This document shows, piece by piece, positions 1 through 64,000 of a DNA stretch of 64,000 nt. The translations under genes were made by a program, and so were the position numbers. Within the stretch, counting starts at the first letter, position 1. Each line of letters starts with the position of its first letter. The notes beneath the pieces are model-generated. The model was not told where the DNA came from, did no database searches, and worked only from the letters and a program-made list of their open reading frames with translations. The DNA is from Candidatus Petromonas tenebris (lineage in GTDB: Bacteria > Bacillota > Clostridia > Peptostreptococcales > Caminicellaceae), in NCBI GenBank assembly GCA_014236755.1, contig JACCKY010000015.1, forward strand, positions 1 through 64,000, in the 5' to 3' direction.

Positions 1-877
1 CTCGATAAAACCTTTCTCTCACCATTTGTAAAGATTCCGACTACCTCTCCATTTGCTGATATAGTAAAATCATTAATGGTACCAGCGGTATTACCATTCA
101 TAGCTACCCCTTTTGCATCCGAAGTATTGCTATACTGAGTTAGTAAGCTTTCACCGGTATCTTGTGTAAATACACTTTTATCAATTGTAAGTGAGATATC
201 ATCAGTTCCAGGAATAGTTATTGTAAAACTACCATCAGCTGATGTACTACTTCCTACGTCATCAACAATATCAACAAAGTTGCCGCTAGAATCAAATTTT
301 AAATATTTAGGATCAGATGGACCACCAAATAAAGGGGTTCCCGATTCATCTTTAATAACGAATTCCCTGTAACTATTGGCCCCATCAGGTGTATTGGTTC
401 CAAATTCAATGTTAAGTGTATGAACATCTCCTAAACTGTCATATATATCTACAGTAGTTGTATATTTATTATCACCAGAGTTGATATTACCCTCTATTTG
501 TATTTTAGATGTTTTAGTAGCGGCTTTAGTTTCAGACTTATTGATCTGTATTGGCCTCATATTATTATCTAAAACCTTATATCCATTTGGGGCAACTAAG
601 TATCCGAACTTATCTATTGAAAAATTTCCTGCTCTTGTATAATACCTATTCTGAGCATTTACATCATTAGTAAGTATAAAATACCCATTACCATCTATCA
701 TCAAATCAGTGGGGGAGAACCTGCACCTTTTATGGTCTGGCTGAAAACCTCTTGAAATGTAACTTTACTTCCTTTAAATCCAACGGTATTAACATTTGCT
801 ATGTTATTACCGATAACATCCATTTTTGACTGGTGAACTCTAAGACCTGAAACACCAGAATACATCGATCTCATCAT
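1..877 (-). pseudogene. flgE: Flagellar hook protein FlgE, broken by an internal deletion; 3' end outside window
   Basis: FlgE polymerises into the flagellar hook outside the cell. The ATG at 877, behind a GGAGG site, opens a canonical FlgE N-terminus ([37 protein letters not shown]) that stops at TGA 701-703 after 58 residues. A different frame carries the continuation from about 713 to the window edge: [13 protein letters not shown], then a hook-type core with DIYDSLGDVHTLNIEF. The block of roughly 35-40 residues that normally lies between these parts (the GGTNPQQ-type glycine-rich stretch) is missing, and the lost length must be 3n+1 bases to explain the frame change. No other stop is seen in the second part. 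It is the last visible gene of the fla operon. As written it cannot make hook protein. An assembly or sequencing deletion is the main alternative. Confidence 0.9.
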
Positions 878-961
878 AATTATAACCTCCTTTAATTGAA
901 CTGGCCGTAATCAATCTTCTCTTTCAATCAAAGATTGCAAGCTTCCTTAAGAAGGTCCAGC

Positions 962-1339
962 TTATATAATTACGGCTCCGTCTATATTTGTAAATACATT
1001 TTCCTTTAGCTGCTCTCCAGTTGCAGCTGTTATTATTGTATTGTTTTTTATACTTGCTATAAAGGCTTTGTTATCCAAAAGTATCAGGGCTTCCTTTACT
1101 CCCTTTTTACTTGCTTTTTCGATGGCACCATTGATTTTAGTGATATCCTGTTTGTTTAAAGTTATGTTCCTTTGGTTAAGTCTTTCCAGTGCGTGCTTTG
1201 AAAACTTCACCTCTTCTCTTTTATTTATTCCGTTAAGTATTTCCTGAAAGGATTTTTGAGAAATAGGCGAATTCAAAGAATGGTTTTTAACTTTGCTTTG
1301 ATTGAGGGTTAGGTTGTGATTAAATTTGATTTTATTCAA
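962..1339 (-). CDS. Conserved flagellar operon protein (TIGR02530-type)
   Basis: A 125-residue soluble protein of the small family found between flgD and flgE in Firmicute flagellar operons. It has no signal peptide or membrane segment. The diagnostic stretch is FSKHALERLNQRNITL at about residues 46-61, followed by a basic, helix-rich part and a short beta-rich C-terminus (ALILLDNKAFIASIKNN). Its molecular role is not established; position suggests hook assembly. It ends 85 bases before the flgE start and begins 13 bases after flgD, with AGGTTACC-like Shine-Dalgarno sequence. Length is normal for the family. Family assignment is by recognition of sequence and position. Confidence 0.82.
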   Translation of the reverse strand: MNKIKFNHNLTLNQSKVKNHSLNSPISQKSFQEILNGINKREEVKFSKHALERLNQRNITLNKQDITKINGAIEKASKKGVKEALILLDNKAFIASIKNNTIITAATGEQLKENVFTNIDGAVII

Positions 1340-1352
1340 TAAGGTAACCTCC

Positions 1353-1841
1353 CTATTTTGCTTTACTGTCGCTATTTATGTCATAACTTTCAAAAGCTTT
1401 ATTTAAATTTATCAATTGATTTATCATTTCAGTGTCATTATTTAAAGATTCAGATTGTGTATTTTCTATGTTTTTAAAGGAACTCTTCAAGCTACTTAGA
1501 GAATCAAGGATGCTATCTTTTAACTCATTTAATGAATTGTTAATGTTTTCATTTTGTTCGTCTATAGATTCTTTAATCTTAGATAAAGATTCTAAATTGC
1601 TGTCAAACTTCTGATTTAATTGCTGCAGTTGTTCAAGAGAACTGAACTGTGCCATTTGAGCTATGAACTCTTTGTCCTCAACAGGATTAAGAGGGTCCTG
1701 GTTTTGAAGCTGAGTTACAAGTAGATTTAAAAAAGCATTTTTATCTAACTTTTTATTTTGATTATAATTTGTTTTTTCTATACTGTTGGTAAATAAGTTG
1801 TTGCTGTCCTTATTATTTGTTACAGAATACGAATCTGCCAT
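1353..1841 (-). CDS. flgD: Flagellar hook capping protein FlgD
   Basis: FlgD sits at the tip of the growing hook and caps FlgE polymerisation, then is replaced by hook-associated proteins. The 162-residue protein contains the family's conserved N-terminal export/capping region at about residues 33-75: [35 protein letters not shown]. After it comes a long serine/asparagine-rich helical tail with no sign of the C-terminal FLG/tudor-like domains of longer FlgD proteins, so this is the short Gram-positive form. It begins 16 bases after the FliK gene with a GGAGG site. The substrate it caps, FlgE, is broken in this sequence. Confidence 0.93.
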
Positions 1842-1857
1842 TTACTACACCTCCTTT

Positions 1858-3141
1858 TTATGCGAGAAAGTCGATAGTTGAATTTAGGTTAATCCTTTTA
1901 GGTTGATTTAACATATAGGTGCTATTATCTAGTATCTGACTTTGATTTAGAGAAGTTCTTTTGAGCTTCTTTTTGCCTTGTAATAGTAAATAAGGATTAG
2001 TATTTTCTTTTGAATTTTGATTAACTGAAACATTGAATTCTTGTACTGCAAATCCCTTATCACTTAAAGTATTTCTTAGATCCTCTAAATTAGATTCTAT
2101 TGCTTGCTTGACTGTTTGACTTTCTACATCAAACTTGGCTACTAACATTCCTCTTTCAATAACAATTTTCATAGATAAATTTCCAAGATTATCTGGTTTT
2201 AGTTTTAGATACATCTCAGACGTTTCATCAGTAAGACTTAGTTTAGCACTTTCTATGATTTGGTTATATATGCTATTGTTTGTAAATTTGGGAACATTTT
2301 GTGCTAATTGTTTGCTTTCAACTAAATTTATATTTCTAAAATCTTCAACCTGTTGATTTTTTATATTTAAAAAATCAATATTCTTACTTGATTCCAAATT
2401 GCTTGCAATATCTTTTGGGTTTAAAGTAGTTCCCTTAGAAGGCGTACTATTACTGAAAAATTCAATAGATTTGAACTTTCCATCTTCATCAGGAATCTTT
2501 TTTCCTAAATTTGAAACTTTACCTACTTGCTCCACTTGTTGAGATTTTGAAATTGCTGAGGTTTCATTATTTTTATTAGCTATAGAATACAGATCTGATT
2601 TTAGTGACTGCAATAGTTGTTGAATTTCTTTTATTTTTAAAGCATTTGTTTCTAAAGATGACATGCTTTCAAAATTTGAATTTTCAATTAGATTTTTTAT
2701 TTGATTAAATATAGCTGTCACTTCTAGGCTTGATTTTTCCATAGTGAATTTTGAAACTAGATTTTGAAGTTCAGTAACTCTTAGGTCTAAGTTTTCTAAA
2801 TCTACACTTTTTAAGTCTTTCATTAATCCGTCAATAAAGGCAATTATTTCATCCTTTGCATTATTGTCTACAGAATCAGAAACATCATTTTTTCTATTTC
2901 CATTTGAGTCGACCTCTATTTGCTTTGTTTTGCGTTTCGAATCTGAACTATTAGTCTTGTACTTGGGGGAAATACTAGGATTTTTTTCACCCTTGTTAGG
3001 TTTTTTTACTTCTTTTTGACTAGATAATGTTTCTTTAAAGCTGGTATTATTTGAATATTCATTTTCTTGTAAAAACATATTAGTTTGTTGAGATTTATTA
3101 TTATCTAACAAGAATGATTTTGTATTTACTGTATTGATCAT
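1858..3141 (-). CDS. fliK: Flagellar hook-length control protein FliK
   Basis: FliK is the secreted ruler that stops hook growth and switches export specificity through FlhB. About 427 residues: a polar, low-complexity N-terminal half typical of FliK, then the conserved C-terminal FliK domain (Flg_hook) with EMYLKLKPDNLGNLSMKI, RGMLVAKFDVESQ and LEDLRNTLSDKGF at about residues 310-370. I place the start at the ATG at 3141, which follows AGGAGGTGA at a normal distance; a TTG 18 bases further upstream lies inside that ribosome-binding site. It lies between the MotE-like gene and flgD, as ylxF-fliK-flgD in Bacillus. Confidence 0.9.
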   Translation of the reverse strand: MINTVNTKSFLLDNNKSQQTNMFLQENEYSNNTSFKETLSSQKEVKKPNKGEKNPSISPKYKTNSSDSKRKTKQIEVDSNGNRKNDVSDSVDNNAKDEIIAFIDGLMKDLKSVDLENLDLRVTELQNLVSKFTMEKSSLEVTAIFNQIKNLIENSNFESMSSLETNALKIKEIQQLLQSLKSDLYSIANKNNETSAISKSQQVEQVGKVSNLGKKIPDEDGKFKSIEFFSNSTPSKGTTLNPKDIASNLESSKNIDFLNIKNQQVEDFRNINLVESKQLAQNVPKFTNNSIYNQIIESAKLSLTDETSEMYLKLKPDNLGNLSMKIVIERGMLVAKFDVESQTVKQAIESNLEDLRNTLSDKGFAVQEFNVSVNQNSKENTNPYLLLQGKKKLKRTSLNQSQILDNSTYMLNQPKRINLNSTIDFLA

Positions 3142-3191
3142 ATCTTCACCTCCTTTCAAATTGATATTAAGATTTATATTCTAAATAGATG

Positions 3192-4442
3192 TTAAAGACT
3201 TGGTATGGTTAGTTTTCTAGATATTTCCGAAGACAAATTGTCCCCTAAAAAAGATAGTACTGATGCTAGTTTGCGATCATCAAAATTTTTAAGTATGGCC
3301 AGAGCAAGATCTTCATCAGTAATAGTGATAACTTCTCCATTATCTAAAAAATATTTTTTTGGTGTACCGGCATTTCCTATGAGTCGTTTGATTAAAGCGG
3401 ATATTTGTCTGTTATCCATTTTTTCATAAATACTTGACATCTCAGCAACGTTATTATTAAACTGTCTATATATTTTCATAGCTTTTAATATATCTTCTGT
3501 TAGTAGATCTCTACCAGTTGACAAAATTTCCTGTTCTTTTATTTTGTTAATTAACTCCATTACAAAATCATCATTATTTACTTTAGAAAGAACCTGTGCA
3601 CTTTTTAAAACTCCCATATTGCGATAGATGGAAGCTAACTCATCTAAAACATAGGTTTGGGTATTGCCAATAATATTAACAAGTTTATCAGGACTTTCGA
3701 TAGAATAAATATCAGCTATATTGTTAAGGTTAGCTTGTCTATCTTTAATCGAAGCAATAAGAGCTTCCATGTTTCTTCGCTTTTCATCTGAAGAAATATT
3801 TTCCAAAATATTATTTCTTATATCTTCATTTAAGTTGCTTAAAAGCATTATTGCAGTATCTTCCTTCATGTTTTCAAATATAACTCCTAAGTCTTTAAAG
3901 CTCGTACTACCATTATCTAAAGATGAAATTATTTTATCTATAGCAGTAATAGGTGAAAGTTTTTCATAAAATTCAGCTTTGCTTAGAACTTCCCTTTCTT
4001 TTTCTCTTTCAATTTGATTTAAGGTACTTACAAGAACATCCTTTTTGATTGAATTTCTCCTTATGCTTTCAACAATAGTTTGTGTTTTATTTGAGTTTAA
4101 CTTTAACATAACTTTAATAATATCGCTATATAGTTTTTCATCTTCATTTTTAATCAATGTTAATTTATCTGTAGCCCTATCGTTATCTATTTCTACTAAA
4201 TAATTTGCAATTGATTTTACCTGAGAACTCAATTCCTCCTTAGTCGGATATGCTTTGAAGTAATCTCCTATTTTCCCAGGAAGCTTTGTCAAGTATCTAT
4301 TCATCTGCATTTTAATATCATCATTAGTAGAATATATTATTCCTAATATTAATATCGGCAGCAAAATAAAAATGGTAAATAGTATAAGGAAAATTTTACC
4401 GATACCTAGTTGTTTTTCGGAATCTGTTTTATTTTTAGCCAT
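3192..4442 (-). CDS. MotE/YlxF-position flagellar membrane protein with MgtE-N-like repeats
   Basis: About 416 residues. One N-terminal membrane helix (IFLILFTIFILLPILILG, about residues 17-37) is followed by a long extracytoplasmic or cytoplasmic helical region. Helical repeats of the MgtE N-terminal/FliG-like type are visible (DRATDKLTLI, TAIMLLSNLNEDIRNNIL, and near the C-terminus EKMDNRQISALIKRLIG and LALAILKNFDDRKLASVLSFLG). It occupies the place of ylxF/motE between fliJ and fliK, where the Bacillus protein is a chaperone for the stator, but it is about twice as long. I start it at the ATG at 4442 with AGGTGA upstream; a GTG nine bases earlier overlaps that site. Its role in motility is inference from position and fold. 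Confidence 0.75.
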   Translation of the reverse strand: MAKNKTDSEKQLGIGKIFLILFTIFILLPILILGIIYSTNDDIKMQMNRYLTKLPGKIGDYFKAYPTKEELSSQVKSIANYLVEIDNDRATDKLTLIKNEDEKLYSDIIKVMLKLNSNKTQTIVESIRRNSIKKDVLVSTLNQIEREKEREVLSKAEFYEKLSPITAIDKIISSLDNGSTSFKDLGVIFENMKEDTAIMLLSNLNEDIRNNILENISSDEKRRNMEALIASIKDRQANLNNIADIYSIESPDKLVNIIGNTQTYVLDELASIYRNMGVLKSAQVLSKVNNDDFVMELINKIKEQEILSTGRDLLTEDILKAMKIYRQFNNNVAEMSSIYEKMDNRQISALIKRLIGNAGTPKKYFLDNGEVITITDEDLALAILKNFDDRKLASVLSFLGDNLSSEISRKLTIPSL

Positions 4443-4447
4443 GTTCA

Positions 4448-4894
4448 TCACCTATTTACAATACTATTTGAGTATGTTACTAGTTGATCTATATTTTTCT
4501 CTTCAATTGATTTTAATTTTTCTTTATAATGAGTTAAATCTTTTTCTTTAATATTTTCCATAATTTTCTTTTCTTTTAAAATTTCAACTAGTTCACTTTT
4601 TATCAAGTTAGCTTTTTCTTTCTTTTGAATGACTCTATCATTTTGGTGTTTTATTTTTGAATTTAATATATTTTTGTATGATTCCATATTTCTTAGCAAA
4701 TGCAATTTACAGCCCTTTTCCAAGTTGGTTTTTATTAAATTTGAGTAGGTTGCACTTTCATCAATTAGTTTTTTTAATTTGTTTTCTTCTTGGTGCAGTT
4801 CACTATAAACTAAACCTAAATTATTTTTGATTTGATTTTCTTTATTTTCAAGTAAATTTAATATGCTTTCATATCTAAATTTGAATTTGTACAT
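4448..4894 (-). CDS. fliJ: Flagellar export chaperone FliJ
   Basis: FliJ is the coiled-coil stalk of the flagellar type III export ATPase, binding inside the FliI hexamer and contacting FlhA. The 148-residue product is almost entirely charged heptad-like coiled coil with no hydrophobic segment, beginning YKFKFRYESILNLLENKE, which is the usual FliJ opening. Sequence conservation in this family is low, so the call rests on length, coiled-coil character and position directly after fliI (22 bases between stop and start). It ends six bases before the MotE-like start. Confidence 0.87.
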   Translation of the reverse strand: MYKFKFRYESILNLLENKENQIKNNLGLVYSELHQEENKLKKLIDESATYSNLIKTNLEKGCKLHLLRNMESYKNILNSKIKHQNDRVIQKKEKANLIKSELVEILKEKKIMENIKEKDLTHYKEKLKSIEEKNIDQLVTYSNSIVNR

Positions 4895-4915
4895 GTTAAA
4901 TCACCTTTCGCAAAA

Positions 4916-6226
4916 CTACACTATAGTAATTTGCTTTAGAGTCTGTAAAGTAGCATCAAAATCAAATTTTTCGTTTACGTTCTGTTTGAGAAAATCATTA
5001 AATAGATCGATTTTTTCTATGGCTAAATCGATTTTTTTATTACTTCCTTTAGAATAGGCGCCGATATTAATTAAATCTTCAGCTTCTCTATATATCGACA
5101 AATATTCTTGAAAAATTTTAGCAGAGTTTAGATGATCATTCTCTACAATGTTTGGCATTACTCTGCTAACACTGTTTAATATATCCACTGCAGGATAGTG
5201 CCCTTGAGTAGCAAGTTTTCTTGACAAAACAATATGCCCGTCAAGTATACCCCTTACTGTATCAGATATAGGTTCATTTAGATCGTCTCCATCAACGAGT
5301 ACAGTGTACAATCCAGTAATAGAACCCTTTTGAGAATTACCAGCTCTTTCTAAAAGTTTTGGAAGCACGGCAAAAACTGAAGGTGTATATCCTCGGGTAA
5401 CCGGTGGCTCACCTATTGCTAGTCCAACCTCACGTTGTGCCATAGAAAATCTAGTAAGAGAATCCATCATTAAGAGGACATCCTTGCCTAAATCTCTAAA
5501 ATATTCAGCTATTGCAGTGGCAAGAAGTGCTCCTTTAGTTCTGACTAGAGCTGGTTGGTCAGATGTAGCAACAACCACAACGGATCTTTTTAAACCTTCT
5601 TCCTGTAGTTCATTTTCAATAAATTCCCTAACTTCCCTGCCACGTTCACCGATCAAAGCAATAACATTTACATCTGCTTTGGTATTTTTTGCAATCATTC
5701 CCATTAAAGTACTTTTACCAACGCCACTTCCAGCAAATATTCCGATTCTTTGTCCCTTACCGCAGGTAACCAAGCCATCTATTGCTTTTATACCTAAAGG
5801 GAGGATTTCAGAAATTTTATCTCTCAGCAAAGGATTTGGAGGCAAATTATTTACAGGGTACTTTTTTTTAGAGACAACGGTTCCATTACCATCTAAAACA
5901 TTACCAAGACCGTCTAAAATGCGTCCCAACAGCTGCTCACCTACATTTACCTTTAAGGAGTGTCCAGTGGCTACTACTTTACTACCCGGGCCTATACCAT
6001 TCATTTCCCCTAAGGGCATTAGAAGAACGTTCTCCTCTCTAAATCCTACTACTTCAGATTTAATTGGCATACCTCCTTTAAGAGGATAGATATAACATAC
6101 TTCACCAAGTTCTACTGCCGGACCTAAGGATTCAATTGTTAACCCTACTAATTTAGACACTTTGCCGCTATATCTAATTAAATTTGCATGCTTGATAGAG
6201 TCTGAATATTTTCCTATAAAAGACAT
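4916..6226 (-). CDS. fliI: Flagellum-specific ATPase FliI
   Basis: ATPase of the flagellar type III secretion apparatus, related to F1-beta; it unfolds and delivers substrates to the export gate in complex with FliH and FliJ. 436 residues, the normal length. Visible: N-terminal beta-barrel (to about 100), Walker A GSGVGKST at about 166-173, the GERGREVREF motif around 193, Walker B DVLLMMDSLTRF near 250, and the AQREVGLAIGEPP stretch. It begins one base after the fliH stop and is followed by fliJ. No defects seen. Confidence 0.97.
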   Translation of the reverse strand: MSFIGKYSDSIKHANLIRYSGKVSKLVGLTIESLGPAVELGEVCYIYPLKGGMPIKSEVVGFREENVLLMPLGEMNGIGPGSKVVATGHSLKVNVGEQLLGRILDGLGNVLDGNGTVVSKKKYPVNNLPPNPLLRDKISEILPLGIKAIDGLVTCGKGQRIGIFAGSGVGKSTLMGMIAKNTKADVNVIALIGERGREVREFIENELQEEGLKRSVVVVATSDQPALVRTKGALLATAIAEYFRDLGKDVLLMMDSLTRFSMAQREVGLAIGEPPVTRGYTPSVFAVLPKLLERAGNSQKGSITGLYTVLVDGDDLNEPISDTVRGILDGHIVLSRKLATQGHYPAVDILNSVSRVMPNIVENDHLNSAKIFQEYLSIYREAEDLINIGAYSKGSNKKIDLAIEKIDLFNDFLKQNVNEKFDFDATLQTLKQITIV

Positions 6227-6227
6227 G

Positions 6228-6968
6228 TCACTCGCCCCTTAGTAGCTCTTCAAATATCTCTTTAACATGGTTAAACTGCGTCCAAATGCTGCTGTCAATG
6301 CTGCCCGATGATGTGTCTATAATACAACTTCCCTTTCTAAGCGATTTATCCTGTTTAATTTGTATATCGCTAATATTCTCACTTAAAGCGAGTATTTTAT
6401 CTTTTATGCTGATTACAAAATCATAATCTTCAGGGCTAACTCTTAAGATTAAATTTTCAGTAAAAGCACATTTCTCCAATCCTAATTGTATTAAGTTATA
6501 AATAGTTTCATAATCTTCTTCAACTTTTTTGTTTAAAATTTTTTCCACCGTATCTATAACTAGAGATATTACATCTTCTTCAATATCTTTTAATAACTGT
6601 TTCTTTGATTTCAGAACTGCTTCTTTAATGTTCAGGGCTTCTGTTATAAGGCTTTCGGCTTGTTTTTTTCCTTCTTCAAAGCCAAGTTCTTTGCCTTTTT
6701 CATAGCCATCTCTTTGAGCCTGTTGCATAATGTTTTTTGATTTTTCATAGGCTTCGCCAATGATTTTTTCAGCTTCTTCTTTGGCTTCTTTGATTTTCTT
6801 TTGCACTTTTTTTTCAACTTCCAACTCTTTGGCTTTAGTTTCGTGAAACTCTTTTTTATTATTACCGTCATCAATTTTTTTGTTTTTTTTATCTGTTAAA
6901 ATTCTAGATGAGAGTATAAACTTATCTTTATCGATTACTACTTGTGATGACTTTAGGATCCTAGACAA
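6228..6968 (-). CDS. fliH: Flagellar assembly protein FliH
   Basis: FliH is the peripheral stator-like subunit that holds and regulates FliI. 246 residues: a lysine/glutamate-rich coiled coil (about 40-130) with repeated small-xxx-small spacing typical of FliH/AtpF (EEAEKIIGEAYEKSK, GYEKGKELGFEEGKKQAE), then the compact C-terminal domain (DVISLVIDTVEKILN, LRVSPEDYDFV, GSCIIDTSSGSIDSS). Its start overlaps the end of fliG by eight bases, showing tight translational coupling. No defects seen. Confidence 0.94.
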   Translation of the reverse strand: MSRILKSSQVVIDKDKFILSSRILTDKKNKKIDDGNNKKEFHETKAKELEVEKKVQKKIKEAKEEAEKIIGEAYEKSKNIMQQAQRDGYEKGKELGFEEGKKQAESLITEALNIKEAVLKSKKQLLKDIEEDVISLVIDTVEKILNKKVEEDYETIYNLIQLGLEKCAFTENLILRVSPEDYDFVISIKDKILALSENISDIQIKQDKSLRKGSCIIDTSSGSIDSSIWTQFNHVKEIFEELLRGE

Positions 6969-7930
6969 TTATTTCATCTCCTCCACCACGGGAAATAATT
7001 ATTTCTCCAGCTTCCTCAAGTTTTCTTATTATGTTAACAATTTTTTGTTGGGCTTCTTCTACATCTCGAAGTCTTACAGGCCCCATAAATTCCATATCTT
7101 CTTTAATCATTTCGGACATTCTCTTAGACATATTTGCAAATATTATATCTTTAACCTCTTGTGTAGCACCCTTTAATGCAATAGACAGTTCATTGTTGTC
7201 AACCTCCCGAATAAATCTCTGTATAGAAACACTGTCAAGCGTAATAATATCTTCAAATACAAACATTCTCTTTTTAATTTCTTCAGCTAATTCTGCATCT
7301 TGTATTTCTAGTGTTTCCATGATGAATTTTTCTGTCCCCCTATCTACGGAGTTTAATATATCAACTATAGTTTGTACCCCACCTGTAGTTGTATAGTCTT
7401 GCGTTACCATCGAAGAAAGTTTTCTTTCTAAAACATACTCTACTTCCTTTATTATCTCAGGAGAGGTCCTGTCCATAGTCGCGATTCGTTGTGCTACATC
7501 TGCCTGTTTATCCTGAGGCAGAGAAGAAAGTATTTGTCCTGCCTGACTAGAATTTAAATAAGATAGAATCAGTGCAATAGTTTGAGGATGCTCATTTTGG
7601 ATAAAATTAAGCAGTTGATTTGCATCAGCTTTTCTAACAAAATCAAATGGCCTTACCTGCAATGACGCAGTAAGCTTGTTTATGATTTCCAAAGCTTTAT
7701 TGGAACCCATTGCCTTTTCTAGAACTTCTTTGGCATAGCCTATACCGCCTTCAGAAATATAGTTTTGAGCTAAACATATTTGATAAAACTCCTCAATTAC
7801 CTTTTCCTTTTCTTCAGGTGAAATTTTTCTCATGTTTGCAATTTCAAGGGTTAACTCTTCTATTTCATCATCAAGCTATTAGTAAAATTGCAGATTTTTC
7901 ACGTCCACTTAATCCAACTTTTCTTCCCAT
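6961..7930 (-). pseudogene. fliG: Flagellar motor switch protein FliG, broken near its N-terminus
   Basis: FliG is the rotor protein that binds FliF with its N-terminus and receives torque from MotA with its C-terminus. A normal start (ATG 7930) gives MGRKVGLSGREKSAILLIA and then TGA at 7871-7873. The rest of FliG is intact in another frame from about 7868 down to 6961 (DDEIEELTLEIANMRK, then all armadillo and C-terminal charged helices, ending IIISRGGGDEIIV). The 14-15 residues that normally join these, the LGxxxSAxxFKHL block, are missing, with a lost length of 3n+2 bases. The in-frame ATG at 7833 has no Shine-Dalgarno sequence and would give a 290-residue protein lacking the first FliF-binding helices. 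The downstream fliH overlap is preserved. Confidence 0.9.
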
Positions 7931-7943
7931 AGTAAAAACACTC

Positions 7944-9497
7944 CTAATCTTCATTTAACCAAGATCTTAATAATTGTGCAACTGCTTCAGGTTTCTTATC
8001 GACAAATTTTTCGATTTGATATTTATAAGTAGACTTATCATTTACATCCAGGTCTATTTCTTCTACATCATCGACTTCATCGGAAATAGTTTGCTGTAAA
8101 ATTTCATCTACTTTATTTTTTCTTCGCTTAATCCTGTAAACTAGGAAAATAGCTCCTATTATAATTAATGAAGAAATAATGCCTATACTTAAAACAGGTA
8201 AATTGTTTAAAAATTCAGATTTTTTTCCACTGCTAACAGTAACTATCTGATCCTGAGAAGAGTTATTGAAGTCTTGGGCCATAACTTCAACCACTTTTGT
8301 TTCTAATCCAGCAGCAGCAGATATTAGATTTATAAGTTCTTGTTTATGTTCATCGGTTAATTCACCATTTACAAGACTTTTTTTGTTTAATATAACTGCA
8401 ACAGTTATATTTTTAATTTGTCCTGGAGCTTTAACTATATCTTTTCTGATCTCATTGAGTTCATAATTCACTTGTTTATTTTCTTTGATGTATTTGGAAC
8501 CATCAGCATTGATTTCATTATATTTAGTTATTGCTTCTGAATTTGAATCAGTACCTGGTGGCCCCCCTTCAGTTCCATTTATCACCTGTTCCTTTAATTC
8601 AGCCATGCTTCTAATCAATCCTGCTGTTTCTCCATCTAGAGGGGGAGAAAATTCAGTTATATTGGTAACTTCCTTATTGAAGTCTAAACTCACATTAACC
8701 ATTACGTCCACATTATCTGAGCCGTAAATACGTGAGAGAAGTTTTGTGATATTATTTTCTAATCTACTTCTGATTTCATGTTGCAAATCAATCTGATTAT
8801 TTATTGTAAACTGAGTAGTGTCCTTTGATGACTGATTTAGTACACTGCCTGTTTCATCATGGACAGAGACATTTTCAGGTTTCAGACCTTCAACGGCATT
8901 CGATACTAGCATGACTATTCCGTTTACTTGTTGTGGTGTTAATCTAAAACCGGGTTTTAAAGATAAAAAAACTGATGCTTTTGAGTACTTAAACTGTTCA
9001 GTTAAAAAGTTATCATTATCTGGTACAGTTAAATGAACACGGGCATCTTCCACTCCATTTATCTCTTTAATAGTTTCAGCAAGAGAATTCATTTCAGCCA
9101 TCAAATATTTTAATCTCTTATCTTCGTTGGTCATTGTGAAACTATTATTGTTGAATGCTTCCTGCCAGGTTATTCCTTTACTAGGAAAGCCTTCGATTGC
9201 CAAGTCCATCCTAGCCTTGTTAACACTTTCTTTTGGAACTAGGATTGTAGTACCTCCGTTGTTTTCTTTCCATGGAATATTCATTTCATCGAGTTTTCTC
9301 GTTATTTCTCCAGCTTCTTCCAAGCTTAAACCAGTATACATTTTAACATAATTTGGTCTAGTAAAATAAAATATAGAAAGGGATATACTTAATATTAAAA
9401 AAAAGCTGCCTAACCCTATCTTGACTTTTTGTTTTTTATCAAGAGACTGAAAATATTCGTTGAGTTGATTCCTGATTTTTCCCAAAGAATCCCCCAT
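7944..9497 (-). CDS. fliF: Flagellar MS-ring protein FliF
   Basis: FliF forms the membrane MS ring on which the rotor and export apparatus assemble. 517 residues, normal. Two membrane helices are visible, one near the N-terminus (FFLILSISLSIFYF, about 31-45) and one near the C-terminus (LSIGIISSLIIIGAIFLVY, about 435-455). Between them are the ring-building domains with LAETIKEINGVEDARVHL and KASVFLSLKPGF (secretin/YscJ-like) . The cytoplasmic tail (KFVDKKPEAVAQLLRSWLNED) is the FliG-binding peptide and ends with the conserved W. It precedes the broken fliG by 14 bases. Confidence 0.96.
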   Translation of the reverse strand: MGDSLGKIRNQLNEYFQSLDKKQKVKIGLGSFFLILSISLSIFYFTRPNYVKMYTGLSLEEAGEITRKLDEMNIPWKENNGGTTILVPKESVNKARMDLAIEGFPSKGITWQEAFNNNSFTMTNEDKRLKYLMAEMNSLAETIKEINGVEDARVHLTVPDNDNFLTEQFKYSKASVFLSLKPGFRLTPQQVNGIVMLVSNAVEGLKPENVSVHDETGSVLNQSSKDTTQFTINNQIDLQHEIRSRLENNITKLLSRIYGSDNVDVMVNVSLDFNKEVTNITEFSPPLDGETAGLIRSMAELKEQVINGTEGGPPGTDSNSEAITKYNEINADGSKYIKENKQVNYELNEIRKDIVKAPGQIKNITVAVILNKKSLVNGELTDEHKQELINLISAAAGLETKVVEVMAQDFNNSSQDQIVTVSSGKKSEFLNNLPVLSIGIISSLIIIGAIFLVYRIKRRKNKVDEILQQTISDEVDDVEEIDLDVNDKSTYKYQIEKFVDKKPEAVAQLLRSWLNED

Positions 9498-9540
9498 TTT
9501 AACACCTCACTCCTAGTTTGATTAAGACATATCTATTGGT

Positions 9541-9828
9541 TCATATTTGAATTCTCATAATTTCTTTGTACGCATCTATTACTTTATTTCTGAGTTCAAT
9601 TGCAAGTTGTAAAGAAATTTCAGCTTTCTGGCTGGCAATCATAACACTATGGATGTTATCTGTTTCGCCTGCTGCAAGCATTAGCCCAAGCTTATTAGCC
9701 TCTTTTTCATAGGAGTTAAGCTTATCAATTGAATCGAATAAAAAATCTTTAAAATCAATACTACTTTTAGTTGTATTTTTATTGTTAATAATGGCATTTT
9801 GTAAGTTATATGTATTTGAAATTTTCAT
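9541..9828 (-). CDS. fliE: Flagellar hook-basal body protein FliE
   Basis: FliE joins the MS ring to the proximal rod and is among the first exported rod proteins. 95 residues, the normal size, with conserved C-terminal stretch MIASQKAEISLQLAIELRN at about 64-82 and the final VIDAYKEIMRIQI. The preceding N-terminal half is polar and variable, as usual. It follows flgC by 17 bases and precedes fliF by 43 bases, the standard order. Confidence 0.94.
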   Translation of the reverse strand: MKISNTYNLQNAIINNKNTTKSSIDFKDFLFDSIDKLNSYEKEANKLGLMLAAGETDNIHSVMIASQKAEISLQLAIELRNKVIDAYKEIMRIQI

Positions 9829-9845
9829 CTCTTAAACCTCCTAGT

Positions 9846-10277
9846 TTAGCGACCAATTTCTAAAGCTTTCATACACATGCTTTTAGTATTGTTTAGGGAA
9901 GTTATATTAGCTTCATAAGCCCGTGAAGCTGAGATAAGATTGATCATTTCAGTTACAATATCTACATTTGGCATTAAAACATATCCCTTTTCATCGGCAT
10001 CAGGATGTCCAGGATTGTATACTTTTTTAAAAGGCGATTTATCTTCAATTATTTGACTGACCTCTACACCGTTTCCAGTTTCGTAGTTACTTTTTGCTCT
10101 ATTAAGCGAGTCAGAAAACTTTTTTTCTTTAAACACCGGTACTTGTCTTCTATATGGAGTACCACTATTCGTTCTTGTAGTATTTGCATTTGCAATATTT
10201 TTTGAGATTATATCCATTCTTAGTCTTTCAGCAGTTAAACCTGTAGCACTAATATTGATGGAATTAAAAAAACTCAT
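9846..10277 (-). CDS. flgC: Flagellar basal-body rod protein FlgC
   Basis: Proximal rod subunit. 143 residues with the flagellar rod N-terminal motif (ATGLTAERLRMDIISKNIANANTT, about 11-34; shown in pieces SAxGLxAxRLRMD and NIANANTT), the central YRRQVPVFKEKKF and PGHPDADEKGYV segments specific to FlgC, and the C-terminal MINLISASRAYEANI helix. Four bases separate it from flgB. Intact. Confidence 0.96.
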   Translation of the reverse strand: MSFFNSINISATGLTAERLRMDIISKNIANANTTRTNSGTPYRRQVPVFKEKKFSDSLNRAKSNYETGNGVEVSQIIEDKSPFKKVYNPGHPDADEKGYVLMPNVDIVTEMINLISASRAYEANITSLNNTKSMCMKALEIGR

Positions 10278-10281
10278 TTAT

Positions 10282-10689
10282 CTATTTCCTCCCCTCGGTA
10301 ATTGCTGTTTTAATTCTATGTAAGTATCTGGATAGCTCTTGAGTCAAAGCATTAAATTTTATAGTATTTTTAGCTAGTTCTGCCATTTCAACATCGATAT
10401 TGACGTTGTTATTATCTTTTCTAAAACTTGTATGAAACTCTTTAGTAATTTTAGGTTTTAAGTCATTTATTCTATTTATTGTAGGAATATGTTTCGGATG
10501 GGTCCTTTTTAGTTTAAAAGAGCTATTGCTTATATGTTCTTTTAGGATAGATTCAAACTTCACATCCTGTCTTTTATAGCCTGGCGTATTAACATTGGCT
10601 ATGTTATTAGATATTGCTTCATTCCTTAACCAAGATGCATCTAATGCTTTTTGATAAACATTTATATTTTTATATGTTTTATCTAACAT
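10282..10689 (-). CDS. flgB: Flagellar basal-body rod protein FlgB
   Basis: Proximal rod subunit and first gene of the flagellar operon. About 135 residues: N-terminal rod motif with [17 protein letters not shown] at about 28-44, C-terminal VDVEMAELAKNTIKFNALTQ-type helix that packs in the rod. I start it at the ATG at 10689, eight bases after a GGGGGA Shine-Dalgarno sequence; a TTG 15 bases upstream overlaps that site. As in Bacillus, it follows codY, but here a group II intron remnant separates the two. Confidence 0.94.
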   Translation of the reverse strand: MLDKTYKNINVYQKALDASWLRNEAISNNIANVNTPGYKRQDVKFESILKEHISNSSFKLKRTHPKHIPTINRINDLKPKITKEFHTSFRKDNNNVNIDVEMAELAKNTIKFNALTQELSRYLHRIKTAITEGRK

Positions 10690-10949
10690 AATTGAGTCCC
10701 CCAAAAAAATTGTTTATTCAAAATATTTTTACTCTAAAAACAAGATATACTAATATTTTACATTCGACATAAAATACTAAAATCCTTTAAAAAAAGATAA
10801 AGAATACATTTCCAATACTATTGTATATCATTATTTGTAAAAAGTTAAATAACTTTGTCCAAATAATGTTAAAAAAAATATTAATTAGTTCTTTAGACCT
10901 ATATAAATAAGATATATATTAAAAATTAAAATTTCTACAAATCAAGTAG
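10690..10949. other. AT-rich flgB upstream region
   Basis: About 260 very AT-rich bases between the intron remnant and flgB. It must hold the promoter of the flagellar operon, but I see only weak sigma-A-like pairs (for example a TATACA -10-like hexamer near 10823 without a good -35) and no clear sigma-D element (TAAA with GCCGATAT). No open reading frame or strong hairpin is present. Confidence 0.4.
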
Positions 10950-11581
10950 CTAGAAAACAGGATAATTAGTCCTGTTTTCTTTGCTCTCACAGAACCGGAC
11001 TTACGTTTGCCGTATCCGGCTCCTGAAATTTCTTACCGAATTAATAATAATTTGACAACAAACCAACTTCGTATTTATGTATATCAATGAGACCTAGTTC
11101 TTCAAAGTACTTGTTGGGTAGTATCTGATGGATAATGTGAACATTTGAGTTCTTCCATTTTGTTACAGCCATCTTCAAACCATTTCCTCTGATTCCTAGC
11201 TTTCATAGGTATAGGTTAATTCACTACTACAGCTTCGTCTGCATACTGCACTCTCATCTCACCCCTTGCTTTCGTTTGTGAGTGAAATCTACAGCTTCGA
11301 GTACAGTACTTCCAAGGTTAAGCCACGTCGCCTGTTGTTAAAACGACCACCATAACACATGTAGCTGAGCTAATTTTAGGACTTTCCCACTTATTGGAGG
11401 GTTATCCACCATATATGCCAACATTGGTTCACTTGCGTTCCGTTCCAACAACCGCCATCAGCTTCCTTCAGACCCTTTCGCCGCCGAAAACTCCCTTGCT
11501 TACAGCGTGCCTTCCCATTAGCTAGGTGGCAGGTTTTCTTTCAAACCATCGGCTCGGCAACATGCATCGCAAACAATAAAA
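10950..11581 (-). mobile_element. Group II intron remnant lacking most of its reverse transcriptase gene
   Basis: The stretch is far more GC-rich and structured than its surroundings. On the minus strand, 10992-11022 forms a typical group II domain V hairpin: GAGCCGGA paired with TCCGGTTC, the AGC triad at its 5' side, and a small tetraloop-type tip (GGCAAACG). Upstream, about 11210-11575 resembles ribozyme domains I-III, with GAAAG, GGAACGGAACGCAAGTG and GTGGGAAAGTCC-type motifs. Where a maturase of about 600 codons should be, there is only a 34-codon start (ATG 11206 to TGA 11102) and, overlapping in another frame, a C-terminus-like piece (NKYFEELGLIDIHKYE, stop 11041). The RT body is therefore deleted near 11105-11135. 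A perfect 10-bp hairpin (10952-10961 with 10971-10980) follows domain V and may be domain VI or a terminator. The element sits directly after the codY terminator, the target habit of class C introns; the class itself is inference. Confidence 0.72.
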
Positions 11582-11604
11582 TAAGCAGCCATTTTAGGCT
11601 GCTA
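11570..11604 (-). terminator. codY intrinsic terminator
   Basis: AGCAGCC at 11584-11590 pairs with GGCTGCT at 11597-11603, overlapping the codY stop codon, and on the minus strand is followed by TATTTTATTGTTT. Confidence 0.85.
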
Positions 11605-12381
11605 TTTTTTAAGAGTTTTCAATTCCTCTAATAACTTATCATTCAATATTTTAATGTGTGTTCCCTTCATCCCTAATGATCTTGATTCAATTACTCCAGC
11701 ACTTTCAAACTTTCTTAAAGCATTGACTATAACAGATCTTGTAATGCCAACTCTATCAGCAATTTTACTTGCCACTAAAAGGCCTTCGTTTCCGTCTAGT
11801 TCTTCAAAAATATGTTCTACAGCTTCTAGCTCTGAATAAGATAGTGTACCAATTGCCATTTGTACAATGGCTTTTTTTCTAGTTTCTTCTTCTAATTCTT
11901 CACTCTTAGCCCTTAGTATTTCCATACCTACTACAGTAGCAGAATATTCAGCTAAAACCAGATCCTCGTCTGTGTAGGTCTTTTCATGTCTTGCTAGAAC
12001 CATAGTACCTAACCTTTGTCCACTACCATTTATAGGAACTATAGTTACAAGTTTGTTATAGCTTTCAATGTCATACTTGAAAATTTCAAGAAGAGCATCT
12101 CCCGTAATATTGTATTTTGTTTCTGTAATTTTTAACAGTTCTTCATTGTACTCATCAGGAAATTTTTTTTCTCCAGTCTCCTTGTCGGTGATTATTGGAC
12201 AATCTGAAGCATCTGCTAAACTAACACCTAACACCTTACCTTTTTTGCTTGCTACATAAACATTTGCATCTAGAATCTCGCTTAAGGTTTTGCATAGTTC
12301 AGAAAATGATACAGGGGTATTTCCAGACTGCTGAAGTATTTTGTTTAACGTTCTTGTTTTTTCTAAAAGTGTGCTAACCAT
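11602..12381 (-). CDS. codY: GTP-sensing pleiotropic transcriptional regulator CodY
   Basis: CodY represses stationary-phase, transport, amino-acid and in Bacillus also motility genes when branched-chain amino acids and GTP are high. 259 residues, full length: N-terminal GAF domain for isoleucine/valine (about 1-155, [16 protein letters not shown] opening), linker helix ([15 protein letters not shown]), and a C-terminal winged helix with the near-invariant recognition part [21 protein letters not shown] (seen as [21 protein letters not shown]) and [11 protein letters not shown]. It follows hslU by 30 bases and probably shares its transcript. A strong terminator overlaps its stop. Confidence 0.97.
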
Positions 12382-12411
12382 ATTTTTCCTCCTTGATATT
12401 ATCTTGTTGTT

Positions 12412-13806
12412 TTAAATAATATACTTATCAAAATCTGTGATTTTAAAAGTATTCTTAAGTTTTTCTTTTACGTATGATGAGTCTATTGTAAGCATATCTG
12501 ATTTATAATCAGATATCTCAAAGGATAAATCCTCTAATAGAGATTCCATTACTGTATGAAGTCTTCTAGCTCCAATATTCTCTGTTTCTTCATTTAATAT
12601 AAAGGCAATATTGGCAATTTCCTCTACTGCATCCTTTGTGAAATCTATATTTACACCTTCTGTTCCCAAAAGCAATTTATACTGTTTAATTAGGGCATTT
12701 TGAGGTTTAGTTAAAATTTCTATAAAATTTTCTTTAGTTAGACTTTCAAGCTTTACTCTGATGGGAAACCTACCTTGCAGTTCTGGAATCAAATCTGAAA
12801 TTTTAGCTAGATGAAAGGCACCTGCTCCTATAAACAGTATATGATCAGTTTTCACAGGTCCATATTTAGTCATAACAGTACTACCTTCAACAATAGGTAA
12901 AATGTCTCTCTGTACACCTTCTCGAGAAACTTGAGGACTTACCTTGAAATTAGTACTGGCTATTTTGTCTATCTCGTCAAGAAATATTATACCATTTTCC
13001 TCAGCATTTTCTATAGCTTCTTTAACAATTTCGTCGAAATCCAATAAATTTTGAGCTTCCTGTTCTAGTAAGATATTTCTTGCTTCCTTTATTTTAACCT
13101 TTTTCTTTTTAGTTTGTTTAGGCAAGATTCCTTCAAGAAAATCATTCAAGTTTATATTCATTTCTTCATTGCCGTAGCCACTAAAAAAGTCTATTTTCGA
13201 CATGGAGTTTTTCTCTACTTCAATTTCAACATATTCATTTTCCAATAATCCTTTTCTTAGTTGTTCTTTTATTTGCTCTCTTTTTAATATTATATCTTCA
13301 CGGTTTTCCGTTTCCTCTCTTCTATTGTTATCCTGTCCTACCATGCTTCCTAATATTGACTCAAAGGGATTACTAAAGGTTTGCTTTTTAGCTATAGGAG
13401 CAAGTAAATCGACAATCTTTTCTTCTACGATATTTTTTGCTTTATCGTACTGTTCCTTTACTCGTTTAGCTTTAGTTATTCTAATGGAAACTTCTACCAA
13501 ATCCCTTATCATAGATTCTACGTCTCTGCCAACATATCCCACTTCAGTAAATTTTGTTGCTTCTACCTTGACAAAGGGTGCTTCAATAAGTTTTGCCAGT
13601 CTTCTAGCTATTTCAGTTTTACCTACCCCGGTTGGACCAATCATTAATATGTTTTTAGGTTTAATTTCCTCTTTAAATTCTTTAGGAAGCAAACTTCTTC
13701 TATATCTATTCCTCAGTGCAACAGCTACAGCTCTTTTAGCTTTTTCTTGTCCAATTATATATTTATCTAGCTCATTAACAATTTTTTTTGGAGTCAAGGT
13801 TTTCAC
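12412..13806 (-). CDS. hslU: ATP-dependent protease ATPase subunit HslU
   Basis: AAA+ unfoldase of the HslVU (ClpYQ) protease. 464 residues. Walker [10 protein letters not shown] at about 58-66, Walker [12 protein letters not shown] near 270, the inserted I domain between (about 110-240), sensor/arginine finger region [14 protein letters not shown] near 340, and the C-terminal ...[11 protein letters not shown] tail that plugs into HslV. It starts 12 bases after the hslV stop and precedes codY, the conserved Firmicute order. Confidence 0.97.
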
Positions 13807-13818
13807 AGCATCACTCCT

Positions 13819-14355
13819 CTAACTTAAAGTCTCAACAGTTATTTTATCATTTGTAAAAACACATATAGCCGAAGCAATTTTTAAGGATTCAATAGCTATT
13901 TCTTTTGCTGAAAGATCAGTATTTCTTAATAAAGCAGATGCTGCAGCGTAGGCATATGATCCACCGGATCCTATAGCAGTAAAGCCTTCATCTGGTTCAA
14001 TCACTTCTCCGTTACCCGAAATAATTAAAAGTGTCTTTTTATCCATGGCTAGCATTAAAGCTTCAAGTTTTTTAAGAACTTTGTCCTGACGCCAATCTTT
14101 AGCTAATTCTACTGCTGCTCTTTTTAAATTACCACTATACTGTTCAAGTTTTCCTTCGAATTTAGAAGTTAAAGTTAGAGCATCGGAAACGGAACCAGCA
14201 AAACCTACTAAAACGTTTCCTTTATATAATTTTCTGATTTTATTAGCATTATGTTTCATAATCATTTTCTCTCCAAAAGTAATTTGACCATCACCAGCAA
14301 TGGCTAAATCATTTTCATTTTTCCTTATTGCAACAATGGTTGTGCCATGGAACAT
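13819..14355 (-). CDS. hslV: ATP-dependent protease peptidase subunit HslV
   Basis: Proteasome-beta-like peptidase of HslVU. 178 residues. The sequence begins [13 protein letters not shown]; removal of MFHG would expose Thr5 as catalytic nucleophile. The [17 protein letters not shown] block and the [15 protein letters not shown] segment near the C-terminal part are diagnostic. Firmicute homologues of CodW can use serine, but here threonine is present. It is 12 bases upstream of hslU. The start ATG has a GGGGAGAAAC-type site. Confidence 0.97.
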
Positions 14356-14385
14356 ATGTTTCTCCCCTTATTATTTATTTTACTT

Positions 14386-16452
14386 TTATTGAGTTTCTTC
14401 TTTATATTTGCATTCTTTGTTAGAACACTTTATGGTCTTCTTATTTTTTCTGTTTTGAATAACTAATATAGAATTACATTCAGGGCATTTTCTATCTGTA
14501 GGTTGATTCCACGTCATAAATCTACATTTAGGAAAATTACTACATCCATAGAAAGTTCTACCTTTTTTTGACTTTCTTACAACAATATCTCCATCGTCAC
14601 ATTCAGGACATTTTAGCCCAGTCTTAATTAATAGAGATTTTGTAAAGTCACAATCAGGATAATTAGAGCAAGCTAAGAATTTTCCATACCTACCATATTT
14701 TACAACCATAAAGCTACCACATTTATCACAAACTTCATCTGTTTTTTCAGTAAGGTCAATTTTTTCGATTTCCTTTTCGGCTTTATCTAGAGTGTTTTTA
14801 AAGGGTTTATAAAAATTATCGATAACCTCTACCCAATGTATTTTTCCAATTTCAACCTTATCTAGTTTAGCTTCCATATCTGCAGTAAAATCTATATCTA
14901 CTATATCAGGAAAATGTTTTTCTAAAATGTCATTAGTTAAAAAACCAAGCTCTGTAGGTTTTAGATATTTTGCTTCTCTTTCTACATATCCACGACTCAG
15001 TATCGTAGATATAGTGGGAGAATAAGTACTTGGTCTACCTATACCTTTTTCCTCCATTTCTTTTACTAGGGTTGCCTCAGTATATCTTGCCGGTGGTTGT
15101 GTGAAATGTTGTTTAGGATCAATGTTATCAAGTAATAATTCTTCGCCAATTTCAACAGTTGGTAAATCTTTTTCACTTATATTAGTAAATGAATATACCT
15201 TCAAAAATCCATCAAATACTTTTTTCATACCCTTAGCTTTAAAAAGGTATTTACCATTTAAAATATCAATTGAATATGAATTGTATTTATAGTCTGCCAT
15301 TTGGCTTGCAACAAATCTTTCCCAGATTAAACGATAGAGATTATATTGATCATTTGTGAGAGAATTTTTAATAGACTTTGGTTGTCTAAAGACTGAGGTA
15401 GGTCTTATAGCTTCGTGTGCATCTTGAGCATCTTTTTTTACAGCATTTTTTCTAGAACTACTAGGTAAATACTCTTTAGAATATGTTTCAGTTATGAATT
15501 TTGTTACATCGGCTTTAGCTTCCTCTGATATCCTTGTGGAATCGGTTCTAATGTATGTTATTAGACCTACTGTTCCTTCACCGTCAATATCTATACCTTC
15601 ATACAGCTGTTGTGCCAGTAGCATGGTTTTTTTAGTAGAGTATCCAAACTTGTTAGATGCTTCCTGTTGTAGACTGCTTGTTGTAAAAGGAGGATAAGGT
15701 TTTCTCCTTTTTAGTTTCTTGTCTACATCCGATACTTTAAAAGAATGTTTTGAAATATAACTTAATATCTCCTCTACTTCTTCTTTATTATTTAATTCAA
15801 TTTTACTTTCCTTTGTACCGTAAAAACTGGCATCGATACTTTTAATATCTTTTGAAGTATTAAGCAAAGCATCTATAGTCCAGTATTCCTTAGGAGTGAA
15901 ATTTTGAATTTCTCTCTCTCTATCACAAATTAGCTTAGTAGCTACAGATTGAACCCTTCCGGCACTTAAACCTTTTCTAAGTTTTTTCCATAATAGGGGA
16001 CTTATACTGTAACCTACTAATCTATCCAAAATCCTTCTAGCCTGCTGGGCATCTACAAGTTTCTTTTTTATAGGTCGTGGATGCTTTATTGCATTTTGAA
16101 TTGCTTTTGAAGTAATTTCATTAAATTCAATTCTACAATTTTTAGACTCATCTATGGAAAGGATATTAGCTAAGTGCCATGATATTGCTTCACCTTCCCT
16201 ATCTGGGTCCGTAGCAAGAAAAATTTTATCAGCTTTTTTTGCCTCTTTTTTTAGTTCTTTAATAATTTCCCCTTTTCCACGTATAGTTATGTACTTAGGG
16301 GCATAATTGTGTTCTATATCAATTCCCATTTTGCTTTTAGGTAGGTCTCGAATATGACCTATGGAGGCTTTAACCTTATATTTTCTTCCTAAAAATTTAC
16401 TAATTGTCTTAGCCTTAGCCGGTGATTCTACTATTACTAGTGATTGAGCCAT
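14386..16452 (-). CDS. topA: DNA topoisomerase I (TopA)
   Basis: Type IA topoisomerase relaxing negative supercoils. About 688 residues: N-terminal Toprim domain (SLVIVESPAKAKTI at the start, LATDPDREGEAISWH near 85), catalytic tyrosine in GLITYIRTDSTR near 295, and three C-terminal four-cysteine zinc ribbons (CDKCGSF...CSNYPDC, CPECDDGD...CSNFPKC, CPECNS...CSNKEC, about 570-685). I start it at the ATG at 16452, which follows GGAGGTG; an ATG 30 bases upstream is before that site. A promoter with TTGAAA and TATAAT lies just upstream. trmFO and xerC, usual downstream neighbours in Bacillus, are absent here. Confidence 0.97.
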   Translation of the reverse strand: MAQSLVIVESPAKAKTISKFLGRKYKVKASIGHIRDLPKSKMGIDIEHNYAPKYITIRGKGEIIKELKKEAKKADKIFLATDPDREGEAISWHLANILSIDESKNCRIEFNEITSKAIQNAIKHPRPIKKKLVDAQQARRILDRLVGYSISPLLWKKLRKGLSAGRVQSVATKLICDREREIQNFTPKEYWTIDALLNTSKDIKSIDASFYGTKESKIELNNKEEVEEILSYISKHSFKVSDVDKKLKRRKPYPPFTTSSLQQEASNKFGYSTKKTMLLAQQLYEGIDIDGEGTVGLITYIRTDSTRISEEAKADVTKFITETYSKEYLPSSSRKNAVKKDAQDAHEAIRPTSVFRQPKSIKNSLTNDQYNLYRLIWERFVASQMADYKYNSYSIDILNGKYLFKAKGMKKVFDGFLKVYSFTNISEKDLPTVEIGEELLLDNIDPKQHFTQPPARYTEATLVKEMEEKGIGRPSTYSPTISTILSRGYVEREAKYLKPTELGFLTNDILEKHFPDIVDIDFTADMEAKLDKVEIGKIHWVEVIDNFYKPFKNTLDKAEKEIEKIDLTEKTDEVCDKCGSFMVVKYGRYGKFLACSNYPDCDFTKSLLIKTGLKCPECDDGDIVVRKSKKGRTFYGCSNFPKCRFMTWNQPTDRKCPECNSILVIQNRKNKKTIKCSNKECKYKEETQ

Positions 16453-16490
16453 TATTTTAGCACCTCCAAATATACTTTGCAATGAAAAAC

Positions 16491-16519
16491 ATTATATCAG
16501 AAAAATAAAAATATTTCAA
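16491..16519 (-). promoter_or_regulatory. Sigma-A promoter of topA
   Basis: On the minus strand TTGAAA (16514-16519) and TATAAT (16491-16496) are separated by 17 bases, 39 bases upstream of the chosen topA start. Confidence 0.75.
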
Positions 16520-16533
16520 AAGAAAACTATAAT

Positions 16534-17613
16534 CTATTTAGTTATTATAATTTTGCCTGGTAGTTGTTCAATTATTCCTTTTATTTCTAAAATAGTAATA
16601 ATACTGTTTATATCACTGGGATTGAGATGAAGTATTGCCCCTATTAAATCCATATGGATAGGCTGTTTATCTTCAATTACTTTAAAAATCTTCTTTTCTA
16701 AATCACTAAGTTCTATATCTGTATTATTATCAGAAATTTTATTTGATATATTAAATTCTTCTAAAATATCTTCAATACAAGTTACTGGCTTGGCTCCTTC
16801 TTTGATTAATTTGTTTGTACCTTTACTAAAGTTACTGTTAATGTTTCCGGGAACAGCAAAAACATCTTTTCCTTGCTCTAAGGCATAGTCTACAGTGATA
16901 AGTGATCCACTTTTTAGGCCAGCTTCTACTACTAAAACGGCCTTACTTAATCCGCTGATTATTCTGTTTCTTTGGGGAAAGTTTCCAGGAGTAGGTTGCG
17001 TCCCCAAGGGATATTCCGATACAATGGCACCATTGTTTATTATATCTTTCATCAATTTGTAATTAGATTTAGGATAACATATATCTACTCCACATCCTAA
17101 TACTGCAATAGTTCTACCTCCTCCATCCAGAGCGCCTTTATGAGCAGCTGAATCAATTCCGTAGGCCATTCCACTAACAACTGTTATTCCATATTTTACT
17201 AGTTCCTTGGCAAATTTGTATGCGATATTTTTACCATATGGGGTGGCCCGTCTAGACCCAACTATAGCTAATGCTGTCTGATCTTTTTTTGTTATACTTC
17301 CTATTAAATTTAATATGTATGGAGGGTCATAAGTATTTCTTAAACTTATAGGATACGATTCTTCTTCTTTTATTATACTGATAACATTTTTCTTTTTCAT
17401 CTTTTGTTTATAATTTTCTACAAATTTGATATCTCTATGTTCAATGATTTTATCTGCTATATGCTTTTGTAAGTGCGGAATTTTATATATTTCATTATTA
17501 GGGCTTGTCCATAGTGGAAGTAGCGCTCCAAAATAATTTAAAATCTTTTCAATAGTTTTATGTCCTACACCTTGGATGGAATTTAGCCAAATATAGCAAT
17601 CTTTTTCCTTCAT
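16534..17613 (-). CDS. dprA: DNA processing protein DprA (Smf)
   Basis: Single-stranded-DNA-binding RecA loader used in natural transformation and present in many non-competent bacteria. 359 residues: N-terminal SAM/HhH-like part (WLNSIQGVGHKTIEKIL), central Rossmann-type domain with ALAIVGSRRATPYG near 120, VSGMAYGIDSAAH near 160, GCGVDICYP near 185, and the FPQRNRIISGLS motif near 215, then a C-terminal winged helix. It follows comM by 21 bases, typical of a comM-dprA-topA arrangement. Confidence 0.95.
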   Translation of the reverse strand: MKEKDCYIWLNSIQGVGHKTIEKILNYFGALLPLWTSPNNEIYKIPHLQKHIADKIIEHRDIKFVENYKQKMKKKNVISIIKEEESYPISLRNTYDPPYILNLIGSITKKDQTALAIVGSRRATPYGKNIAYKFAKELVKYGITVVSGMAYGIDSAAHKGALDGGGRTIAVLGCGVDICYPKSNYKLMKDIINNGAIVSEYPLGTQPTPGNFPQRNRIISGLSKAVLVVEAGLKSGSLITVDYALEQGKDVFAVPGNINSNFSKGTNKLIKEGAKPVTCIEDILEEFNISNKISDNNTDIELSDLEKKIFKVIEDKQPIHMDLIGAILHLNPSDINSIITILEIKGIIEQLPGKIIITK

Positions 17614-17634
17614 TTTTGACCTTCCTTTTCTAAA

Positions 17635-19173
17635 TTATAGGGCCCAAAATTTTTTGTCAAGACTTCTGTACTGAATAGCTTCTGATAGATGTGAAACTTT
17701 AATATTTGCACTACCATCTAGGTCAGCAATAGTTCTACTTAATTTTAATATTTTATTGTATGATCGAGCACTCATACCTAAATTATGAAAGGCTGCTTCT
17801 AAGAGTGAATTTTCCTCTTTTCCTAATTTACAATATTTTTTAATAAGCCTTGGAGGTAATTGTGAATTAAATCTGATTCTACTATCTTTAAATCTTTCCA
17901 GTTGAATATTCCTAGCCATGTCTACTTTTTTTTTGATTTCTAATGAACTTTTGGGTTTAGTTTTGTTTGTCAATTCGTTATATTTTACAGGAAAAACCTC
18001 TATATGCATATCTATCCTATCTAAAAGTGGTCCAGAAATCTTAGATAAGTATTTTTTTATCTGATGCGGTGCACAGCTGCATTCCTTTACAGGATCATTG
18101 TAGTATCCGCACGGACATGGATTCATACTAGCAACTAAAACGAATTTCGCTGGATATGTTATTGTAGCATTTATTCTTGATATAGTTACCACTTCATCTT
18201 CCATAGGCTGTCTTAGAACCTCGAGTACGTTTCTTTGAAATTCCGGCAATTCATCTAAAAATAAAACTCCTAAATGAGCTAAAGAAACTTCACCGGGCTT
18301 TGGAATTTTCCCTCCTCCTATTAAGGATACCTTCGAGATAGTGTGATGGGGGGATATGAAGGGCCTAGTTTTTATGAGAGAAGAATTACTGGGAAGCAAA
18401 CCGGCTATACTATAAATCTTAGTCACCTCAATGGATTCTTCTAAAGTCATGTCCGGAAGTATGGTTGGAAATCTCCGAGCTAACATTGTTTTACCTGAAC
18501 CTGGAGGACCTATTAGAATAATATTATGTCCTCCTGCTGCAGCAATTTCCAAGGCTCGCTTTGCAGTTTCCTGGCCTGATACTTCGTTAAAGTCAACTTT
18601 TTGACTAAGGCAATTTGTATTTATGGTATTTGTTTTATTAGCAGATGGATTGATTTTTAAATCCCCCTGTAAAAAACTTGTAATTTGAAATAGATTTTCC
18701 AAGGCATATATTTCCACGTCTTCAATGATACTAGCTTCTTCCATATTTTCTTTAGGTAGGATTATTTTTTTATATCCTTTTTCTCTAAATGATATAACTA
18801 GTGGCAATACGCCGATTACTCTATTAAGCTTTCCATTTAAAGATAGTTCTCCTATAAAGGCATATTCCTTTAAGTATTTCATATCTATTTGATCCGAGGC
18901 ACTTAAAATACCCATTGCCATTGGTAAATCTAAATGAGTACCTTCTTTTTTTGTATTGGCAGGTGCAAGATTGATTGTAATTCGTTTTATAGGAAAATTA
19001 AATCCTGAATTTTTTATAGCTGACTTTACCCTTTCTTTTGACTCTCTTACAGCGGTATCAGGAAGACCGACAATAGTAAAGGATGGCAAGCCATTTGAAA
19101 TATCGGTTTCTACATTTACTATTTCTCCTTCTAGCCCCGTTAAGACACAGCTAACTACTTTAGATAGCACCAT
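17635..19173 (-). CDS. comM: ComM/YifB-family Mg-chelatase-like AAA+ ATPase
   Basis: Hexameric helicase that in transformable bacteria promotes branch migration of integrating DNA. 512 residues: N-terminal ChlI-like fold (GLPSFTIVGLPDTAVRESKERV), Walker A IGPPGSGKTMLAR near 218-230, Walker B GVLFLDELPEF near 305, a four-cysteine cluster (CPCGYYNDPVKECSC, about 355-369), and the C-terminal Mg-chelatase helix bundle (GMSARSYNKILKLSRTIADL). Length is normal. Upstream of dprA in the same direction. Confidence 0.95.
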   Translation of the reverse strand: MVLSKVVSCVLTGLEGEIVNVETDISNGLPSFTIVGLPDTAVRESKERVKSAIKNSGFNFPIKRITINLAPANTKKEGTHLDLPMAMGILSASDQIDMKYLKEYAFIGELSLNGKLNRVIGVLPLVISFREKGYKKIILPKENMEEASIIEDVEIYALENLFQITSFLQGDLKINPSANKTNTINTNCLSQKVDFNEVSGQETAKRALEIAAAGGHNIILIGPPGSGKTMLARRFPTILPDMTLEESIEVTKIYSIAGLLPSNSSLIKTRPFISPHHTISKVSLIGGGKIPKPGEVSLAHLGVLFLDELPEFQRNVLEVLRQPMEDEVVTISRINATITYPAKFVLVASMNPCPCGYYNDPVKECSCAPHQIKKYLSKISGPLLDRIDMHIEVFPVKYNELTNKTKPKSSLEIKKKVDMARNIQLERFKDSRIRFNSQLPPRLIKKYCKLGKEENSLLEAAFHNLGMSARSYNKILKLSRTIADLDGSANIKVSHLSEAIQYRSLDKKFWAL

Positions 19174-19320
19174 AAGTCCCCCTTTTAATATATATTTGTA
19201 GTATATTTCAATATATATGTTAAATCCCCTTCTAAAATTTGGATATTTATGTATATAATTATAAAATAATCTTTACTAAGAAACAATTGCTAACTTTCAT
19301 AAAAAACAGTTTAAGGGACA

Positions 19321-19355
19321 AAATGGTTACCATAATATATATAAGGTAACCATTT
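19321..19355. repeat. Inverted repeat between comM and yraN
   Basis: AAATGGTTACC (19321-19331) and its exact complement GGTAACCATTT (19345-19355) flank a 13-base AT-only centre. No T-tract adjoins it on the minus strand, so it is a poor terminator for yraN. It could be an operator or a cruciform element; no function is assigned. Confidence 0.55.
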
Positions 19356-19368
19356 AAAGAGAAAAAAA

Positions 19369-19725
19369 TTATCCGATTATGTTTTTGATATGATTTATTT
19401 CTATGTTTTTTGAATTGTTCACAATTATTTCCATTGCATCAACTCTAATATTTGAATTATAAATTTTGTATTGCTTTAAATAGAACTGTAGAGTTTTTAA
19501 CATACGATTTATCTTTACTTTGTTAATTGCTTCAATTGGCCTGCCATACTCTAAACCCCTTCTGGTTTTTACTTCAATAAACACATAAGAACTATTATCT
19601 TTTGCTACTATATCTATCTCACCAAACCTACATCTGTAATTTTGGTGTAATATGTTATATCCTTGTCTTTTAAGAAATTCTGCCGCTATTTTCTCTCCCA
19701 TTTCGCCAAGTTTTTTTCTTTCCAT
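19369..19725 (-). CDS. YraN/UPF0102 family PD-(D/E)XK nuclease-like protein
   Basis: A 118-residue, widely conserved Holliday-junction-resolvase-like protein of uncertain function. Motifs: GEKIAAEFLKRQGYNILHQN at the N-terminus (in pieces GExxAAxFLxxxGYxIL), RCRFGEIDIVAKD near 32-44 and VFIEVKTRR near 48-56, giving the E-D-ExK catalytic pattern. It precedes comM on the minus strand, as is common (yraN next to dprA/comM). Complete, with AGGAAAAAT-type ribosome-binding region upstream. Confidence 0.9.
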   Translation of the reverse strand: MERKKLGEMGEKIAAEFLKRQGYNILHQNYRCRFGEIDIVAKDNSSYVFIEVKTRRGLEYGRPIEAINKVKINRMLKTLQFYLKQYKIYNSNIRVDAMEIIVNNSKNIEINHIKNIIG

Positions 19726-19819
19726 TTACCATTTTTCCTTTCTTCTTCAAATGTGGTAGAAATATCCAATTTTAAAATTTATGTTGCTTCGGAATTTTGA
19801 AGTATTTGTTGCTACTTTT

Positions 19820-19914
19820 ATCTTTAACTTAAATAAAAAGGCAAATCTTCACATGAGCCAGAAGGATTCTCAAAATCCTAATAAGTTAAGCTTTGAACTA
19901 TATTATCTTTATAG
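19820..19914 (+). repeat. Structured 93-bp repeat, copy A
   Basis: About 95 bases that match 43298-43390 at more than 90 percent by eye. Shared core: AAATAAAAAGGCAAATCTT, ACATGAGCCAGAAGGATT, CTCAAAATCCTAATAAG, TTAAGCTTTG. AGGATT pairs with AATCCT in a small hairpin, and outer AACTTA with TAAGTT. It lies between ylqH and yraN without an open frame. I do not recognise the family. Confidence 0.8.
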
Positions 19915-20016
19915 TAGAAATTTTTAAATCGTTTTATCTTGTTGAAATTTAGCAGCTTTTGCAGAGATTTGTTCATTTCCCCGGGAATAATTTACTTTGA
20001 TATAATAAACTGTATT

Positions 20017-20292
20017 TTAAGGATTTGTACTGTTATTATCTAATCTGGCAATAAAGGCTAAGACCTCAGCTACTACTTCATATAGCTCAGGAGGGATTTC
20101 TTCTCCAATTGACAGATTATATAATTGTCTGGAGAGTTTTTCGTCCTTATAAACAGGTATGTTGTGGTCTTTAGCTAAATCTTTAATTTTTTCCGCTATT
20201 ATACCAGCACCCTTTGCTATAACTTTAGGTGCTGTATCTTGTTCTTCATTATATCTTAATGCATTTGCAATTTTATCTTTTTTGTTTTTCAT
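20017..20292 (-). CDS. FlhB C-terminal-domain-like protein (YlqH type)
   Basis: A 91-residue free-standing homologue of the cytoplasmic FlhB/YscU substrate-specificity domain. Visible: [20 protein letters not shown] (about 22-41; the FlhB KVxAKGxxxxAxxI signature), [18 protein letters not shown] and the [17 protein letters not shown] helix. It starts just after the position of the NPTH autocleavage loop, which it lacks, and has no membrane part. It follows a FliK-like gene by four bases; in Bacillus the matching pair is ylqG-ylqH. The pair mimics the FliK-FlhB partnership, but its role is unknown. Confidence 0.88.
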
Positions 20293-20296
20293 TAGT

Positions 20297-21700
20297 CTAC
20301 ACCCTCAAATCCAAATTGCTAAACTTAAAATTTTCATTTAATAAGGAAGGTAAGTTTGTTAAATTCATTTCTTTATTAGAAAGGTTATATTTGAAAAATA
20401 CATTATTAAAACCTAGATCTCTTAGCTTAGAAGAAAGTCTTTCTTCTAAGTTAGATATAAGCTCACGTACAAATTCATGCTTTAATCTAAAGTTCAAATA
20501 TATATTCTTATCTTTTATTTTAATAAGTATCTGAACTAAATCTAAATTTTTTGTATCTAGGGAAATAAATATGTTAGTATCATTTTTATTAATTTTTTTG
20601 CTTTTTTTATTTTCTCTAGATATAAAAATATCCAAATTATGCAAAGAATTGTTAATGTTTATGGGTATCTGGATAAAAGTAATATTTTGGTTAAGTTTAT
20701 TAATAAAATCTATTGAGGATTTTAGTTCTTCTATTTGTCTGCTAACTGTCTGAATTACTTCTTTTCCTTTTGTGTTTTGTCTTAAAAGATCAAGTTCCTT
20801 AATCAAATCTTTATAGACTTCGTTTATATTAAGTTTATATTTAATATTAGTAATATTTAGTTTTTTAAATAACTTAATTATACTGCCTAAGTTCTTCGAA
20901 TCTATATTTTCTTTTTCTAACAAAGGTAAAATATTTTCCAGTTGCTTGGTCAGAGTTTTATTCCTTTCAAGCAAATTATCAATCAATTTAACATTATTTA
21001 AATTAAACTTTAAATTGTTTTTGAACATAAAGACTAACTTTTCTATAGAGATATTTTTAATGGCTTTTACTACTTCTTTGGCTAACATATTGTTAGTACT
21101 GAATAAGTTTGTTCTGTCATATATTATTATTTCATCGGGTTTAACGGAATTTTGATAATTATCTTTAGTGCTTATTTCTTCTTTTGTTTTAAACTGGTAT
21201 TCTTTTATAAGATGTTTAAGAATATCTTTTATTTCAGTATTTACATTTAAGTTATTAGAATTATAGGATGATAAATTTTCTAATAAGGTTGCTAGTTTAC
21301 CATAATGTTTTTTTGTAGACTCAATTAGGTTTATATTTTCTTTTGTAATAGGAATATTATTTTTATATAGTAAATCAATCAAATGATCTTTGTCATTATT
21401 AGTTTTAATATCAAGAAGTGTTAGTTTTTCTTGTAGTCTTTGCGAAATATCTAAATAAGGTTTAATTTCTACTTTGTTTTCACCTATATAAGTAATTACA
21501 AATTGTAATTTGTCTCCGACATTATATAAGTTTGCTGATTGGTCCTTTGCCTGCACTATATATTTATTTTCTATTTTTAAAGTGATCAAATTGTCTAATA
21601 TCTTAATTATCCTGGCATTAATTAAATCTCCTATCTTTAAGTTTAAAGGAAGTTCAAGTTTATCATTTATATTGATGCTATTTAAATTGGATATTTTCAT
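20297..21700 (-). CDS. FliK-like hook-length-control domain protein (YlqG type)
   Basis: 467 residues, asparagine/lysine-rich and helical, with no signal or membrane helix. The C-terminal 90 residues resemble the Flg_hook domain of FliK ([27 protein letters not shown], in pieces [15 protein letters not shown] and [32 protein letters not shown]). The N-terminus has a small beta-rich part ([20 protein letters not shown]). It stands immediately upstream of the FlhB-like gene and downstream of rnhB, the ylqG place in Bacillus. Function unknown. Confidence 0.72.
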
Positions 21701-21706
21701 AAATCC

Positions 21707-22480
21707 TCACCTGGAAATATTTAAAAATGATTTTCTGTGAAATGGGGTGATTCCAAATTTGGCAATGGCTTCATAGTGCTGTTTGGTACCGTAGCCTTTA
21801 TGGCTTTCAAATCCAAAATCAGGATATTTTTTTTCATATTCTTTTACAATACTATCTCTGGTTACCTTTGCTATGATTGATGCTGCAGCTATTGATATAC
21901 TTTTGCTATCACCCTTTACTATATTTTTTTGTCTAATATTTATATCGGCTAAATTTACTGCATCAATTAGTAGAAAATCTGGTTGGATTTTCAGAGAATT
22001 GATGGCTTTTTTCATAGCCAATTTAGTGGCATTGAGGATGTTAATTTCATCTATAACAGTATTTTCAACAATTCCAATTCCTATGTCTACGGCTTTTTCA
22101 TATATTACTTTATGGAGTTTTTCTCTCTTTCCTTCAGGAATTTTCTTAGAGTCATTTATTCCCAAAATCAGTTCATGCTTAGGAAGTATAACTGCTGCTG
22201 CAACTACGGGGCCTGCCAAAGGACCTCTTCCAGCTTCATCTATTCCAGCAACAAGATTAAATCCTGAGTTAAATATTTCTTCTTCAATTTGCCAAAGATT
22301 CTTAAGCCTTTCTCTTTCATTTATAAGTCTTTCATGGTCTCTTTCAAGCTTCGATGCAAATTTGAGTACAGTTTTTCGGTTATCTTTTTTTAGTTGTTCT
22401 ATGTATTTAAACTTTTCTTTAGGTTCTAAAGAATTGATGTATTGTTTTATTTTATTGAAAGACATTTTTGATAAATTCAT
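21707..22480 (-). CDS. rnhB: Ribonuclease HII
   Basis: Removes ribonucleotides and RNA primers from DNA. 257 residues. After an N-terminal helical extension common in Gram-positive RNase HII, the active-site block GIDEAGRGPLAGPVVAAA begins at about residue 79 (Asp81, Glu82), followed by NDSKKIPEGKRE, DFLLIDAVN near 168 (third Asp) and KGDSKSISIAAASIIAKV. The C-terminus has GYGTKQHYEA. Spaced six bases from the ylqG-like gene. A TATAAT at 22521-22526 upstream may be its -10. Confidence 0.96.
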   Translation of the reverse strand: MNLSKMSFNKIKQYINSLEPKEKFKYIEQLKKDNRKTVLKFASKLERDHERLINERERLKNLWQIEEEIFNSGFNLVAGIDEAGRGPLAGPVVAAAVILPKHELILGINDSKKIPEGKREKLHKVIYEKAVDIGIGIVENTVIDEINILNATKLAMKKAINSLKIQPDFLLIDAVNLADINIRQKNIVKGDSKSISIAAASIIAKVTRDSIVKEYEKKYPDFGFESHKGYGTKQHYEAIAKFGITPFHRKSFLNISR

Positions 22481-22639
22481 TATAACAATCCTTTCAGTAC
22501 ATGAAATAATGTATAAAACAATTATAGCATATAGGTATAGGAATTAACACTTTTATCCCATCTGATTATAATACTCACGAAATTCCCACTAAATTGTTCA
22601 ACTTTTATATGGATCATATAGTTGCTATAGTTAACTAAA

Positions 22640-22676
22640 AATTTATAAATAAAAAAGAAGTACTATTGTGTACTTC
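22640..22676 (-). terminator. rbgA intrinsic terminator
   Basis: GAAGTAC (22657-22663) pairs with GTACTTC (22670-22676) and is followed on the minus strand by TTTTTTATTT. It overlaps the end of rbgA. Confidence 0.8.
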
Positions 22677-23526
22677 CTATTTCATCAGGAGTTTCTAATG
22701 TGACTCTACCGATTTTACCTTTTCTGAATTCATCCAATACAATATTAGCTACCTTTGTATAGTCAATTTCAGCTCCAGATCTTATGCACCCCCTTTTTTT
22801 ACCTATATTTTCCATATTAACTAATGGATTATCACTAAGGTTATCGAGCTTATATCTCTTTTTTAGATATTGGGGATATTTTTTTGATAATGTATCAATT
22901 AACTTCATTCCTAACTCATCCGTATCTAATATTTCATCTTTTATTGCTCCAGTAAAGGCCAAATTAAGTCCTACTTGCATATCATTTATCTTAGGCCAAA
23001 GGATACCAGGGGTGTCAAAAAGCTCCAAATCCCTTCTAATTCGTACCCATTGTTTTCCCCTTGTAACTCCGGGTTTATTACCAGTTTTAGCAGATTTTTT
23101 GCCTACCAATTTATTTATTAAAGACGATTTGCCCACATTGGGAATTCCTACTATCATAACCCTGACCGGACGATTTCTGCGTCCTTTGTTTTGTAAAGCT
23201 TTTACCTTTTCTTTAACAGATGCTTTAATGGAATCCAATAGTTTATTTAACCCTTCTCCAGTTAAGGAGTTAAAAGGAATTGCATCTATATCTCTATTTT
23301 TATAAAAATCAACCCATCCCTTTAAGAATTTCGGATCAGAAAGATCATATTTATTAAGCACCACTATCTTAGGCTTATTTTGAATTATATTATCAATATC
23401 CGGATTTTTACTACTTATTGGAATTCTAGCGTCAACCAATTCTACAACTACATCAATAAGTTTTAGATTATTTTTAATTAATTCTTTAGTTTTTTTCATA
23501 TGACCTGGATACCAATTGATATGCAT
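22663..23526 (-). CDS. rbgA: Ribosome biogenesis GTPase RbgA (YlqF)
   Basis: Circularly permuted GTPase needed for late 50S assembly. 287 residues: G4 motif NKYDLSD near 58-64 comes before G1 GIPNVGKSS near 128-136 and G3 DTPGILWP near 172, the permutation typical of this family. The N-terminus INWYPGHMKKT is diagnostic. The C-terminal helical domain binds the ribosome. Found next to rplS and rnhB as in Bacillus. Confidence 0.96.
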   Translation of the reverse strand: MHINWYPGHMKKTKELIKNNLKLIDVVVELVDARIPISSKNPDIDNIIQNKPKIVVLNKYDLSDPKFLKGWVDFYKNRDIDAIPFNSLTGEGLNKLLDSIKASVKEKVKALQNKGRRNRPVRVMIVGIPNVGKSSLINKLVGKKSAKTGNKPGVTRGKQWVRIRRDLELFDTPGILWPKINDMQVGLNLAFTGAIKDEILDTDELGMKLIDTLSKKYPQYLKKRYKLDNLSDNPLVNMENIGKKRGCIRSGAEIDYTKVANIVLDEFRKGKIGRVTLETPDEIGSTQ

Positions 23527-23553
23527 ATTTAATCACCACTTTTATATATTTTT

Positions 23554-23640
23554 GACCTCTAGTTGATTAGCTAAGCAGCCTATAAGGTTTCTGATAGGGA
23601 GATTTTGAAGGACTGTTTTTACGGCGTTGCTGTTTTAAGA
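23554..23640 (-). repeat. Degenerate trace of the palindromic MITE
   Basis: Read on the minus-orientation of the family, CCTCTAGTTGATTAGC, TTTTGAAGGACTGTTTTTAC and TGCTGTTTTAAG match parts of the 170-bp element found at 34722, 43093 and 44672, but the second half is missing. A weak, decayed copy. Confidence 0.4.
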
Positions 23641-23670
23641 AATATTAAAGGGACTGAAAACAGTCCCCTT
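23640..23670 (-). terminator. rplS intrinsic terminator
   Basis: GGGACTG and CAGTCCC (23650-23656, 23661-23667) form the stem with an AAAA/TTTT loop; the minus strand continues TTTAATATTTCTT. Confidence 0.75.
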
Positions 23671-23675
23671 ATTAA

Positions 23676-24023
23676 CTAACCTCTAATTTTTTCCTTAACT
23701 TTGGCAGCTTTACCTACTCTGTTTCTTAAGTAGTTTAACTTAGCTCTTCTAACCTTACCTCTTCTAGTTACTTCAATCTTATCAATTTTAGGAGAATGTA
23801 CCGGTAAAGTTTTTTCAACGCCGACACCGTATGAGATCTTTCTCACTGTGAAAGTTTCTCTTACTCCACCATTTTGTCTTTTAAGAACTACCCCTTCAAA
23901 AATCTGAATTCTTTCTCTCTTTCCTTCTTTAACCTTTAAGTGAACTTTTACAGTATCGCCTATGGAAAATTCAGGCAAATCTTTTTTAAGTTGCTCCTGT
24001 TCTATTGCTTTAAGTATTTCCAT
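23676..24023 (-). CDS. rplS: 50S ribosomal protein L19
   Basis: Large-subunit protein at the 30S-50S interface. 115 residues, normal. Diagnostic parts: [41 protein letters not shown] (in pieces [10 protein letters not shown] and [11 protein letters not shown]), [15 protein letters not shown], and the basic C-terminus [19 protein letters not shown]. It has its own promoter and a 68-base leader although it follows trmD, so it can be transcribed separately. GGAGGGAGG Shine-Dalgarno. Confidence 0.98.
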
Positions 24024-24091
24024 GTTTTCTACCTCCCTCCATCATAGACGTTCTTACTATACTAAGTAGCAGAGGACCGCCCGTATTGCCA
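24024..24091 (-). ncRNA. Candidate L19 mRNA leader
   Basis: The expected rplS transcript starts near 24091 and has about 68 untranslated bases with GTGGCAATACGGGCGG, a TACTTAGTATAGTAAG self-complementary stretch and then the GGAGGGAGG site. Its GC content exceeds the surroundings. Ribosomal-protein leaders are known before rplS in Firmicutes; I cannot confirm a match to that family without a covariance search. Confidence 0.4.
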
Positions 24092-24097
24092 CAAGAT

Positions 24098-24126
24098 ATT
24101 ATATCACAGCAAAACATATTGTACAA
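24098..24126 (-). promoter_or_regulatory. Sigma-A promoter of rplS
   Basis: On the minus strand TTGTAC (24121-24126), 17 bases, then TATAAT (24098-24103), preceded by TG one base upstream of the -10. Confidence 0.8.
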
Positions 24127-24140
24127 GATTTTTTTATAAT

Positions 24141-24902
24141 TTAAGTGTTATTTTCAATAATAATTTCTTTAATTATTTTTTTAAATTCTTCCTTTTTTTT
24201 ATAACTAATGTCATTTCGCTCAAGGAGTTTATTAATCAAATCAGGTCTTCTTTCAATTGTCAATTTTATGGATTCCTTTATTCTCCACTTTTCAATCATT
24301 TTATGATTACCTGACAATAAAACTTCAGGTACAGTTAGACTTTTATAGTCGGCTGGTCTTGTGTAGTGTGGATATTCCAAGAGACCATTGAAAAAACTTT
24401 CATCTATAAAAGACTCATTTTTATTTAATACTCCAGGGATTAGCCTGGCAATGGAATCGATAATTACCATTGCGGGCAATTCCCCTCCTGTCAAAACGTA
24501 ATCACCTATGGAAATTTCATCTGTAACCCATGTATCAATTATTCTTTGATCTAGCCCTTCATAATGGCCGCATATAAAGATCAAGTGAGTTTCTTTTGAA
24601 AGTGATTTAGCCATTTCTTGATTAAAAGTTTTACCCTTTGGAGTTAAGTATATGACTCTATAATTATTCCTATCCTTCGTTATATCTTCTAAAGCATCAA
24701 ATATGGGCTGATTCATCAAAACCATCCCAGAACCTCCACCATAGGGATAATCATCCACTTTTCTATGTTTATCCTTTGAATAATCTCTAAAATTTATTGG
24801 ATTTATTTTTAAAATATCATTTTGCTGTGCTCTACCTATAATACTTTCATTCATAATTCCAGCAAACATATCAGGAAAGAGGGTTAATACATCTATTCTC
24901 AC
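24141..24902 (-). CDS. trmD: tRNA (guanine37-N1)-methyltransferase TrmD
   Basis: SPOUT methyltransferase that makes m1G37 and prevents +1 frameshifting. 253 residues. Motifs: [15 protein letters not shown] start, [12 protein letters not shown] near 54-65, [15 protein letters not shown] near 107-121 (knot), [18 protein letters not shown] near 128-145, and C-terminal EYPHYTRP. The ATG overlaps the end of rimM by four bases. In the usual rpsP-khpA-rimM-trmD-rplS order. Confidence 0.97.
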
Positions 24903-25423
24903 TCTATCATACCTTCAATCAATTTGACTTTTATTGTTTTTTCTTTTATATTTACTTCTTTAATAAACTCTTTTACAGCTGGAATTAGGATGTTTTTCTT
25001 TTGTTCTTTCTTGGACCCTTGATATTTTACTACATAGGTATCTTGAGCTGTATTCTGTATAACGTCCACAAGATTTCCTATATAGGAACCATCTTCATAG
25101 TTATATACTTTAGAATCTACTAAGTCAGTAATATAATATGTGTCTTCAGGTAGCTCTCTGACTTGTGATTCGTCTATGACCAAATATTTATCTTTAAACT
25201 TCTCTACATCATTAATATTATCAAAGTCTTTGAATTTTAAAATAGCTAACTCTTTTTTGTATCGAACCCTTTCAATATTAAGTCTTAATTTATCATTATT
25301 CTCTATAAATACATATTCTAATTCTTCAAATCTTTCCTTATAATCTGTAAGTGGGTATACTCTTACTTCTCCCTTAATACCTTGAGTATTGACAACTAAA
25401 CCGACTCTAATACTTTTCCCCAC
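24899..25423 (-). CDS. rimM: Ribosome maturation factor RimM
   Basis: Assists 16S 3' domain processing and binds S19. 174 residues with N-terminal beta-barrel ([23 protein letters not shown]) and C-terminal PRC barrel ([33 protein letters not shown]). Four-base overlap with trmD implies coupled translation. Length normal. A degenerate palindrome separates it from khpA. Confidence 0.95.
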
Positions 25424-25454
25424 TTTATCACCCTTCCAAATACTTAGTAGTTTG

Positions 25455-25605
25455 AAAGATATCTTATTGTTAAATGGCTTCTTAAATTAATATATAACTT
25501 TTTAAATGTGCTATATACGAGGTTTTTTCTTAGTAATTAAGTATTTTGTAGCATATTAAAAATTAATTATATATATTTACATATTAGCCATTTAAAAGAT
25601 ATTTA
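25455..25605. repeat. Long imperfect palindrome between rimM and khpA
   Basis: The ends are near-complementary (GATATCTTATTGTTAAATGGCT at the left, AGCCATTTAAAAGATATTT at the right) and partial complementarity continues inward (TTTTTAAATGTGCTA against TAGCATATTAAAAA). No open frame. It looks like an old MITE with no sequence relation to the 170-bp family; Bacillus has ylqD at this place. Confidence 0.55.
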
Positions 25606-25624
25606 AAACGCCAAATTCATTAAA

Positions 25625-25662
25625 AAATATATAAAAAGGATTAGGGACACCTAATCCTTTTT
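25625..25662 (-). terminator. khpA/rpsP terminator
   Basis: A perfect 13-bp stem, AAAAAGGATTAGG (25633-25645) with CCTAATCCTTTTT (25650-25662), two bases after khpA, with T-rich sequence beyond on the minus strand. Confidence 0.85.
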
Positions 25663-25663
25663 A

Positions 25664-25894
25664 TTATTGTATTATTTCTACTACTACTCTTTTATTTTCT
25701 CTAGTTGCAGCTGCTTTAACAACAGTTCTTATGGCTTTAGCGATCCTACCCTGTTTTCCAATAACTTTACCCATATCGTCTGCCGCAACCTTTAGTTCAA
25801 TTATAACCGATTGAGTACCTTCTATTTCATTAACATGCACTTCTTCGGGATGATCAACTAAAGCCTGTGCAATTGTTTTTACTAATTCACCCAT
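25664..25894 (-). CDS. khpA: KH-domain RNA-binding protein KhpA (YlqC)
   Basis: Small single-KH protein that, with KhpB/Jag, acts as an RNA chaperone affecting cell size and division in Gram-positives. 76 residues, essentially only the KH fold: DMGKVIGKQGRIAKAIRTVV contains the GxxG loop GKQG at about residues 43-46. It follows rpsP by 23 bases. Complete. Confidence 0.95.
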   Translation of the reverse strand: MGELVKTIAQALVDHPEEVHVNEIEGTQSVIIELKVAADDMGKVIGKQGRIAKAIRTVVKAAATRENKRVVVEIIQ

Positions 25895-25917
25895 ATAAAC
25901 ACCCCCGGGAAGCTAAA

Positions 25918-26187
25918 CTATACCTTTTTAGCTTCTTTAAACTTTTCCATAATGCCATGTTTTTTAAATAGATCCTTTATAGTTTGTGTTGGTTGTGCAC
26001 CATTTTTTAACCAATTTACAGCCTTCTCATCATCTATTTTAATTTCAACAGGCTCAGAAACAGGGTTATAATAGCCTATTTCTTCAATAAACCTTCCATC
26101 TCTTGGTGAACGTGAGTCTGCAACCACTATTCTATAAAAAGGTCTTTTTTTAGCTCCCATTCTTCTTAATCTAATTTTTACTGCCAT
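25918..26187 (-). CDS. rpsP: 30S ribosomal protein S16
   Basis: Early-assembly small-subunit protein. 89 residues: [20 protein letters not shown] start, [19 protein letters not shown] near 28-46, [17 protein letters not shown] near 59-75, all diagnostic. GGAGGTG ribosome-binding site. It lies 43 bases downstream of ffh in the standard ffh-rpsP-khpA order. Confidence 0.98.
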
Positions 26188-26230
26188 CTAATTCACCTCC
26201 TTTTAAAATATAAAAATTTAAAAACTTATC

Positions 26231-27571
26231 TTAAAAGAACGGTATTTTAAATCTTCCGCCCTTTTTCATTCCCTTTTCCATATCAGATAATTGCTTCATC
26301 ATTTTTCTTGTTTGTTCAAATTGCTTTAGCAGCTTATTCACTGCTTGTACAGTAGTACCACTGCCTTTAGCTATCCTTTTTCTTCTACTGGCTTTAATTA
26401 TGGAAGGATTTTTTCTTTCTTCAGGAGTCATAGATTGAATAATCGCTTCAATGTGAACCAATTCTTTATCATCGATTTGTAAGTTTTTAAGTTGTTTGTT
26501 GTTGACTCCTGGCATCATTTCTAATATTTGACTTAGAGGGCCCATATTTTTCATCTGTTGTAACTGATCTAGGAAATCCTCCAAGTTAAAATCCTGATTT
26601 TTAATTTTCTTTTCAAGTTTTTTAAGTTTGCTTTCATCAAAACTAGCTTGTGCCTTTTCAATCAGACTTAGAACGTCTCCCATTCCAAGTATTCTAGACG
26701 CCATTCTATCAGGATAGAATGGTTCAAGGTCAGTAAGTTTTTCACCAACTCCTACATATTTAATAGGCTTACCTGTAACAGCTCGAACGGACAGAGCTGC
26801 ACCTCCACGTGTATCTCCATCTAATTTTGTTAATATGATTCCATCAATCCCCAATTGGGAATTAAAAGTTTCGGCAACATTGACAGCATCTTGACCTGTC
26901 ATTGCATCAACTACTAGCATGATTTCATGAGGTTTAACTTCTACTTTTATGTTTTTTAACTCTTCCATGAGATTTTCATCTATGTGAAGCCTTCCAGCTG
27001 TGTCTATTATTACAACATCATTTCCATATTTTTTTGCATGCTCTATTCCTGCTTTTGCTATGTTCACGGGGTTAACTTTATCTCCCATAGAGAAAACCGG
27101 AATTTCAAGTTGCTCGCCAACCACATGAAGCTGTTTTATTGCAGCAGGCCTATAAACGTCACATGCAACTAGTAACGGTCTTTTACCAGTTTTTTTAAGT
27201 TGCCCGGCAAGCTTACCGCCTGTAGTTGTTTTTCCTGCACCCTGAAGTCCAGCCAGCATTATTATAGTGGGAGGTTTTGAAGCAAATAAAATTTTGCTCT
27301 GGGTGCCCCCCATTAAACTTGTCAGTTCATCATTTACAATTTTTATTACCTGCTGTCCAGGAGTGAGACTCTCCAGAACTTCCTGTCCCACTGAACGCTG
27401 AGTAATTTTTTTAATGAAATCTTTTACGACTTTGTAATTAACATCAGCTTCAAGCAAAGCTAACTTTACTTCTCTCATAGCATTTTTAACATCTTTCTCT
27501 GAAAGTTTACCTTTGCCTTTTAGCTTTTGCAAAGTATTTTGGAGTTTTTCGGCAAGACCTTCAAAAACCAT
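26231..27571 (-). CDS. ffh: Signal recognition particle protein Ffh
   Basis: SRP54 GTPase that captures nascent membrane and secretory proteins and docks with FtsY. 446 residues: N domain, G domain with GLQGAGKT at 108-115, DTAGRLH near 190, TKLDGDTRGG near 247, and the methionine-rich M domain (from about 300, MKNMGPLSQILEMMPG, MTPEERKNP, RIAKGSGTTVQAVNKLLKQF). Follows ylxM by about 20 bases and very likely shares its promoter. Confidence 0.98.
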   Translation of the reverse strand: MVFEGLAEKLQNTLQKLKGKGKLSEKDVKNAMREVKLALLEADVNYKVVKDFIKKITQRSVGQEVLESLTPGQQVIKIVNDELTSLMGGTQSKILFASKPPTIIMLAGLQGAGKTTTGGKLAGQLKKTGKRPLLVACDVYRPAAIKQLHVVGEQLEIPVFSMGDKVNPVNIAKAGIEHAKKYGNDVVIIDTAGRLHIDENLMEELKNIKVEVKPHEIMLVVDAMTGQDAVNVAETFNSQLGIDGIILTKLDGDTRGGAALSVRAVTGKPIKYVGVGEKLTDLEPFYPDRMASRILGMGDVLSLIEKAQASFDESKLKKLEKKIKNQDFNLEDFLDQLQQMKNMGPLSQILEMMPGVNNKQLKNLQIDDKELVHIEAIIQSMTPEERKNPSIIKASRRKRIAKGSGTTVQAVNKLLKQFEQTRKMMKQLSDMEKGMKKGGRFKIPFF

Positions 27572-27592
27572 TTTTTAACCTCCCTAAGAGAT

Positions 27593-27970
27593 TTAGGAAC
27601 TTTCATCTAAAATTTCCATAGCTGTTTTTTTTATTTCATTAACTTCACTTATAATACAGTTCTTATTAAAGTTCATAGTATCAATATTATTAACAAACTT
27701 ATTTATTAAATCCAACAGCTCATTAATTTTGTATCTGGTATTGGAAAATTTACTAAGTAGATTGAGTTTTTCTTCATAATCTTCCAAAGTATTTTCTGCT
27801 CTTTTTAATGTATCGTACACTGCCTGTCTGCTTATATTTAGATTTTCTGAAATTTCTCCTAAAGACAAATCATGTATACAATATAGTTTCAGAATCTCCT
27901 TTTGTTTTTCTGTAAGTAAGTTTCCATAAAAAGCATAAAGGTTCCCAAGTCTGATTTTTTTTTCGATCAT
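27593..27970 (-). CDS. ylxM: YlxM/p13-like SRP-associated DNA-binding protein
   Basis: About 125 residues, helix-turn-helix of the sigma-70 region 4 type (LTEKQKEILKLYCIHDLSLGEI, in pieces TEKQKEILKLYC and SRQAVYDTLKRAENTL), followed by a helical tail longer than in Bacillus. In streptococci the homologue binds SRP and modulates Ffh. I start at the ATG at 27970, ten bases after AGGA; a GTG nine bases upstream is too close to that site. Encoded directly before ffh. Confidence 0.9.
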   Translation of the reverse strand: MIEKKIRLGNLYAFYGNLLTEKQKEILKLYCIHDLSLGEISENLNISRQAVYDTLKRAENTLEDYEEKLNLLSKFSNTRYKINELLDLINKFVNNIDTMNFNKNCIISEVNEIKKTAMEILDESS

Positions 27971-27994
27971 CTGGAACACATCCTAAAAATATAT

Positions 27995-28018
27995 CTGTAA
28001 AGGTTTTTCACTTTACAG
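27995..28018. promoter_or_regulatory. Inverted repeat in the ylxM-ffh leader
   Basis: CTGTAAAG (27995-28002) and CTTTACAG (28011-28018), perfect 8-bp arms with an 8-base loop, lie between the -10 box and the ylxM start. It could be an operator or an mRNA hairpin. No T-tract follows, so it is not a terminator. Confidence 0.55.
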
Positions 28019-28022
28019 GTGT

Positions 28023-28051
28023 ATTTTATACTACTATTTCTATATTGTCAA
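28023..28051 (-). promoter_or_regulatory. Sigma-A promoter of ylxM-ffh
   Basis: On the minus strand TTGACA (28046-28051), 17 bases, TAAAAT (28023-28028), just downstream of the ftsY stop. Confidence 0.8.
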
Positions 28052-28060
28052 TAGAATTTA

Positions 28061-29140
28061 TTAATTTTCACTTAAGAGAGCCTCTACAAATTCATTTGGC
28101 TCAAAGGGCTGAAGATCTTCCATACCTTCACCAATACCAATCAATTTTACTGGTATATCTAATTCGGAAGTAATTCCAAGTATTACTCCACCTTTTGCAG
28201 TACCATCCAGTTTTGTAAGTATGATACCGGTTATATCGGCTACTTCTTTAAATGTTTGCGCCTGTCTTATTGCATTTTGGCCGGTAGTTGCATCTAGTAC
28301 TAAAAGAACTTCTTTTTTAGCCTCAGAAAATTCTCTATCAACTATTTTAAATACCTTAGATAATTCGTTCATAAGATTTTTCTTATTATGAAGTCTTCCT
28401 GCCGTATCACAAATCAGAACATCTATTTTTCTAGCTTTGGCTGCTTGAATAGCATCAAATATGATGGCAGCAGGGTCAGAACCTTCTTGATGGTGAATTA
28501 CATTGACCCCTACCCTGTCACCCCATATTTTCAGTTGATCGATAGCAGCTGCTCTAAAGGTATCGCCTGCAGCTAGAAGAACTTTTTTGCCTTTAGATCT
28601 AAGATTATGAGCCAATTTTCCAATAGAGGTTGTCTTTCCCACTCCATTTACACCTATAACGAGAATTATGGAAGGAGGTGTTGATATATCTAAATCATTT
28701 GATTTAGAAGTTTGAAGAAGCTCTTTTAAAATTTCTTTTAAGACTGATTTAACTTCTGATGTGTCAGTGATTTTTCTTGAACTTATTTCTGTACGAAGTC
28801 TTTCAATTATTTTCAGAGTAGTATCCATCCCTACATCAGACATTATTAATATTTCTTCTAATTCTTCTAAAAGTTCTTCATCAACTTTTCCATAGGATTT
28901 CAAAAGAGAATCAATTTTTTCTGTTATTCCCTGTCGAGTTTTCAATAAACCGGACTTTAGTTTATTGAAAAAAGAAGGAGACTTATCAGAAGAGTCTAAA
29001 ATTTGAGTGGTAATGCATTTTTCTTCTTTCTTTAGATTAGAAGATTCTTCGATAGAATCTGAGTTTGTTTCTTGACTTTGTTCCACTTCATTCATATTTT
29101 CTTCATCTTTTTTAAGTTTTTTGAAAAATTTTTTTAACAT
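28061..29140 (-). CDS. ftsY: Signal recognition particle receptor FtsY
   Basis: Membrane-associated GTPase receptor of SRP. 359 residues: a charged N-terminal region (about 1-55) for membrane targeting, N domain, and G domain with GVNGVGKT at 163-170, GDTFRAAAIDQL near 190, DTAGRLH near 245, TKLDGTAKGG near 308 and the GIGEGMEDLQPF C-terminus. Starts 17 bases after smc, same order as in Bacillus. Confidence 0.98.
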   Translation of the reverse strand: MLKKFFKKLKKDEENMNEVEQSQETNSDSIEESSNLKKEEKCITTQILDSSDKSPSFFNKLKSGLLKTRQGITEKIDSLLKSYGKVDEELLEELEEILIMSDVGMDTTLKIIERLRTEISSRKITDTSEVKSVLKEILKELLQTSKSNDLDISTPPSIILVIGVNGVGKTTSIGKLAHNLRSKGKKVLLAAGDTFRAAAIDQLKIWGDRVGVNVIHHQEGSDPAAIIFDAIQAAKARKIDVLICDTAGRLHNKKNLMNELSKVFKIVDREFSEAKKEVLLVLDATTGQNAIRQAQTFKEVADITGIILTKLDGTAKGGVILGITSELDIPVKLIGIGEGMEDLQPFEPNEFVEALLSEN

Positions 29141-29157
29141 CTGTTTGCACCTCCATA

Positions 29158-32100
29158 TTAGCTTGCCATATTATCTCTTTCAACATCACTTAACTTTACT
29201 GAAACAATTTTTGAAACTCCATACTCCTGCATAGTTACTCCATATAGGTAGTCAATAATTTCCATAGTTCCTTTCCTATGGGTTATTATGATAAACTGTG
29301 AATTTTTTGAGAATTCCTTTAAAAAGTCTGCAAATCTAAAGATATTTACATCATCCAGTGCAGCTTCTATTTCATCTAAAATGCAAAAAGGAGTAGGCTT
29401 AGTTTTAAGTATCGAAAATAAAAGTGCTATTGCTGTCAATGCCCTCTCACCGCCCGATAGTAGACTAAGGTTTTGAAGTTTTTTTCCAGGAGGTTGGGCG
29501 ATTATTTCAATATTACTTTCTAATACGTTTGTTTCAGTATCTAGAATCAACTTGGCCTTACCGCCATGAAATAACTGATTAAAAATATAGCCGAAATTTT
29601 CGTTTATTTCTTTAAAACTATTTATAAACTGTTTTTTCATGGTAGATTCCAGTTCATTAATTACCTTATTCAGAGAATCTCTAGCTTTTATTAAATCATC
29701 TTTTTGTGAGTTTAAGAAAGAATATCTTTCATTTACCTCTTCAAATTCTTTTATAGAATTAAGATTAACCTCACCAAGGTCTTTAATTTCTCTTTTTAGA
29801 TAATTAATTCTGCTTGAAACTTTATTAAGATCTTCTATATCACTTTTGCGATTTAATGCATCCATATAGCTTAATTCATACTTTTCCCAAATTTTCTTTA
29901 TGAGTGAATCACATTGCATGTCAAGTCTAGTTTTCTTAACTTCGATTTTATGAAGACTATCCTTCAACTCACTAATAGTATTATTAATTATTTCAATTTT
30001 TTTATTAAGTTCTTTGTTTTCATCGGACCACTTGATTTTTTCTTCATTGTATTTGTTTATATTGTATTCAATTTGTTTACTAAGTATAGTATTATCATTT
30101 ATCTTAATATTGATATCATTTAACTTAGTCAATAGATTTCTTTTTTCTTCCTCTAAAGATTTCAACTCATTTATTTTATCATTCTGGTTAGTTTTCCAAA
30201 TTTTAAGGGATGCTTCGAGTCTGTTAATTTCACTGATATTGGCTTCTTTTTTTTCTTTTAGAGAAGCAAGCTTAATTTTTATAGAAGTAATTTTTTCCTT
30301 TGAGTCCTCCAACTCCTTATGACTGTTTAAAATTGATTCTGACTCCATATTAATTTTATCCTGCAGTTTGGAATTGTGTTTTTCTAAGTATGAAATTTTA
30401 GATAGTTTTTCTTCAATAGAAGATTCCATGTCTTTTAGTTCACTCTTTAGTCCCAAATATTCATTATCTAAATTGGCTATAGAACTTTTTAAAGATTTTA
30501 GTTCATTTAAGAGGTTGTAGAGGGTATTCTCTTTTTTGAACATTAATAATTTAAGCCTATCAAAATCTTTAGAGTTATGATTTAATCTTTCGTTAATTGA
30601 ATTTAATGTATTTTTGCATTCCTCTATGCATTTCTTATATTTTTCTGTTAAATTTAGGGATTTTTCAAGCTTTACACTTAATTCATTTATTTTTCTTTTT
30701 CGGCTGAAAACATTTGAAACCTTTGATTTATAACTACCTCCGGTTATTGTTCCACCTGGATTTAATATATCTCCTTCAAGAGTTACAATTTTATACCTGC
30801 TTGCTATCTTTGCTATACTGGTAGCCGTATCTATATTATCTACTATGAGAGTTTTGCCGAGCAGATACTGGAATAAAGATCGATGTTTTTTAGCGCATGA
30901 TATGAGATCATCAGCTTTACCTACAAAGCCTTTATATTTATTTAACTTTAATAGGAAATTATTTGAATCTTTTTTTACATACAAATTATCTAGAGGTATA
31001 AAAGTTACTCTCCCTAAATTATTTTGTTTTAGATATTTTATAACTCTTTTTGCATCGTCCTGTTCATCACATACTATATACTGCATTGAGTAGCCTAAAG
31101 CTACTTCCATGGCTACTTCTAAACCTTTTGGAAGGTTCATAAGTTCTGCAACCACTCCATGAATGCCTTTTCCAATATCTTTATTTTTCTTACATTCTTG
31201 CAGCGTTTTTCTAACGCTGCTGTTAAAACCTTCATATGATTTATCCATCTCTTCCAACAGCTTTTTTTCAGACTGTATATCTCTTAAAATATTTTCTTCC
31301 TTTTTATAAACATCAACAAGCTCATTGTATTTATTATTGAGTTTATTATTTTCAGCAAAAAGATATTGTTTTTCTTGTTTCCTCTCTTCAATTGTATTTT
31401 TCAAATCATTTATTTCATCTTGCAGTTTCTCAATATCTGTAATAATTGCTTCTTCTTTTTCAAATAATACTGATTTTTCTTCTTCTATTTTTTTTACTCT
31501 TTTACGGATATTTTCTCTAATAGTCTTTATACTATTTATTTCGCTTTTAACAGATGAGATAGTATTTAATGTTTCAATAACTTCACCTTTTAGGCTTTCT
31601 ATCTCATACTCGTCTTTATCTAAATGGGAGCTCAAATTCTCATATCTTTGATTTTCTAGATTTAAACTTTCATTATTCTTAGATATTAGCTGAGAAAGCT
31701 TGTCTTTTTCTAAAAGCAAGTCATTTAGTAGTTTCTTCATAGATTTATCTTTGTTTTTTAACTCTTCAATTTCCGCTGATATTCTATTATAATTGTTATC
31801 TATGTTTTGAACCTTTTCATTATAGAGTACACACTGCCCCTCAAGTTTTTTAATAATATTTTTAGTTTCAAAATAGTTTTCTTTTAAATCTTGAATTTCT
31901 TTTTCCAGGGACTCAACACGGTAGTGGCTTTCAATTTGTTTTTTCGATAACATTTCTTTTTCATGCAAATAATTGTTAAGCTGTTCTTTTACTATTCTGA
32001 ATTGTTCATTTTCAGCTTCAAGTTTGAGTTTGATTTCATTTATTTCATTTAAAAAGAGATTCAATTCAAGGTCTTTTAATTCATTATTTAACTGAAGATA

Positions 32101-32742
32101 TTTCTTGGCTTTTTCACTTTGTTTTTTTAAAGGTTCAATCCGGGATTCAAGTTCATTTATAATGTCCTCTATACGGATGAGATTTTGATGTGTATTATCA
32201 AGTTTTTTCTCGGCTTCTGCCTTTCTAGTTTTATATTTCACTATGCCTGCAGCTTCTTCAAAGATTTGTCTTCTCTCTTCAGGTTTATTACTAAGTATGC
32301 TGTCAATCTGACCTTGCCCTATCAAAGAGTATCCATCAATACCTATACCCGTATCCATTAAAAGCTCTTTAATATCTTTGAGTCTGCAGGGAGTTTTATT
32401 TATTAAATATTCACTCTCCCCAGAACGGTAAATCCTACGGCTAATAGTAACTTCTGTATAGTCTATAGGCAATATTTTTTCCCTATTATCAAAGGATAAG
32501 GAGACTTCAGCCATACCTAGGGGCTTTCTATGGGAGGTACCATTGAAAATAACATCCTCCATTTTGCTGCCCCTCAGAGTTTTAGGACTTTGTTCTCCCA
32601 GGACCCATCTCACAGAGTCTATTATATTGCTTTTTCCGCTGCCATTAGGCCCTACAATTCCTGTTATCCCTTTTTTAAAATCAATTTCAACTTTATCAGC
32701 AAAGGATTTAAACCCATGTATTTCAAGCTTTTTAAGGTACAA
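29158..32742 (-). CDS. smc: Chromosome partition protein SMC
   Basis: Core ATPase of the Smc-ScpAB condensin. 1194 residues. Walker A GPNGSGKSN at about 32-40 and the N-terminal head with FKKGITGIVG; coiled coil to about 500; hinge (GKGIHGVVAEL, ALGYSMQYIVCDEQDDA, GGTITGG; about 520-680); return coiled coil; C-terminal head with signature LSGGERALTAIALLFS and Walker B PFCILDEIEAALDD near 1110-1130, and the D-loop. No frameshift over 3.6 kb. Overlaps no gene; followed by ftsY. Confidence 0.98.
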   Translation of the reverse strand: MYLKKLEIHGFKSFADKVEIDFKKGITGIVGPNGSGKSNIIDSVRWVLGEQSPKTLRGSKMEDVIFNGTSHRKPLGMAEVSLSFDNREKILPIDYTEVTISRRIYRSGESEYLINKTPCRLKDIKELLMDTGIGIDGYSLIGQGQIDSILSNKPEERRQIFEEAAGIVKYKTRKAEAEKKLDNTHQNLIRIEDIINELESRIEPLKKQSEKAKKYLQLNNELKDLELNLFLNEINEIKLKLEAENEQFRIVKEQLNNYLHEKEMLSKKQIESHYRVESLEKEIQDLKENYFETKNIIKKLEGQCVLYNEKVQNIDNNYNRISAEIEELKNKDKSMKKLLNDLLLEKDKLSQLISKNNESLNLENQRYENLSSHLDKDEYEIESLKGEVIETLNTISSVKSEINSIKTIRENIRKRVKKIEEEKSVLFEKEEAIITDIEKLQDEINDLKNTIEERKQEKQYLFAENNKLNNKYNELVDVYKKEENILRDIQSEKKLLEEMDKSYEGFNSSVRKTLQECKKNKDIGKGIHGVVAELMNLPKGLEVAMEVALGYSMQYIVCDEQDDAKRVIKYLKQNNLGRVTFIPLDNLYVKKDSNNFLLKLNKYKGFVGKADDLISCAKKHRSLFQYLLGKTLIVDNIDTATSIAKIASRYKIVTLEGDILNPGGTITGGSYKSKVSNVFSRKRKINELSVKLEKSLNLTEKYKKCIEECKNTLNSINERLNHNSKDFDRLKLLMFKKENTLYNLLNELKSLKSSIANLDNEYLGLKSELKDMESSIEEKLSKISYLEKHNSKLQDKINMESESILNSHKELEDSKEKITSIKIKLASLKEKKEANISEINRLEASLKIWKTNQNDKINELKSLEEEKRNLLTKLNDINIKINDNTILSKQIEYNINKYNEEKIKWSDENKELNKKIEIINNTISELKDSLHKIEVKKTRLDMQCDSLIKKIWEKYELSYMDALNRKSDIEDLNKVSSRINYLKREIKDLGEVNLNSIKEFEEVNERYSFLNSQKDDLIKARDSLNKVINELESTMKKQFINSFKEINENFGYIFNQLFHGGKAKLILDTETNVLESNIEIIAQPPGKKLQNLSLLSGGERALTAIALLFSILKTKPTPFCILDEIEAALDDVNIFRFADFLKEFSKNSQFIIITHRKGTMEIIDYLYGVTMQEYGVSKIVSVKLSDVERDNMAS

Positions 32743-32814
32743 TTCATAACACCTCTTTAAAAAATCTTATAAAAACTATAAAATGCACCTTACCATTTTA
32801 ACATACTTTTTATC

Positions 32815-32847
32815 AAATTAAAATAACACCTTGGAACCAGGTGTTAT
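32815..32847 (-). terminator. Terminator after the rnc-radical SAM pair
   Basis: ATAACACCT (32823-32831) pairs with AGGTGTTAT (32839-32847), overlapping the upstream gene's stop region; the minus strand continues TTTAATTTG. Confidence 0.7.
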
Positions 32848-33899
32848 AGTTTTTTAGTAATAATTTGTATTTCATTATTTATCATTATTTGCACATCATC
32901 TTTCGCTACATTTGGGTCACCTAAGGTTTTTATTCTAGATATATTAAATTTGTTTTTGAAATAGTTAATATTACTTTTTTTGTCTCCTACTAAGGGAGAT
33001 ATATTTTGGGGATTAACAATAAATTTAATATCGTCAATTTTATTAGTATTTTGAGACAATACTATAGAAATTGAATCTTTATATATCGCAGATTCTACCA
33101 ACTGCCTAAAAGCGGGGTGAAAAGGTCCCGCAACAACAGACCTACCTTCCATAATATTATCTGTAGGTTGAAGACCAATTCTTATTATATCAATATCATT
33201 TTGATAGAAAAGTTTATATAAATCTTTACATATTTCTACTGCATCACTAAGTGAAAGAGGGTCATAATCACCATTAAGGTATAATTCTTCCAATTTGGTA
33301 CCTTTAATAACCAGGGTAGGATATATCCTTACAAAGCTGGGATTAAAGGAAATAATTTTCCTCGCAGTATTTATAGTCTTTTCCAAATCGTCTCCAGGAA
33401 GCCCTACCATCATTTGAAGTCCAATCTTGAATCCCATATCTTTTATTAGGCTAGAGGCGCGGTGTACATCTATAGATAGATGCCCTCTGCAGCTTTTTTT
33501 TAAAACTTCATCATCCAAAGACTGGACTCCTAATTCAATAATGGAGACATTGTATTTCTTGAGATTTAATAGAATTTCCTTATTGATGTAATCGGGCCTA
33601 GTAGATAGTCTTATACCATCTATAATTCCTTTTTTATACCATTTATTGGCTATGGATAAAAATTCATTTTGCTTTTCTACACTGATTCCTGTAAAGCTTC
33701 CTCCAAAAAAAGCTATTTCTACCTTATTATTTTTTGTATATTGAATAGTTTTTAGATAGTTAGCTATTTGTTCATCTACTTCCCTACCTGTCAATCCTGT
33801 TTCTACTCCTGTGATTTTTCTTTGATTACAAAAAACACAATCAAAAGGACAGCCTTCATGAGGAACAAAAATAGGGATAATATAATGTTTCTTAGTCAA
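32844..33899 (-). CDS. Elp3-like radical SAM protein
   Basis: About 351 residues. The radical SAM iron-sulfur motif CPFDCVFCNQRK (CxxxCxxC spacing within an Elp3/YhcC-type context) lies near the N-terminus after IIPIFVPHEG; EIAFFGGSFTGI near 60, LSTRPDYI near 100, SIIELGVQSLDDEVL near 120 and MVGLPGDD near 165 complete the barrel. The C-terminus has the Elp3-like RIGLQPTDN but no acetyltransferase domain. Substrate unknown. Overlaps the end of rnc by eight bases; I prefer TTG at 33899 (GAAGGG upstream) to a GTG at 33911 that is too close to any ribosome-binding site. Confidence 0.85.
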   Translation of the reverse strand: MTKKHYIIPIFVPHEGCPFDCVFCNQRKITGVETGLTGREVDEQIANYLKTIQYTKNNKVEIAFFGGSFTGISVEKQNEFLSIANKWYKKGIIDGIRLSTRPDYINKEILLNLKKYNVSIIELGVQSLDDEVLKKSCRGHLSIDVHRASSLIKDMGFKIGLQMMVGLPGDDLEKTINTARKIISFNPSFVRIYPTLVIKGTKLEELYLNGDYDPLSLSDAVEICKDLYKLFYQNDIDIIRIGLQPTDNIMEGRSVVAGPFHPAFRQLVESAIYKDSISIVLSQNTNKIDDIKFIVNPQNISPLVGDKKSNINYFKNKFNISRIKTLGDPNVAKDDVQIMINNEIQIITKKL

Positions 33900-34593
33900 T
33901 ATTGAGCACACCCTTCAATGCCATTTTTGCCGCATTTTGTTCCGATTCTTTTTTGTTTTTACCATTCCCGTATCCAATTATTCTATCGTTATTTTTCACT
34001 TGAGTATAAAAAGTCTTGTTGTGATCGGGGCCTATTTCATCCACAATTTCGTAGGTGATTTTATTAGTGGAGTCAGCTTGTAAAATCTCCTGTAATCTAG
34101 TTTTGTAATCAATAAAAATTTTGCCGCAAATAGCATCTTCGATAATTTTTCTCATAATTTTCATAATAAATTTTCTGGCATTCTCCATGCCTCCATCTAA
34201 ATATATAGAACCAATAAGAGCTTCAAAGGCATCGGCAAGAATAGAGGTTCTGTTTCTTCCTCCAGTAGACTCTTCACCTTTGCCTAGCTTCAAGTAATTG
34301 CCCAAATCAATAGATTTTGCACAATCCGCCAATGAGGGTTCGCAAACAATTTTTGCCCTTATCTTAGTAAGTTTACCTTCAGGAAGTTCGGGATAGTTTC
34401 TAAATAAATATTCACTGATAATAAGTCCAAGAACAGAGTCACCAAGAAATTCCAGTCTTTCGTTATACTTATTACTTTTTATTTTTTTTTCATTAGCAAA
34501 TGAGCTATGGGTTAAGGCTTCAGTCAATAAGTCTTTATTAATAAATTCGTAGCCAATAAATGCTTCCAGTTTATTGTATGATGTATTATTCAT
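33892..34593 (-). CDS. rnc: Ribonuclease III
   Basis: Double-stranded RNA endonuclease for rRNA and mRNA processing. 233 residues: catalytic domain with NERLEFLGDSVLGLII near 43-58 and DAFEALIGSIYLDGG near 116-130 (acidic metal ligands), C-terminal dsRNA-binding domain (DYKTRLQEILQ, GNGKNKKESEQNAAKMAL). A long hairpin ends 19 bases before its start codon, a possible target of the enzyme itself. Confidence 0.97.
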   Translation of the reverse strand: MNNTSYNKLEAFIGYEFINKDLLTEALTHSSFANEKKIKSNKYNERLEFLGDSVLGLIISEYLFRNYPELPEGKLTKIRAKIVCEPSLADCAKSIDLGNYLKLGKGEESTGGRNRTSILADAFEALIGSIYLDGGMENARKFIMKIMRKIIEDAICGKIFIDYKTRLQEILQADSTNKITYEIVDEIGPDHNKTFYTQVKNNDRIIGYGNGKNKKESEQNAAKMALKGVLNID

Positions 34594-34611
34594 GTTTTTC
34601 CTCCTAAAAAT

Positions 34612-34665
34612 AGAAGGCTATTCGAATATATTTTACGAAAGCAAAATATATTCGAAGAACCTTCT
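34612..34665 (-). promoter_or_regulatory. Long hairpin in the rnc leader
   Basis: Arms TTCGAATATATTTT (34621-34634) and AAAATATATTCGAA (34643-34656) are perfectly complementary over 14 bp, extended by AGAAGG (34612-34617) with CCTTCT (34660-34665) beyond a 3x3 internal loop, loop of eight bases. It would form about 20 bp of dsRNA just upstream of the rnc Shine-Dalgarno site. Autoregulatory RNase III cleavage is known for rnc in E. coli; here it is inference. ATTTTTA after the stem also permits a weak attenuator. Confidence 0.65.
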
Positions 34666-34721
34666 TAATAGTACATATATATTTTATACTTTTTTAATTA
34701 AAAATAAAAGTATTAATTTTG

Positions 34722-34895
34722 CTTGCCTCGCTAATTCCTTATAGATATCTTTCAATAATCCTTCCTCTTCAGGCTTCGTAGAAGAGCTGTTTTAATAGAA
34801 AAGATTTAGAGGTAAAAACAGTTCTTCAAAGTCGCTTCAGAGGAAATATTGAAGGATATTTAAAACTATACTGTTAGAGTAACTAGCACAAGAGG
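34722..34895 (+). repeat. Palindromic MITE-like element, copy 1
   Basis: About 174 bases nearly identical to copies at 43093 and 44672. It is one large imperfect hairpin: inner AAGAGCTGTTTT against AAAACAG(T/C)TCTT, outer TTTCAATA against TATTGAAGGATA, ends CTTGCCTCGCTA and TAGCACAAGAGG. Flanked by an exact 15-bp direct repeat, AAAATAAAAGTATTA (34701-34715 and 34903-34917). No open frame. With the rnc leader hairpin it fills the 366-bp gap between fabF and rnc. Confidence 0.85.
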
Positions 34896-34914
34896 TCAAT
34901 TTAAAATAAAAGTA

Positions 34915-34954
34915 TTACTTAAAATTTAGGCAAACCTATATAGGTTTGCCTAAA
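34915..34954 (-). terminator. fab operon terminator
   Basis: TTTAGGCAAACCTA (34925-34938) and TAGGTTTGCCTAAA (34941-34954) form a perfect 14-bp inverted repeat six bases after fabF; the minus strand continues TTTTAAG. Confidence 0.85.
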
Positions 34955-34959
34955 AATAC

Positions 34960-36204
34960 CTACTCTTCATATTTTTTAAAAATTAATGATGCATTATGAC
35001 CGCCAAATCCTAGTGAATTGGATAGGGCATATCTTACTTCTTTATTTTTGCCTACATTAGGTACATAATCCAAGTCTAATTCTGGATCCGGATTTGTTAA
35101 ATTGATTGTAGGATGAATATAATTTTCTTTTACTGCCAAAAGGCAAGCTATTGCTTCAATAGAACCAGCGGCACCAAGGAGGTGACCTGTCATTGATTTT
35201 GTCGAACTTACGGAAAGTTTATAAGCATGGTCTCCAAACACAGTTTTGATAGCCAAAGTTTCAAATTTATCATTTAAGGGCGTAGAGGTTCCATGAGCAT
35301 TAATATAATCCACTTCTTCAGGATTAATATTCGCATCTAACACAGCATTTTTCATAGCTCTAGCAGCCCCTTCACCTTCTGGGGCAGGTGCAGTTATATG
35401 ATGTGCATCTGCTGACATGCCATAGCCTACGATTTCACCATAAATTTTTGCACCACGTTTTAAAGCGTGTTCCAATTCTTCTAAAATAATTATTCCAGAG
35501 CCTTCACCCATTACAAATCCATCTCTTTCCTTATCAAATGGGCGACTTGCACGCTTTGGATCATCATTTCTAGTAGACATTGCTTTCATAGTACAAAAAC
35601 CTGCAATTGATAGAGGAGTTATTGAAGCTTCAGCGCCTCCGGCAAACATGAGGTCGGCATCCCCTCTCTCAATTATTTTAAATGCATCTCCAATTGCATT
35701 AGTCGAAGAGGCGCATGCTGATACAGCAGTAGTATTAGGGCCCTTTACTCCAAAGGCTATAGATATATGTCCTGCACCAATATTTGATATCATCATTGGT
35801 ATAAAAAAGGGACTTACCCTTCTGGCTCCTTTTTGTAATAATTTTTTATGCTCCTTTTCAAGAGTTTCAATCCCACCAACACCTGAACCTAAAGTAACAC
35901 CAAATCTGTTAACATCGACTTTTTTTAAATCAATTTCAGAATCTTCTAACGCTTGCTTTGAAGCAGCAATTGCGTAATGAGTGAATCTGTCCATTCTTCT
36001 TGCTTCTTTTTTGTCCATATAGTCATGGGGATCAAAATCCTTAATTTCAGCAGCAATTTGTGTTGGAAATTCTGTTGCGTCAAATCTGGTTATCTTATCT
36101 ATACCGTTTTTTCCTTCTTTCAATGCATTCCAATAATTGTCTTTACCATTACCAATTGGAGATATTACACCAATTCCTGTTATAACTACTCTTCTTTTAC
36201 TCAA
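34960..36204 (-). CDS. fabF: 3-oxoacyl-ACP synthase II (FabF)
   Basis: Condensing enzyme that elongates acyl-ACP with malonyl-ACP. 414 residues: catalytic Cys164 in [15 protein letters not shown], His in [11 protein letters not shown] near 303 and His in [16 protein letters not shown] near 340, with the C-terminal [14 protein letters not shown]. Last gene of the fapR-plsX-fabHDG-acpP-fabF operon, followed by a strong terminator. Confidence 0.97.
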
Positions 36205-36272
36205 AACAATTCCTCCTATACCTATTATAGTTATTTATAGGCAACTAACTTGTAAATTTAATAAATATAAGA

Positions 36273-36506
36273 CTATTTTGTCTTTTCTTCAATATATTTA
36301 GCAATATCTCCTATGTTTTTGAAATTTTCTGCATCTTCATCGGGAATCTCTACATCAAACTCATCTTCTAGTGCCATTATTACTTCAACTGCATCTAGAG
36401 AGTCAGCCTCTAAATCATTCATTAAAGAAGTTTCAGGAGTTATCTCATCAACGTTATCATAATCTAATTGTTCAGCAATAATTTCTGCAACTTTTTTAAA
36501 TAACAT
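36273..36506 (-). CDS. acpP: Acyl carrier protein
   Basis: Carries growing acyl chains on a 4'-phosphopantetheine arm. 77 residues, highly acidic four-helix protein; Ser36 in the motif [10 protein letters not shown] is the attachment site. I start at ATG 36506, which follows AAGGTG and gives the family-standard length; an upstream in-frame ATG would add nine residues and lacks a ribosome-binding site. Between fabG and fabF. Confidence 0.97.
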
Positions 36507-36540
36507 ATAAAACACCTTCCCTTTCATATTCATATAAAAT

Positions 36541-37284
36541 TTACATTACCATTCCACCATCTACATTTATGACTTGACCTGTTAAGTAATCAGCTTCTTC
36601 AGAGCAGAGAAATGCTACAATATTAGCAACGTCTTCAGGACTTCCTAATCTACCTAATGGTATACTAGCTGCATAATTTTCTTTAACCTCTTCGGGTAAT
36701 TTGTCAGTCATGTCTGTTTGTATAAAGCCTGGTGCAACAGCATTTACATTAATACCTCTTGGTGCAAATTCCTTAGCAATAGATTTTGTAAATCCTATCA
36801 CTCCCGCTTTTGAAGCAGCATAATTGGCTTGACCAGCATTGCCCATTATCCCTACTACAGAAGTAATATTTACTATTTTTCCACTTCTTTGTTTCATCAT
36901 TTTTTTTCCAATCAGCTTCGTACATAGGTAAGTTCCTTTTAAATTTATATCCATTACTTTGTCCCAGTCTTCATCCTTCATTCTTATAACAAGAGTATCT
37001 CGCGTAATGCCTGCGTTGTTTACCAAAATATCAATTGTATCAAAGTGCTTGCTAACTTCTTTTACCAATGCTTTAACATCATCCTCACTTGAAACATCTG
37101 CCTTAAGGGCCAACGCTTCTACACCCATTTTCTTTACTTCATCAACTACTTCCTGGGCCTTAGAAGCATTATTTGTATAATTTACTACTACATTTGCACC
37201 TTTTTCAGCCAGTTTGAGGGCTATAGATCTGCCAATTCCTCTAGAACCACCAGTGACTATAGCCGTTTTTCCTGATAAATTCAT
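36541..37284 (-). CDS. fabG: 3-oxoacyl-ACP reductase FabG
   Basis: NADPH-dependent short-chain dehydrogenase reducing beta-ketoacyl-ACP. 247 residues: cofactor loop TGGSRGIG at 11-18, NNAG at 89-92, catalytic Ser142, Tyr155 and Lys159 (NYAASKAG), C-terminal [10 protein letters not shown]. 24 bases downstream of fabD in the operon. Confidence 0.97.
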
Positions 37285-37308
37285 CTAACACACCCCCAGT
37301 TGTGATTT

Positions 37309-38244
37309 TTATTTAGATAATTCAGTTAAAGTCTTTTCTAGTGAAGCCATATCTTCAACATTTAAAATAGTTACCTTTCTTGATACTCGTTTGATAAATC
37401 CTGACAAAGCCTTTCCTGGCCCTACTTCAACAAAGGTTTCAACACCTTCATCTATCATTTTTTTAATTGAATCTTCCCATAATACAGGACTGCTCACTTG
37501 TTTTATAAGAAGTTCTTTAACGAGAGATACAGAACCATAGTAGTCGGCAGTAACGTTTGCAATAACCGGGGTTTCAAAGTTATGTAGTTCTAACTTATTA
37601 AGCTCTTTAGACAATTTCTCACCTGCACCCTTTAACATACTAGAGTGAAAAGGTGCTGATACGTTTAAAACCTTTGCCTTTCTAGCTCCTAACTCTTTCC
37701 CAATTTCAACGGCCTTTTCAACGGCTTTTACTTCACCGGATATAACTATCTGAACTGGAGAATTAAAGTTAGCTGGTTCTACTATACCAACTTCTGAAGC
37801 CCTATTGCAGGCTTCTATTACTTTTTCTCTATCTAGTCCAATAAAGGCAGCCATTGTTCCAACACCTAATGGTACCTCTTCCTGCATGTATTTTCCTCGG
37901 GCCTTAACTACTCTTACAGCTTCTTCAAATGATATTACATTTGCAGCTACTAAGGCAGAATATTCACCTAAACTCAATCCAGCAACTAGTTCAGGTTTTA
38001 TTCCATGCTTTTTTAATACTTCATAGGCTGCAATACTTGCTGTTAAAATAGCAGGTTGTGTATTTTCGGTTTTTCTGAGTTCCTCCTCTGGACCTTCAAA
38101 ACAAAGTTTCTTCATATCATATCCAAGGGAAATAGATGCCTTTTTAAATATCTTATCTGCTACTTCAAAGTTCTCAACAAGTTCTTTTCCCATTCCGACA
38201 TATTGTGCTCCCTGTCCTGGAAAAACGAAAGCTATTTTAGCCAT
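37309..38244 (-). CDS. fabD: Malonyl-CoA:ACP transacylase FabD
   Basis: Loads malonyl groups on ACP. 311 residues: FPGQGAQYVGMG at 8-19, nucleophile Ser91 in GLSLGEYSAL, Arg116-region VKARGKYMQEEV, His in SAPFHSSML near 200 and Q/N in VEVGPGKALSGF. 17 bases after fabH. No fabK or fabI is found in this operon, so the enoyl reductase is encoded elsewhere. Confidence 0.97.
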   Translation of the reverse strand: MAKIAFVFPGQGAQYVGMGKELVENFEVADKIFKKASISLGYDMKKLCFEGPEEELRKTENTQPAILTASIAAYEVLKKHGIKPELVAGLSLGEYSALVAANVISFEEAVRVVKARGKYMQEEVPLGVGTMAAFIGLDREKVIEACNRASEVGIVEPANFNSPVQIVISGEVKAVEKAVEIGKELGARKAKVLNVSAPFHSSMLKGAGEKLSKELNKLELHNFETPVIANVTADYYGSVSLVKELLIKQVSSPVLWEDSIKKMIDEGVETFVEVGPGKALSGFIKRVSRKVTILNVEDMASLEKTLTELSK

Positions 38245-38261
38245 TACCTAATCCTCCTATC

Positions 38262-39254
38262 TTACCATTTAATTACACACGATCCCCAGGTTAGGCCTCC
38301 GCCGAAACCTACTAATACTACTATGTCATCCTTTTTAATTTCACCTTTGCTAACGGCTTCATCTAAAGCAACGGGTATAGATGCAGCTGACATGTTACCA
38401 TATACATCTAGGTTCACATATACTTTATCCATTGGAAGCTTTAAGCGCTTAGCTGCTGAAGATATTATTCTAATGTTTGCCTGATGGGGTACTAGATAAT
38501 CTATATCTGCAACATCTAATTTACACATGTCAAGGGCTTTTTTAGCTGCATTTCCCATAATTCTCACTGCAAACTTAAAGACTTCACTCCCATCCATTTT
38601 TACATAGTGAAGATTTTCCTCAACAGTTTGAACTGAAGCCGGCATTCTTGATCCTCCGGCAGGAAGAGTCAAGAACTTCCCACCTTCACCATCTGCTCCT
38701 AAGTAGGTAGATAAAATCCCTTTATCTTTTTCAGTAGGACCCAGAACTACAGCACCAGCACCATCACCAAATAATACACAGGTGTTTCTATCATTCCAGT
38801 TTAAAATTTTAGATAAAGTTTCTGCACCTATTACTAACACATGTTTATACATTCCTGTTGCAATAAACTGCTGTCCAATAGATATGCCATACAAGAAACC
38901 TGAGCAGGCTGCTTCTAAATCAAAGGCAGCTGCATTTGTAGCTCCCAGGTTGCTTTGTACTATACATGCAGTTGAAGGAAAAGACATATCTGGTGTTACA
39001 GTTGCAACTATTATTAAATCCAATTCTTCCGGTTTAATATTTGCTTTTTCAAGAGCCTTTTTAGCAGCCTCTGTAGATAAATCCGATGTAGCAGTGGCAT
39101 CATCAACTATACGTCTTTTGTGAATACCAGTTCTTGATACTATCCATTCATGAGATGTATCAACTATTTTTTCTAAGTCATAATTTGTTACTTCCTTATC
39201 AGGAAGACAGCTACCTGTGCCTAAAATGCCTACACTTCTTAAACTATCACTCAA
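38262..39254 (-). CDS. fabH: 3-oxoacyl-ACP synthase III (FabH)
   Basis: Starts fatty-acid chains by condensing acyl-CoA with malonyl-ACP. 330 residues: Cys117 in [11 protein letters not shown], His in PHQANIRII near 253 and Asn in [13 protein letters not shown] near 283, with C-terminal [11 protein letters not shown]. Its start overlaps the end of plsX by eight bases, indicating coupling. Gram-positive FabH usually favours branched starters; the sequence alone does not decide this. Confidence 0.97.
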
Positions 39255-40254
39255 TACTATCAGCTCCTATTCTTACAATTTCTTTCTCAATACTTTCAAT
39301 TACATTATTTCGAGCGAAAACTTCTCCATACTTTATTGCATTTTTTATTGCTTTTGCATCTGAGCTACCATGAGCCTTTATTACTGCCCCCTTAACTCCT
39401 AACAGAGGTGCTCCTCCGTATTCAGTATAATCTAGCTTGGATTTAAAATCTTTTAATCCATTTTTTAAAGTCAATGCTGCTATTTTTCTGACAAAGTTTT
39501 TTACTAACTGTTCCTTAAGCATAGTAGATATACCCATAGCGACTCCTTCAGTAAGCTTTAAGATCACATTGCCCACAAAACCATCACATACTATTACATC
39601 AACAATTCCGCTAGGTATATCTCTAGCTTCTATATTGCCCACAAAGTTCAAATTAGACTCCTTTAAAATTTCATAAGCTTCAGAAACTAATTTATTTCCT
39701 TTTCCCTCTTCCGTTCCTATATTTACTATGCCAACTTTAGGTTTGTTTACATTTAGTACATTTTCTAAATAGATAGAGCCCATAATAGCGAATTCTAGAA
39801 GATTTCTTGGTTTGCAGTCAACATTTGCCCCCGCATCAATTAATAGAGAAAAACCCCGTTTTGTTGGATAGATTGGAGCTAAAGCCGGTCTGTCAATCCC
39901 TTTAATTCTACCGACTTTTAATAAGCTGCCTGTTAGAAGTGCTCCGGTATTTCCTGCAGAGATAACTGCACTGACTTCTTTTTTTCTTAACATTTCCAAA
40001 GCTACTACCATTGAAGAATCCTTTTTCCTACGGACAGCTTGAACCGGTTTGTCATCATTGTCTATTGTTTCACTAGTATGTCTAATATCAATTCTATCCA
40101 ATTTGTTACAATACTTACTTATATCTTTTTTTATTATCTCTTCATTACCCACCAAAAGGAGTTTCGATTTAGTTTCATTTAAAGCCTTCCCAACACCTTT
40201 AAGTACTGAATCGGGAGCATTATCTCCCCCCATTACATCAATAGCGATTATCAT
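39247..40254 (-). CDS. plsX: Phosphate acyltransferase PlsX
   Basis: Makes acyl-phosphate from acyl-ACP for phospholipid synthesis (with PlsY). 335 residues: [19 protein letters not shown] at the N-terminus, [19 protein letters not shown] near 68-86, SAGNTGALL near 100, [16 protein letters not shown] near 215-230. 19 bases after fapR, as in Bacillus. Confidence 0.97.
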
Positions 40255-40273
40255 TATATTACCCCCATAATAG

Positions 40274-40831
40274 TTAAATTGAAACTAAAATAAACTTTCC
40301 TCTAAATACCTGTTCGTCTTTTACCGCTATTTTCACATGAACAAAATATTTATTCCCTCTAATTTTGGTTACTTCAGCTTTTGCCACAAGTTTTTGTCCA
40401 GCTAGTACAGGAACTCTATATTTAATATTCGCTACGCCTGTCAAAGCTACATCTGCATCTATTACTGCCATGGCCAATGATTCAGCCATAGCAAATATGT
40501 AATGGCCTCTAACAATTTTTGTTTTTTTAAAAACCATGATAGAATCGGTTTCTAATATGGATATACCTCTTTTGTTAAGCTCGAGATCTATAAGTTCTCC
40601 AACTATTTCTGTTTCACCAATAGTTCTTACTTTTTTATAATTTGCTTTTGCGACTTCTTTTACTCTTTCTCTTAATTCAGGTATATTTAGAGCTAACCTA
40701 TCAAGCCTAATGGTTTGAACACTAACATTAAAAAGTTCACTTAATTCTTCATCAGTTATAAACGGATCTTGCTCAATTATCTTGAGAAATTTTTCTTGTC
40801 TTTCTTTTTTGCTTAATTTTTTGGTAGACAT
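40274..40831 (-). CDS. fapR: Fatty acid and phospholipid biosynthesis regulator FapR
   Basis: Repressor of lipid-synthesis genes released by malonyl-CoA. 185 residues: N-terminal helix-turn-helix with [19 protein letters not shown] near 22-40, linker helix, and a hotdog-fold thioesterase-like effector domain ([38 protein letters not shown] in pieces). First gene of the fatty-acid operon, with a FapR operator over its own start site, so it is autoregulated. Confidence 0.96.
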
Positions 40832-40856
40832 AATTCCACCTCTTTTGTAGTTGAAG

Positions 40857-40873
40857 TTAGTACCAGGTTCTAA
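40857..40873. promoter_or_regulatory. FapR operator
   Basis: TTAGTACCAGGTTCTAA is a 17-bp near-palindrome that fits the Bacillus FapR consensus (TTAGTACC followed by its mirror) with one symmetry mismatch. It begins six bases downstream of the fapR -10 box and so covers the transcription start, fitting repression by blocking RNA polymerase. Confidence 0.85.
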
Positions 40874-40878
40874 TATTA

Positions 40879-40907
40879 AGTATAAGCGAAGTAAAGTTTT
40901 AATGCAA
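40879..40907 (-). promoter_or_regulatory. Sigma-A promoter of the fapR-fab operon
   Basis: On the minus strand TTGCAT (40902-40907), 17 bases, TATACT (40879-40884). The start site would fall in the FapR operator. Confidence 0.8.
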
Positions 40908-40920
40908 GCAATTTTGTTAA

Positions 40921-40952
40921 ATTGAAAAAAAAATGGCAGATATCTGCCATTT
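40921..40952 (-). terminator. rpmF terminator
   Basis: AAATGGCAGA (40931-40940) with TCTGCCATTT (40943-40952), a perfect stem, followed on the minus strand by a run of T. Confidence 0.85.
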
Positions 40953-41016
40953 CTTTGCTATTAGCCATACTTTGGAATTATGCCCTATTTTATATATAGC
41001 AGGGCTTTAGACAATA

Positions 41017-41196
41017 TTAATCAACTTTTAGAACTTCCTTATCACCATAGTAACCGCATGACTTGCAAACTCTATGTGGTAATTTAGGTTCATGACATTG
41101 AGGACAATCTACTACATTAGGAGCTGTCATTTTTATATTTGATGCTCTTCTCTTATCTCTTCTAGCTTTTGAAGTTTTGCGTTTTGGTACTGCCAT
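41017..41196 (-). CDS. rpmF: 50S ribosomal protein L32
   Basis: A 59-residue gene read directly from the sequence: ATG at 41196 after GGAGGTG, TAA at 41017-41019. It begins [17 protein letters not shown], typical of L32, and carries a zinc ribbon CPQC...CKSC with [16 protein letters not shown]. The cysteines mark the zinc-binding (C+) form. It begins two bases after the yceD stop, the universal yceD-rpmF pair. Confidence 0.96.
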
Positions 41197-41198
41197 TG

Positions 41199-41720
41199 TT
41201 ACACCTCCTTGTCCTTATTGAAAAAAATTTTTAGTTTTTCTAATCTAGGATCAATTTTTTCTTGGTTACAATTACATTTTGTTTCATTTAGGTTTGCACC
41301 ACAACTTGCACACAAGCCCTTACATTCTTTGCTACAAACTACTTTCATAGGCAATGACAATGTTATGGTTTCCTCAATAATAGTTGATAGGTCTAGAATA
41401 TCTTCCTTTAGATATAAATTTTTTTCATCTTCCTGTTCGTTGAAGTTATCACTAATCAATATGTTGGAGAATAACTTCCCATCAATAGTCTGTTTGAAAT
41501 CATTTAAACATCTATTACATCTAAAGGTTACTACACCTGAAAAATCTGCATCAATATAAAATTCTTCATTTTTTTTATAGATCTTACCTGAAAAATGAAA
41601 AGGTGTTGCTTCAACAATATCGTATTGTTTTAAAATATTTTCGTCATCAATGGTGTAGCTAAAATGAACTTCAACTAAATCTATTTTTCCAGCAACAAGT
41701 TGGGACAAGTTAATTTTCAT
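41199..41720 (-). CDS. YceD/DUF177 family protein
   Basis: 173 residues, the conserved partner of rpmF (YlbN in Bacillus; YceD has been tied to 23S rRNA processing in plants and E. coli). Visible: [39 protein letters not shown] in pieces, then the C-terminal cysteine-rich [15 protein letters not shown] and CNC that looks like a zinc site. A perfect sigma-A promoter stands upstream. Confidence 0.9.
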
Positions 41721-41748
41721 AAATTCACCTCATAGCGCGGACAGATTT

Positions 41749-41777
41749 ATTATACAAACCCAAATGATATTTGTCAA
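41749..41777 (-). promoter_or_regulatory. Sigma-A promoter of yceD-rpmF
   Basis: Consensus TTGACA (41772-41777), 17 bases, consensus TATAAT (41749-41754) on the minus strand. Confidence 0.9.
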
Positions 41778-41839
41778 GCAAAAGTACTTGATAAAATATA
41801 TTTCCTAAAATTAAGTTATATTTAGAGATTAAGAAATAA

Positions 41840-41870
41840 AAGTAAATAGGTAGGATAATTCCTACTTATT
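41840..41870 (-). terminator. Terminator after ackA
   Basis: GTAGGA (41850-41855) with TCCTAC (41860-41865), extended by AATA/TTATT, four bases after the ackA stop; minus strand continues TATTTACTTTTATTTC. Confidence 0.6.
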
Positions 41871-41874
41871 GAGT

Positions 41875-42972
41875 CTATAATAATGATACTGTATCTCTAG
41901 CAATCATTAATTCTTCGTTTGTAGGAATAACTAACACTTTTACCTTTGAGTCGTCTGTACTTACTATCGTTTCTTTTCCTCTAGTATTATTTTTATCTTT
42001 ATCTATTTTTACTCCCATAAATTCTAAATTTTCGCAGATAGCTTCTCTATTAGATATTGAATTTTCTCCAAGACCTGCCGTGAAAACAATAGCGTCTACT
42101 CCACCCATAACAGCAGCATAAGCAGCAATGTATTTTCTTACTCGAATATTAAATTTATCAAGTGCAAGTTGAGCTCTTTCATTTCCTTCTTCAGCAGCTT
42201 TTTCAATATCCCTAAAGTCACTGCTTACACCAGATATTCCTATTTTTTATTAAGTAGGTTGTTTACACCATCTAGATCAAGATTTTCTTTTTCCATTATG
42301 AAAGTTACTATAGCAGGATCTATGTCACCACATCTAGTACCCATTGCAAGTCCTTCAAGTGGAGTGAAGCCCATACTTGTATCTACAGACTTTCCATTTT
42401 GTACAGCTGTTATACTTGCACCGTTACCTAGATGGCAAGTTATAATTTTTAATTCACTTAAATCTTTTCCTAACATAGCCGCAGTTCTTTGGGCCATATT
42501 TTCTAATACCATATTTTTCATATAGCTCATATGGTAAAGGATAGATATAAGAAGATTTTGGCATAGTTTGGTGGAAGGCTGTATCAAATACTCCTACCAT
42601 TTGAACATCTGGCATTAGTTCCTGACAAGCTCTGATGCCTATTAAGTTTGGGGGATTATGTAAAGGTGCTAAATCTATACAGTCTTCCATTGCTTTTATT
42701 ACTTCTTCATCAATTACTACAGAGTTACTGAATTTTTCACCACCATGAACAACTCTGTGGCCGACTGCATTAATTTCCTTCATATCTTTGATAGCCCCAT
42801 GTTTTTCGTCAACTAGAGCATCTAGAACTAGTTTCAAAGCATCCCTATGGTCCTCCATAGGTTTTTCAATTACTACTTCATCTTTATTAGCTACTTCATG
42901 CTTAAGTCTTGATCCTTCAATGCCGATTCTCTCAACTAAACCCTTAGCTAAAACTTTTATACCTCCAATCAT
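41875..42972 (-). pseudogene. ackA: Acetate kinase, broken by three deletions
   Basis: AckA makes ATP and acetate from acetyl phosphate. Three blocks are lost. (1) The first about 24 residues, including the start and the GSSSLK phosphate-binding signature: the GGAGG site at 42962-42966 is followed directly by [14 protein letters not shown]. (2) Near 42505, IRKYG runs into a wrong frame, and FHGTSHKYV, the second family signature, is absent; [11 protein letters not shown] resumes in another frame. (3) At about 42240, LNKK hits TAG where SGxLGISG is expected, and [14 protein letters not shown] continues in a third frame to the normal C-terminus ([26 protein letters not shown]). Other motifs ([19 protein letters not shown]) are intact. 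The ATG at 42972 lies upstream of the likely transcript start and of the ribosome-binding site, so it is not a real start. Confidence 0.93.
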
Positions 42973-42976
42973 AATA

Positions 42977-43004
42977 ATTATAAAATAACAGAGAAATTTT
43001 TCAA
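42977..43004 (-). promoter_or_regulatory. Sigma-A promoter left in front of the ackA pseudogene
   Basis: TTGAAA (42999-43004), 16 bases, TATAAT (42977-42982) on the minus strand, about ten bases from the GGAGG site at 42962-42966. The gene's expression signals are thus intact although the reading frame is not. Confidence 0.75.
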
Positions 43005-43092
43005 GTTAAAATTTGTTTTTTTCTTAATTTTATCTTTTTTTTTAGTTTATAATATAGACATCCAACTTAAAATTTAATTTACATTACTTTAA

Positions 43093-43262
43093 CTTGCCTC
43101 GCTAGTTTCTTATAGATATCCTTCAATAATCCTCTTCAGGCTCCGTAGAAGAGCTGTTTTAATAGAAAAGATTTAGATGTAAAAACAGCTCTTCAAAGTC
43201 GCTTCAGAGGAAACATTGAAGGATATTTAAAGCTATACTGTTAGAGTAAATAGCACAAGAGG
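43093..43262 (+). repeat. Palindromic MITE-like element, copy 2
   Basis: Same family and orientation as 34722-34895. Inner hairpin AAGAGCTGTTTT with AAAACAGCTCTT is perfect here; outer TATCCTTCAAT pairs with ATTGAAGGATA. Exact 8-bp direct repeats TTACTTTA (43084-43091 and 43263-43270) adjoin both ends, as a target-site duplication would. Confidence 0.88.
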
Positions 43263-43297
43263 TTACTTTAGGAATTTTGAGGTTTCTTTCTGAGCGA

Positions 43298-43390
43298 ATC
43301 TTTAAATTAAATAAAAAGGCAAATCTTAACATGAGCCAGAAGGATTCTCAAAATCCTAATAAGTTAAGCTTTGTACTTTGTTATCTATAG
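43298..43390 (+). repeat. Structured 93-bp repeat, copy B
   Basis: Second copy of the element at 19820-19914. Here CTTAAC and GTTAAG can pair around the AGGATT/AATCCT hairpin, and GGC with GCC. It lies between MITE copy 2 and tmcAL, ending 36 bases before the tmcAL start. Together with copy 2 and the ackA promoter it fills the 450-bp gap. Unknown family. Confidence 0.8.
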
Positions 43391-43426
43391 TATTAAATAT
43401 TGTTCTTAACAATCTTGGAGGTAACT

Positions 43427-44671
43427 ATGAAGGTATTAGGATTAATCACAGAATATAACCCCTTTCATAACGGACATAAATATCATCTTTTAAAATCTAA
43501 GAAAATTACTGGAGCGACCCATACTGTAGCTGTAATGAGTGGCCATTTTCTCCAGCGAGGAGAACCATCAATAATAGATAAATGGCTTAGAGCTCAGATT
43601 GCTATAGATGAGGGAATTGATCTTGTAGTAGAATTACCAACAGTATTTTCATGTAGCAGTGCTGAATTTTTTGCAAAGGGAAGTATTGGACTTTTAGATT
43701 CTTTAAAGATTGTAGACTATGTGTGTTTTGGAAGTGAACATGGAAATATAAAACCATTAAATGATATAGCCAAATTGTTAACCAATGAATCTTTGCAATT
43801 TAAAAAAACTTTAAAAAAATATTTATCTTTAGGTATAACATTTCCACTGGCAAGACAAAAAGCATTGTTGAGAAGCTTTGACGACAATGAAGTATATGAA
43901 GATATTTTAAAATCACCCAATAATATACTCGGGATTGAATATCTCAAAGCTTTAAAACAAATAGGTAGTAAAATTGAACCAGTTACTATTAAAAGGATAA
44001 AGGCACCGTATAATTCTACAGAAATAAATAGTGATATATGTAGTGCAACAGCAATTAGAGAACTGTTGAAAATGGATATGTTAGATTTCATGACACTTAA
44101 AAGTGTATTACCCGATAACAGCTTTAAAATTTTAAATCATTCTATAAAAAATGGAATGGGTCCTATTTTTGCCAAAGACCTTGAGCAAATCATACTATAT
44201 AAACTGCGAACAATTTCTAAAGAGGAACTCAAAGCCATACATGACATAAATGAAGGGTTTGAAAATAGAATAAAAAAGGGGGCAAACATTGTAAGTAACT
44301 ATGATGAGCTGATTGACTACTTAAAGACCAAAAGATATACCTTGACAAGGATTCAGAGAATACTTATTAAAACTCTCATTGGAATTACAAAAAAAGATAT
44401 GATAATGTTTAAAGAAAGGTTTGAACCTCAATATATAAGGATACTTGGCTTTTCTAAAAAGGGAACTGAGCTTTTAAATAAGATAAAAATAAATAGCAAA
44501 CTTCCCATAATAACAAATCTAAAAAACTATAAACCCCAAAATATATATGCTGAAAAGATGCTTTATTTTGATATTATATCTACGAATATTTATAGTCTTT
44601 TGTTTAAAAAAGCAAGTTTAAGAAAAGGAGGTTATGATTACACTAAAAACCCTTACATAAATATATACTAA
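43427..44671 (+). CDS. tmcAL: tRNA(Met) cytidine acetate ligase TmcAL (YlbM)
   Basis: Uses acetate and ATP to form N4-acetylcytidine at the elongator tRNA-Met wobble position. About 414 residues. MKVLGLITEYNPFHNGHKYH carries the HIGH-like nucleotidyl-transfer motif (residues 8-17), followed by MSGHFLQRGEPSI near 42-54, CFGSEHG near 105 and SATAIREL near 205. I start at the ATG at 43427 (GGAGGTAAC upstream); 27 bases of open frame before it lack a site. On the plus strand, bracketed by two copies of the MITE; the stop codon abuts copy 3. Confidence 0.95.
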   Translation: MKVLGLITEYNPFHNGHKYHLLKSKKITGATHTVAVMSGHFLQRGEPSIIDKWLRAQIAIDEGIDLVVELPTVFSCSSAEFFAKGSIGLLDSLKIVDYVCFGSEHGNIKPLNDIAKLLTNESLQFKKTLKKYLSLGITFPLARQKALLRSFDDNEVYEDILKSPNNILGIEYLKALKQIGSKIEPVTIKRIKAPYNSTEINSDICSATAIRELLKMDMLDFMTLKSVLPDNSFKILNHSIKNGMGPIFAKDLEQIILYKLRTISKEELKAIHDINEGFENRIKKGANIVSNYDELIDYLKTKRYTLTRIQRILIKTLIGITKKDMIMFKERFEPQYIRILGFSKKGTELLNKIKINSKLPIITNLKNYKPQNIYAEKMLYFDIISTNIYSLLFKKASLRKGGYDYTKNPYINIY

Positions 44672-44842
44672 CTAGCCTTACTAGTTCCTTATAAATATCC
44701 TTCAATAATCATCTTCAGGCTCCATAGAAGAGTTGTTTTAAAACAAAACATTTAAGAGATAAAAACAGCTCTTCAAAGAGGCTTCAGAGGAAACATTGAA
44801 GGATATTTAAATCTATGATATTAGATTAACTGGCAAAAGAAG
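44672..44842 (+). repeat. Palindromic MITE-like element, copy 3
   Basis: Third copy, more diverged (CTAGCCTTACTAG start, GGCAAAAGAAG end) but with the same hairpins: TATCCTTCAAT/ATTGAAGGATA and GAAGAG(T)TGTTTT/AAAACAGCTCTTC. Begins directly after the tmcAL TAA and may serve as its terminator. The remaining bases to ylbJ are AT-rich with no other feature. Confidence 0.82.
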
Positions 44843-44917
44843 TTAAATTAATGTAAGTAATAAAAATACAATCTCCCAATATATATATGATATATATGAT
44901 TTAGGGAGGACTTAGAG

Positions 44918-46198
44918 TTGATTTTCATGCCAATATTATTGCTTATTATATTTATACTGTATTTTAGTAAAAAGAATAAAAATATATTAAGAAAAGCAAA
45001 AACACTTTTGTTAATATTGGTAACTACAATAATGGTTTTTTATATAATACTTTTTCCCAGGGATATTATTGAGGCCAGCCAGAAGGGTATACATATATGG
45101 TTTAGTACAGTACTTCCTTCACTGTTACCCTTTTTTATAGGTGCGGAGTTATTAATAGGTTTAGGAGTTGTTAAATTTATCGGAGTACTGATTGAACCAG
45201 TCATTAGACCAATATTTAGAGTTCCAGGTGAAGCCTCCTTTGTTTTTGCAATGAGCATTACTTCAGGATATCCTATGGGTGCAAAACTGACTTCAAGCCT
45301 TAGAAGAGATAACACAATAAATAAAATAGAGGCTCAAAGAATGATTGCTTTTTGCAGTACCTCCGGGCCTCTATTTATGATCGGAGCAGTGGCTATAGGG
45401 ATGTTGCATAATGAAGTCATTGGACCATATATAGCCCTAGCCCATTACCTTGGGGCAATAACAGTAGGGTTTATATTTAGATTTTATGAGGGAAATCATG
45501 TTTCATACTATAATATGGATAAAGTAAGAAGCAATGTCATAAAAAAAGCCTTTAAGGAAATGCTTGAAGCGAAAGAACTGGATGGAAGGACTTTTGGAAA
45601 GCTCCTAAGTGACTCAGTAAAAGAATCAATATCTACAATTATACTTATAGGTGGTTTTATCGTTGTATTTTCCGTAATAATTAAGGAACTTTCCTTGGCG
45701 GGGGTCTTTGATTATTTATATTTTGCTATAGGAAATATCACTAATAGTACACTTGTTACAAAGGACCTAATAAAAGTATTAGCAACAGGGATTATTGAAA
45801 TCACCATGGGATGCAAAATCGCATCGGAGTCAATAAGCTTAGCCCCTACTATGCAGATAGTGTTGTCTACTATGATAATTTCATGGAGCGGTTTATCAAT
45901 CCATGCACAGGTACTTAGTCTAACAAATGATACAGATATAAACCTGAAAATATATATTTTTTCTAAATTTATTCATTCAATAATTTCAGGAATATATATG
46001 TTTGTAATATTAAGTATTATGGGCTATGAAACTGTTGCTAGTATTACACAAACCTTTTCTCAAGATGTACAGAAGATAATAAAATATTCATGGATGAATA
46101 AGCTATTATTTTCAGCAAAGATGTTTCTAGTGATTATATCGTCTTTAGTACTAGCTGGTATGATAATTTCTATAATCCAACGGAAAACTAGCTATTAA
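44918..46198 (+). CDS. ylbJ: Sporulation integral membrane protein YlbJ
   Basis: 426-residue polytopic membrane protein of the nucleoside-transporter-like (Gate) fold, needed in Bacillus for spore cortex formation under sigma-E. Many membrane helices are visible (LLLIIFILYFS, LLLILVTTIMVFYIILF, VSITSGYPMGAKLTS-type loop, IILIGGFIVVFSVII). GIHIWFSTVLPSLLPFF and GYPMGAKL are family marks. The start is TTG at 44918, eight bases after GGAGG; the first ATG nine bases later is too far. Converges with and overlaps the next gene by 11 bases. Confidence 0.9.
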   Translation: MIFMPILLLIIFILYFSKKNKNILRKAKTLLLILVTTIMVFYIILFPRDIIEASQKGIHIWFSTVLPSLLPFFIGAELLIGLGVVKFIGVLIEPVIRPIFRVPGEASFVFAMSITSGYPMGAKLTSSLRRDNTINKIEAQRMIAFCSTSGPLFMIGAVAIGMLHNEVIGPYIALAHYLGAITVGFIFRFYEGNHVSYYNMDKVRSNVIKKAFKEMLEAKELDGRTFGKLLSDSVKESISTIILIGGFIVVFSVIIKELSLAGVFDYLYFAIGNITNSTLVTKDLIKVLATGIIEITMGCKIASESISLAPTMQIVLSTMIISWSGLSIHAQVLSLTNDTDINLKIYIFSKFIHSIISGIYMFVILSIMGYETVASITQTFSQDVQKIIKYSWMNKLLFSAKMFLVIISSLVLAGMIISIIQRKTSY

Positions 46199-46637
46199 TA
46201 CTTTTTAATTCTTCTCTATTTGTTTGGAGCGTTCTTAAAATATCTGAAATATTTTTTTCTAAGTTTTCCAGTATTTCATCTGCATATTGTATTGATCCAA
46301 CTCTTATCTCTGCAGCTTGTCTTTGAGATTGAGATATTATTTCTTCAGATTTTTTTTGTGCTAATTTAATTATTTCATCTTCCTCAGCTAATTTTTCTAT
46401 ATGATTTTTGGCATCTTCAATGATTTTTTCAGCTTCCTGCTGTGCATCTACTAATATTTTATTTCTTTCTTCTTTAATCCATTGAGCTTGTTTTACTTCA
46501 TCAGGAAGTTGAATTCTAATTTCTTTAATCAATTCAGTTATTTCATCCTTATCAAGTAAAACTTTGCCTGAAAAAGGTATAACTGAACTATTTTCAATTA
46601 TGTCCTCTAGGGCATCTAATAGACTTAACACACTCAT
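46188..46637 (-). CDS. Clostridial coiled-coil protein (ATP synthase subunit B/DivIVA-like helix)
   Basis: 149 residues, almost entirely charged helix: LLDALEDIIENSSVIPFSGKV at the N-terminus (in pieces), then DKDEITELIKEIRIQLPDE and a long coiled coil with AtpF-like spacing (DAQQEAEKIIEDAKNH, SEEIISQSQRQAAEIRVG). No membrane segment. Families with this opening occur beside coaD and ylbJ in clostridia and are often named ATPase without evidence. Function unknown; a scaffold or DivIVA-like role is only a guess. Confidence 0.7.
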   Translation of the reverse strand: MSVLSLLDALEDIIENSSVIPFSGKVLLDKDEITELIKEIRIQLPDEVKQAQWIKEERNKILVDAQQEAEKIIEDAKNHIEKLAEEDEIIKLAQKKSEEIISQSQRQAAEIRVGSIQYADEILENLEKNISDILRTLQTNREELKSINS

Positions 46638-46665
46638 AGTAAGTCACCCCTCTATATTCAATATT

Positions 46666-47139
46666 TTATAATTTTTCTTTCATCTTTTGTATTACAATAT
46701 CTGGAACCAGATTTTCTATGTTTCCTCCAAATCTAAATGCCTCTTTTACTAGACTTGAACTCAAATAAGAGTAATCACTATTTGTCATCATAAATAAAGT
46801 TTCAATTTCTTTATTTAATTTTCTATTCATCAAAGCCATTTGAAATTCATATTCAAAATCTGAAATTGTTCTTAATCCTTTAATAATAACATTTACATTT
46901 TTATTTTGCATATAATCTATCAAGAGTCCAGAAAAACAATCTATTTCCACATTATTTAGGTCAGATATACTTTGTCTTATTAAATCTACTCTTTCCTCCA
47001 GATCAAACATAGGAGTTTTATTTGGATTGTTTAATACTGCTACAATTAGCTTGTCAAAGGTTTTTGCAGACCTCTTTATTATATCTAAATGACCATTTGT
47101 TATAGGGTCAAAACTACCGGGATAAACTGCAGTTATCAT
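46666..47139 (-). CDS. coaD: Phosphopantetheine adenylyltransferase CoaD
   Basis: Penultimate enzyme of coenzyme A synthesis. About 157 residues: [18 protein letters not shown] at 4-21 with the nucleotidyltransferase HxGH-like [24 protein letters not shown] in the middle (pieces [12 protein letters not shown]), [20 protein letters not shown] near 120-139. The ATG at 47139 is one base after the rsmD stop, and its Shine-Dalgarno GAGGAGG is formed by the last rsmD codons. In-frame codons upstream lie inside rsmD in another frame. Confidence 0.96.
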
Positions 47140-47140
47140 T

Positions 47141-47695
47141 TTAATCCTCCTCGCTGTAAAAAGAAATAATTGTATTTCCATATCTTCTTTCTTTAAATTT
47201 TATTAAACGTCCAATTTTAGGTGGTAAATTGTCGTTAATGTCATGTTCTACAACTATTAAGCCCTCTAGATTCAATAGTTTATTATTATGTATTTCCTCT
47301 ATACAAGGAATCACAAATCCTTTTAAGTATGGGGGATCCATAAATATTATATCAAATTTTTCCTTGTTTTTCCCAAAGTTCTTAATAGATAAAAAAACAT
47401 CTTGTATAAAAACTTCAATTTTATCATTTAATTTAGTTTTACTTATATTTTCTTTAATGATATTATAGCACTTTTTATTTTTCTCTATTAAATATGCACA
47501 TGATGCCCCTCTACTTACAGCTTCAATTCCTAAATTTCCTGTGCCTGAAAACAAGTCTAAGACTTTAGAGTTTGGTATATAGGGGGCTAAAATATTAAAG
47601 AGTGATTCTTTCACTCTATCACTAGTGGGTCTGGTTTTTAAACCTTTTAGACTTTTGAGTTTAACACCTTTAGCCTGTCCACCTATTACTCTCAT
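47141..47695 (-). CDS. rsmD: 16S rRNA (guanine966-N2)-methyltransferase RsmD
   Basis: About 184 residues. [16 protein letters not shown] start, [16 protein letters not shown] near 22-37, SAM site [19 protein letters not shown] near 47-65, and catalytic DPPY in [11 protein letters not shown] near 120. I start at ATG 47695 after AAAGGAG; open frame upstream of it has no site. Directly coupled to coaD, the common rsmD-coaD pair. Confidence 0.95.
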
Positions 47696-47720
47696 AGGCT
47701 TCGCTCCTTTCAATAAATAT

Positions 47721-47749
47721 ATTTTAGCATAAATGTAAAATACAAACAA
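47721..47749 (-). promoter_or_regulatory. Probable sigma-A promoter of rsmD-coaD
   Basis: On the minus strand TTGTTT (47744-47749), 17 bases, TAAAAT (47721-47726). Confidence 0.55.
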
Positions 47750-47779
47750 ACAAAATAAAATATATATAAATTATTTGTT

Positions 47780-47825
47780 AGGCAAAAAAAGAAGAGGTAA
47801 CAGCAAGCCACTACCTCTTCTTTTT
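47780..47825 (-). terminator. SASP gene terminator
   Basis: GAAGAGGTA (47791-47799) with TACCTCTTC (47812-47820), extended by A/T pairs; minus strand ends in TTTTTTT. Confidence 0.85.
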
Positions 47826-47834
47826 ATATTATAA

Positions 47835-48050
47835 TTATTTACCTGACATTTGTCTTTCAGCCATTTCCACTAATCTTTTAGTCATATATCCACCGACATA
47901 ACCGTTCTGTCTAGCAGTTAAATTACCTTTATCAACTGTTTGATAGTTTGATAATCCAAGCTCGTTGGCAATTTCAAATTTCATTTGATTAAGTGCTTGT
48001 TTAGCTTCTGGTACAAGCTGTCTATTTCTTCCTGTATTGTTGTTAGCCAT
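47835..48050 (-). CDS. Alpha/beta-type small acid-soluble spore protein
   Basis: 71-residue DNA-coating protein of the dormant spore. The family core is clear: EAKQALNQMKFEIANELGL (about 15-33) containing the germination-protease cleavage region, then QNGYVGGYMTKRLVEMAER (48-66). Strong GGAGGTG site, monocistronic, with its own terminator. A sigma-G promoter is expected; CATTGTG near 48085 resembles a -10 but no matching -35 was convincing. It marks the organism as an endospore former. Confidence 0.95.
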   Translation of the reverse strand: MANNNTGRNRQLVPEAKQALNQMKFEIANELGLSNYQTVDKGNLTARQNGYVGGYMTKRLVEMAERQMSGK

Positions 48051-48163
48051 TGTTTATCACCTCCTGTAGTATTAATTTTTCCACAATGATAATTATTTAC
48101 TCTTAGTAATTTTTGCATGTTTTGTTAACTAGTAGCTTGACAGGAGGTAATATTTACTTAGCT

Positions 48164-50218
48164 TTAAATAGTGAAATCATTGTATATATTACCAAATAGA
48201 TTTTCTGTTTTTAGTTTTAAAGCTTCTTTATCATTTGAATTTAATTTATTAAAGTTTTTCACAATATACAGTGCTTCTTCCTGAGACTTCTTAAGTATAT
48301 TTACATGTTTAAACAAGTCAGCTATCTTAAGTTCTGGCAAGCCGTGTTGCTTCGTACCGAAAAAATCTCCCGGTCCTCTAAGTTTCAGATCTTTTTCTGC
48401 GATTATAAATCCATTGTTTGTATTTTCCATGGTTTTCATTCGCTCTATAGTAACTTTACTATTGCTTTCACTTATTAAAAAACAGTATGATTGTAGGCTG
48501 CTTCGACCTACCCTACCTCGAAGTTGATGGAGTTGTGCTAGGCCAAACCTTTCGGCATTTTGAATTACCATTATTGAGGCATTAGGTACGTTGACTCCAA
48601 CTTCTATCACTGTAGTAGTTATTAAAATTTCAATTTCACCGGATTTAAACTTTTTCATGATAGTTTCTTTGTCTTCAGAGTTCATTTTACCGTGTACCAA
48701 ACCTAACTTGTTTGAGTTGAAATAATTGTCTTTAAGATTTTCATATAGATCAATTGCAGATTGTGCATCTATTTTGTCAGAGTCTTCAACTAGAGGACAA
48801 ACTATATAAGCTTGTCTACCTTTAGTAATTTCCTTTTTTATAAAATTATATAACTTTTCAGTTTCCTTCGGTGATATGTGGTAAGTTTTAACATGCTTTC
48901 TTCCAGGTGGGAGTTCATCAATTATCGATATGTCCAGGTCTCCGTATAATATAAGAGATAAAGTTCTAGGTATTGGAGTTGCTGTCATTACTAATACATC
49001 AGGATTATATCCTTTTTGCTTTAAAAAGCTTCTTTGCCTGACTCCAAATCTATGTTGTTCATCTGTTACCACTAGCCCTAGGTTTTTAAAAACAACTTTA
49101 TCTTGGATTAATGCATGGGTTCCTATTATGATATCTAACTTACCACGCTTGATATATTCAAGAATTTTACTTCTATCTTTTACACTTTTAGTTAAAACAC
49201 CAACCTTGATACCAAGGGGTTTTAAGATATTTTCAAAGGTCTTGAAATGTTGTTCGGCTAAGATCTCCGTAGGTGCCATTAAAGTACTTTGATATCCATT
49301 TAAGCATGATAAATACATTGCTAACAAAGCAATGATAGTTTTACCAGAACCTACATCCCCTTGTATAAGTCTATTCATCCCCTTTGGACTTGTCATATCT
49401 TTAATAATGTCATTTAATGCATTAACTTGGGCATTGGTCAGTTTAAAGGGCAGCATGTCAATCAAGTCCTGAACTTGAGGAAACATATCAAATTTTATAC
49501 CATTATTTGATTCAGTATTATTTTTTTTTATCATTAATAGTCCAAATTGCAAAAAAAACAATTCTTCAAATACAAGTCTATATTTTGCTACTTTTAATGA
49601 GCGGGATGAAGATGGGAAATGTATATTTTTAATTGCATAATTAATATCACATATTTTGTTTTTTTCTAAAATATATGAAGGTAAATATTCCTTTATAGTT
49701 ATTCTATACTCTGAAATAAGTTTTTTTTGTAAAGTAATTATTTCATTTTGAGATAATCCATTGATTAGAGGATATTTAGGAGTTAAAGAGCAAAAATCCT
49801 CTATACTTTCTTTCTGAATGTTTCTAAATTTAGGATGATTGATTTGAACTTCTCCATTTATTATATTAATATTCCCATAAAAATAGTATTTTTCATTATT
49901 CTTAAAGATTTTTTTTAAATATGAAGAATTATAAAATATGACATAACCTATACCCGTATTATCCTGTATGGGAAGTTTTAAAATTCTTTTATTTTTTGTT
50001 GTTATTTCTTGAATTTTACCACATACTTTTCCAATAATTGTAGCTTTTTCATTATGTCTAACTTTATTTAAGGTCTTTAAATTTTTCCTATTTTCATAGG
50101 TAGTTGGGAAATAATAAAGAAGATCGGCAACTGTATATAATCCCAATTTATTGAACTTTGATGTTTTCTTTGCACCGACACCTTTTAGGCTCGAAATCGG
50201 ATCATCTAATCGTATCAT
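48164..50218 (-). CDS. recG: ATP-dependent DNA helicase RecG
   Basis: Branch-migrating helicase for stalled forks and Holliday junctions. 684 residues: N-terminal wedge/OB domain (SLKGVGAKKTSKFNKLGL), Walker A QGDVGSGKT near 282, DEAH-type box TDEQHRFG near 385, MTATPIPRT near 410, and C-terminal helicase motifs (VEVGVNVPNASIMVIQNAERFGL in pieces, QLRGRVGRS). Last in the yloU-yloV-recG order. Confidence 0.97.
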   Translation of the reverse strand: MIRLDDPISSLKGVGAKKTSKFNKLGLYTVADLLYYFPTTYENRKNLKTLNKVRHNEKATIIGKVCGKIQEITTKNKRILKLPIQDNTGIGYVIFYNSSYLKKIFKNNEKYYFYGNINIINGEVQINHPKFRNIQKESIEDFCSLTPKYPLINGLSQNEIITLQKKLISEYRITIKEYLPSYILEKNKICDINYAIKNIHFPSSSRSLKVAKYRLVFEELFFLQFGLLMIKKNNTESNNGIKFDMFPQVQDLIDMLPFKLTNAQVNALNDIIKDMTSPKGMNRLIQGDVGSGKTIIALLAMYLSCLNGYQSTLMAPTEILAEQHFKTFENILKPLGIKVGVLTKSVKDRSKILEYIKRGKLDIIIGTHALIQDKVVFKNLGLVVTDEQHRFGVRQRSFLKQKGYNPDVLVMTATPIPRTLSLILYGDLDISIIDELPPGRKHVKTYHISPKETEKLYNFIKKEITKGRQAYIVCPLVEDSDKIDAQSAIDLYENLKDNYFNSNKLGLVHGKMNSEDKETIMKKFKSGEIEILITTTVIEVGVNVPNASIMVIQNAERFGLAQLHQLRGRVGRSSLQSYCFLISESNSKVTIERMKTMENTNNGFIIAEKDLKLRGPGDFFGTKQHGLPELKIADLFKHVNILKKSQEEALYIVKNFNKLNSNDKEALKLKTENLFGNIYNDFTI

Positions 50219-50291
50219 TTTAACACCTCAGGTTATTAAATGATCAAAGAATAATTATTAGTTAACGATTTATTACTACATGCTGTTAAAA

Positions 50292-51905
50292 CTACTCAAC
50301 TGAAAATATATAATAGTATAACGGCTGACCGCCAAAATATATTTCTACATCTAAATCAGGATATTTTTCTTGAATTTTTGTAGCAAGTGACTTGGCTTCT
50401 TCTTCATCTATTTCTTCTCCATAGTAAATGGTCAGAATTTCGTAATCATTATTTAATACTTGATTTACAGCTTCTAAGGCAACCGAATTAACGCTATTTC
50501 CTACAGTTGAAATTTTTCCATCCAAAATTCCTAGTATATCTCCCTTCTTAATTGTAAGACCATTAAAATTAGAATCCCGAACAGAGTACGTAATCTGAAT
50601 AGTTTTTACTGATTCAATAGCTTTGCTCATTCTATCAGTGTTTTCTTCTATACTTGCCGAAGGATCGAATTCAATGATAGACGTAATCCCCTGTGGAATT
50701 GTTTTAGTAGGAATTACAATTACATTTTTTTTGCTTAATTCCTTAGCTTGATTTGCAGCTAGCACTATATTACTGTTATTTGGAAATATAAAAATATTTT
50801 CAGCATTAATTTCATTAACGGCCTTTAAAAGATCTTCAGTACTAGGGTTCATAGTTTGTCCCCCGGTTATTACCTTGTCAACATTTAAATCATTTAAAAT
50901 ATTTAAAAGCCCTTCTCCCATGGCAACAGCAATCAGACCATATTTTTTTGCTTCGGATTTATTATGGACTTTTTCATCAAAAACTTTATTTCTATGTTGA
51001 TGTTTCATATTGTCAATTTTTATATTTATGAGTTCACCTAAATCTAAACCATATTCAATTATTTTACCGGGATTATTGGTATGTATATGGACTTTAACTA
51101 AATCTTCATCACCAACAACCAGCAGACTGTCGCCTAAATTCTTAATTTTTTCTTTTAGGTTGTCAGGATTTAAAGATTTTCCCTGTACGATAAATTCAGT
51201 ACAGTAACTGAATTTGATATCTCGACCATGGGGTGTATCATCATGTATCTTTAAATTATTTAAATCAGATTCAATATCTATATCTTCTTTTCCTGAAATA
51301 ACTTCATAAAACCCTTTTAAAATGAAAATTAAACCCTTTCCACCAGCATCAACTACACCAGCTTGTTTTAAAACATCTAGCAATTCCGGTGTTCTCTCAA
51401 GACTAGCTTCAGCATGTCTGATTATTCCATAAAAAAAATCACTAAAATCAATATTTTTATTTGCTAGTTCGTAAGCTTTTTTGCCAGTTTCCTTAATTAT
51501 TGTGAGAATTGTGCCCTCTATTGGTTTCATAACTGCTCTATAAGCAGTATCTGAAGCATTTTTAAGGGCATTTGCAAAGTCTTTTATGGTAAGTATTTCT
51601 TTACCCTGACAACCCTTTTCAAAGCCCCTTAGTATTTGAGATAGTATTACACCTGAATTACCCCTTGCTCCCATCAAAGAACCATTTGCAGCGGCTTTAG
51701 CAATGCTGTGAACTGTCTTGCCCTGTACTTTTGATATTTCATTTATTGCTGAATCCATGGTTAATGACATGTTAGTTCCCGTATCTCCGTCAGGAACCGG
51801 AAAAACATTAAGAGAATCCACAACCTCTCTATTTTTATTTAGTATTGAAGCTCCTTGGATAAACATTTTTTTTAATATTTCACCATCTATGTGTTTGATT
51901 TTCAA
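50292..51905 (-). CDS. DAK/DegV-type kinase protein YloV (FakA-like)
   Basis: 537 residues. N-terminal DAK2 (DhaL) domain with FPVPDGDTGTNM near 32-43 and GARGNSGVILSQI near 78-90 binding ATP and metal; middle domain; C-terminal DegV-like region (VITGGQTMNPSTEDLL, FPNNSNIVLAANQA). In staphylococci the homologue FakA is the ATP-binding half of fatty acid kinase with FakB lipid carriers, so a link to exogenous fatty-acid use is likely but inferred. It follows yloU by 14 bases. Confidence 0.9.
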   Translation of the reverse strand: MKIKHIDGEILKKMFIQGASILNKNREVVDSLNVFPVPDGDTGTNMSLTMDSAINEISKVQGKTVHSIAKAAANGSLMGARGNSGVILSQILRGFEKGCQGKEILTIKDFANALKNASDTAYRAVMKPIEGTILTIIKETGKKAYELANKNIDFSDFFYGIIRHAEASLERTPELLDVLKQAGVVDAGGKGLIFILKGFYEVISGKEDIDIESDLNNLKIHDDTPHGRDIKFSYCTEFIVQGKSLNPDNLKEKIKNLGDSLLVVGDEDLVKVHIHTNNPGKIIEYGLDLGELINIKIDNMKHQHRNKVFDEKVHNKSEAKKYGLIAVAMGEGLLNILNDLNVDKVITGGQTMNPSTEDLLKAVNEINAENIFIFPNNSNIVLAANQAKELSKKNVIVIPTKTIPQGITSIIEFDPSASIEENTDRMSKAIESVKTIQITYSVRDSNFNGLTIKKGDILGILDGKISTVGNSVNSVALEAVNQVLNNDYEILTIYYGEEIDEEEAKSLATKIQEKYPDLDVEIYFGGQPLYYYIFSVE

Positions 51906-51919
51906 GATTGTACCCTCCT

Positions 51920-52276
51920 TTAGCTTTGTACTCTTACTCCTTCAATATTGATATTTACTTTTTTTACTGTCATTCCTGTTTGATTCTCCACATTATATTT
52001 TACTTTTTCTATTATGTTATTTGCTACTACTGAAATTTTAGTTCCAAACTGAACAATTATATACAGGTCAATTATTACAGAATTATCTTCAATGTGGATT
52101 TTTACTCCTTTATCCAGGTTTTCTTTTTTTAGTAACCTAACTATGCCGTCTGCTGCAGATTTAGAAGCCATTCCGACAAGGCCATAGCATTCGATTGCTG
52201 AAGCTCCAGCTATAGTTGAGATAACATCATTACTAATATATACTGAGCCCATAGAATTTTCTATTTTTGCAGTCAT
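51920..52276 (-). CDS. Asp23/Gls24 family envelope stress protein YloU
   Basis: 118-residue Asp23 (DUF322) protein: GSVYISNDVISTIAGASAIE, CYGLVGMASKS, DNSVIIDLYIIVQFG and VEKVKYNVENQTGMTV-type C-terminus. Family members lie near the membrane and are induced by alkaline or envelope stress; the function of YloU is unknown. First gene of the transcript with yloV and divergent from rpmB. Confidence 0.92.
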   Translation of the reverse strand: MTAKIENSMGSVYISNDVISTIAGASAIECYGLVGMASKSAADGIVRLLKKENLDKGVKIHIEDNSVIIDLYIIVQFGTKISVVANNIIEKVKYNVENQTGMTVKKVNINIEGVRVQS

Positions 52277-52308
52277 ATAAAAACCTCCTTCATGATTTGA
52301 GGAATACT

Positions 52309-52338
52309 ATTATAATATATATTATTATTCTATAGCAA
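52309..52338 (-). promoter_or_regulatory. Sigma-A promoter of yloU-yloV
   Basis: On the minus strand TTGCTA (52333-52338), 18 bases, TATAAT (52309-52314). Confidence 0.7.
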
Positions 52339-52408
52339 TGTTTATATATATTCAATTGTTTAATAAAAGAAAAGATTAAGTAAAATGAGGAATAATTGAT
52401 TATTAATG

Positions 52409-52438
52409 TTGCATAGAATAACTATATTATGATAAAAT
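52409..52438 (+). promoter_or_regulatory. Sigma-A promoter of rpmB
   Basis: TTGCAT (52409-52414), 18 bases, TAAAAT (52433-52438), 47 bases before the rpmB start. Confidence 0.6.
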
Positions 52439-52484
52439 AGATATGTTTTTAAATGGATGATTAACACTCGAGGAGGTGTAATAT

Positions 52485-52676
52485 ATGGCGAAAAAATGTG
52501 ATATTTGTGGAAAGGGCAAACTATCAGGAAATAAAGTAAGTCACTCAGTTCGTCGTACTAGAAGAACCTGGACTCCAAACATAAAAAGAGTTAAGGCCAT
52601 GGTTGATGGTTCACCAAAGAGAATTACTGTTTGTACAAGATGTTTGCGTTCAGGTAAAGTAGAAAGAGCAATATAA
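52485..52676 (+). CDS. rpmB: 50S ribosomal protein L28
   Basis: 63 residues, AKKCDICGKGKLSGNKVSHS start and TRRTWTPNIKRVKAM, VCTRCLRSGKV; the CxxC...CxxC cysteines mark the zinc-binding form. GGAGGTG upstream. The only plus-strand gene in this section, divergent from yloU and convergent with the small membrane protein genes, exactly the Bacillus arrangement. Confidence 0.97.
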   Translation: MAKKCDICGKGKLSGNKVSHSVRRTRRTWTPNIKRVKAMVDGSPKRITVCTRCLRSGKVERAI

Positions 52677-52687
52677 CTTGATTTGTA

Positions 52688-52720
52688 AAAGGCCTACAAT
52701 TCTAAGTAGGCTTTTTTTAC
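52688..52720 (+). terminator. rpmB terminator
   Basis: GCCTAC (52692-52697) with GTAGGC (52706-52711) followed by TTTTTTT. It may also end the convergent small gene, whose stop is at 52728. Confidence 0.85.
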
Positions 52721-52727
52721 TTTTTGT

Positions 52728-52892
52728 TTATATAAAAAGCTTATATCCTGTAAATATAAGCAAGATACCCAGTAAAATCATCCAAACATTATAGGGCAGT
52801 ACAATAACTAAAATTGTAATTACTCCTATGGACGCTAGGAGTAGGCACAGTAATTTTTCACATCCTGCAAATCTTCTTCTATGTATACCCAT
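52728..52892 (-). CDS. Small membrane protein, 54 residues (twin A)
   Basis: ATG at 52892 after GGAGAGGTG, stop TAA at 52728-52730. MGIHRRRFAGCEKLL is a basic cytoplasmic-type opening, then hydrophobic LLLASIGVITILVIVLP and WMILLGILLIFTGYKLF, two possible membrane helices with a PxxxW turn between. It resembles its neighbour at 52909-53073 in length, helix plan and the P...W..LL pattern, suggesting duplication. I know no function. Location matches the spoVM place of Bacillus, but the sequence is not SpoVM. Confidence 0.75.
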   Translation of the reverse strand: MGIHRRRFAGCEKLLCLLLASIGVITILVIVLPYNVWMILLGILLIFTGYKLFI

Positions 52893-52908
52893 ATTCACCT
52901 CTCCTTTT

Positions 52909-53073
52909 TTAGTAAGATAGATACCGAAAGAGAATTATTAAAAATACGACTAGAAGACAAAATAATATTGTATACCATATTTTTAATGGAACAAATTCTA
53001 TAACAATTATTGTACCTGTTAATCCAAGTATTACTCCTAAAATTTTTCTGATTAACAGCCCTCTTCGTTTCAT
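52909..53073 (-). CDS. Small membrane protein, 54 residues (twin B)
   Basis: ATG at 53073 after GGAGTGAG, stop at 52909-52911, 16 bases before twin A. MKRRGLLIRKILG is basic, then GVILGLTGTIIVIEFVPL and WYTILFCLLVVFLIILF, giving the same two-helix, PxxxW layout as twin A. Co-transcription of B then A is likely; nothing else is in this 495-bp stretch apart from the two terminators. Function unknown. Confidence 0.75.
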   Translation of the reverse strand: MKRRGLLIRKILGVILGLTGTIIVIEFVPLKIWYTILFCLLVVFLIILFRYLSY

Positions 53074-53127
53074 AAAACTCACTCCCTAGGCTTATTAATA
53101 TATAGTATTCTTATATCCTTTTTTATG

Positions 53128-53160
53128 ACACAAAAAAAACCTACTTAGCGTAGGTTTTTC
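53128..53160 (-). terminator. thiN terminator
   Basis: AAAAACCTAC (53135-53144) with GTAGGTTTTT (53150-53159); the minus strand continues with eight T. Confidence 0.88.
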
Positions 53161-53172
53161 AATTAGAAAGTC

Positions 53173-53808
53173 TCAATCTCTTGCCTTTATAACTAAAAGT
53201 TGGCCACTTTGAATTTTTATAGTGGCTTTTTTGTCAACAAAGCTATTGCTGATTCCTAGGGATGAACCGAGCCTGATCTCAGCATTATGAAGAGGAAATT
53301 TAAGGCCTTTTAAAGTTATTCCCGTAACTTTTTCAGTTAAGGGTAATATGGATATAAAGTCACCATTATTGCCATATAACTCAATTTCCTTATCAATTAG
53401 ATATATTTCATTATTTTCATTAATTATCCTTGCAAAAACGCCTTTTTCTAAAAGTTTTTTTAACAATGCTATATTGGCCAAAGTATGATCCATTCTACTT
53501 CCTATTGTACCAATATAAATAATTTCTGAAGGATTTTTAGACAGTGCAAAATCAGTTGCTAGCTCTGTATCTGTAGCATCCTTATCGACGGGAAATTTAA
53601 GGAATTTCACCTTTTTAGAAACAAATAATTTCCTGTTCTTTTCATCTATTGAATCTAAATCTCCTATTACTATATGGGGTATAGCACCCATATTAACTAG
53701 ATGCTTTGCACCACCATCAGCACAAATAATTAAATCTGCTTCAATTATAATTTTTTTATAAAAATTATAATTCTCTATGTTACCGTTTGATACAATTAAG
53801 CATTTCAT
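53173..53808 (-). CDS. thiN: Thiamine pyrophosphokinase
   Basis: Converts thiamine to thiamine diphosphate. 211 residues: ADLIICADGGAKHLVNMG near 28-45, PHIVIGDLDSID near 48-59, FPVDKDATDTELA near 75-87 and GSRMDHTLANIALL near 110-123 are the TPK signature. The ATG shares one base with the rpe stop (TAATG), so translation is coupled. Terminator follows. Confidence 0.95.
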   Translation of the reverse strand: MKCLIVSNGNIENYNFYKKIIIEADLIICADGGAKHLVNMGAIPHIVIGDLDSIDEKNRKLFVSKKVKFLKFPVDKDATDTELATDFALSKNPSEIIYIGTIGSRMDHTLANIALLKKLLEKGVFARIINENNEIYLIDKEIELYGNNGDFISILPLTEKVTGITLKGLKFPLHNAEIRLGSSLGISNSFVDKKATIKIQSGQLLVIKARD

Positions 53809-54479
53809 TATTTCTTCACCGAAACCTTACTTGTCTTGTCTCTAAAACTATTTACAGTTTCCGAAATATTATCACTCTTAAATATAGCGGAACCAGCTAC
53901 TATAACATTAGCACCAGCTTCCACAACTTTTTCAACATTATCTAACTTTATTCCACCGTCTACTTCGATATCGATATTTAATTGTCTATCTAAAATCATA
54001 TCTTTAAGTCTTTTTATCTTATTCAAAGTATTTCTTATAAACTTTTGTCCTCCAAATCCTGGATTAACGGACATAAGCAGTACCATATCTAATTCATCCA
54101 ATATTTCTTCAATAGTACATAAAGGTGTAGCCGGATTTAATGAAACGGCTGCCTTGATTCCATGGGACTTGATATTTTGTATAGTTCTATGTAAATGGGT
54201 ACATGCTTCAACATGTACAGTTAATATGTTTGCTCCAGCATTTACAAAGTTTTCTATATATTTATCAGGATTGGTTATCATTAGATGTACATCAAAGGGT
54301 AGGCTAGTTTTCCCTTTTAAACTCTCTAATACCGGTGGACCAATTGTTATATTGGGAACAAAATAACCATCCATTATATCTATGTGCAACAAATCAACCC
54401 CAGCTTTTTCAACAGTTTTAACATTATCCAATAAATTTCCAAAATCAGCTGAGAGTATGGAGGGTGCAATTTTAATCAT
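53808..54479 (-). CDS. rpe: Ribulose-phosphate 3-epimerase
   Basis: Interconverts ribulose 5-phosphate and xylulose 5-phosphate. 223 residues, TIM barrel: [18 protein letters not shown] start, [19 protein letters not shown] near 30-48, [13 protein letters not shown] near 63-75, [13 protein letters not shown] near 140-152 and [11 protein letters not shown] near 176. Follows rsgA by two bases. Confidence 0.96.
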
Positions 54480-54481
54480 AA

Positions 54482-55366
54482 TTAGTACCTCCTATCTTTA
54501 TTTTCTAAAATCTGGTTTATAAAATATACATAATTATTGTAACGATTAATATTTATATGTCCGTTTTCTACTGCTTCTTTCACCTTGCATTTCGGTTCAT
54601 TAACGTGGATACAATTTGAAAATTTACATTCATACATGAAATTGCGAAACTCAGGGAAAAAATAGCTTAATTCATCAGCTTTAATATAGCCTATGTCTAA
54701 GGAAGTAAAGCCTGGTGTATCTACTACCCATCCACCAAAATCAAGTTTTAACAGTTCAGTATGTCTTGTAGTATGTTTTCCCCTCTTGATTTTTGAGCTT
54801 ATATCTCCCGTTTTAAGCTGTAGACCAGTTTGAACTTCGTTTAAAATACTAGACTTGCCTACTCCAGATGGACCTGCAAAAACCGTTATTTTGTCCTTCA
54901 ATACACTACGGATTTCATCCATTCCAATTTGTTTTTTTACACTTGTAAAAATAACTTTATAACCTGTATTTTTATATGTTTCAATAATATCTCTACTAAT
55001 GTTTTGTATATCAAGATCAATCTTATTGATGCATATGCTAAGATTTAAATTATGATATTCTCCCATAATAAGCAGTTTATCTAGAAGCTGAAAATTTGGC
55101 TCAGGATTTGTGGCTGCAAACACGATTATAGCCTGTTCTACATTGGCAACAGGGGGTCTTATGAGTTCAACTTGTCTATCTATAATATCTTCAATAACCC
55201 CTTCGTTAGTACTGGCATTTATAGAAAATAGAACATAGTCACCAACTAAAGGAGTTATATTTTTATTTCTGAATCTCCCCCGCGCTCGACATTCATAAAC
55301 ATTACCATTATGTTTAACGTAGTAAAATCCTCCTATCCCCTTAACAATTATGCCTTTTTGTGACAT
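54482..55366 (-). CDS. rsgA: Ribosome small subunit-dependent GTPase RsgA
   Basis: Circularly permuted GTPase for 30S maturation. 294 residues: N-terminal OB fold, G4 NKIDL near 112, G1 GPSGVGKSS near 163-171, G3 DTPGFTSLD near 212-220, C-terminal zinc site [14 protein letters not shown]. Twelve bases after prkC; in Bacillus it is a PrkC substrate and gene neighbour. Confidence 0.96.
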
Positions 55367-55378
55367 CTGATTCCTCCC

Positions 55379-57307
55379 TTATTTAAATACCTCTTCTTTT
55401 GTATATTCCAACTCACTACCAAAGTAAATGTCTAACTTTACTTTGCCTTTGCCTGAGACAGTAACTTTTAAGTTTTCTTCGCTCTTCTTATGAATTCCCT
55501 CATATACCGTAGTAGATACACCATTTTGAATTTTAACAATTTTAACTAATTCTTCATCCTTTTCAAAAGTAAGAGGTATTATGAGGGTTCTTTCTACTAT
55601 ATCTTGTTCATCTTCAGGAGGTAAATGATTTTTCTCGAGAGGTTCCAGGGGGTTTTCCGGACCTTCACTAACAACGAGACTTACTACTGAATTTTCTTTT
55701 ACTTCTGTACCAGGTTTAATGCTTTGGGATATTATACTATTTTTTTCAACATTCGGATCATACTTACGGTCAATTTCTTTAATTATTAAACCCAAAGCTT
55801 TAATTGTTTCTTTTGCACTATCAATATTTTTTCCTATTAAGTTAGGCATAATTACAGTTTGAATTTTTCGACCTTCACTGACAATAAGATTGATTTCTGA
55901 GTCTTCTGCTATCTCGGTGTCTGAATTCGGTGACTGTTCTAGTATAATACCTATTGGCAAATCATCATATTTGTAGGTAATATTTCCTAGTTTAAGGTTA
56001 TTATTTTCTAAAATTAATTTGGCCTCATCCAATTCCTTGTGAATTAAATTCGGAACCTTTACTTTTTTAGGACCCTTACTTAATGTTAATCTTACAGTAT
56101 AGGTTTCTTTCACTATTTCTCCTGCTTCTGGATCCTGGCTGAGAATATGTCCTTCTTCGACAACTTTACTATACTGCTCCTTTGATTTTTCTATACTCAT
56201 AAAACCTAAACTTTCTAATTTCTGCTTAGCAGCTTCATAGGATAAATTCTTTACATCAGGAACTTCCAGCTCCTTTATTAAAAATTTATCTTTGAACATA
56301 TTGTAGAAAATTCCTGAAACCAATAGAATTGATAAAACAAAGGCAGAAACTACACCGATAAATAAAGGTAACTTGCGGGACTTTTTGGTGCTAGATTTGT
56401 GCTCAGTGGTATCTGAGTCTATATCATTAATTGAAGGCATTACCCTTGTAGGGGATTCATCATCATCAAAGGTGACAATTTTATTTGAAGGATTATTTAA
56501 CGCCTTCTCTAAATCTTTATATAAATCAATTGCATTGTCATATCTTTTACTTTTATCTTTTTGCATAGCCTTCAAAATAATACTTTCTAAAGCTTGACTA
56601 ACTTCTTTATTAATTAGTGAAGGTGGTACAATTTCTTCCTTAAGATGCTTTAAAGCTACTGAAATTGGAGTATCTCCAGAAAAAGGGACTTTTCCTGTTA
56701 TCATTTCATACATTGTTACACCTAGGGAATAAATATCGGATTTTTCATCTACAAAGCCTCCCCTTGCTTGTTCAGGTGAAAAATAATGAACAGAACCTAT
56801 AACATTCCCAGTATTTGTAATTGTAGATGAAGTTATGGCTCTAGCTATTCCAAAATCAGTCACTTTTATTCGTCCATCTTCTGTGATGAGTATATTGTGT
56901 GGTTTTATATCCCTGTGAATGATATGATTATTATGGGCATGGTGTAGTGCTAAAGCAATTTGTTTTGATATGCCTATTGTTTCCTGATTTGCTAAAAATC
57001 TCTTTTCCCTTATGTAACTTTTCAAAGTTTTTCCCTTTACATATTCCATAACAATATAGTATATATCATTATCAGTACCTACGTCATATATGTTTACTAT
57101 ATTTGGATGGGAGAGACTAGCTGCTGCTTGAGATTCTTTTTCAAACTTATTAATGAAATCCTCATCTGAAGTAAACTCAGGTCGTAGTATTTTAACAGCA
57201 ACATATCTATTTAATAGACGACACTTGGCCTTATAAACGAGTGCCATGCCGCCTCCACCTATTTTTTCAATAATTTCGTATCTGTCTCCAAGTATTTTCC
57301 CAATCAT
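55379..57307 (-). CDS. prkC: PASTA-domain Ser/Thr protein kinase PrkC
   Basis: Membrane kinase that senses muropeptides and controls growth and spore germination. About 642 residues: kinase domain (1-265) with GGGGMALVYKA, catalytic HRDIKPHNIL and DFGIARA; juxtamembrane threonine-rich part; one membrane helix near 322-345 (LFIGVVSAFVLSILLVSG); three PASTA repeats (VPDVKNLSYEAAKQKL, VPNLIHKELDEAKLIL, MPNLIGKNIDSAKETI); then a C-terminal beta-rich extension. I start at ATG 57307, nine bases after GGGAG; a TTG nine bases upstream is too close to it. Paired with prpC. Confidence 0.95.
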   Translation of the reverse strand: MIGKILGDRYEIIEKIGGGGMALVYKAKCRLLNRYVAVKILRPEFTSDEDFINKFEKESQAAASLSHPNIVNIYDVGTDNDIYYIVMEYVKGKTLKSYIREKRFLANQETIGISKQIALALHHAHNNHIIHRDIKPHNILITEDGRIKVTDFGIARAITSSTITNTGNVIGSVHYFSPEQARGGFVDEKSDIYSLGVTMYEMITGKVPFSGDTPISVALKHLKEEIVPPSLINKEVSQALESIILKAMQKDKSKRYDNAIDLYKDLEKALNNPSNKIVTFDDDESPTRVMPSINDIDSDTTEHKSSTKKSRKLPLFIGVVSAFVLSILLVSGIFYNMFKDKFLIKELEVPDVKNLSYEAAKQKLESLGFMSIEKSKEQYSKVVEEGHILSQDPEAGEIVKETYTVRLTLSKGPKKVKVPNLIHKELDEAKLILENNNLKLGNITYKYDDLPIGIILEQSPNSDTEIAEDSEINLIVSEGRKIQTVIMPNLIGKNIDSAKETIKALGLIIKEIDRKYDPNVEKNSIISQSIKPGTEVKENSVVSLVVSEGPENPLEPLEKNHLPPEDEQDIVERTLIIPLTFEKDEELVKIVKIQNGVSTTVYEGIHKKSEENLKVTVSGKGKVKLDIYFGSELEYTKEEVFK

Positions 57308-57324
57308 GCTTTTCAACTCCCTTA

Positions 57325-58065
57325 TTAACTACACCTGTATCTGATAGCTATTATTGTAATATTATCGTATCCGCCTCTATTGTTAGCTAAGTCTACTAAA
57401 TAATCACAGGCATTTTGTAAATTTGAATGTTCTATAAAGCTTTTTTTAATCTCATCATTGTCAATAATATTTGTTAAACCATCAGTGCAAAGTATAATTA
57501 TATCTTCATCATATATTTCTTTGCTCGATATATCAGGTTCTGCATTCAAATTTGTACCTAGAGCCTTCGTAATAATATTTTTTTTAGGGTGATTTTTAGC
57601 CTCAATTTCTGTAATGCTTCCATTTTTTAAAAGCTCACTTACTAATGTATGATCTTCTGTTAACTGCATAAGTTCATTATTACGTAGTATATAAGCTCTG
57701 CTATCTCCTATATGGCCTAAATATATTTTATTATTAAGAATTATAGCTATAGTAATAGTTGTACCCATTCCGTCACAATCTTCATTAAAAAGAGAGCGTT
57801 CATATATTTTGTTGTTGGCCTTTTCAATAGCTTTTCTTATGAGACTATATATTTCAAAGTCATTTAATATCTCAGTATTATTCCATTCATCCTCAATAAA
57901 TTTGCTTACCACATCAATAGCCATTTTGCTTGCCACTTCACCTGCATTATGGCCTCCCATGCCGTCAGCAACAATAAACATACAATTATTTTTTTCATCA
58001 ATATAGAATGAATCTTCATTATTATCCCTAATTTTACCAATATGTGTTTTTGCTGCCCATTCCAT
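57325..58065 (-). CDS. prpC: PP2C-type Ser/Thr phosphatase PrpC (Stp)
   Basis: Dephosphorylates PrkC and its targets. 246 residues: GKIRDNNEDSFYID near 11-24, MFIVADGMGGHNAGEVAS near 29-46 (metal aspartate), GHIGDSRAYILR near 117, TEDHTLV near 136, CTDGLTNII near 190 and NRGGYDNITIIAI near the C-terminus. 17 bases before prkC. Confidence 0.96.
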   Translation of the reverse strand: MEWAAKTHIGKIRDNNEDSFYIDEKNNCMFIVADGMGGHNAGEVASKMAIDVVSKFIEDEWNNTEILNDFEIYSLIRKAIEKANNKIYERSLFNEDCDGMGTTITIAIILNNKIYLGHIGDSRAYILRNNELMQLTEDHTLVSELLKNGSITEIEAKNHPKKNIITKALGTNLNAEPDISSKEIYDEDIIILCTDGLTNIIDNDEIKKSFIEHSNLQNACDYLVDLANNRGGYDNITIIAIRYRCS

Positions 58066-58133
58066 TCAATCACCTCAAAATCGTACTAACAAATATGAAT
58101 TTTATCATAAGTTTAGCCAGTTTAAAACTGGCC

Positions 58134-59480
58134 TTACTGCTTTATTCTTTTCAGCTTACAAATAAAAAATCCATCAACCCTATCTAAATGCGGATATAGC
58201 TGCAAAAATTTTTCATGAGATTTTATATTGTTGGGAAGATAAGAATTAACGTCCAATAAGATAAAATTGCTATTATTTTCTAAAAACTTATGTATAATAC
58301 CTATATTTTCATCATCCTGAATCGTGCAGGTACAGTAGACCAGGCTGCCCCCAATCTTCACATATTTTGAGCTATTATTTAAGATTTTAAGCTGCATGAC
58401 AGCAAGGTTGTTAATATCTTTAGAACATTTAAAATATTTAATTTCGGGCTTCCTTCTTATTATACCAAATCCTGAACAGGGTGCGTCAACCAAAACTTTA
58501 TCGGCCCTATTTATCAGTTTGTCATCAAGCTTTAAGGCATCGAAATTTTCCGTTTCGATTATAGATATACCTAATCTACTTGCATTTTCCCTAATGAGGT
58601 TTAATTTATGATCATGTATATCTCTAGAAAGTATTTTACCCTCATTATTCATTAATTGGGCGATATGCGTAGATTTACCTCCCGGTGCACTACAAACGTC
58701 TATAACAAAATCCCCTTCCTTTGGATCTAAAATGTGACCCACCAACATGGAGCTTTCATCCTGAACTTGGAATAATCCATTATTAAATGAATCTAAACTA
58801 TTTAAGTTGTTTGTAAGATTTTCAATAATAACTGCTTCAGGTGTATACATCCCTTCCCTACATCTAGCCCCTTCTCCTGTTAACAAATCAATCAAGTGAC
58901 TTCTTGAGATTTTTAATGTATTTGTTCTTATTGTAAGGTTGGGAGCTTCATTATTTACTTTTAGAAGCTCCTCGGTAAATTCAGGACCAAATTTTTTTAG
59001 CCATATTTTTACCAACCATTCAGGATGGGAATATTTTATTGATAAAAATTTTATCGGATCTTTATCAAAATCAGGCAGTTTCACATTATCTTTATTTCTA
59101 ATATAGCTTCTTAATATGCCATTTACAAAGCCTGAGAGCCTACGATTTACTACTTTTGCTAGTTTTACAGATTCGTTTACGGCAGCAGAATTGGGAATTT
59201 TACTTAGAAAAACAATCTGATATAGACCTAATCTTAAAATATTCAGTATATAAATGTTGATTTTATTAAACTTTGTTTTAGAAAACTGTTTTATTATATA
59301 ATCCAGGTACAACTTGTTTTCTAAAACTCCATATACCAGTTGCGTGATAAAACGACGATCTATTTGGTCAATATCAAGTTCTTTCACAAGCTTGTTAATT
59401 GTAATGTTTGAATAGGCCCTATTGGTTTCAATGTCAATTAGTATTTCTAGAGCAACTTTTCTAGGATTATTTTTTTTCAT
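58134..59480 (-). CDS. rsmB: 16S rRNA (cytosine967-C5)-methyltransferase RsmB
   Basis: 448 residues: N-terminal NusB-like RNA-binding domain (PRKVALEILIDIETNRAYSN, RRFITQLVYGVLENKLYLDY in pieces), SAM-binding DVCSAPGGKSTHIAQL near 255-270, VLVDAPCSGFG near 325 with catalytic cysteine, and the second cysteine in VYCTCTIQDDEN near 390. Downstream of the metallopeptidase gene by 41 bases. Confidence 0.96.
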   Translation of the reverse strand: MKKNNPRKVALEILIDIETNRAYSNITINKLVKELDIDQIDRRFITQLVYGVLENKLYLDYIIKQFSKTKFNKINIYILNILRLGLYQIVFLSKIPNSAAVNESVKLAKVVNRRLSGFVNGILRSYIRNKDNVKLPDFDKDPIKFLSIKYSHPEWLVKIWLKKFGPEFTEELLKVNNEAPNLTIRTNTLKISRSHLIDLLTGEGARCREGMYTPEAVIIENLTNNLNSLDSFNNGLFQVQDESSMLVGHILDPKEGDFVIDVCSAPGGKSTHIAQLMNNEGKILSRDIHDHKLNLIRENASRLGISIIETENFDALKLDDKLINRADKVLVDAPCSGFGIIRRKPEIKYFKCSKDINNLAVMQLKILNNSSKYVKIGGSLVYCTCTIQDDENIGIIHKFLENNSNFILLDVNSYLPNNIKSHEKFLQLYPHLDRVDGFFICKLKRIKQ

Positions 59481-59521
59481 GTTGAGCCTCCAAAATACTC
59501 ATAAGTTAAGTATATTTTTAA

Positions 59522-60205
59522 TTAATCTCTACTATTTCTAAGAATTAATAGTCTTAATAATTGTGCTATAGAAACTGCTGTAGCTGCTACATATGTTAGG
59601 GCAGCTGCATTTAAAACGGACTTAGAAGCCTTTATTTCTTCCGAAGTTATAAAACCATTAGCGGTTAACTGTTCCAAAGCCCTTGTACTAGCATTAAATT
59701 CTACCGGAAGAGTGATAACATGAAACATGACGGCAGCAAGGTAAAATAATATACCTATGTCGATCAGATTTATACTTCCAAATATAAAGCCGGCAAATAC
59801 CAAAACCCAAACTATTCTAGAACCAAAGGATGCTATAGGAGCAATTTGATTTCTTATAGTTAAAGGCGTATATCCTTTGGCATGTTGTATAGCATGACCT
59901 GCCTCGTGGGCTGCAACACTTATAGCAGCTATAGAAGCACTGTTATATACATTACTTGAGAGTCTTAGAACTTTCTTTCTGGGATCATAGTGGTCTGTAA
60001 GGTAACCACTTATATGTTCTACAGTAACATCGTTTAAACCATTTCTATCTAATATAGCACGAGCAACTTGACTACCCGTATATCCATATAAATTTCTAAC
60101 TTTCAAATATTTATTGAAGGTTGATTTTACTTTACCTTGAGCATAAAAGGCGAATATTATGGCCGGTATTAATAATACAAAACCAATTGAATCAAATAGC
60201 ATCAT
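59522..60205 (-). CDS. YugP-type zinc metallopeptidase, membrane-bound
   Basis: 227 residues. HEAGH at 100-104 is the zinc/catalytic motif, within a family (DUF/Zn peptidase 2) of neutral metallopeptidases of unknown substrate. Membrane helices at the N-terminus (SIGFVLLIPAIIFAFYAQG), around 125-160 (IVWVLVFAGFIFG, IGILFYLAAVMFHVITL) and at the C-terminus. HISGYLTDHYDPRKKVLRLS near 64-83 is a family mark. Two bases after the DUF116 gene. Confidence 0.9.
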   Translation of the reverse strand: MMLFDSIGFVLLIPAIIFAFYAQGKVKSTFNKYLKVRNLYGYTGSQVARAILDRNGLNDVTVEHISGYLTDHYDPRKKVLRLSSNVYNSASIAAISVAAHEAGHAIQHAKGYTPLTIRNQIAPIASFGSRIVWVLVFAGFIFGSINLIDIGILFYLAAVMFHVITLPVEFNASTRALEQLTANGFITSEEIKASKSVLNAAALTYVAATAVSIAQLLRLLILRNSRD

Positions 60206-60207
60206 TT

Positions 60208-60975
60208 TTATAACCTCCTCATGAAAAGTTTAATAGAGTCTTCCACATTCCTAGTATTTACACAAGTGTTTTTACATGGCCCCTCAGGCCTTTCATTTGT
60301 TATGGCAATAACCGGTACCTTTTTTACATCTAAGATTCCACTAGATAGGTCCCGTTCACATGCTATCGCTATTATTCCCCTAGGTTTATAGTCCTTAATT
60401 AGTCTTCGAGCTAGAGTACCTCCAGTTACTATTTCAAGTTTTACATTGTATTTATTACACACATCTATCAAATCACTTATGTCACAGGCTCCACATTTAT
60501 GACAGTTGTCAATATTTCCTGTGATTTTATGTTTGCAAAAGGATTTTTGTAGACAGTGGGGAGCTATCACAAGTATATCTTCAGGGTTTAATTTAGGTTC
60601 CTTTAAAATTACTATTTTGTTATTTATCTGTGAAAAGACCCTTCTTATAGAATCTTTATCAATATTAACCAAACTAGAAAGAAAAATCATTACTGGATAG
60701 ATCAGTTTAACTGACCTCTCTAGAAAAGTTATAAAAATATTCGGTACCTTTTTATTATTTATAAGTCTTGCTAGTAAATATGATAGAAATAACAAAAATA
60801 CAATTATTATTATAGTTAACAAGATTATTGTCTTTATTATGATTTTATAAAGGTTTATTCCACTATTTCGTATAATAAAAAATAAAGTAAAGGTTATCAT
60901 ACTGATTGCAATGACAATTATGAGCATAAGGCACAAAAATAAACGTTTATCCCTATTAATATTAATATTTTCCAT
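60208..60975 (-). CDS. DUF116 family membrane protein
   Basis: 255 residues. Two N-terminal membrane helices (LMLIIVIAISMITFTLFFII, about 16-35; IIKTIILLTIIIIVFLLFL, about 44-62), then a soluble domain with APHCLQKSFCKHKI and CHKCGACDISDLIDVC cysteine clusters and IVTGGTLARRLIKDY, IAIACERDLSSGI. The cysteines suggest metal or iron-sulfur binding. Function unknown. Between fmt and the metallopeptidase, a common clostridial arrangement. Confidence 0.88.
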   Translation of the reverse strand: MENININRDKRLFLCLMLIIVIAISMITFTLFFIIRNSGINLYKIIIKTIILLTIIIIVFLLFLSYLLARLINNKKVPNIFITFLERSVKLIYPVMIFLSSLVNIDKDSIRRVFSQINNKIVILKEPKLNPEDILVIAPHCLQKSFCKHKITGNIDNCHKCGACDISDLIDVCNKYNVKLEIVTGGTLARRLIKDYKPRGIIAIACERDLSSGILDVKKVPVIAITNERPEGPCKNTCVNTRNVEDSIKLFMRRL

Positions 60976-60976
60976 A

Positions 60977-61909
60977 TTATTCGCCTAATACTATCCCCTT
61001 TTCTAAAATATTTCCTCTTATATATTCATCAACAGACATTCGTCTGCTGTTCGGAAACTGGATTTCTTCAATAAGAAGAGTGCCGCAGCCTGTTGAAACA
61101 AGTATTCCTTCTTTTGATACTTTTAATATTTCTCCGAATTTATTGGTACCTTTCTCATTTGAAATCCTAGCCTTCCATACTTTTAAGCTTTTACTTTTGT
61201 ATTTAGTATAAGCAACGGGCCAAGGATTTAAACCTCTAATTAGATTAAATACCTCCACTGCGCTTTTACTCCAGTCAATCAGCCCCATTTTTTTATCTAG
61301 CATGCTTGCATAACTGCTTTCTGAATCATTTTGGGGTACTCTGGGGGCTTCATTAAGTTCAATTAATCTCAATGTTTCCATCAAAACCTCAGCGCCTACA
61401 ACTGCAAGTCTGTCATGGAGCTCGCCAGCCGTCATATTTTTTTCTATTATAACTTCTTTTTTAAGTATCATGTCTCCTGTATCCAGTCCCTCATCCATAT
61501 ACATTGTAGTTATTCCTGTTTTAGATTCACCTCTGATGATAGCCCAGTTAATAGGAGCTGCTCCTCTATACCTTGGTAGTAACGAAGCATGTACATTTAT
61601 ACAACCTTTGACAGGGATATTTAATATTTCTTTAGGCAGGATTTGACCGTATGCAACTACTACTATACAGTCTAAATCCATATTCTGTAAAGTTCTAATA
61701 AAATTTTTATCCTTTACTTTTTTAGGTTGCAAAATATTTAGACCAGACTCCTGAGCTTTAATCTTAACAGGAGGGGGAGATACTTTTTTTCCCCTTCCCT
61801 TTGGTCTATCTGGCTGTGTTACTACAGCTAAGATTTCATGTTTTGAATTGTTAATTGCTTCTAAACATGGGACGGCAAAATCTGGTGTTCCCATAAATAA
61901 GATTCTCAT
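60977..61909 (-). CDS. fmt: Methionyl-tRNA formyltransferase
   Basis: Formylates initiator Met-tRNA. 310 residues: ILFMGTPDFAVPCLEAI start, INVHASLLPRYRGAAPINWA near 105-124 (formyl-THF site, shown HASLLPRYRGAAP), GITTMYMDEGLDTGDM near 132, C-terminal tRNA-binding OB domain. 10 bases after def and one base before the DUF116 gene. Confidence 0.97.
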   Translation of the reverse strand: MRILFMGTPDFAVPCLEAINNSKHEILAVVTQPDRPKGRGKKVSPPPVKIKAQESGLNILQPKKVKDKNFIRTLQNMDLDCIVVVAYGQILPKEILNIPVKGCINVHASLLPRYRGAAPINWAIIRGESKTGITTMYMDEGLDTGDMILKKEVIIEKNMTAGELHDRLAVVGAEVLMETLRLIELNEAPRVPQNDSESSYASMLDKKMGLIDWSKSAVEVFNLIRGLNPWPVAYTKYKSKSLKVWKARISNEKGTNKFGEILKVSKEGILVSTGCGTLLIEEIQFPNSRRMSVDEYIRGNILEKGIVLGE

Positions 61910-61919
61910 ACACTAACAC

Positions 61920-62363
61920 CTACTCCTCAATAATTTTATCTGTAAAAAGTATTCCATTAAGATGATCTATTTCATGGTACAATGCCCTGGCCAATAAACC
62001 CTCACCTTCTATAATTAACTCTTTGCCGTTTCTGTCGGTTCCTTTAACTTTAACCTTTTTAGGCCTTTGCACCTTGCCTGTGACCTGTGGTATGCTTAAA
62101 CAACCCTCTACATCAATTTGTTTTCCACTTTGTTCAAGGATTTCTGGATTGATAAGTTCAATGATACCGTCGCCTACATCTATTACAATAATTCTCTTTA
62201 AAATTCCTACTTGGGGAGCAGCCAAGCCAACTCCATCAGCATTATACATTGTTTCAACCATATCATCTATTAGTTTAATTATTTTATCATCAATTATTTC
62301 TACGGTCTTGGAAGTCTTTCTTAAAATTGGATCATTACCTTTTCTAATATTTCTTATAGCCAT
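61920..62363 (-). CDS. def: Peptide deformylase
   Basis: Removes the formyl group from new proteins. 147 residues with the three metal-site motifs: [10 protein letters not shown] at 44-53, EGCLSIP with Cys88, and HEIDH with His130 and His134. Normal type I/III short form. 22 bases after priA, in the priA-def-fmt order. Confidence 0.97.
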
Positions 62364-62385
62364 AAAACTCCTCCTAAATTAACAA

Positions 62386-64000
62386 TTAAAATATATTATA
62401 TGGGTTAATATCAATACTTAGATTGACATTGCTTTCTATTATTTTATCACGATTTATATTACATATATAATTAATTATACCCTTTATATTTTTACGGTCA
62501 ACACCTTGATACTTAATTACTATTTGCCATCTATAGTTTCCCTTTATTTTATTAAAGATAGCAGGATTTGGCCCTAATAGAATTGCATTGTTTTTTTCTT
62601 TATCTACAGCTTGTTTTAGTTTGGCAAATAAACTGTTTGCTGAATTTATTACTGCTTTTTCTTCTTCTCCATATATAATAATATTAGTAAGCTCATAGAA
62701 AGGTGGATATAAAAATTCCTTTCTTAAACTGAGCTCATTATTAAAAAAATTTAAATAGTCATGATTTTGAGAAGATGTAATTGCAAAATTATCAGGACTA
62801 TAGGTTTGTATAATAACCTTTCCCTTGAACTCATGTCTTCCTGCTCTACCGGCAACTTGAGTCAAAAGTTGAAAAGTCCTTTCGTTTGCACGATAATCGG
62901 GTAGATTTAGGGTTATATCCGCTGATAGTACACCAACAAGGGTTACGTAAGGGAAATCTAACCCCTTCGTTACCATCTGTGTTCCGATTAGTATATCTGC
63001 CTCTCTATTTTCAAAGGCTTTTATTATTTTTTCAAGATGTCCTTTTCTAGAAGTGGTATCAACATCAAGCCTTTGAGTTTTAGCTGATGGGAAAAGTTTT
63101 TTCACGTATTCTTCCACTTTTTCAGTTCCAGAGCCAAAATATTTAATATATTTACTTGTACAATCGGGACAAATTTTGGGTACAGAACTCTTAAAACCAC
63201 AATAATGACATTTAGCCAAATTATTTTTTTGGTGGTATGTAAGAGAAATATCGCAGTTTGGACATTTTAAAACGTATCCGCAGCTTCTGCAGGATATAAA
63301 TGTAGAATGTCCTCTGCGGTTTAGAAATAAAATAGTTTGTTTTCTATTTGATAGATTTTCCTTTATGGAATCATATAATTTTCGACTAAAGATACTTTTG
63401 TTGCCCTCTGCAAGTTCTCTTCTCATATCTACTATGTCTATTTTGGGCATGGAATTCTTATTAAATCGTTTTTTCAACTCCAAAAGCTCATATTCACCCT
63501 TTATTGACTTATAATAGCTTTCAACAGAGGGTGTCGCTGTTCCTAATACTAAAACTGCATTATCTTCCTTGCATCTATATTTAGCTATTTCAACAGTGTG
63601 ATATTTAGGGCTTATTTCGGATTTATAGGAGGATTCATGTTCCTCATCTATAATTATTAAACCCAGGTTATCGCAGGGTGCAAAAACTGCGGATCTAGCT
63701 CCTATAACTATAGGTATTTCATTATTCTTTATTTTTTTCCACTGATCAAATCGTTCCCCAAGGGACAGCTTACTGTGTAAGATAGCAACATTTTCTTTAA
63801 ATCTTCTTACAAATTTACTTGCAATTTGAGGAGTTAAAGATATTTCAGGAACTAGAATAATTGCTTGTTTTTTCATTTTTAAAACATGATCAACAAGTTG
63901 CATATATATTTCTGTTTTCCCGCTACCAGTAACACCATGTATTAGAAAAGGTTTGTATTTTTCACGGACTAAAGTAGAAAGTATGTTTTCATAGACACTT
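62386..64000 (-). CDS. priA: Primosomal replication helicase PriA (5' end outside window)
   Basis: Restarts stalled replication forks. The last about 538 residues are visible and the frame is open to the window edge. Walker A GVTGSGKTE at about 63940, DEEHESSYK, GTATPSVESYY, and eight cysteines of the zinc-binding insert (CRSCGYVLKCPNC, CHYCGFKSSVPKICPDC), then helicase motifs GTQMVTKGLDFPYV and QVAGRAGR. The C-terminal domain ends NLSIDINPYNIF. Intact as far as seen. Confidence 0.96.
   Translation of the reverse strand, partial: SVYENILSTLVREKYKPFLIHGVTGSGKTEIYMQLVDHVLKMKKQAIILVPEISLTPQIASKFVRRFKENVAILHSKLSLGERFDQWKKIKNNEIPIVIGARSAVFAPCDNLGLIIIDEEHESSYKSEISPKYHTVEIAKYRCKEDNAVLVLGTATPSVESYYKSIKGEYELLELKKRFNKNSMPKIDIVDMRRELAEGNKSIFSRKLYDSIKENLSNRKQTILFLNRRGHSTFISCRSCGYVLKCPNCDISLTYHQKNNLAKCHYCGFKSSVPKICPDCTSKYIKYFGSGTEKVEEYVKKLFPSAKTQRLDVDTTSRKGHLEKIIKAFENREADILIGTQMVTKGLDFPYVTLVGVLSADITLNLPDYRANERTFQLLTQVAGRAGRHEFKGKVIIQTYSPDNFAITSSQNHDYLNFFNNELSLRKEFLYPPFYELTNIIIYGEEEKAVINSANSLFAKLKQAVDKEKNNAILLGPNPAIFNKIKGNYRWQIVIKYQGVDRKNIKGIINYICNINRDKIIESNVNLSIDINPYNIF

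Follow-up and report, generated by a model that had tools for sequence, protein, structure and literature searches.

In C. difficile, the spoVM gene is cotranscribed downstream of CD25622, which codes for a 50-amino-acid protein of unknown function (Ribis et al. 2017, PMC5607322). Its conservation was described as lying mainly within the Peptostreptococcaceae, or as restricted to them, and spoVM was shown to be sigmaE-dependent, with spoIVA being expressed at a 50-100-fold higher level (PMC5607322). A polar insertion in CD25622 resulted in a 3-4-fold heat-resistance defect, the same as that of the spoVM mutant alone (PMC5607322), so that the C. difficile data gave no sign of an effect of CD25622 by itself. 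In the literature searched, CD25622 was named in no other report found, and no report on this locus in other clostridia was found, as judged from the listings; the accessible portions of PMC7438776 and PMC13339974 contain nothing on the hairpin gene. For SpoVM itself, Galperin et al. 2012 (PMC3533761) detected none in Alkaliphilus, C. phytofermentans, C. saccharolyticum, Thermoanaerobacter and others, and did not decide whether distant versions are present there.

The window analysed here is a stretch of 64,000 nucleotides from Candidatus Petromonas tenebris. On its minus strand, two short genes, each coding for 54 amino acids from an ATG, lie between thiN (53173-53808, minus strand, thiamine diphosphokinase) and rpmB (52485-52676, plus strand, L28), both identified by Pfam/NCBIfam. 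They are designated gene B (hairpin 1, the first copy; 52909-53073) and gene A (hairpin 2, the second copy; 52728-52892), and the gap from B to A is 16 nt. The initial annotation had reported two adjacent short open reading frames with good ribosome-binding sites, and these are present, the Shine-Dalgarno sequences on the minus strand being read as AGGGAGTGAG for B (53078-53087) and GGAGAGGTG for A (52896-52904). Upstream GTG starts would extend B and A to 57 and 56 amino acids. A is the member adjoining rpmB, the position held by spoVM in other clostridia. An Asp23-like neighbour gene on the minus strand was also identified by Pfam/NCBIfam, and further neighbours, judging from their sequences, are presumably yloV, recG, rpe and rsgA.

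A terminator-like hairpin after thiN (53134-53160, minus strand; -12.6 kcal/mol, z -4.05), whose 3' side has a run of T, parts thiN from B; it was picked up by its folding energy and is absent from the pattern-scan list. A second one, common to A on the minus and rpmB on the plus strand (52685-52720; -13.6 kcal/mol, z -4.85), is listed by the pattern scan for the plus strand. With terminator-like hairpins on both flanks, B-A reads as a separate two-gene unit. The promoter-like element TGTGTCA-N15-GAATACTAT (53102-53132, minus strand; parts at 53126-53132 and 53102-53110) is located 28 nt ahead of the ATG of B and fits a class-wide motif.

B has a basic N-terminus and predicted helices at residues 4-27 and 30-53 with a break at V28-P29, and the residues G13, G20, E26, P29, W33 and Y34 are invariant in 12 aligned orthologs. 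In A, helices are predicted at residues 9-31 and 34-53, with G23, P33, W37, G49-Y50 and L52-F53 invariant in 13 aligned orthologs. Common to both is a basic N-terminus, a glycine-bearing helix 1, a Pro-to-Trp turn and a helix 2; both proteins fit the proposed family signature, a length of about 50 amino acids with Gly in the first helix and Pro-x(2,3)-Trp separating it from the second. The similar helix plan proposed initially was borne out by AlphaFold models, in which two helices are broken at the Pro in both proteins (mean pLDDT 74 and 78, pTM 0.39). The suggestion that the two might be unrelated did not hold. Judged by a single-pair BLASTP alignment (32% identity over 44 residues, E 0.015), by comparison of the profile of A orthologs with that of B orthologs (92% probability, E 7e-7) and by the family tree, A and B are paralogs.

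Sequence searches of Pfam, NCBIfam and PDB identified no convincing family for A or B, and nothing in the PDB matched the model of B in Foldseek. For 41 trimmed members, no Pfam family was found at E <= 0.01; among 18 members, any one weakly matching Pfam family reached at most four (best E 0.0072), and the best NCBIfam match, in one member, had an E of 0.0024. The weak Pfam and NCBIfam matches, LiaF-TM, FUSC_2, DUF6653, TIGR02611 and others, resemble the hairpins in their hydrophobic helix pairs.

The distribution of the family was followed in a sample of 60 genomes, consisting of the own genome, four of its family and 55 of its order, and in a class sample of 291 clostridial genomes without Bacilli, with SpoIVA scored by TIGR02836. 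In single-protein searches of the 60 genomes, A was matched in 14 genomes and B in 18; all 14 fall within the 18, and the remaining four, from family f3, have one hairpin gene. The stretch fetched from these 18 genomes holds rpmB in 18 cases and thiN in 14. SpoIVA was found in 22 of the 60 genomes, including all 18 with B (Fisher p 8e-12, uncorrected for kinship), and the 38 SpoIVA-negative genomes gave no match to B in the single-sequence search. By inspection, a hairpin open reading frame was identified in the slot of the other four SpoIVA-positive genomes (G055, G010, G046 and G054), which makes 22 of 22, a count that describes the better-searched side, with these four slots inspected directly and the SpoIVA-negative genomes covered by search only.

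In the class sample, a first profile built from 18 members gave matches in 62 of 291 genomes, with rpmB in 27 of 30 stretches among the matches listed. A second profile, A4, built partly from these matches, identified 85 places in 67 genomes, of which 12 were dropped before counting as long open reading frames or for internal stops, leaving 73 short hairpin reading frames in 58 genomes. In A4, which holds 41 sequences chosen by hand from a starting set of 73, with exclusion of slot matches without Trp, the Pro is invariant and Gly and Trp are each present in at least 90%. The neighbourhood contains rpmB in 51 of the 58 genomes and thiN or rpe in 4 more; of the three with none of these genes in the fetched stretch, one (G085) has a SpoVM match adjoining the hairpin. 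Since the searches were genome-wide, the concentration in one slot is no artefact of looking there. Of the 58 genomes with hairpins, 55 carry SpoIVA, versus 208 of all 291 (p 1.6e-6, uncorrected for kinship), the exceptions being G137, G150 and G222; kinship between the genomes makes the Fisher values overstate independence. Among the clostridia searched, the hairpin proteins occur almost only in likely spore-formers. Of the 208 SpoIVA-positive genomes, 153 gave no hairpin match and 83 neither a hairpin nor a SpoVM match, and the hairpins missing in the 153 imply that the family is not universal or is incompletely detected. In one genome with both hairpin genes, SpoIVA appears interrupted, with two overlapping matches and internal stops in both (G014:C1:1291918-1293394).

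The initial annotation placed the pair in the slot where Bacillus encodes SpoVM and thereby implied an equivalence. A and B share with SpoVM the position beside rpmB in the thiN-rpmB slot, the strand, the small size and the link to sporulation. However, neither of them is a SpoVM. Both gave no match to the SpoVM model NF033436, and they have 54 residues and two predicted hydrophobic helices, whereas SpoVM has about 26 residues and a single amphipathic helix with Pro9; in the loci studied here it is a peptide of 21-28 residues in which position 9 is almost always Pro. Neither NF033436 nor a clostridial SpoVM profile identified SpoVM in the whole genome of the window. As controls, the B. subtilis protein was recovered by NF033436, and the clostridial profile, which itself contains the G055 peptide, gave 36 bits for G055. 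In the 60 whole genomes, the clostridial profile at E <= 0.1 gave a clear SpoVM in G055 (4e-8) and weak matches, taken as chance, in G054 (0.05, with an internal stop) and G006 (0.07), so that SpoVM is convincing in one of the 22 SpoIVA-positive genomes. NF033436 gave weak matches in seven of the 60 besides G055 (E 0.01-0.1, 15-18.5 bits), none over the cut-off and likewise taken as chance. In the class sample, the same model matched 94 of 291 genomes at E <= 0.01, nine of them over the curated cut-off, and the clostridial profile applied to the slots revealed additional diverged SpoVMs.

Hairpin and SpoVM matches occur together in 19 genomes, in each of which spoVM follows the hairpin downstream, on the same strand and 23-144 bp away; together with the tracking of SpoIVA, this supports the view of the initial annotation that small membrane proteins occupy a conserved sporulation locus, in the position of spoVM. 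Five layouts of the slot were identified: spoVM alone; hairpin-spoVM, as in G055 with a 50-amino-acid hairpin; hairpin-hairpin-spoVM, in five of the six genomes read from family f33; a hairpin pair lacking spoVM, the case of the window, in families f1, f8, f11 and f31 and in G024 of f10; and a single hairpin without spoVM, in f3, f19 and part of f52. The family is often the companion of the spore-coat gene spoVM, and it outlasts spoVM in other genomes. In a tree of 90 hairpin sequences and 48 columns, poorly resolved and with unsettled bootstrap, 32 first copies of pairs group together (81/91), and across a weak branch (57/83) lie the 32 second copies, joined by 23 of the 26 single copies; four labels need a minimum of 3 changes on it, compared to 35.7 in shuffles. 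This suggests, as the simplest history, one old order hairpin1-hairpin2-spoVM with later losses, in which case gene A probably predates the loss of spoVM.

These layouts bear on the possibility that A, or the pair, is a functional replacement of SpoVM, which would sense the convex outer forespore membrane and anchor SpoIVA in spore-formers without SpoVM. Such a role is suggested by the place of A in the spoVM position, by the single convincing SpoVM among the 22 SpoIVA-positive genomes of the 60-genome sample, and by the recurrence of the pair without SpoVM in f31. However, second-copy hairpins coexist with SpoVM in five of the six f33 genomes read, and in several families the same is true of single hairpins that group with A in the tree, so that A seems to have been there before spoVM was lost. 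A replacement is considered unlikely, and A as a simple stand-in for spoVM was downgraded on the ground of this coexistence.

Our preferred reading, to which we assign a probability of about 0.6, is that B and A are anciently duplicated membrane hairpins of a mother-cell sporulation pathway, belonging to an unnamed family and taking part in coat or cortex building alongside SpoVM and SpoIVA. The ancestral locus would have had the order hairpin1-hairpin2-spoVM between thiN and rpmB, and would be read from a mother-cell promoter of the sigmaE or sigmaK type. Each protein is predicted to insert as two tightly turned helices, with the basic N-terminus in the cytosol, a Gly-containing helix 1 and a Pro-x-x-x-Trp turn, and the target would be the outer forespore membrane, which is derived from the mother cell. 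There, the hairpins may help to build or attach coat or cortex alongside SpoVM and SpoIVA. In the lineage of the window, spoVM is absent from the slot and was detected nowhere else, yet both hairpins persist; hairpins kept without spoVM must act in some SpoVM-independent way. Mother-cell expression and membrane insertion are likely, and our best guess at the role is that the hairpins help, at the outer forespore membrane, to attach or shape the coat or the cortex. A more specific proposal is regarded as speculative: the pair may be a curvature- or lipid-sensing second anchor in clostridia, independent of SpoVM, which holds the basement layer of the coat on the outer forespore membrane, with spoVM being lost where this anchor is sufficient.

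The same genomic evidence applies to membrane proteins of the sporulating mother cell which do not anchor the coat and act instead in engulfment, in the handling of cortex precursors, in transport or in late mother-cell lysis. Small two-helix proteins of this kind can form pores or act as partners of membrane enzymes. However, the coupling to spoVM in 19 of 19 genomes points to the pathway at the forespore surface, and an early expression of the sigmaE type would be ill-suited to lysis; a role of this kind is thus rather improbable.

The mother-cell promoter in the preferred reading was examined class-wide. A set of 62 non-redundant sequences preceding the first hairpin gene gave the motif [TA]GTn[AT]CA[AT], 13-14 bp, G[AC]ATA[AT][AT]AT, with a score of 1077 versus a mean of 564 and a maximum of 590 in 15 shuffled sets, a comparison in which the real search had 12 iterations and the shuffled ones 8, the 62 sequences share ancestry, and two of the four seeds came from motifs already noticed in the same sequences. 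Alternative seeds reached 985 for a generic sigmaE and 630 for sigmaA. The motif fits poorly in G188, G139 and G300, and G055 matches the -10 but hardly the -35. The pattern TGTNWCA-N15-GMATANNAT has exactly two occurrences in the 2.94 Mb genome of the window, one of them ahead of B; with one mismatch allowed, 37 matches were obtained (exact ones included) compared to 16 for a reversed-pattern control, about twice as many. The other exact match (G000:C28 near 80545-80575, minus strand) lies about 50 bp upstream of the first of two Tyr/Arg-rich open reading frames of 127 and 139 amino acids (1068-1451 and 541-960 of L175), which have no convincing Pfam or NCBIfam match and look like spore coat proteins. 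A one-mismatch copy (G000:C71:57455-57485, L196) lies 41 bp upstream of an open reading frame which, by its sequence, we take to code for a glycogen phosphorylase. The glycogen genes of B. subtilis are sigmaE-dependent.

Upstream of spoIVA in the same genomes, T[CA]ATATT or TAATAAT is often found, followed after 13-14 bp by CATATA. A matrix trained on these sequences fits 14 of 69 hairpin upstream regions at p <= 0.05, compared to 3 and 4 of 66 in controls; this enrichment is modest, and the de novo motif is the stronger result. A stock sigma-70 scan of 52400-53400 gave 4 sites versus 5.5 expected, none of them at the element before B. In the available account, sigmaE and sigmaK share the same -10 and differ in the -35 (ATA or AC), and CATATAAT is a sigmaK -10 (Saujet et al., PMC3789822). 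The motif is compatible with a mother-cell sigma factor, either sigmaE or sigmaK.

A sigmaA-like reading of the motif is possible as well, as GTnACA, 17-18 bp and a TATAAT-like element, and the GTGACA/TATAAT promoter upstream of spoIIGA in C. difficile, which is sigmaA-dependent (PMC3789822), offers a parallel. With this reading, and with neighbours that except for spoVM are housekeeping genes, B and A might be vegetative membrane proteins which simply ride along with thiN, rpmB and the Asp23-like gene. Against this, SpoIVA is present in nearly all hairpin genomes of the class, the single-sequence search for B left the 38 SpoIVA-negative genomes, covered by this search alone, without a match, and the pair is set apart from thiN and from rpmB by terminator-like hairpins. 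In addition, the CD25622-spoVM transcript is linked to sporulation and spoVM is sigmaE-dependent in the published account (PMC5607322). A housekeeping function is therefore held to be very unlikely.

A and B are under purifying selection. Among five genomes of the same family, 17 of 20 pairs have a finite dS, which exceeds dN by a factor of 1.6 to 11 in every one of them, and the other three pairs are saturated. An in-frame ATG, GTG or TTG is present in the orthologs read, with the B start in L009 uncertain, and the frameshifts or lost start codons in close relatives which the initial annotation had named as refuting evidence were seen in none of them. For G033, the search output gave the match to B one internal stop, although the open reading frame itself is intact, with 49 amino acids from a GTG. 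Ortholog lengths span 49 to about 70 amino acids, so that the equal length to which attention had been drawn is real for the two genes here and is a coincidence of this genome. The start codon of B often seems to be a TTG preceded by a good ribosome-binding site (L002, L006, L007, L008, L011, L012, L014, L044, L045 and L047), which might hold the expression of B low. Short hydrophobic reading frames can arise by chance in A+T-rich DNA, but the conservation, the slot, dS above dN, the retained starts and the ribosome-binding sites contradict such an origin, which can practically be dismissed.

In one order, the slot is occupied by conserved hairpins with no recognisable SpoVM, which bears on the question of distant SpoVM versions raised in the account of Galperin et al. 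(PMC3533761). An orphan gene of C. difficile would thereby become part of a class-wide sporulation family, and in this order the hairpins are a candidate signature of sporulation, being present in all SpoIVA-positive genomes sampled. If the second-anchor proposal were true, it would explain what keeps SpoIVA on the forespore in the many spore-formers without detectable SpoVM.

Among described systems, ShfA/YabQ of B. subtilis is, as characterised in the available text, an integral membrane protein made in the mother cell and located at the forespore surface, and offers an analogy for the site of the hairpins (PMC13232292). The likeness is one of description, since ShfA/YabQ is a multi-pass protein with a YabQ domain, unlike the two-helix hairpins (PMC13232292). 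The closest counterpart is CD25622, which, like the slot hairpin of G055, is a gene for 50 amino acids located directly upstream of spoVM and near rpmB (PMC5607322). From the length and the layout, rather than from a sequence comparison, it is probable that G055 is C. difficile and that CD25622 is a member of the family. CD25622 differs from the pair in the window in being cotranscribed with spoVM (PMC5607322), whereas the window contains two hairpin copies and no spoVM.
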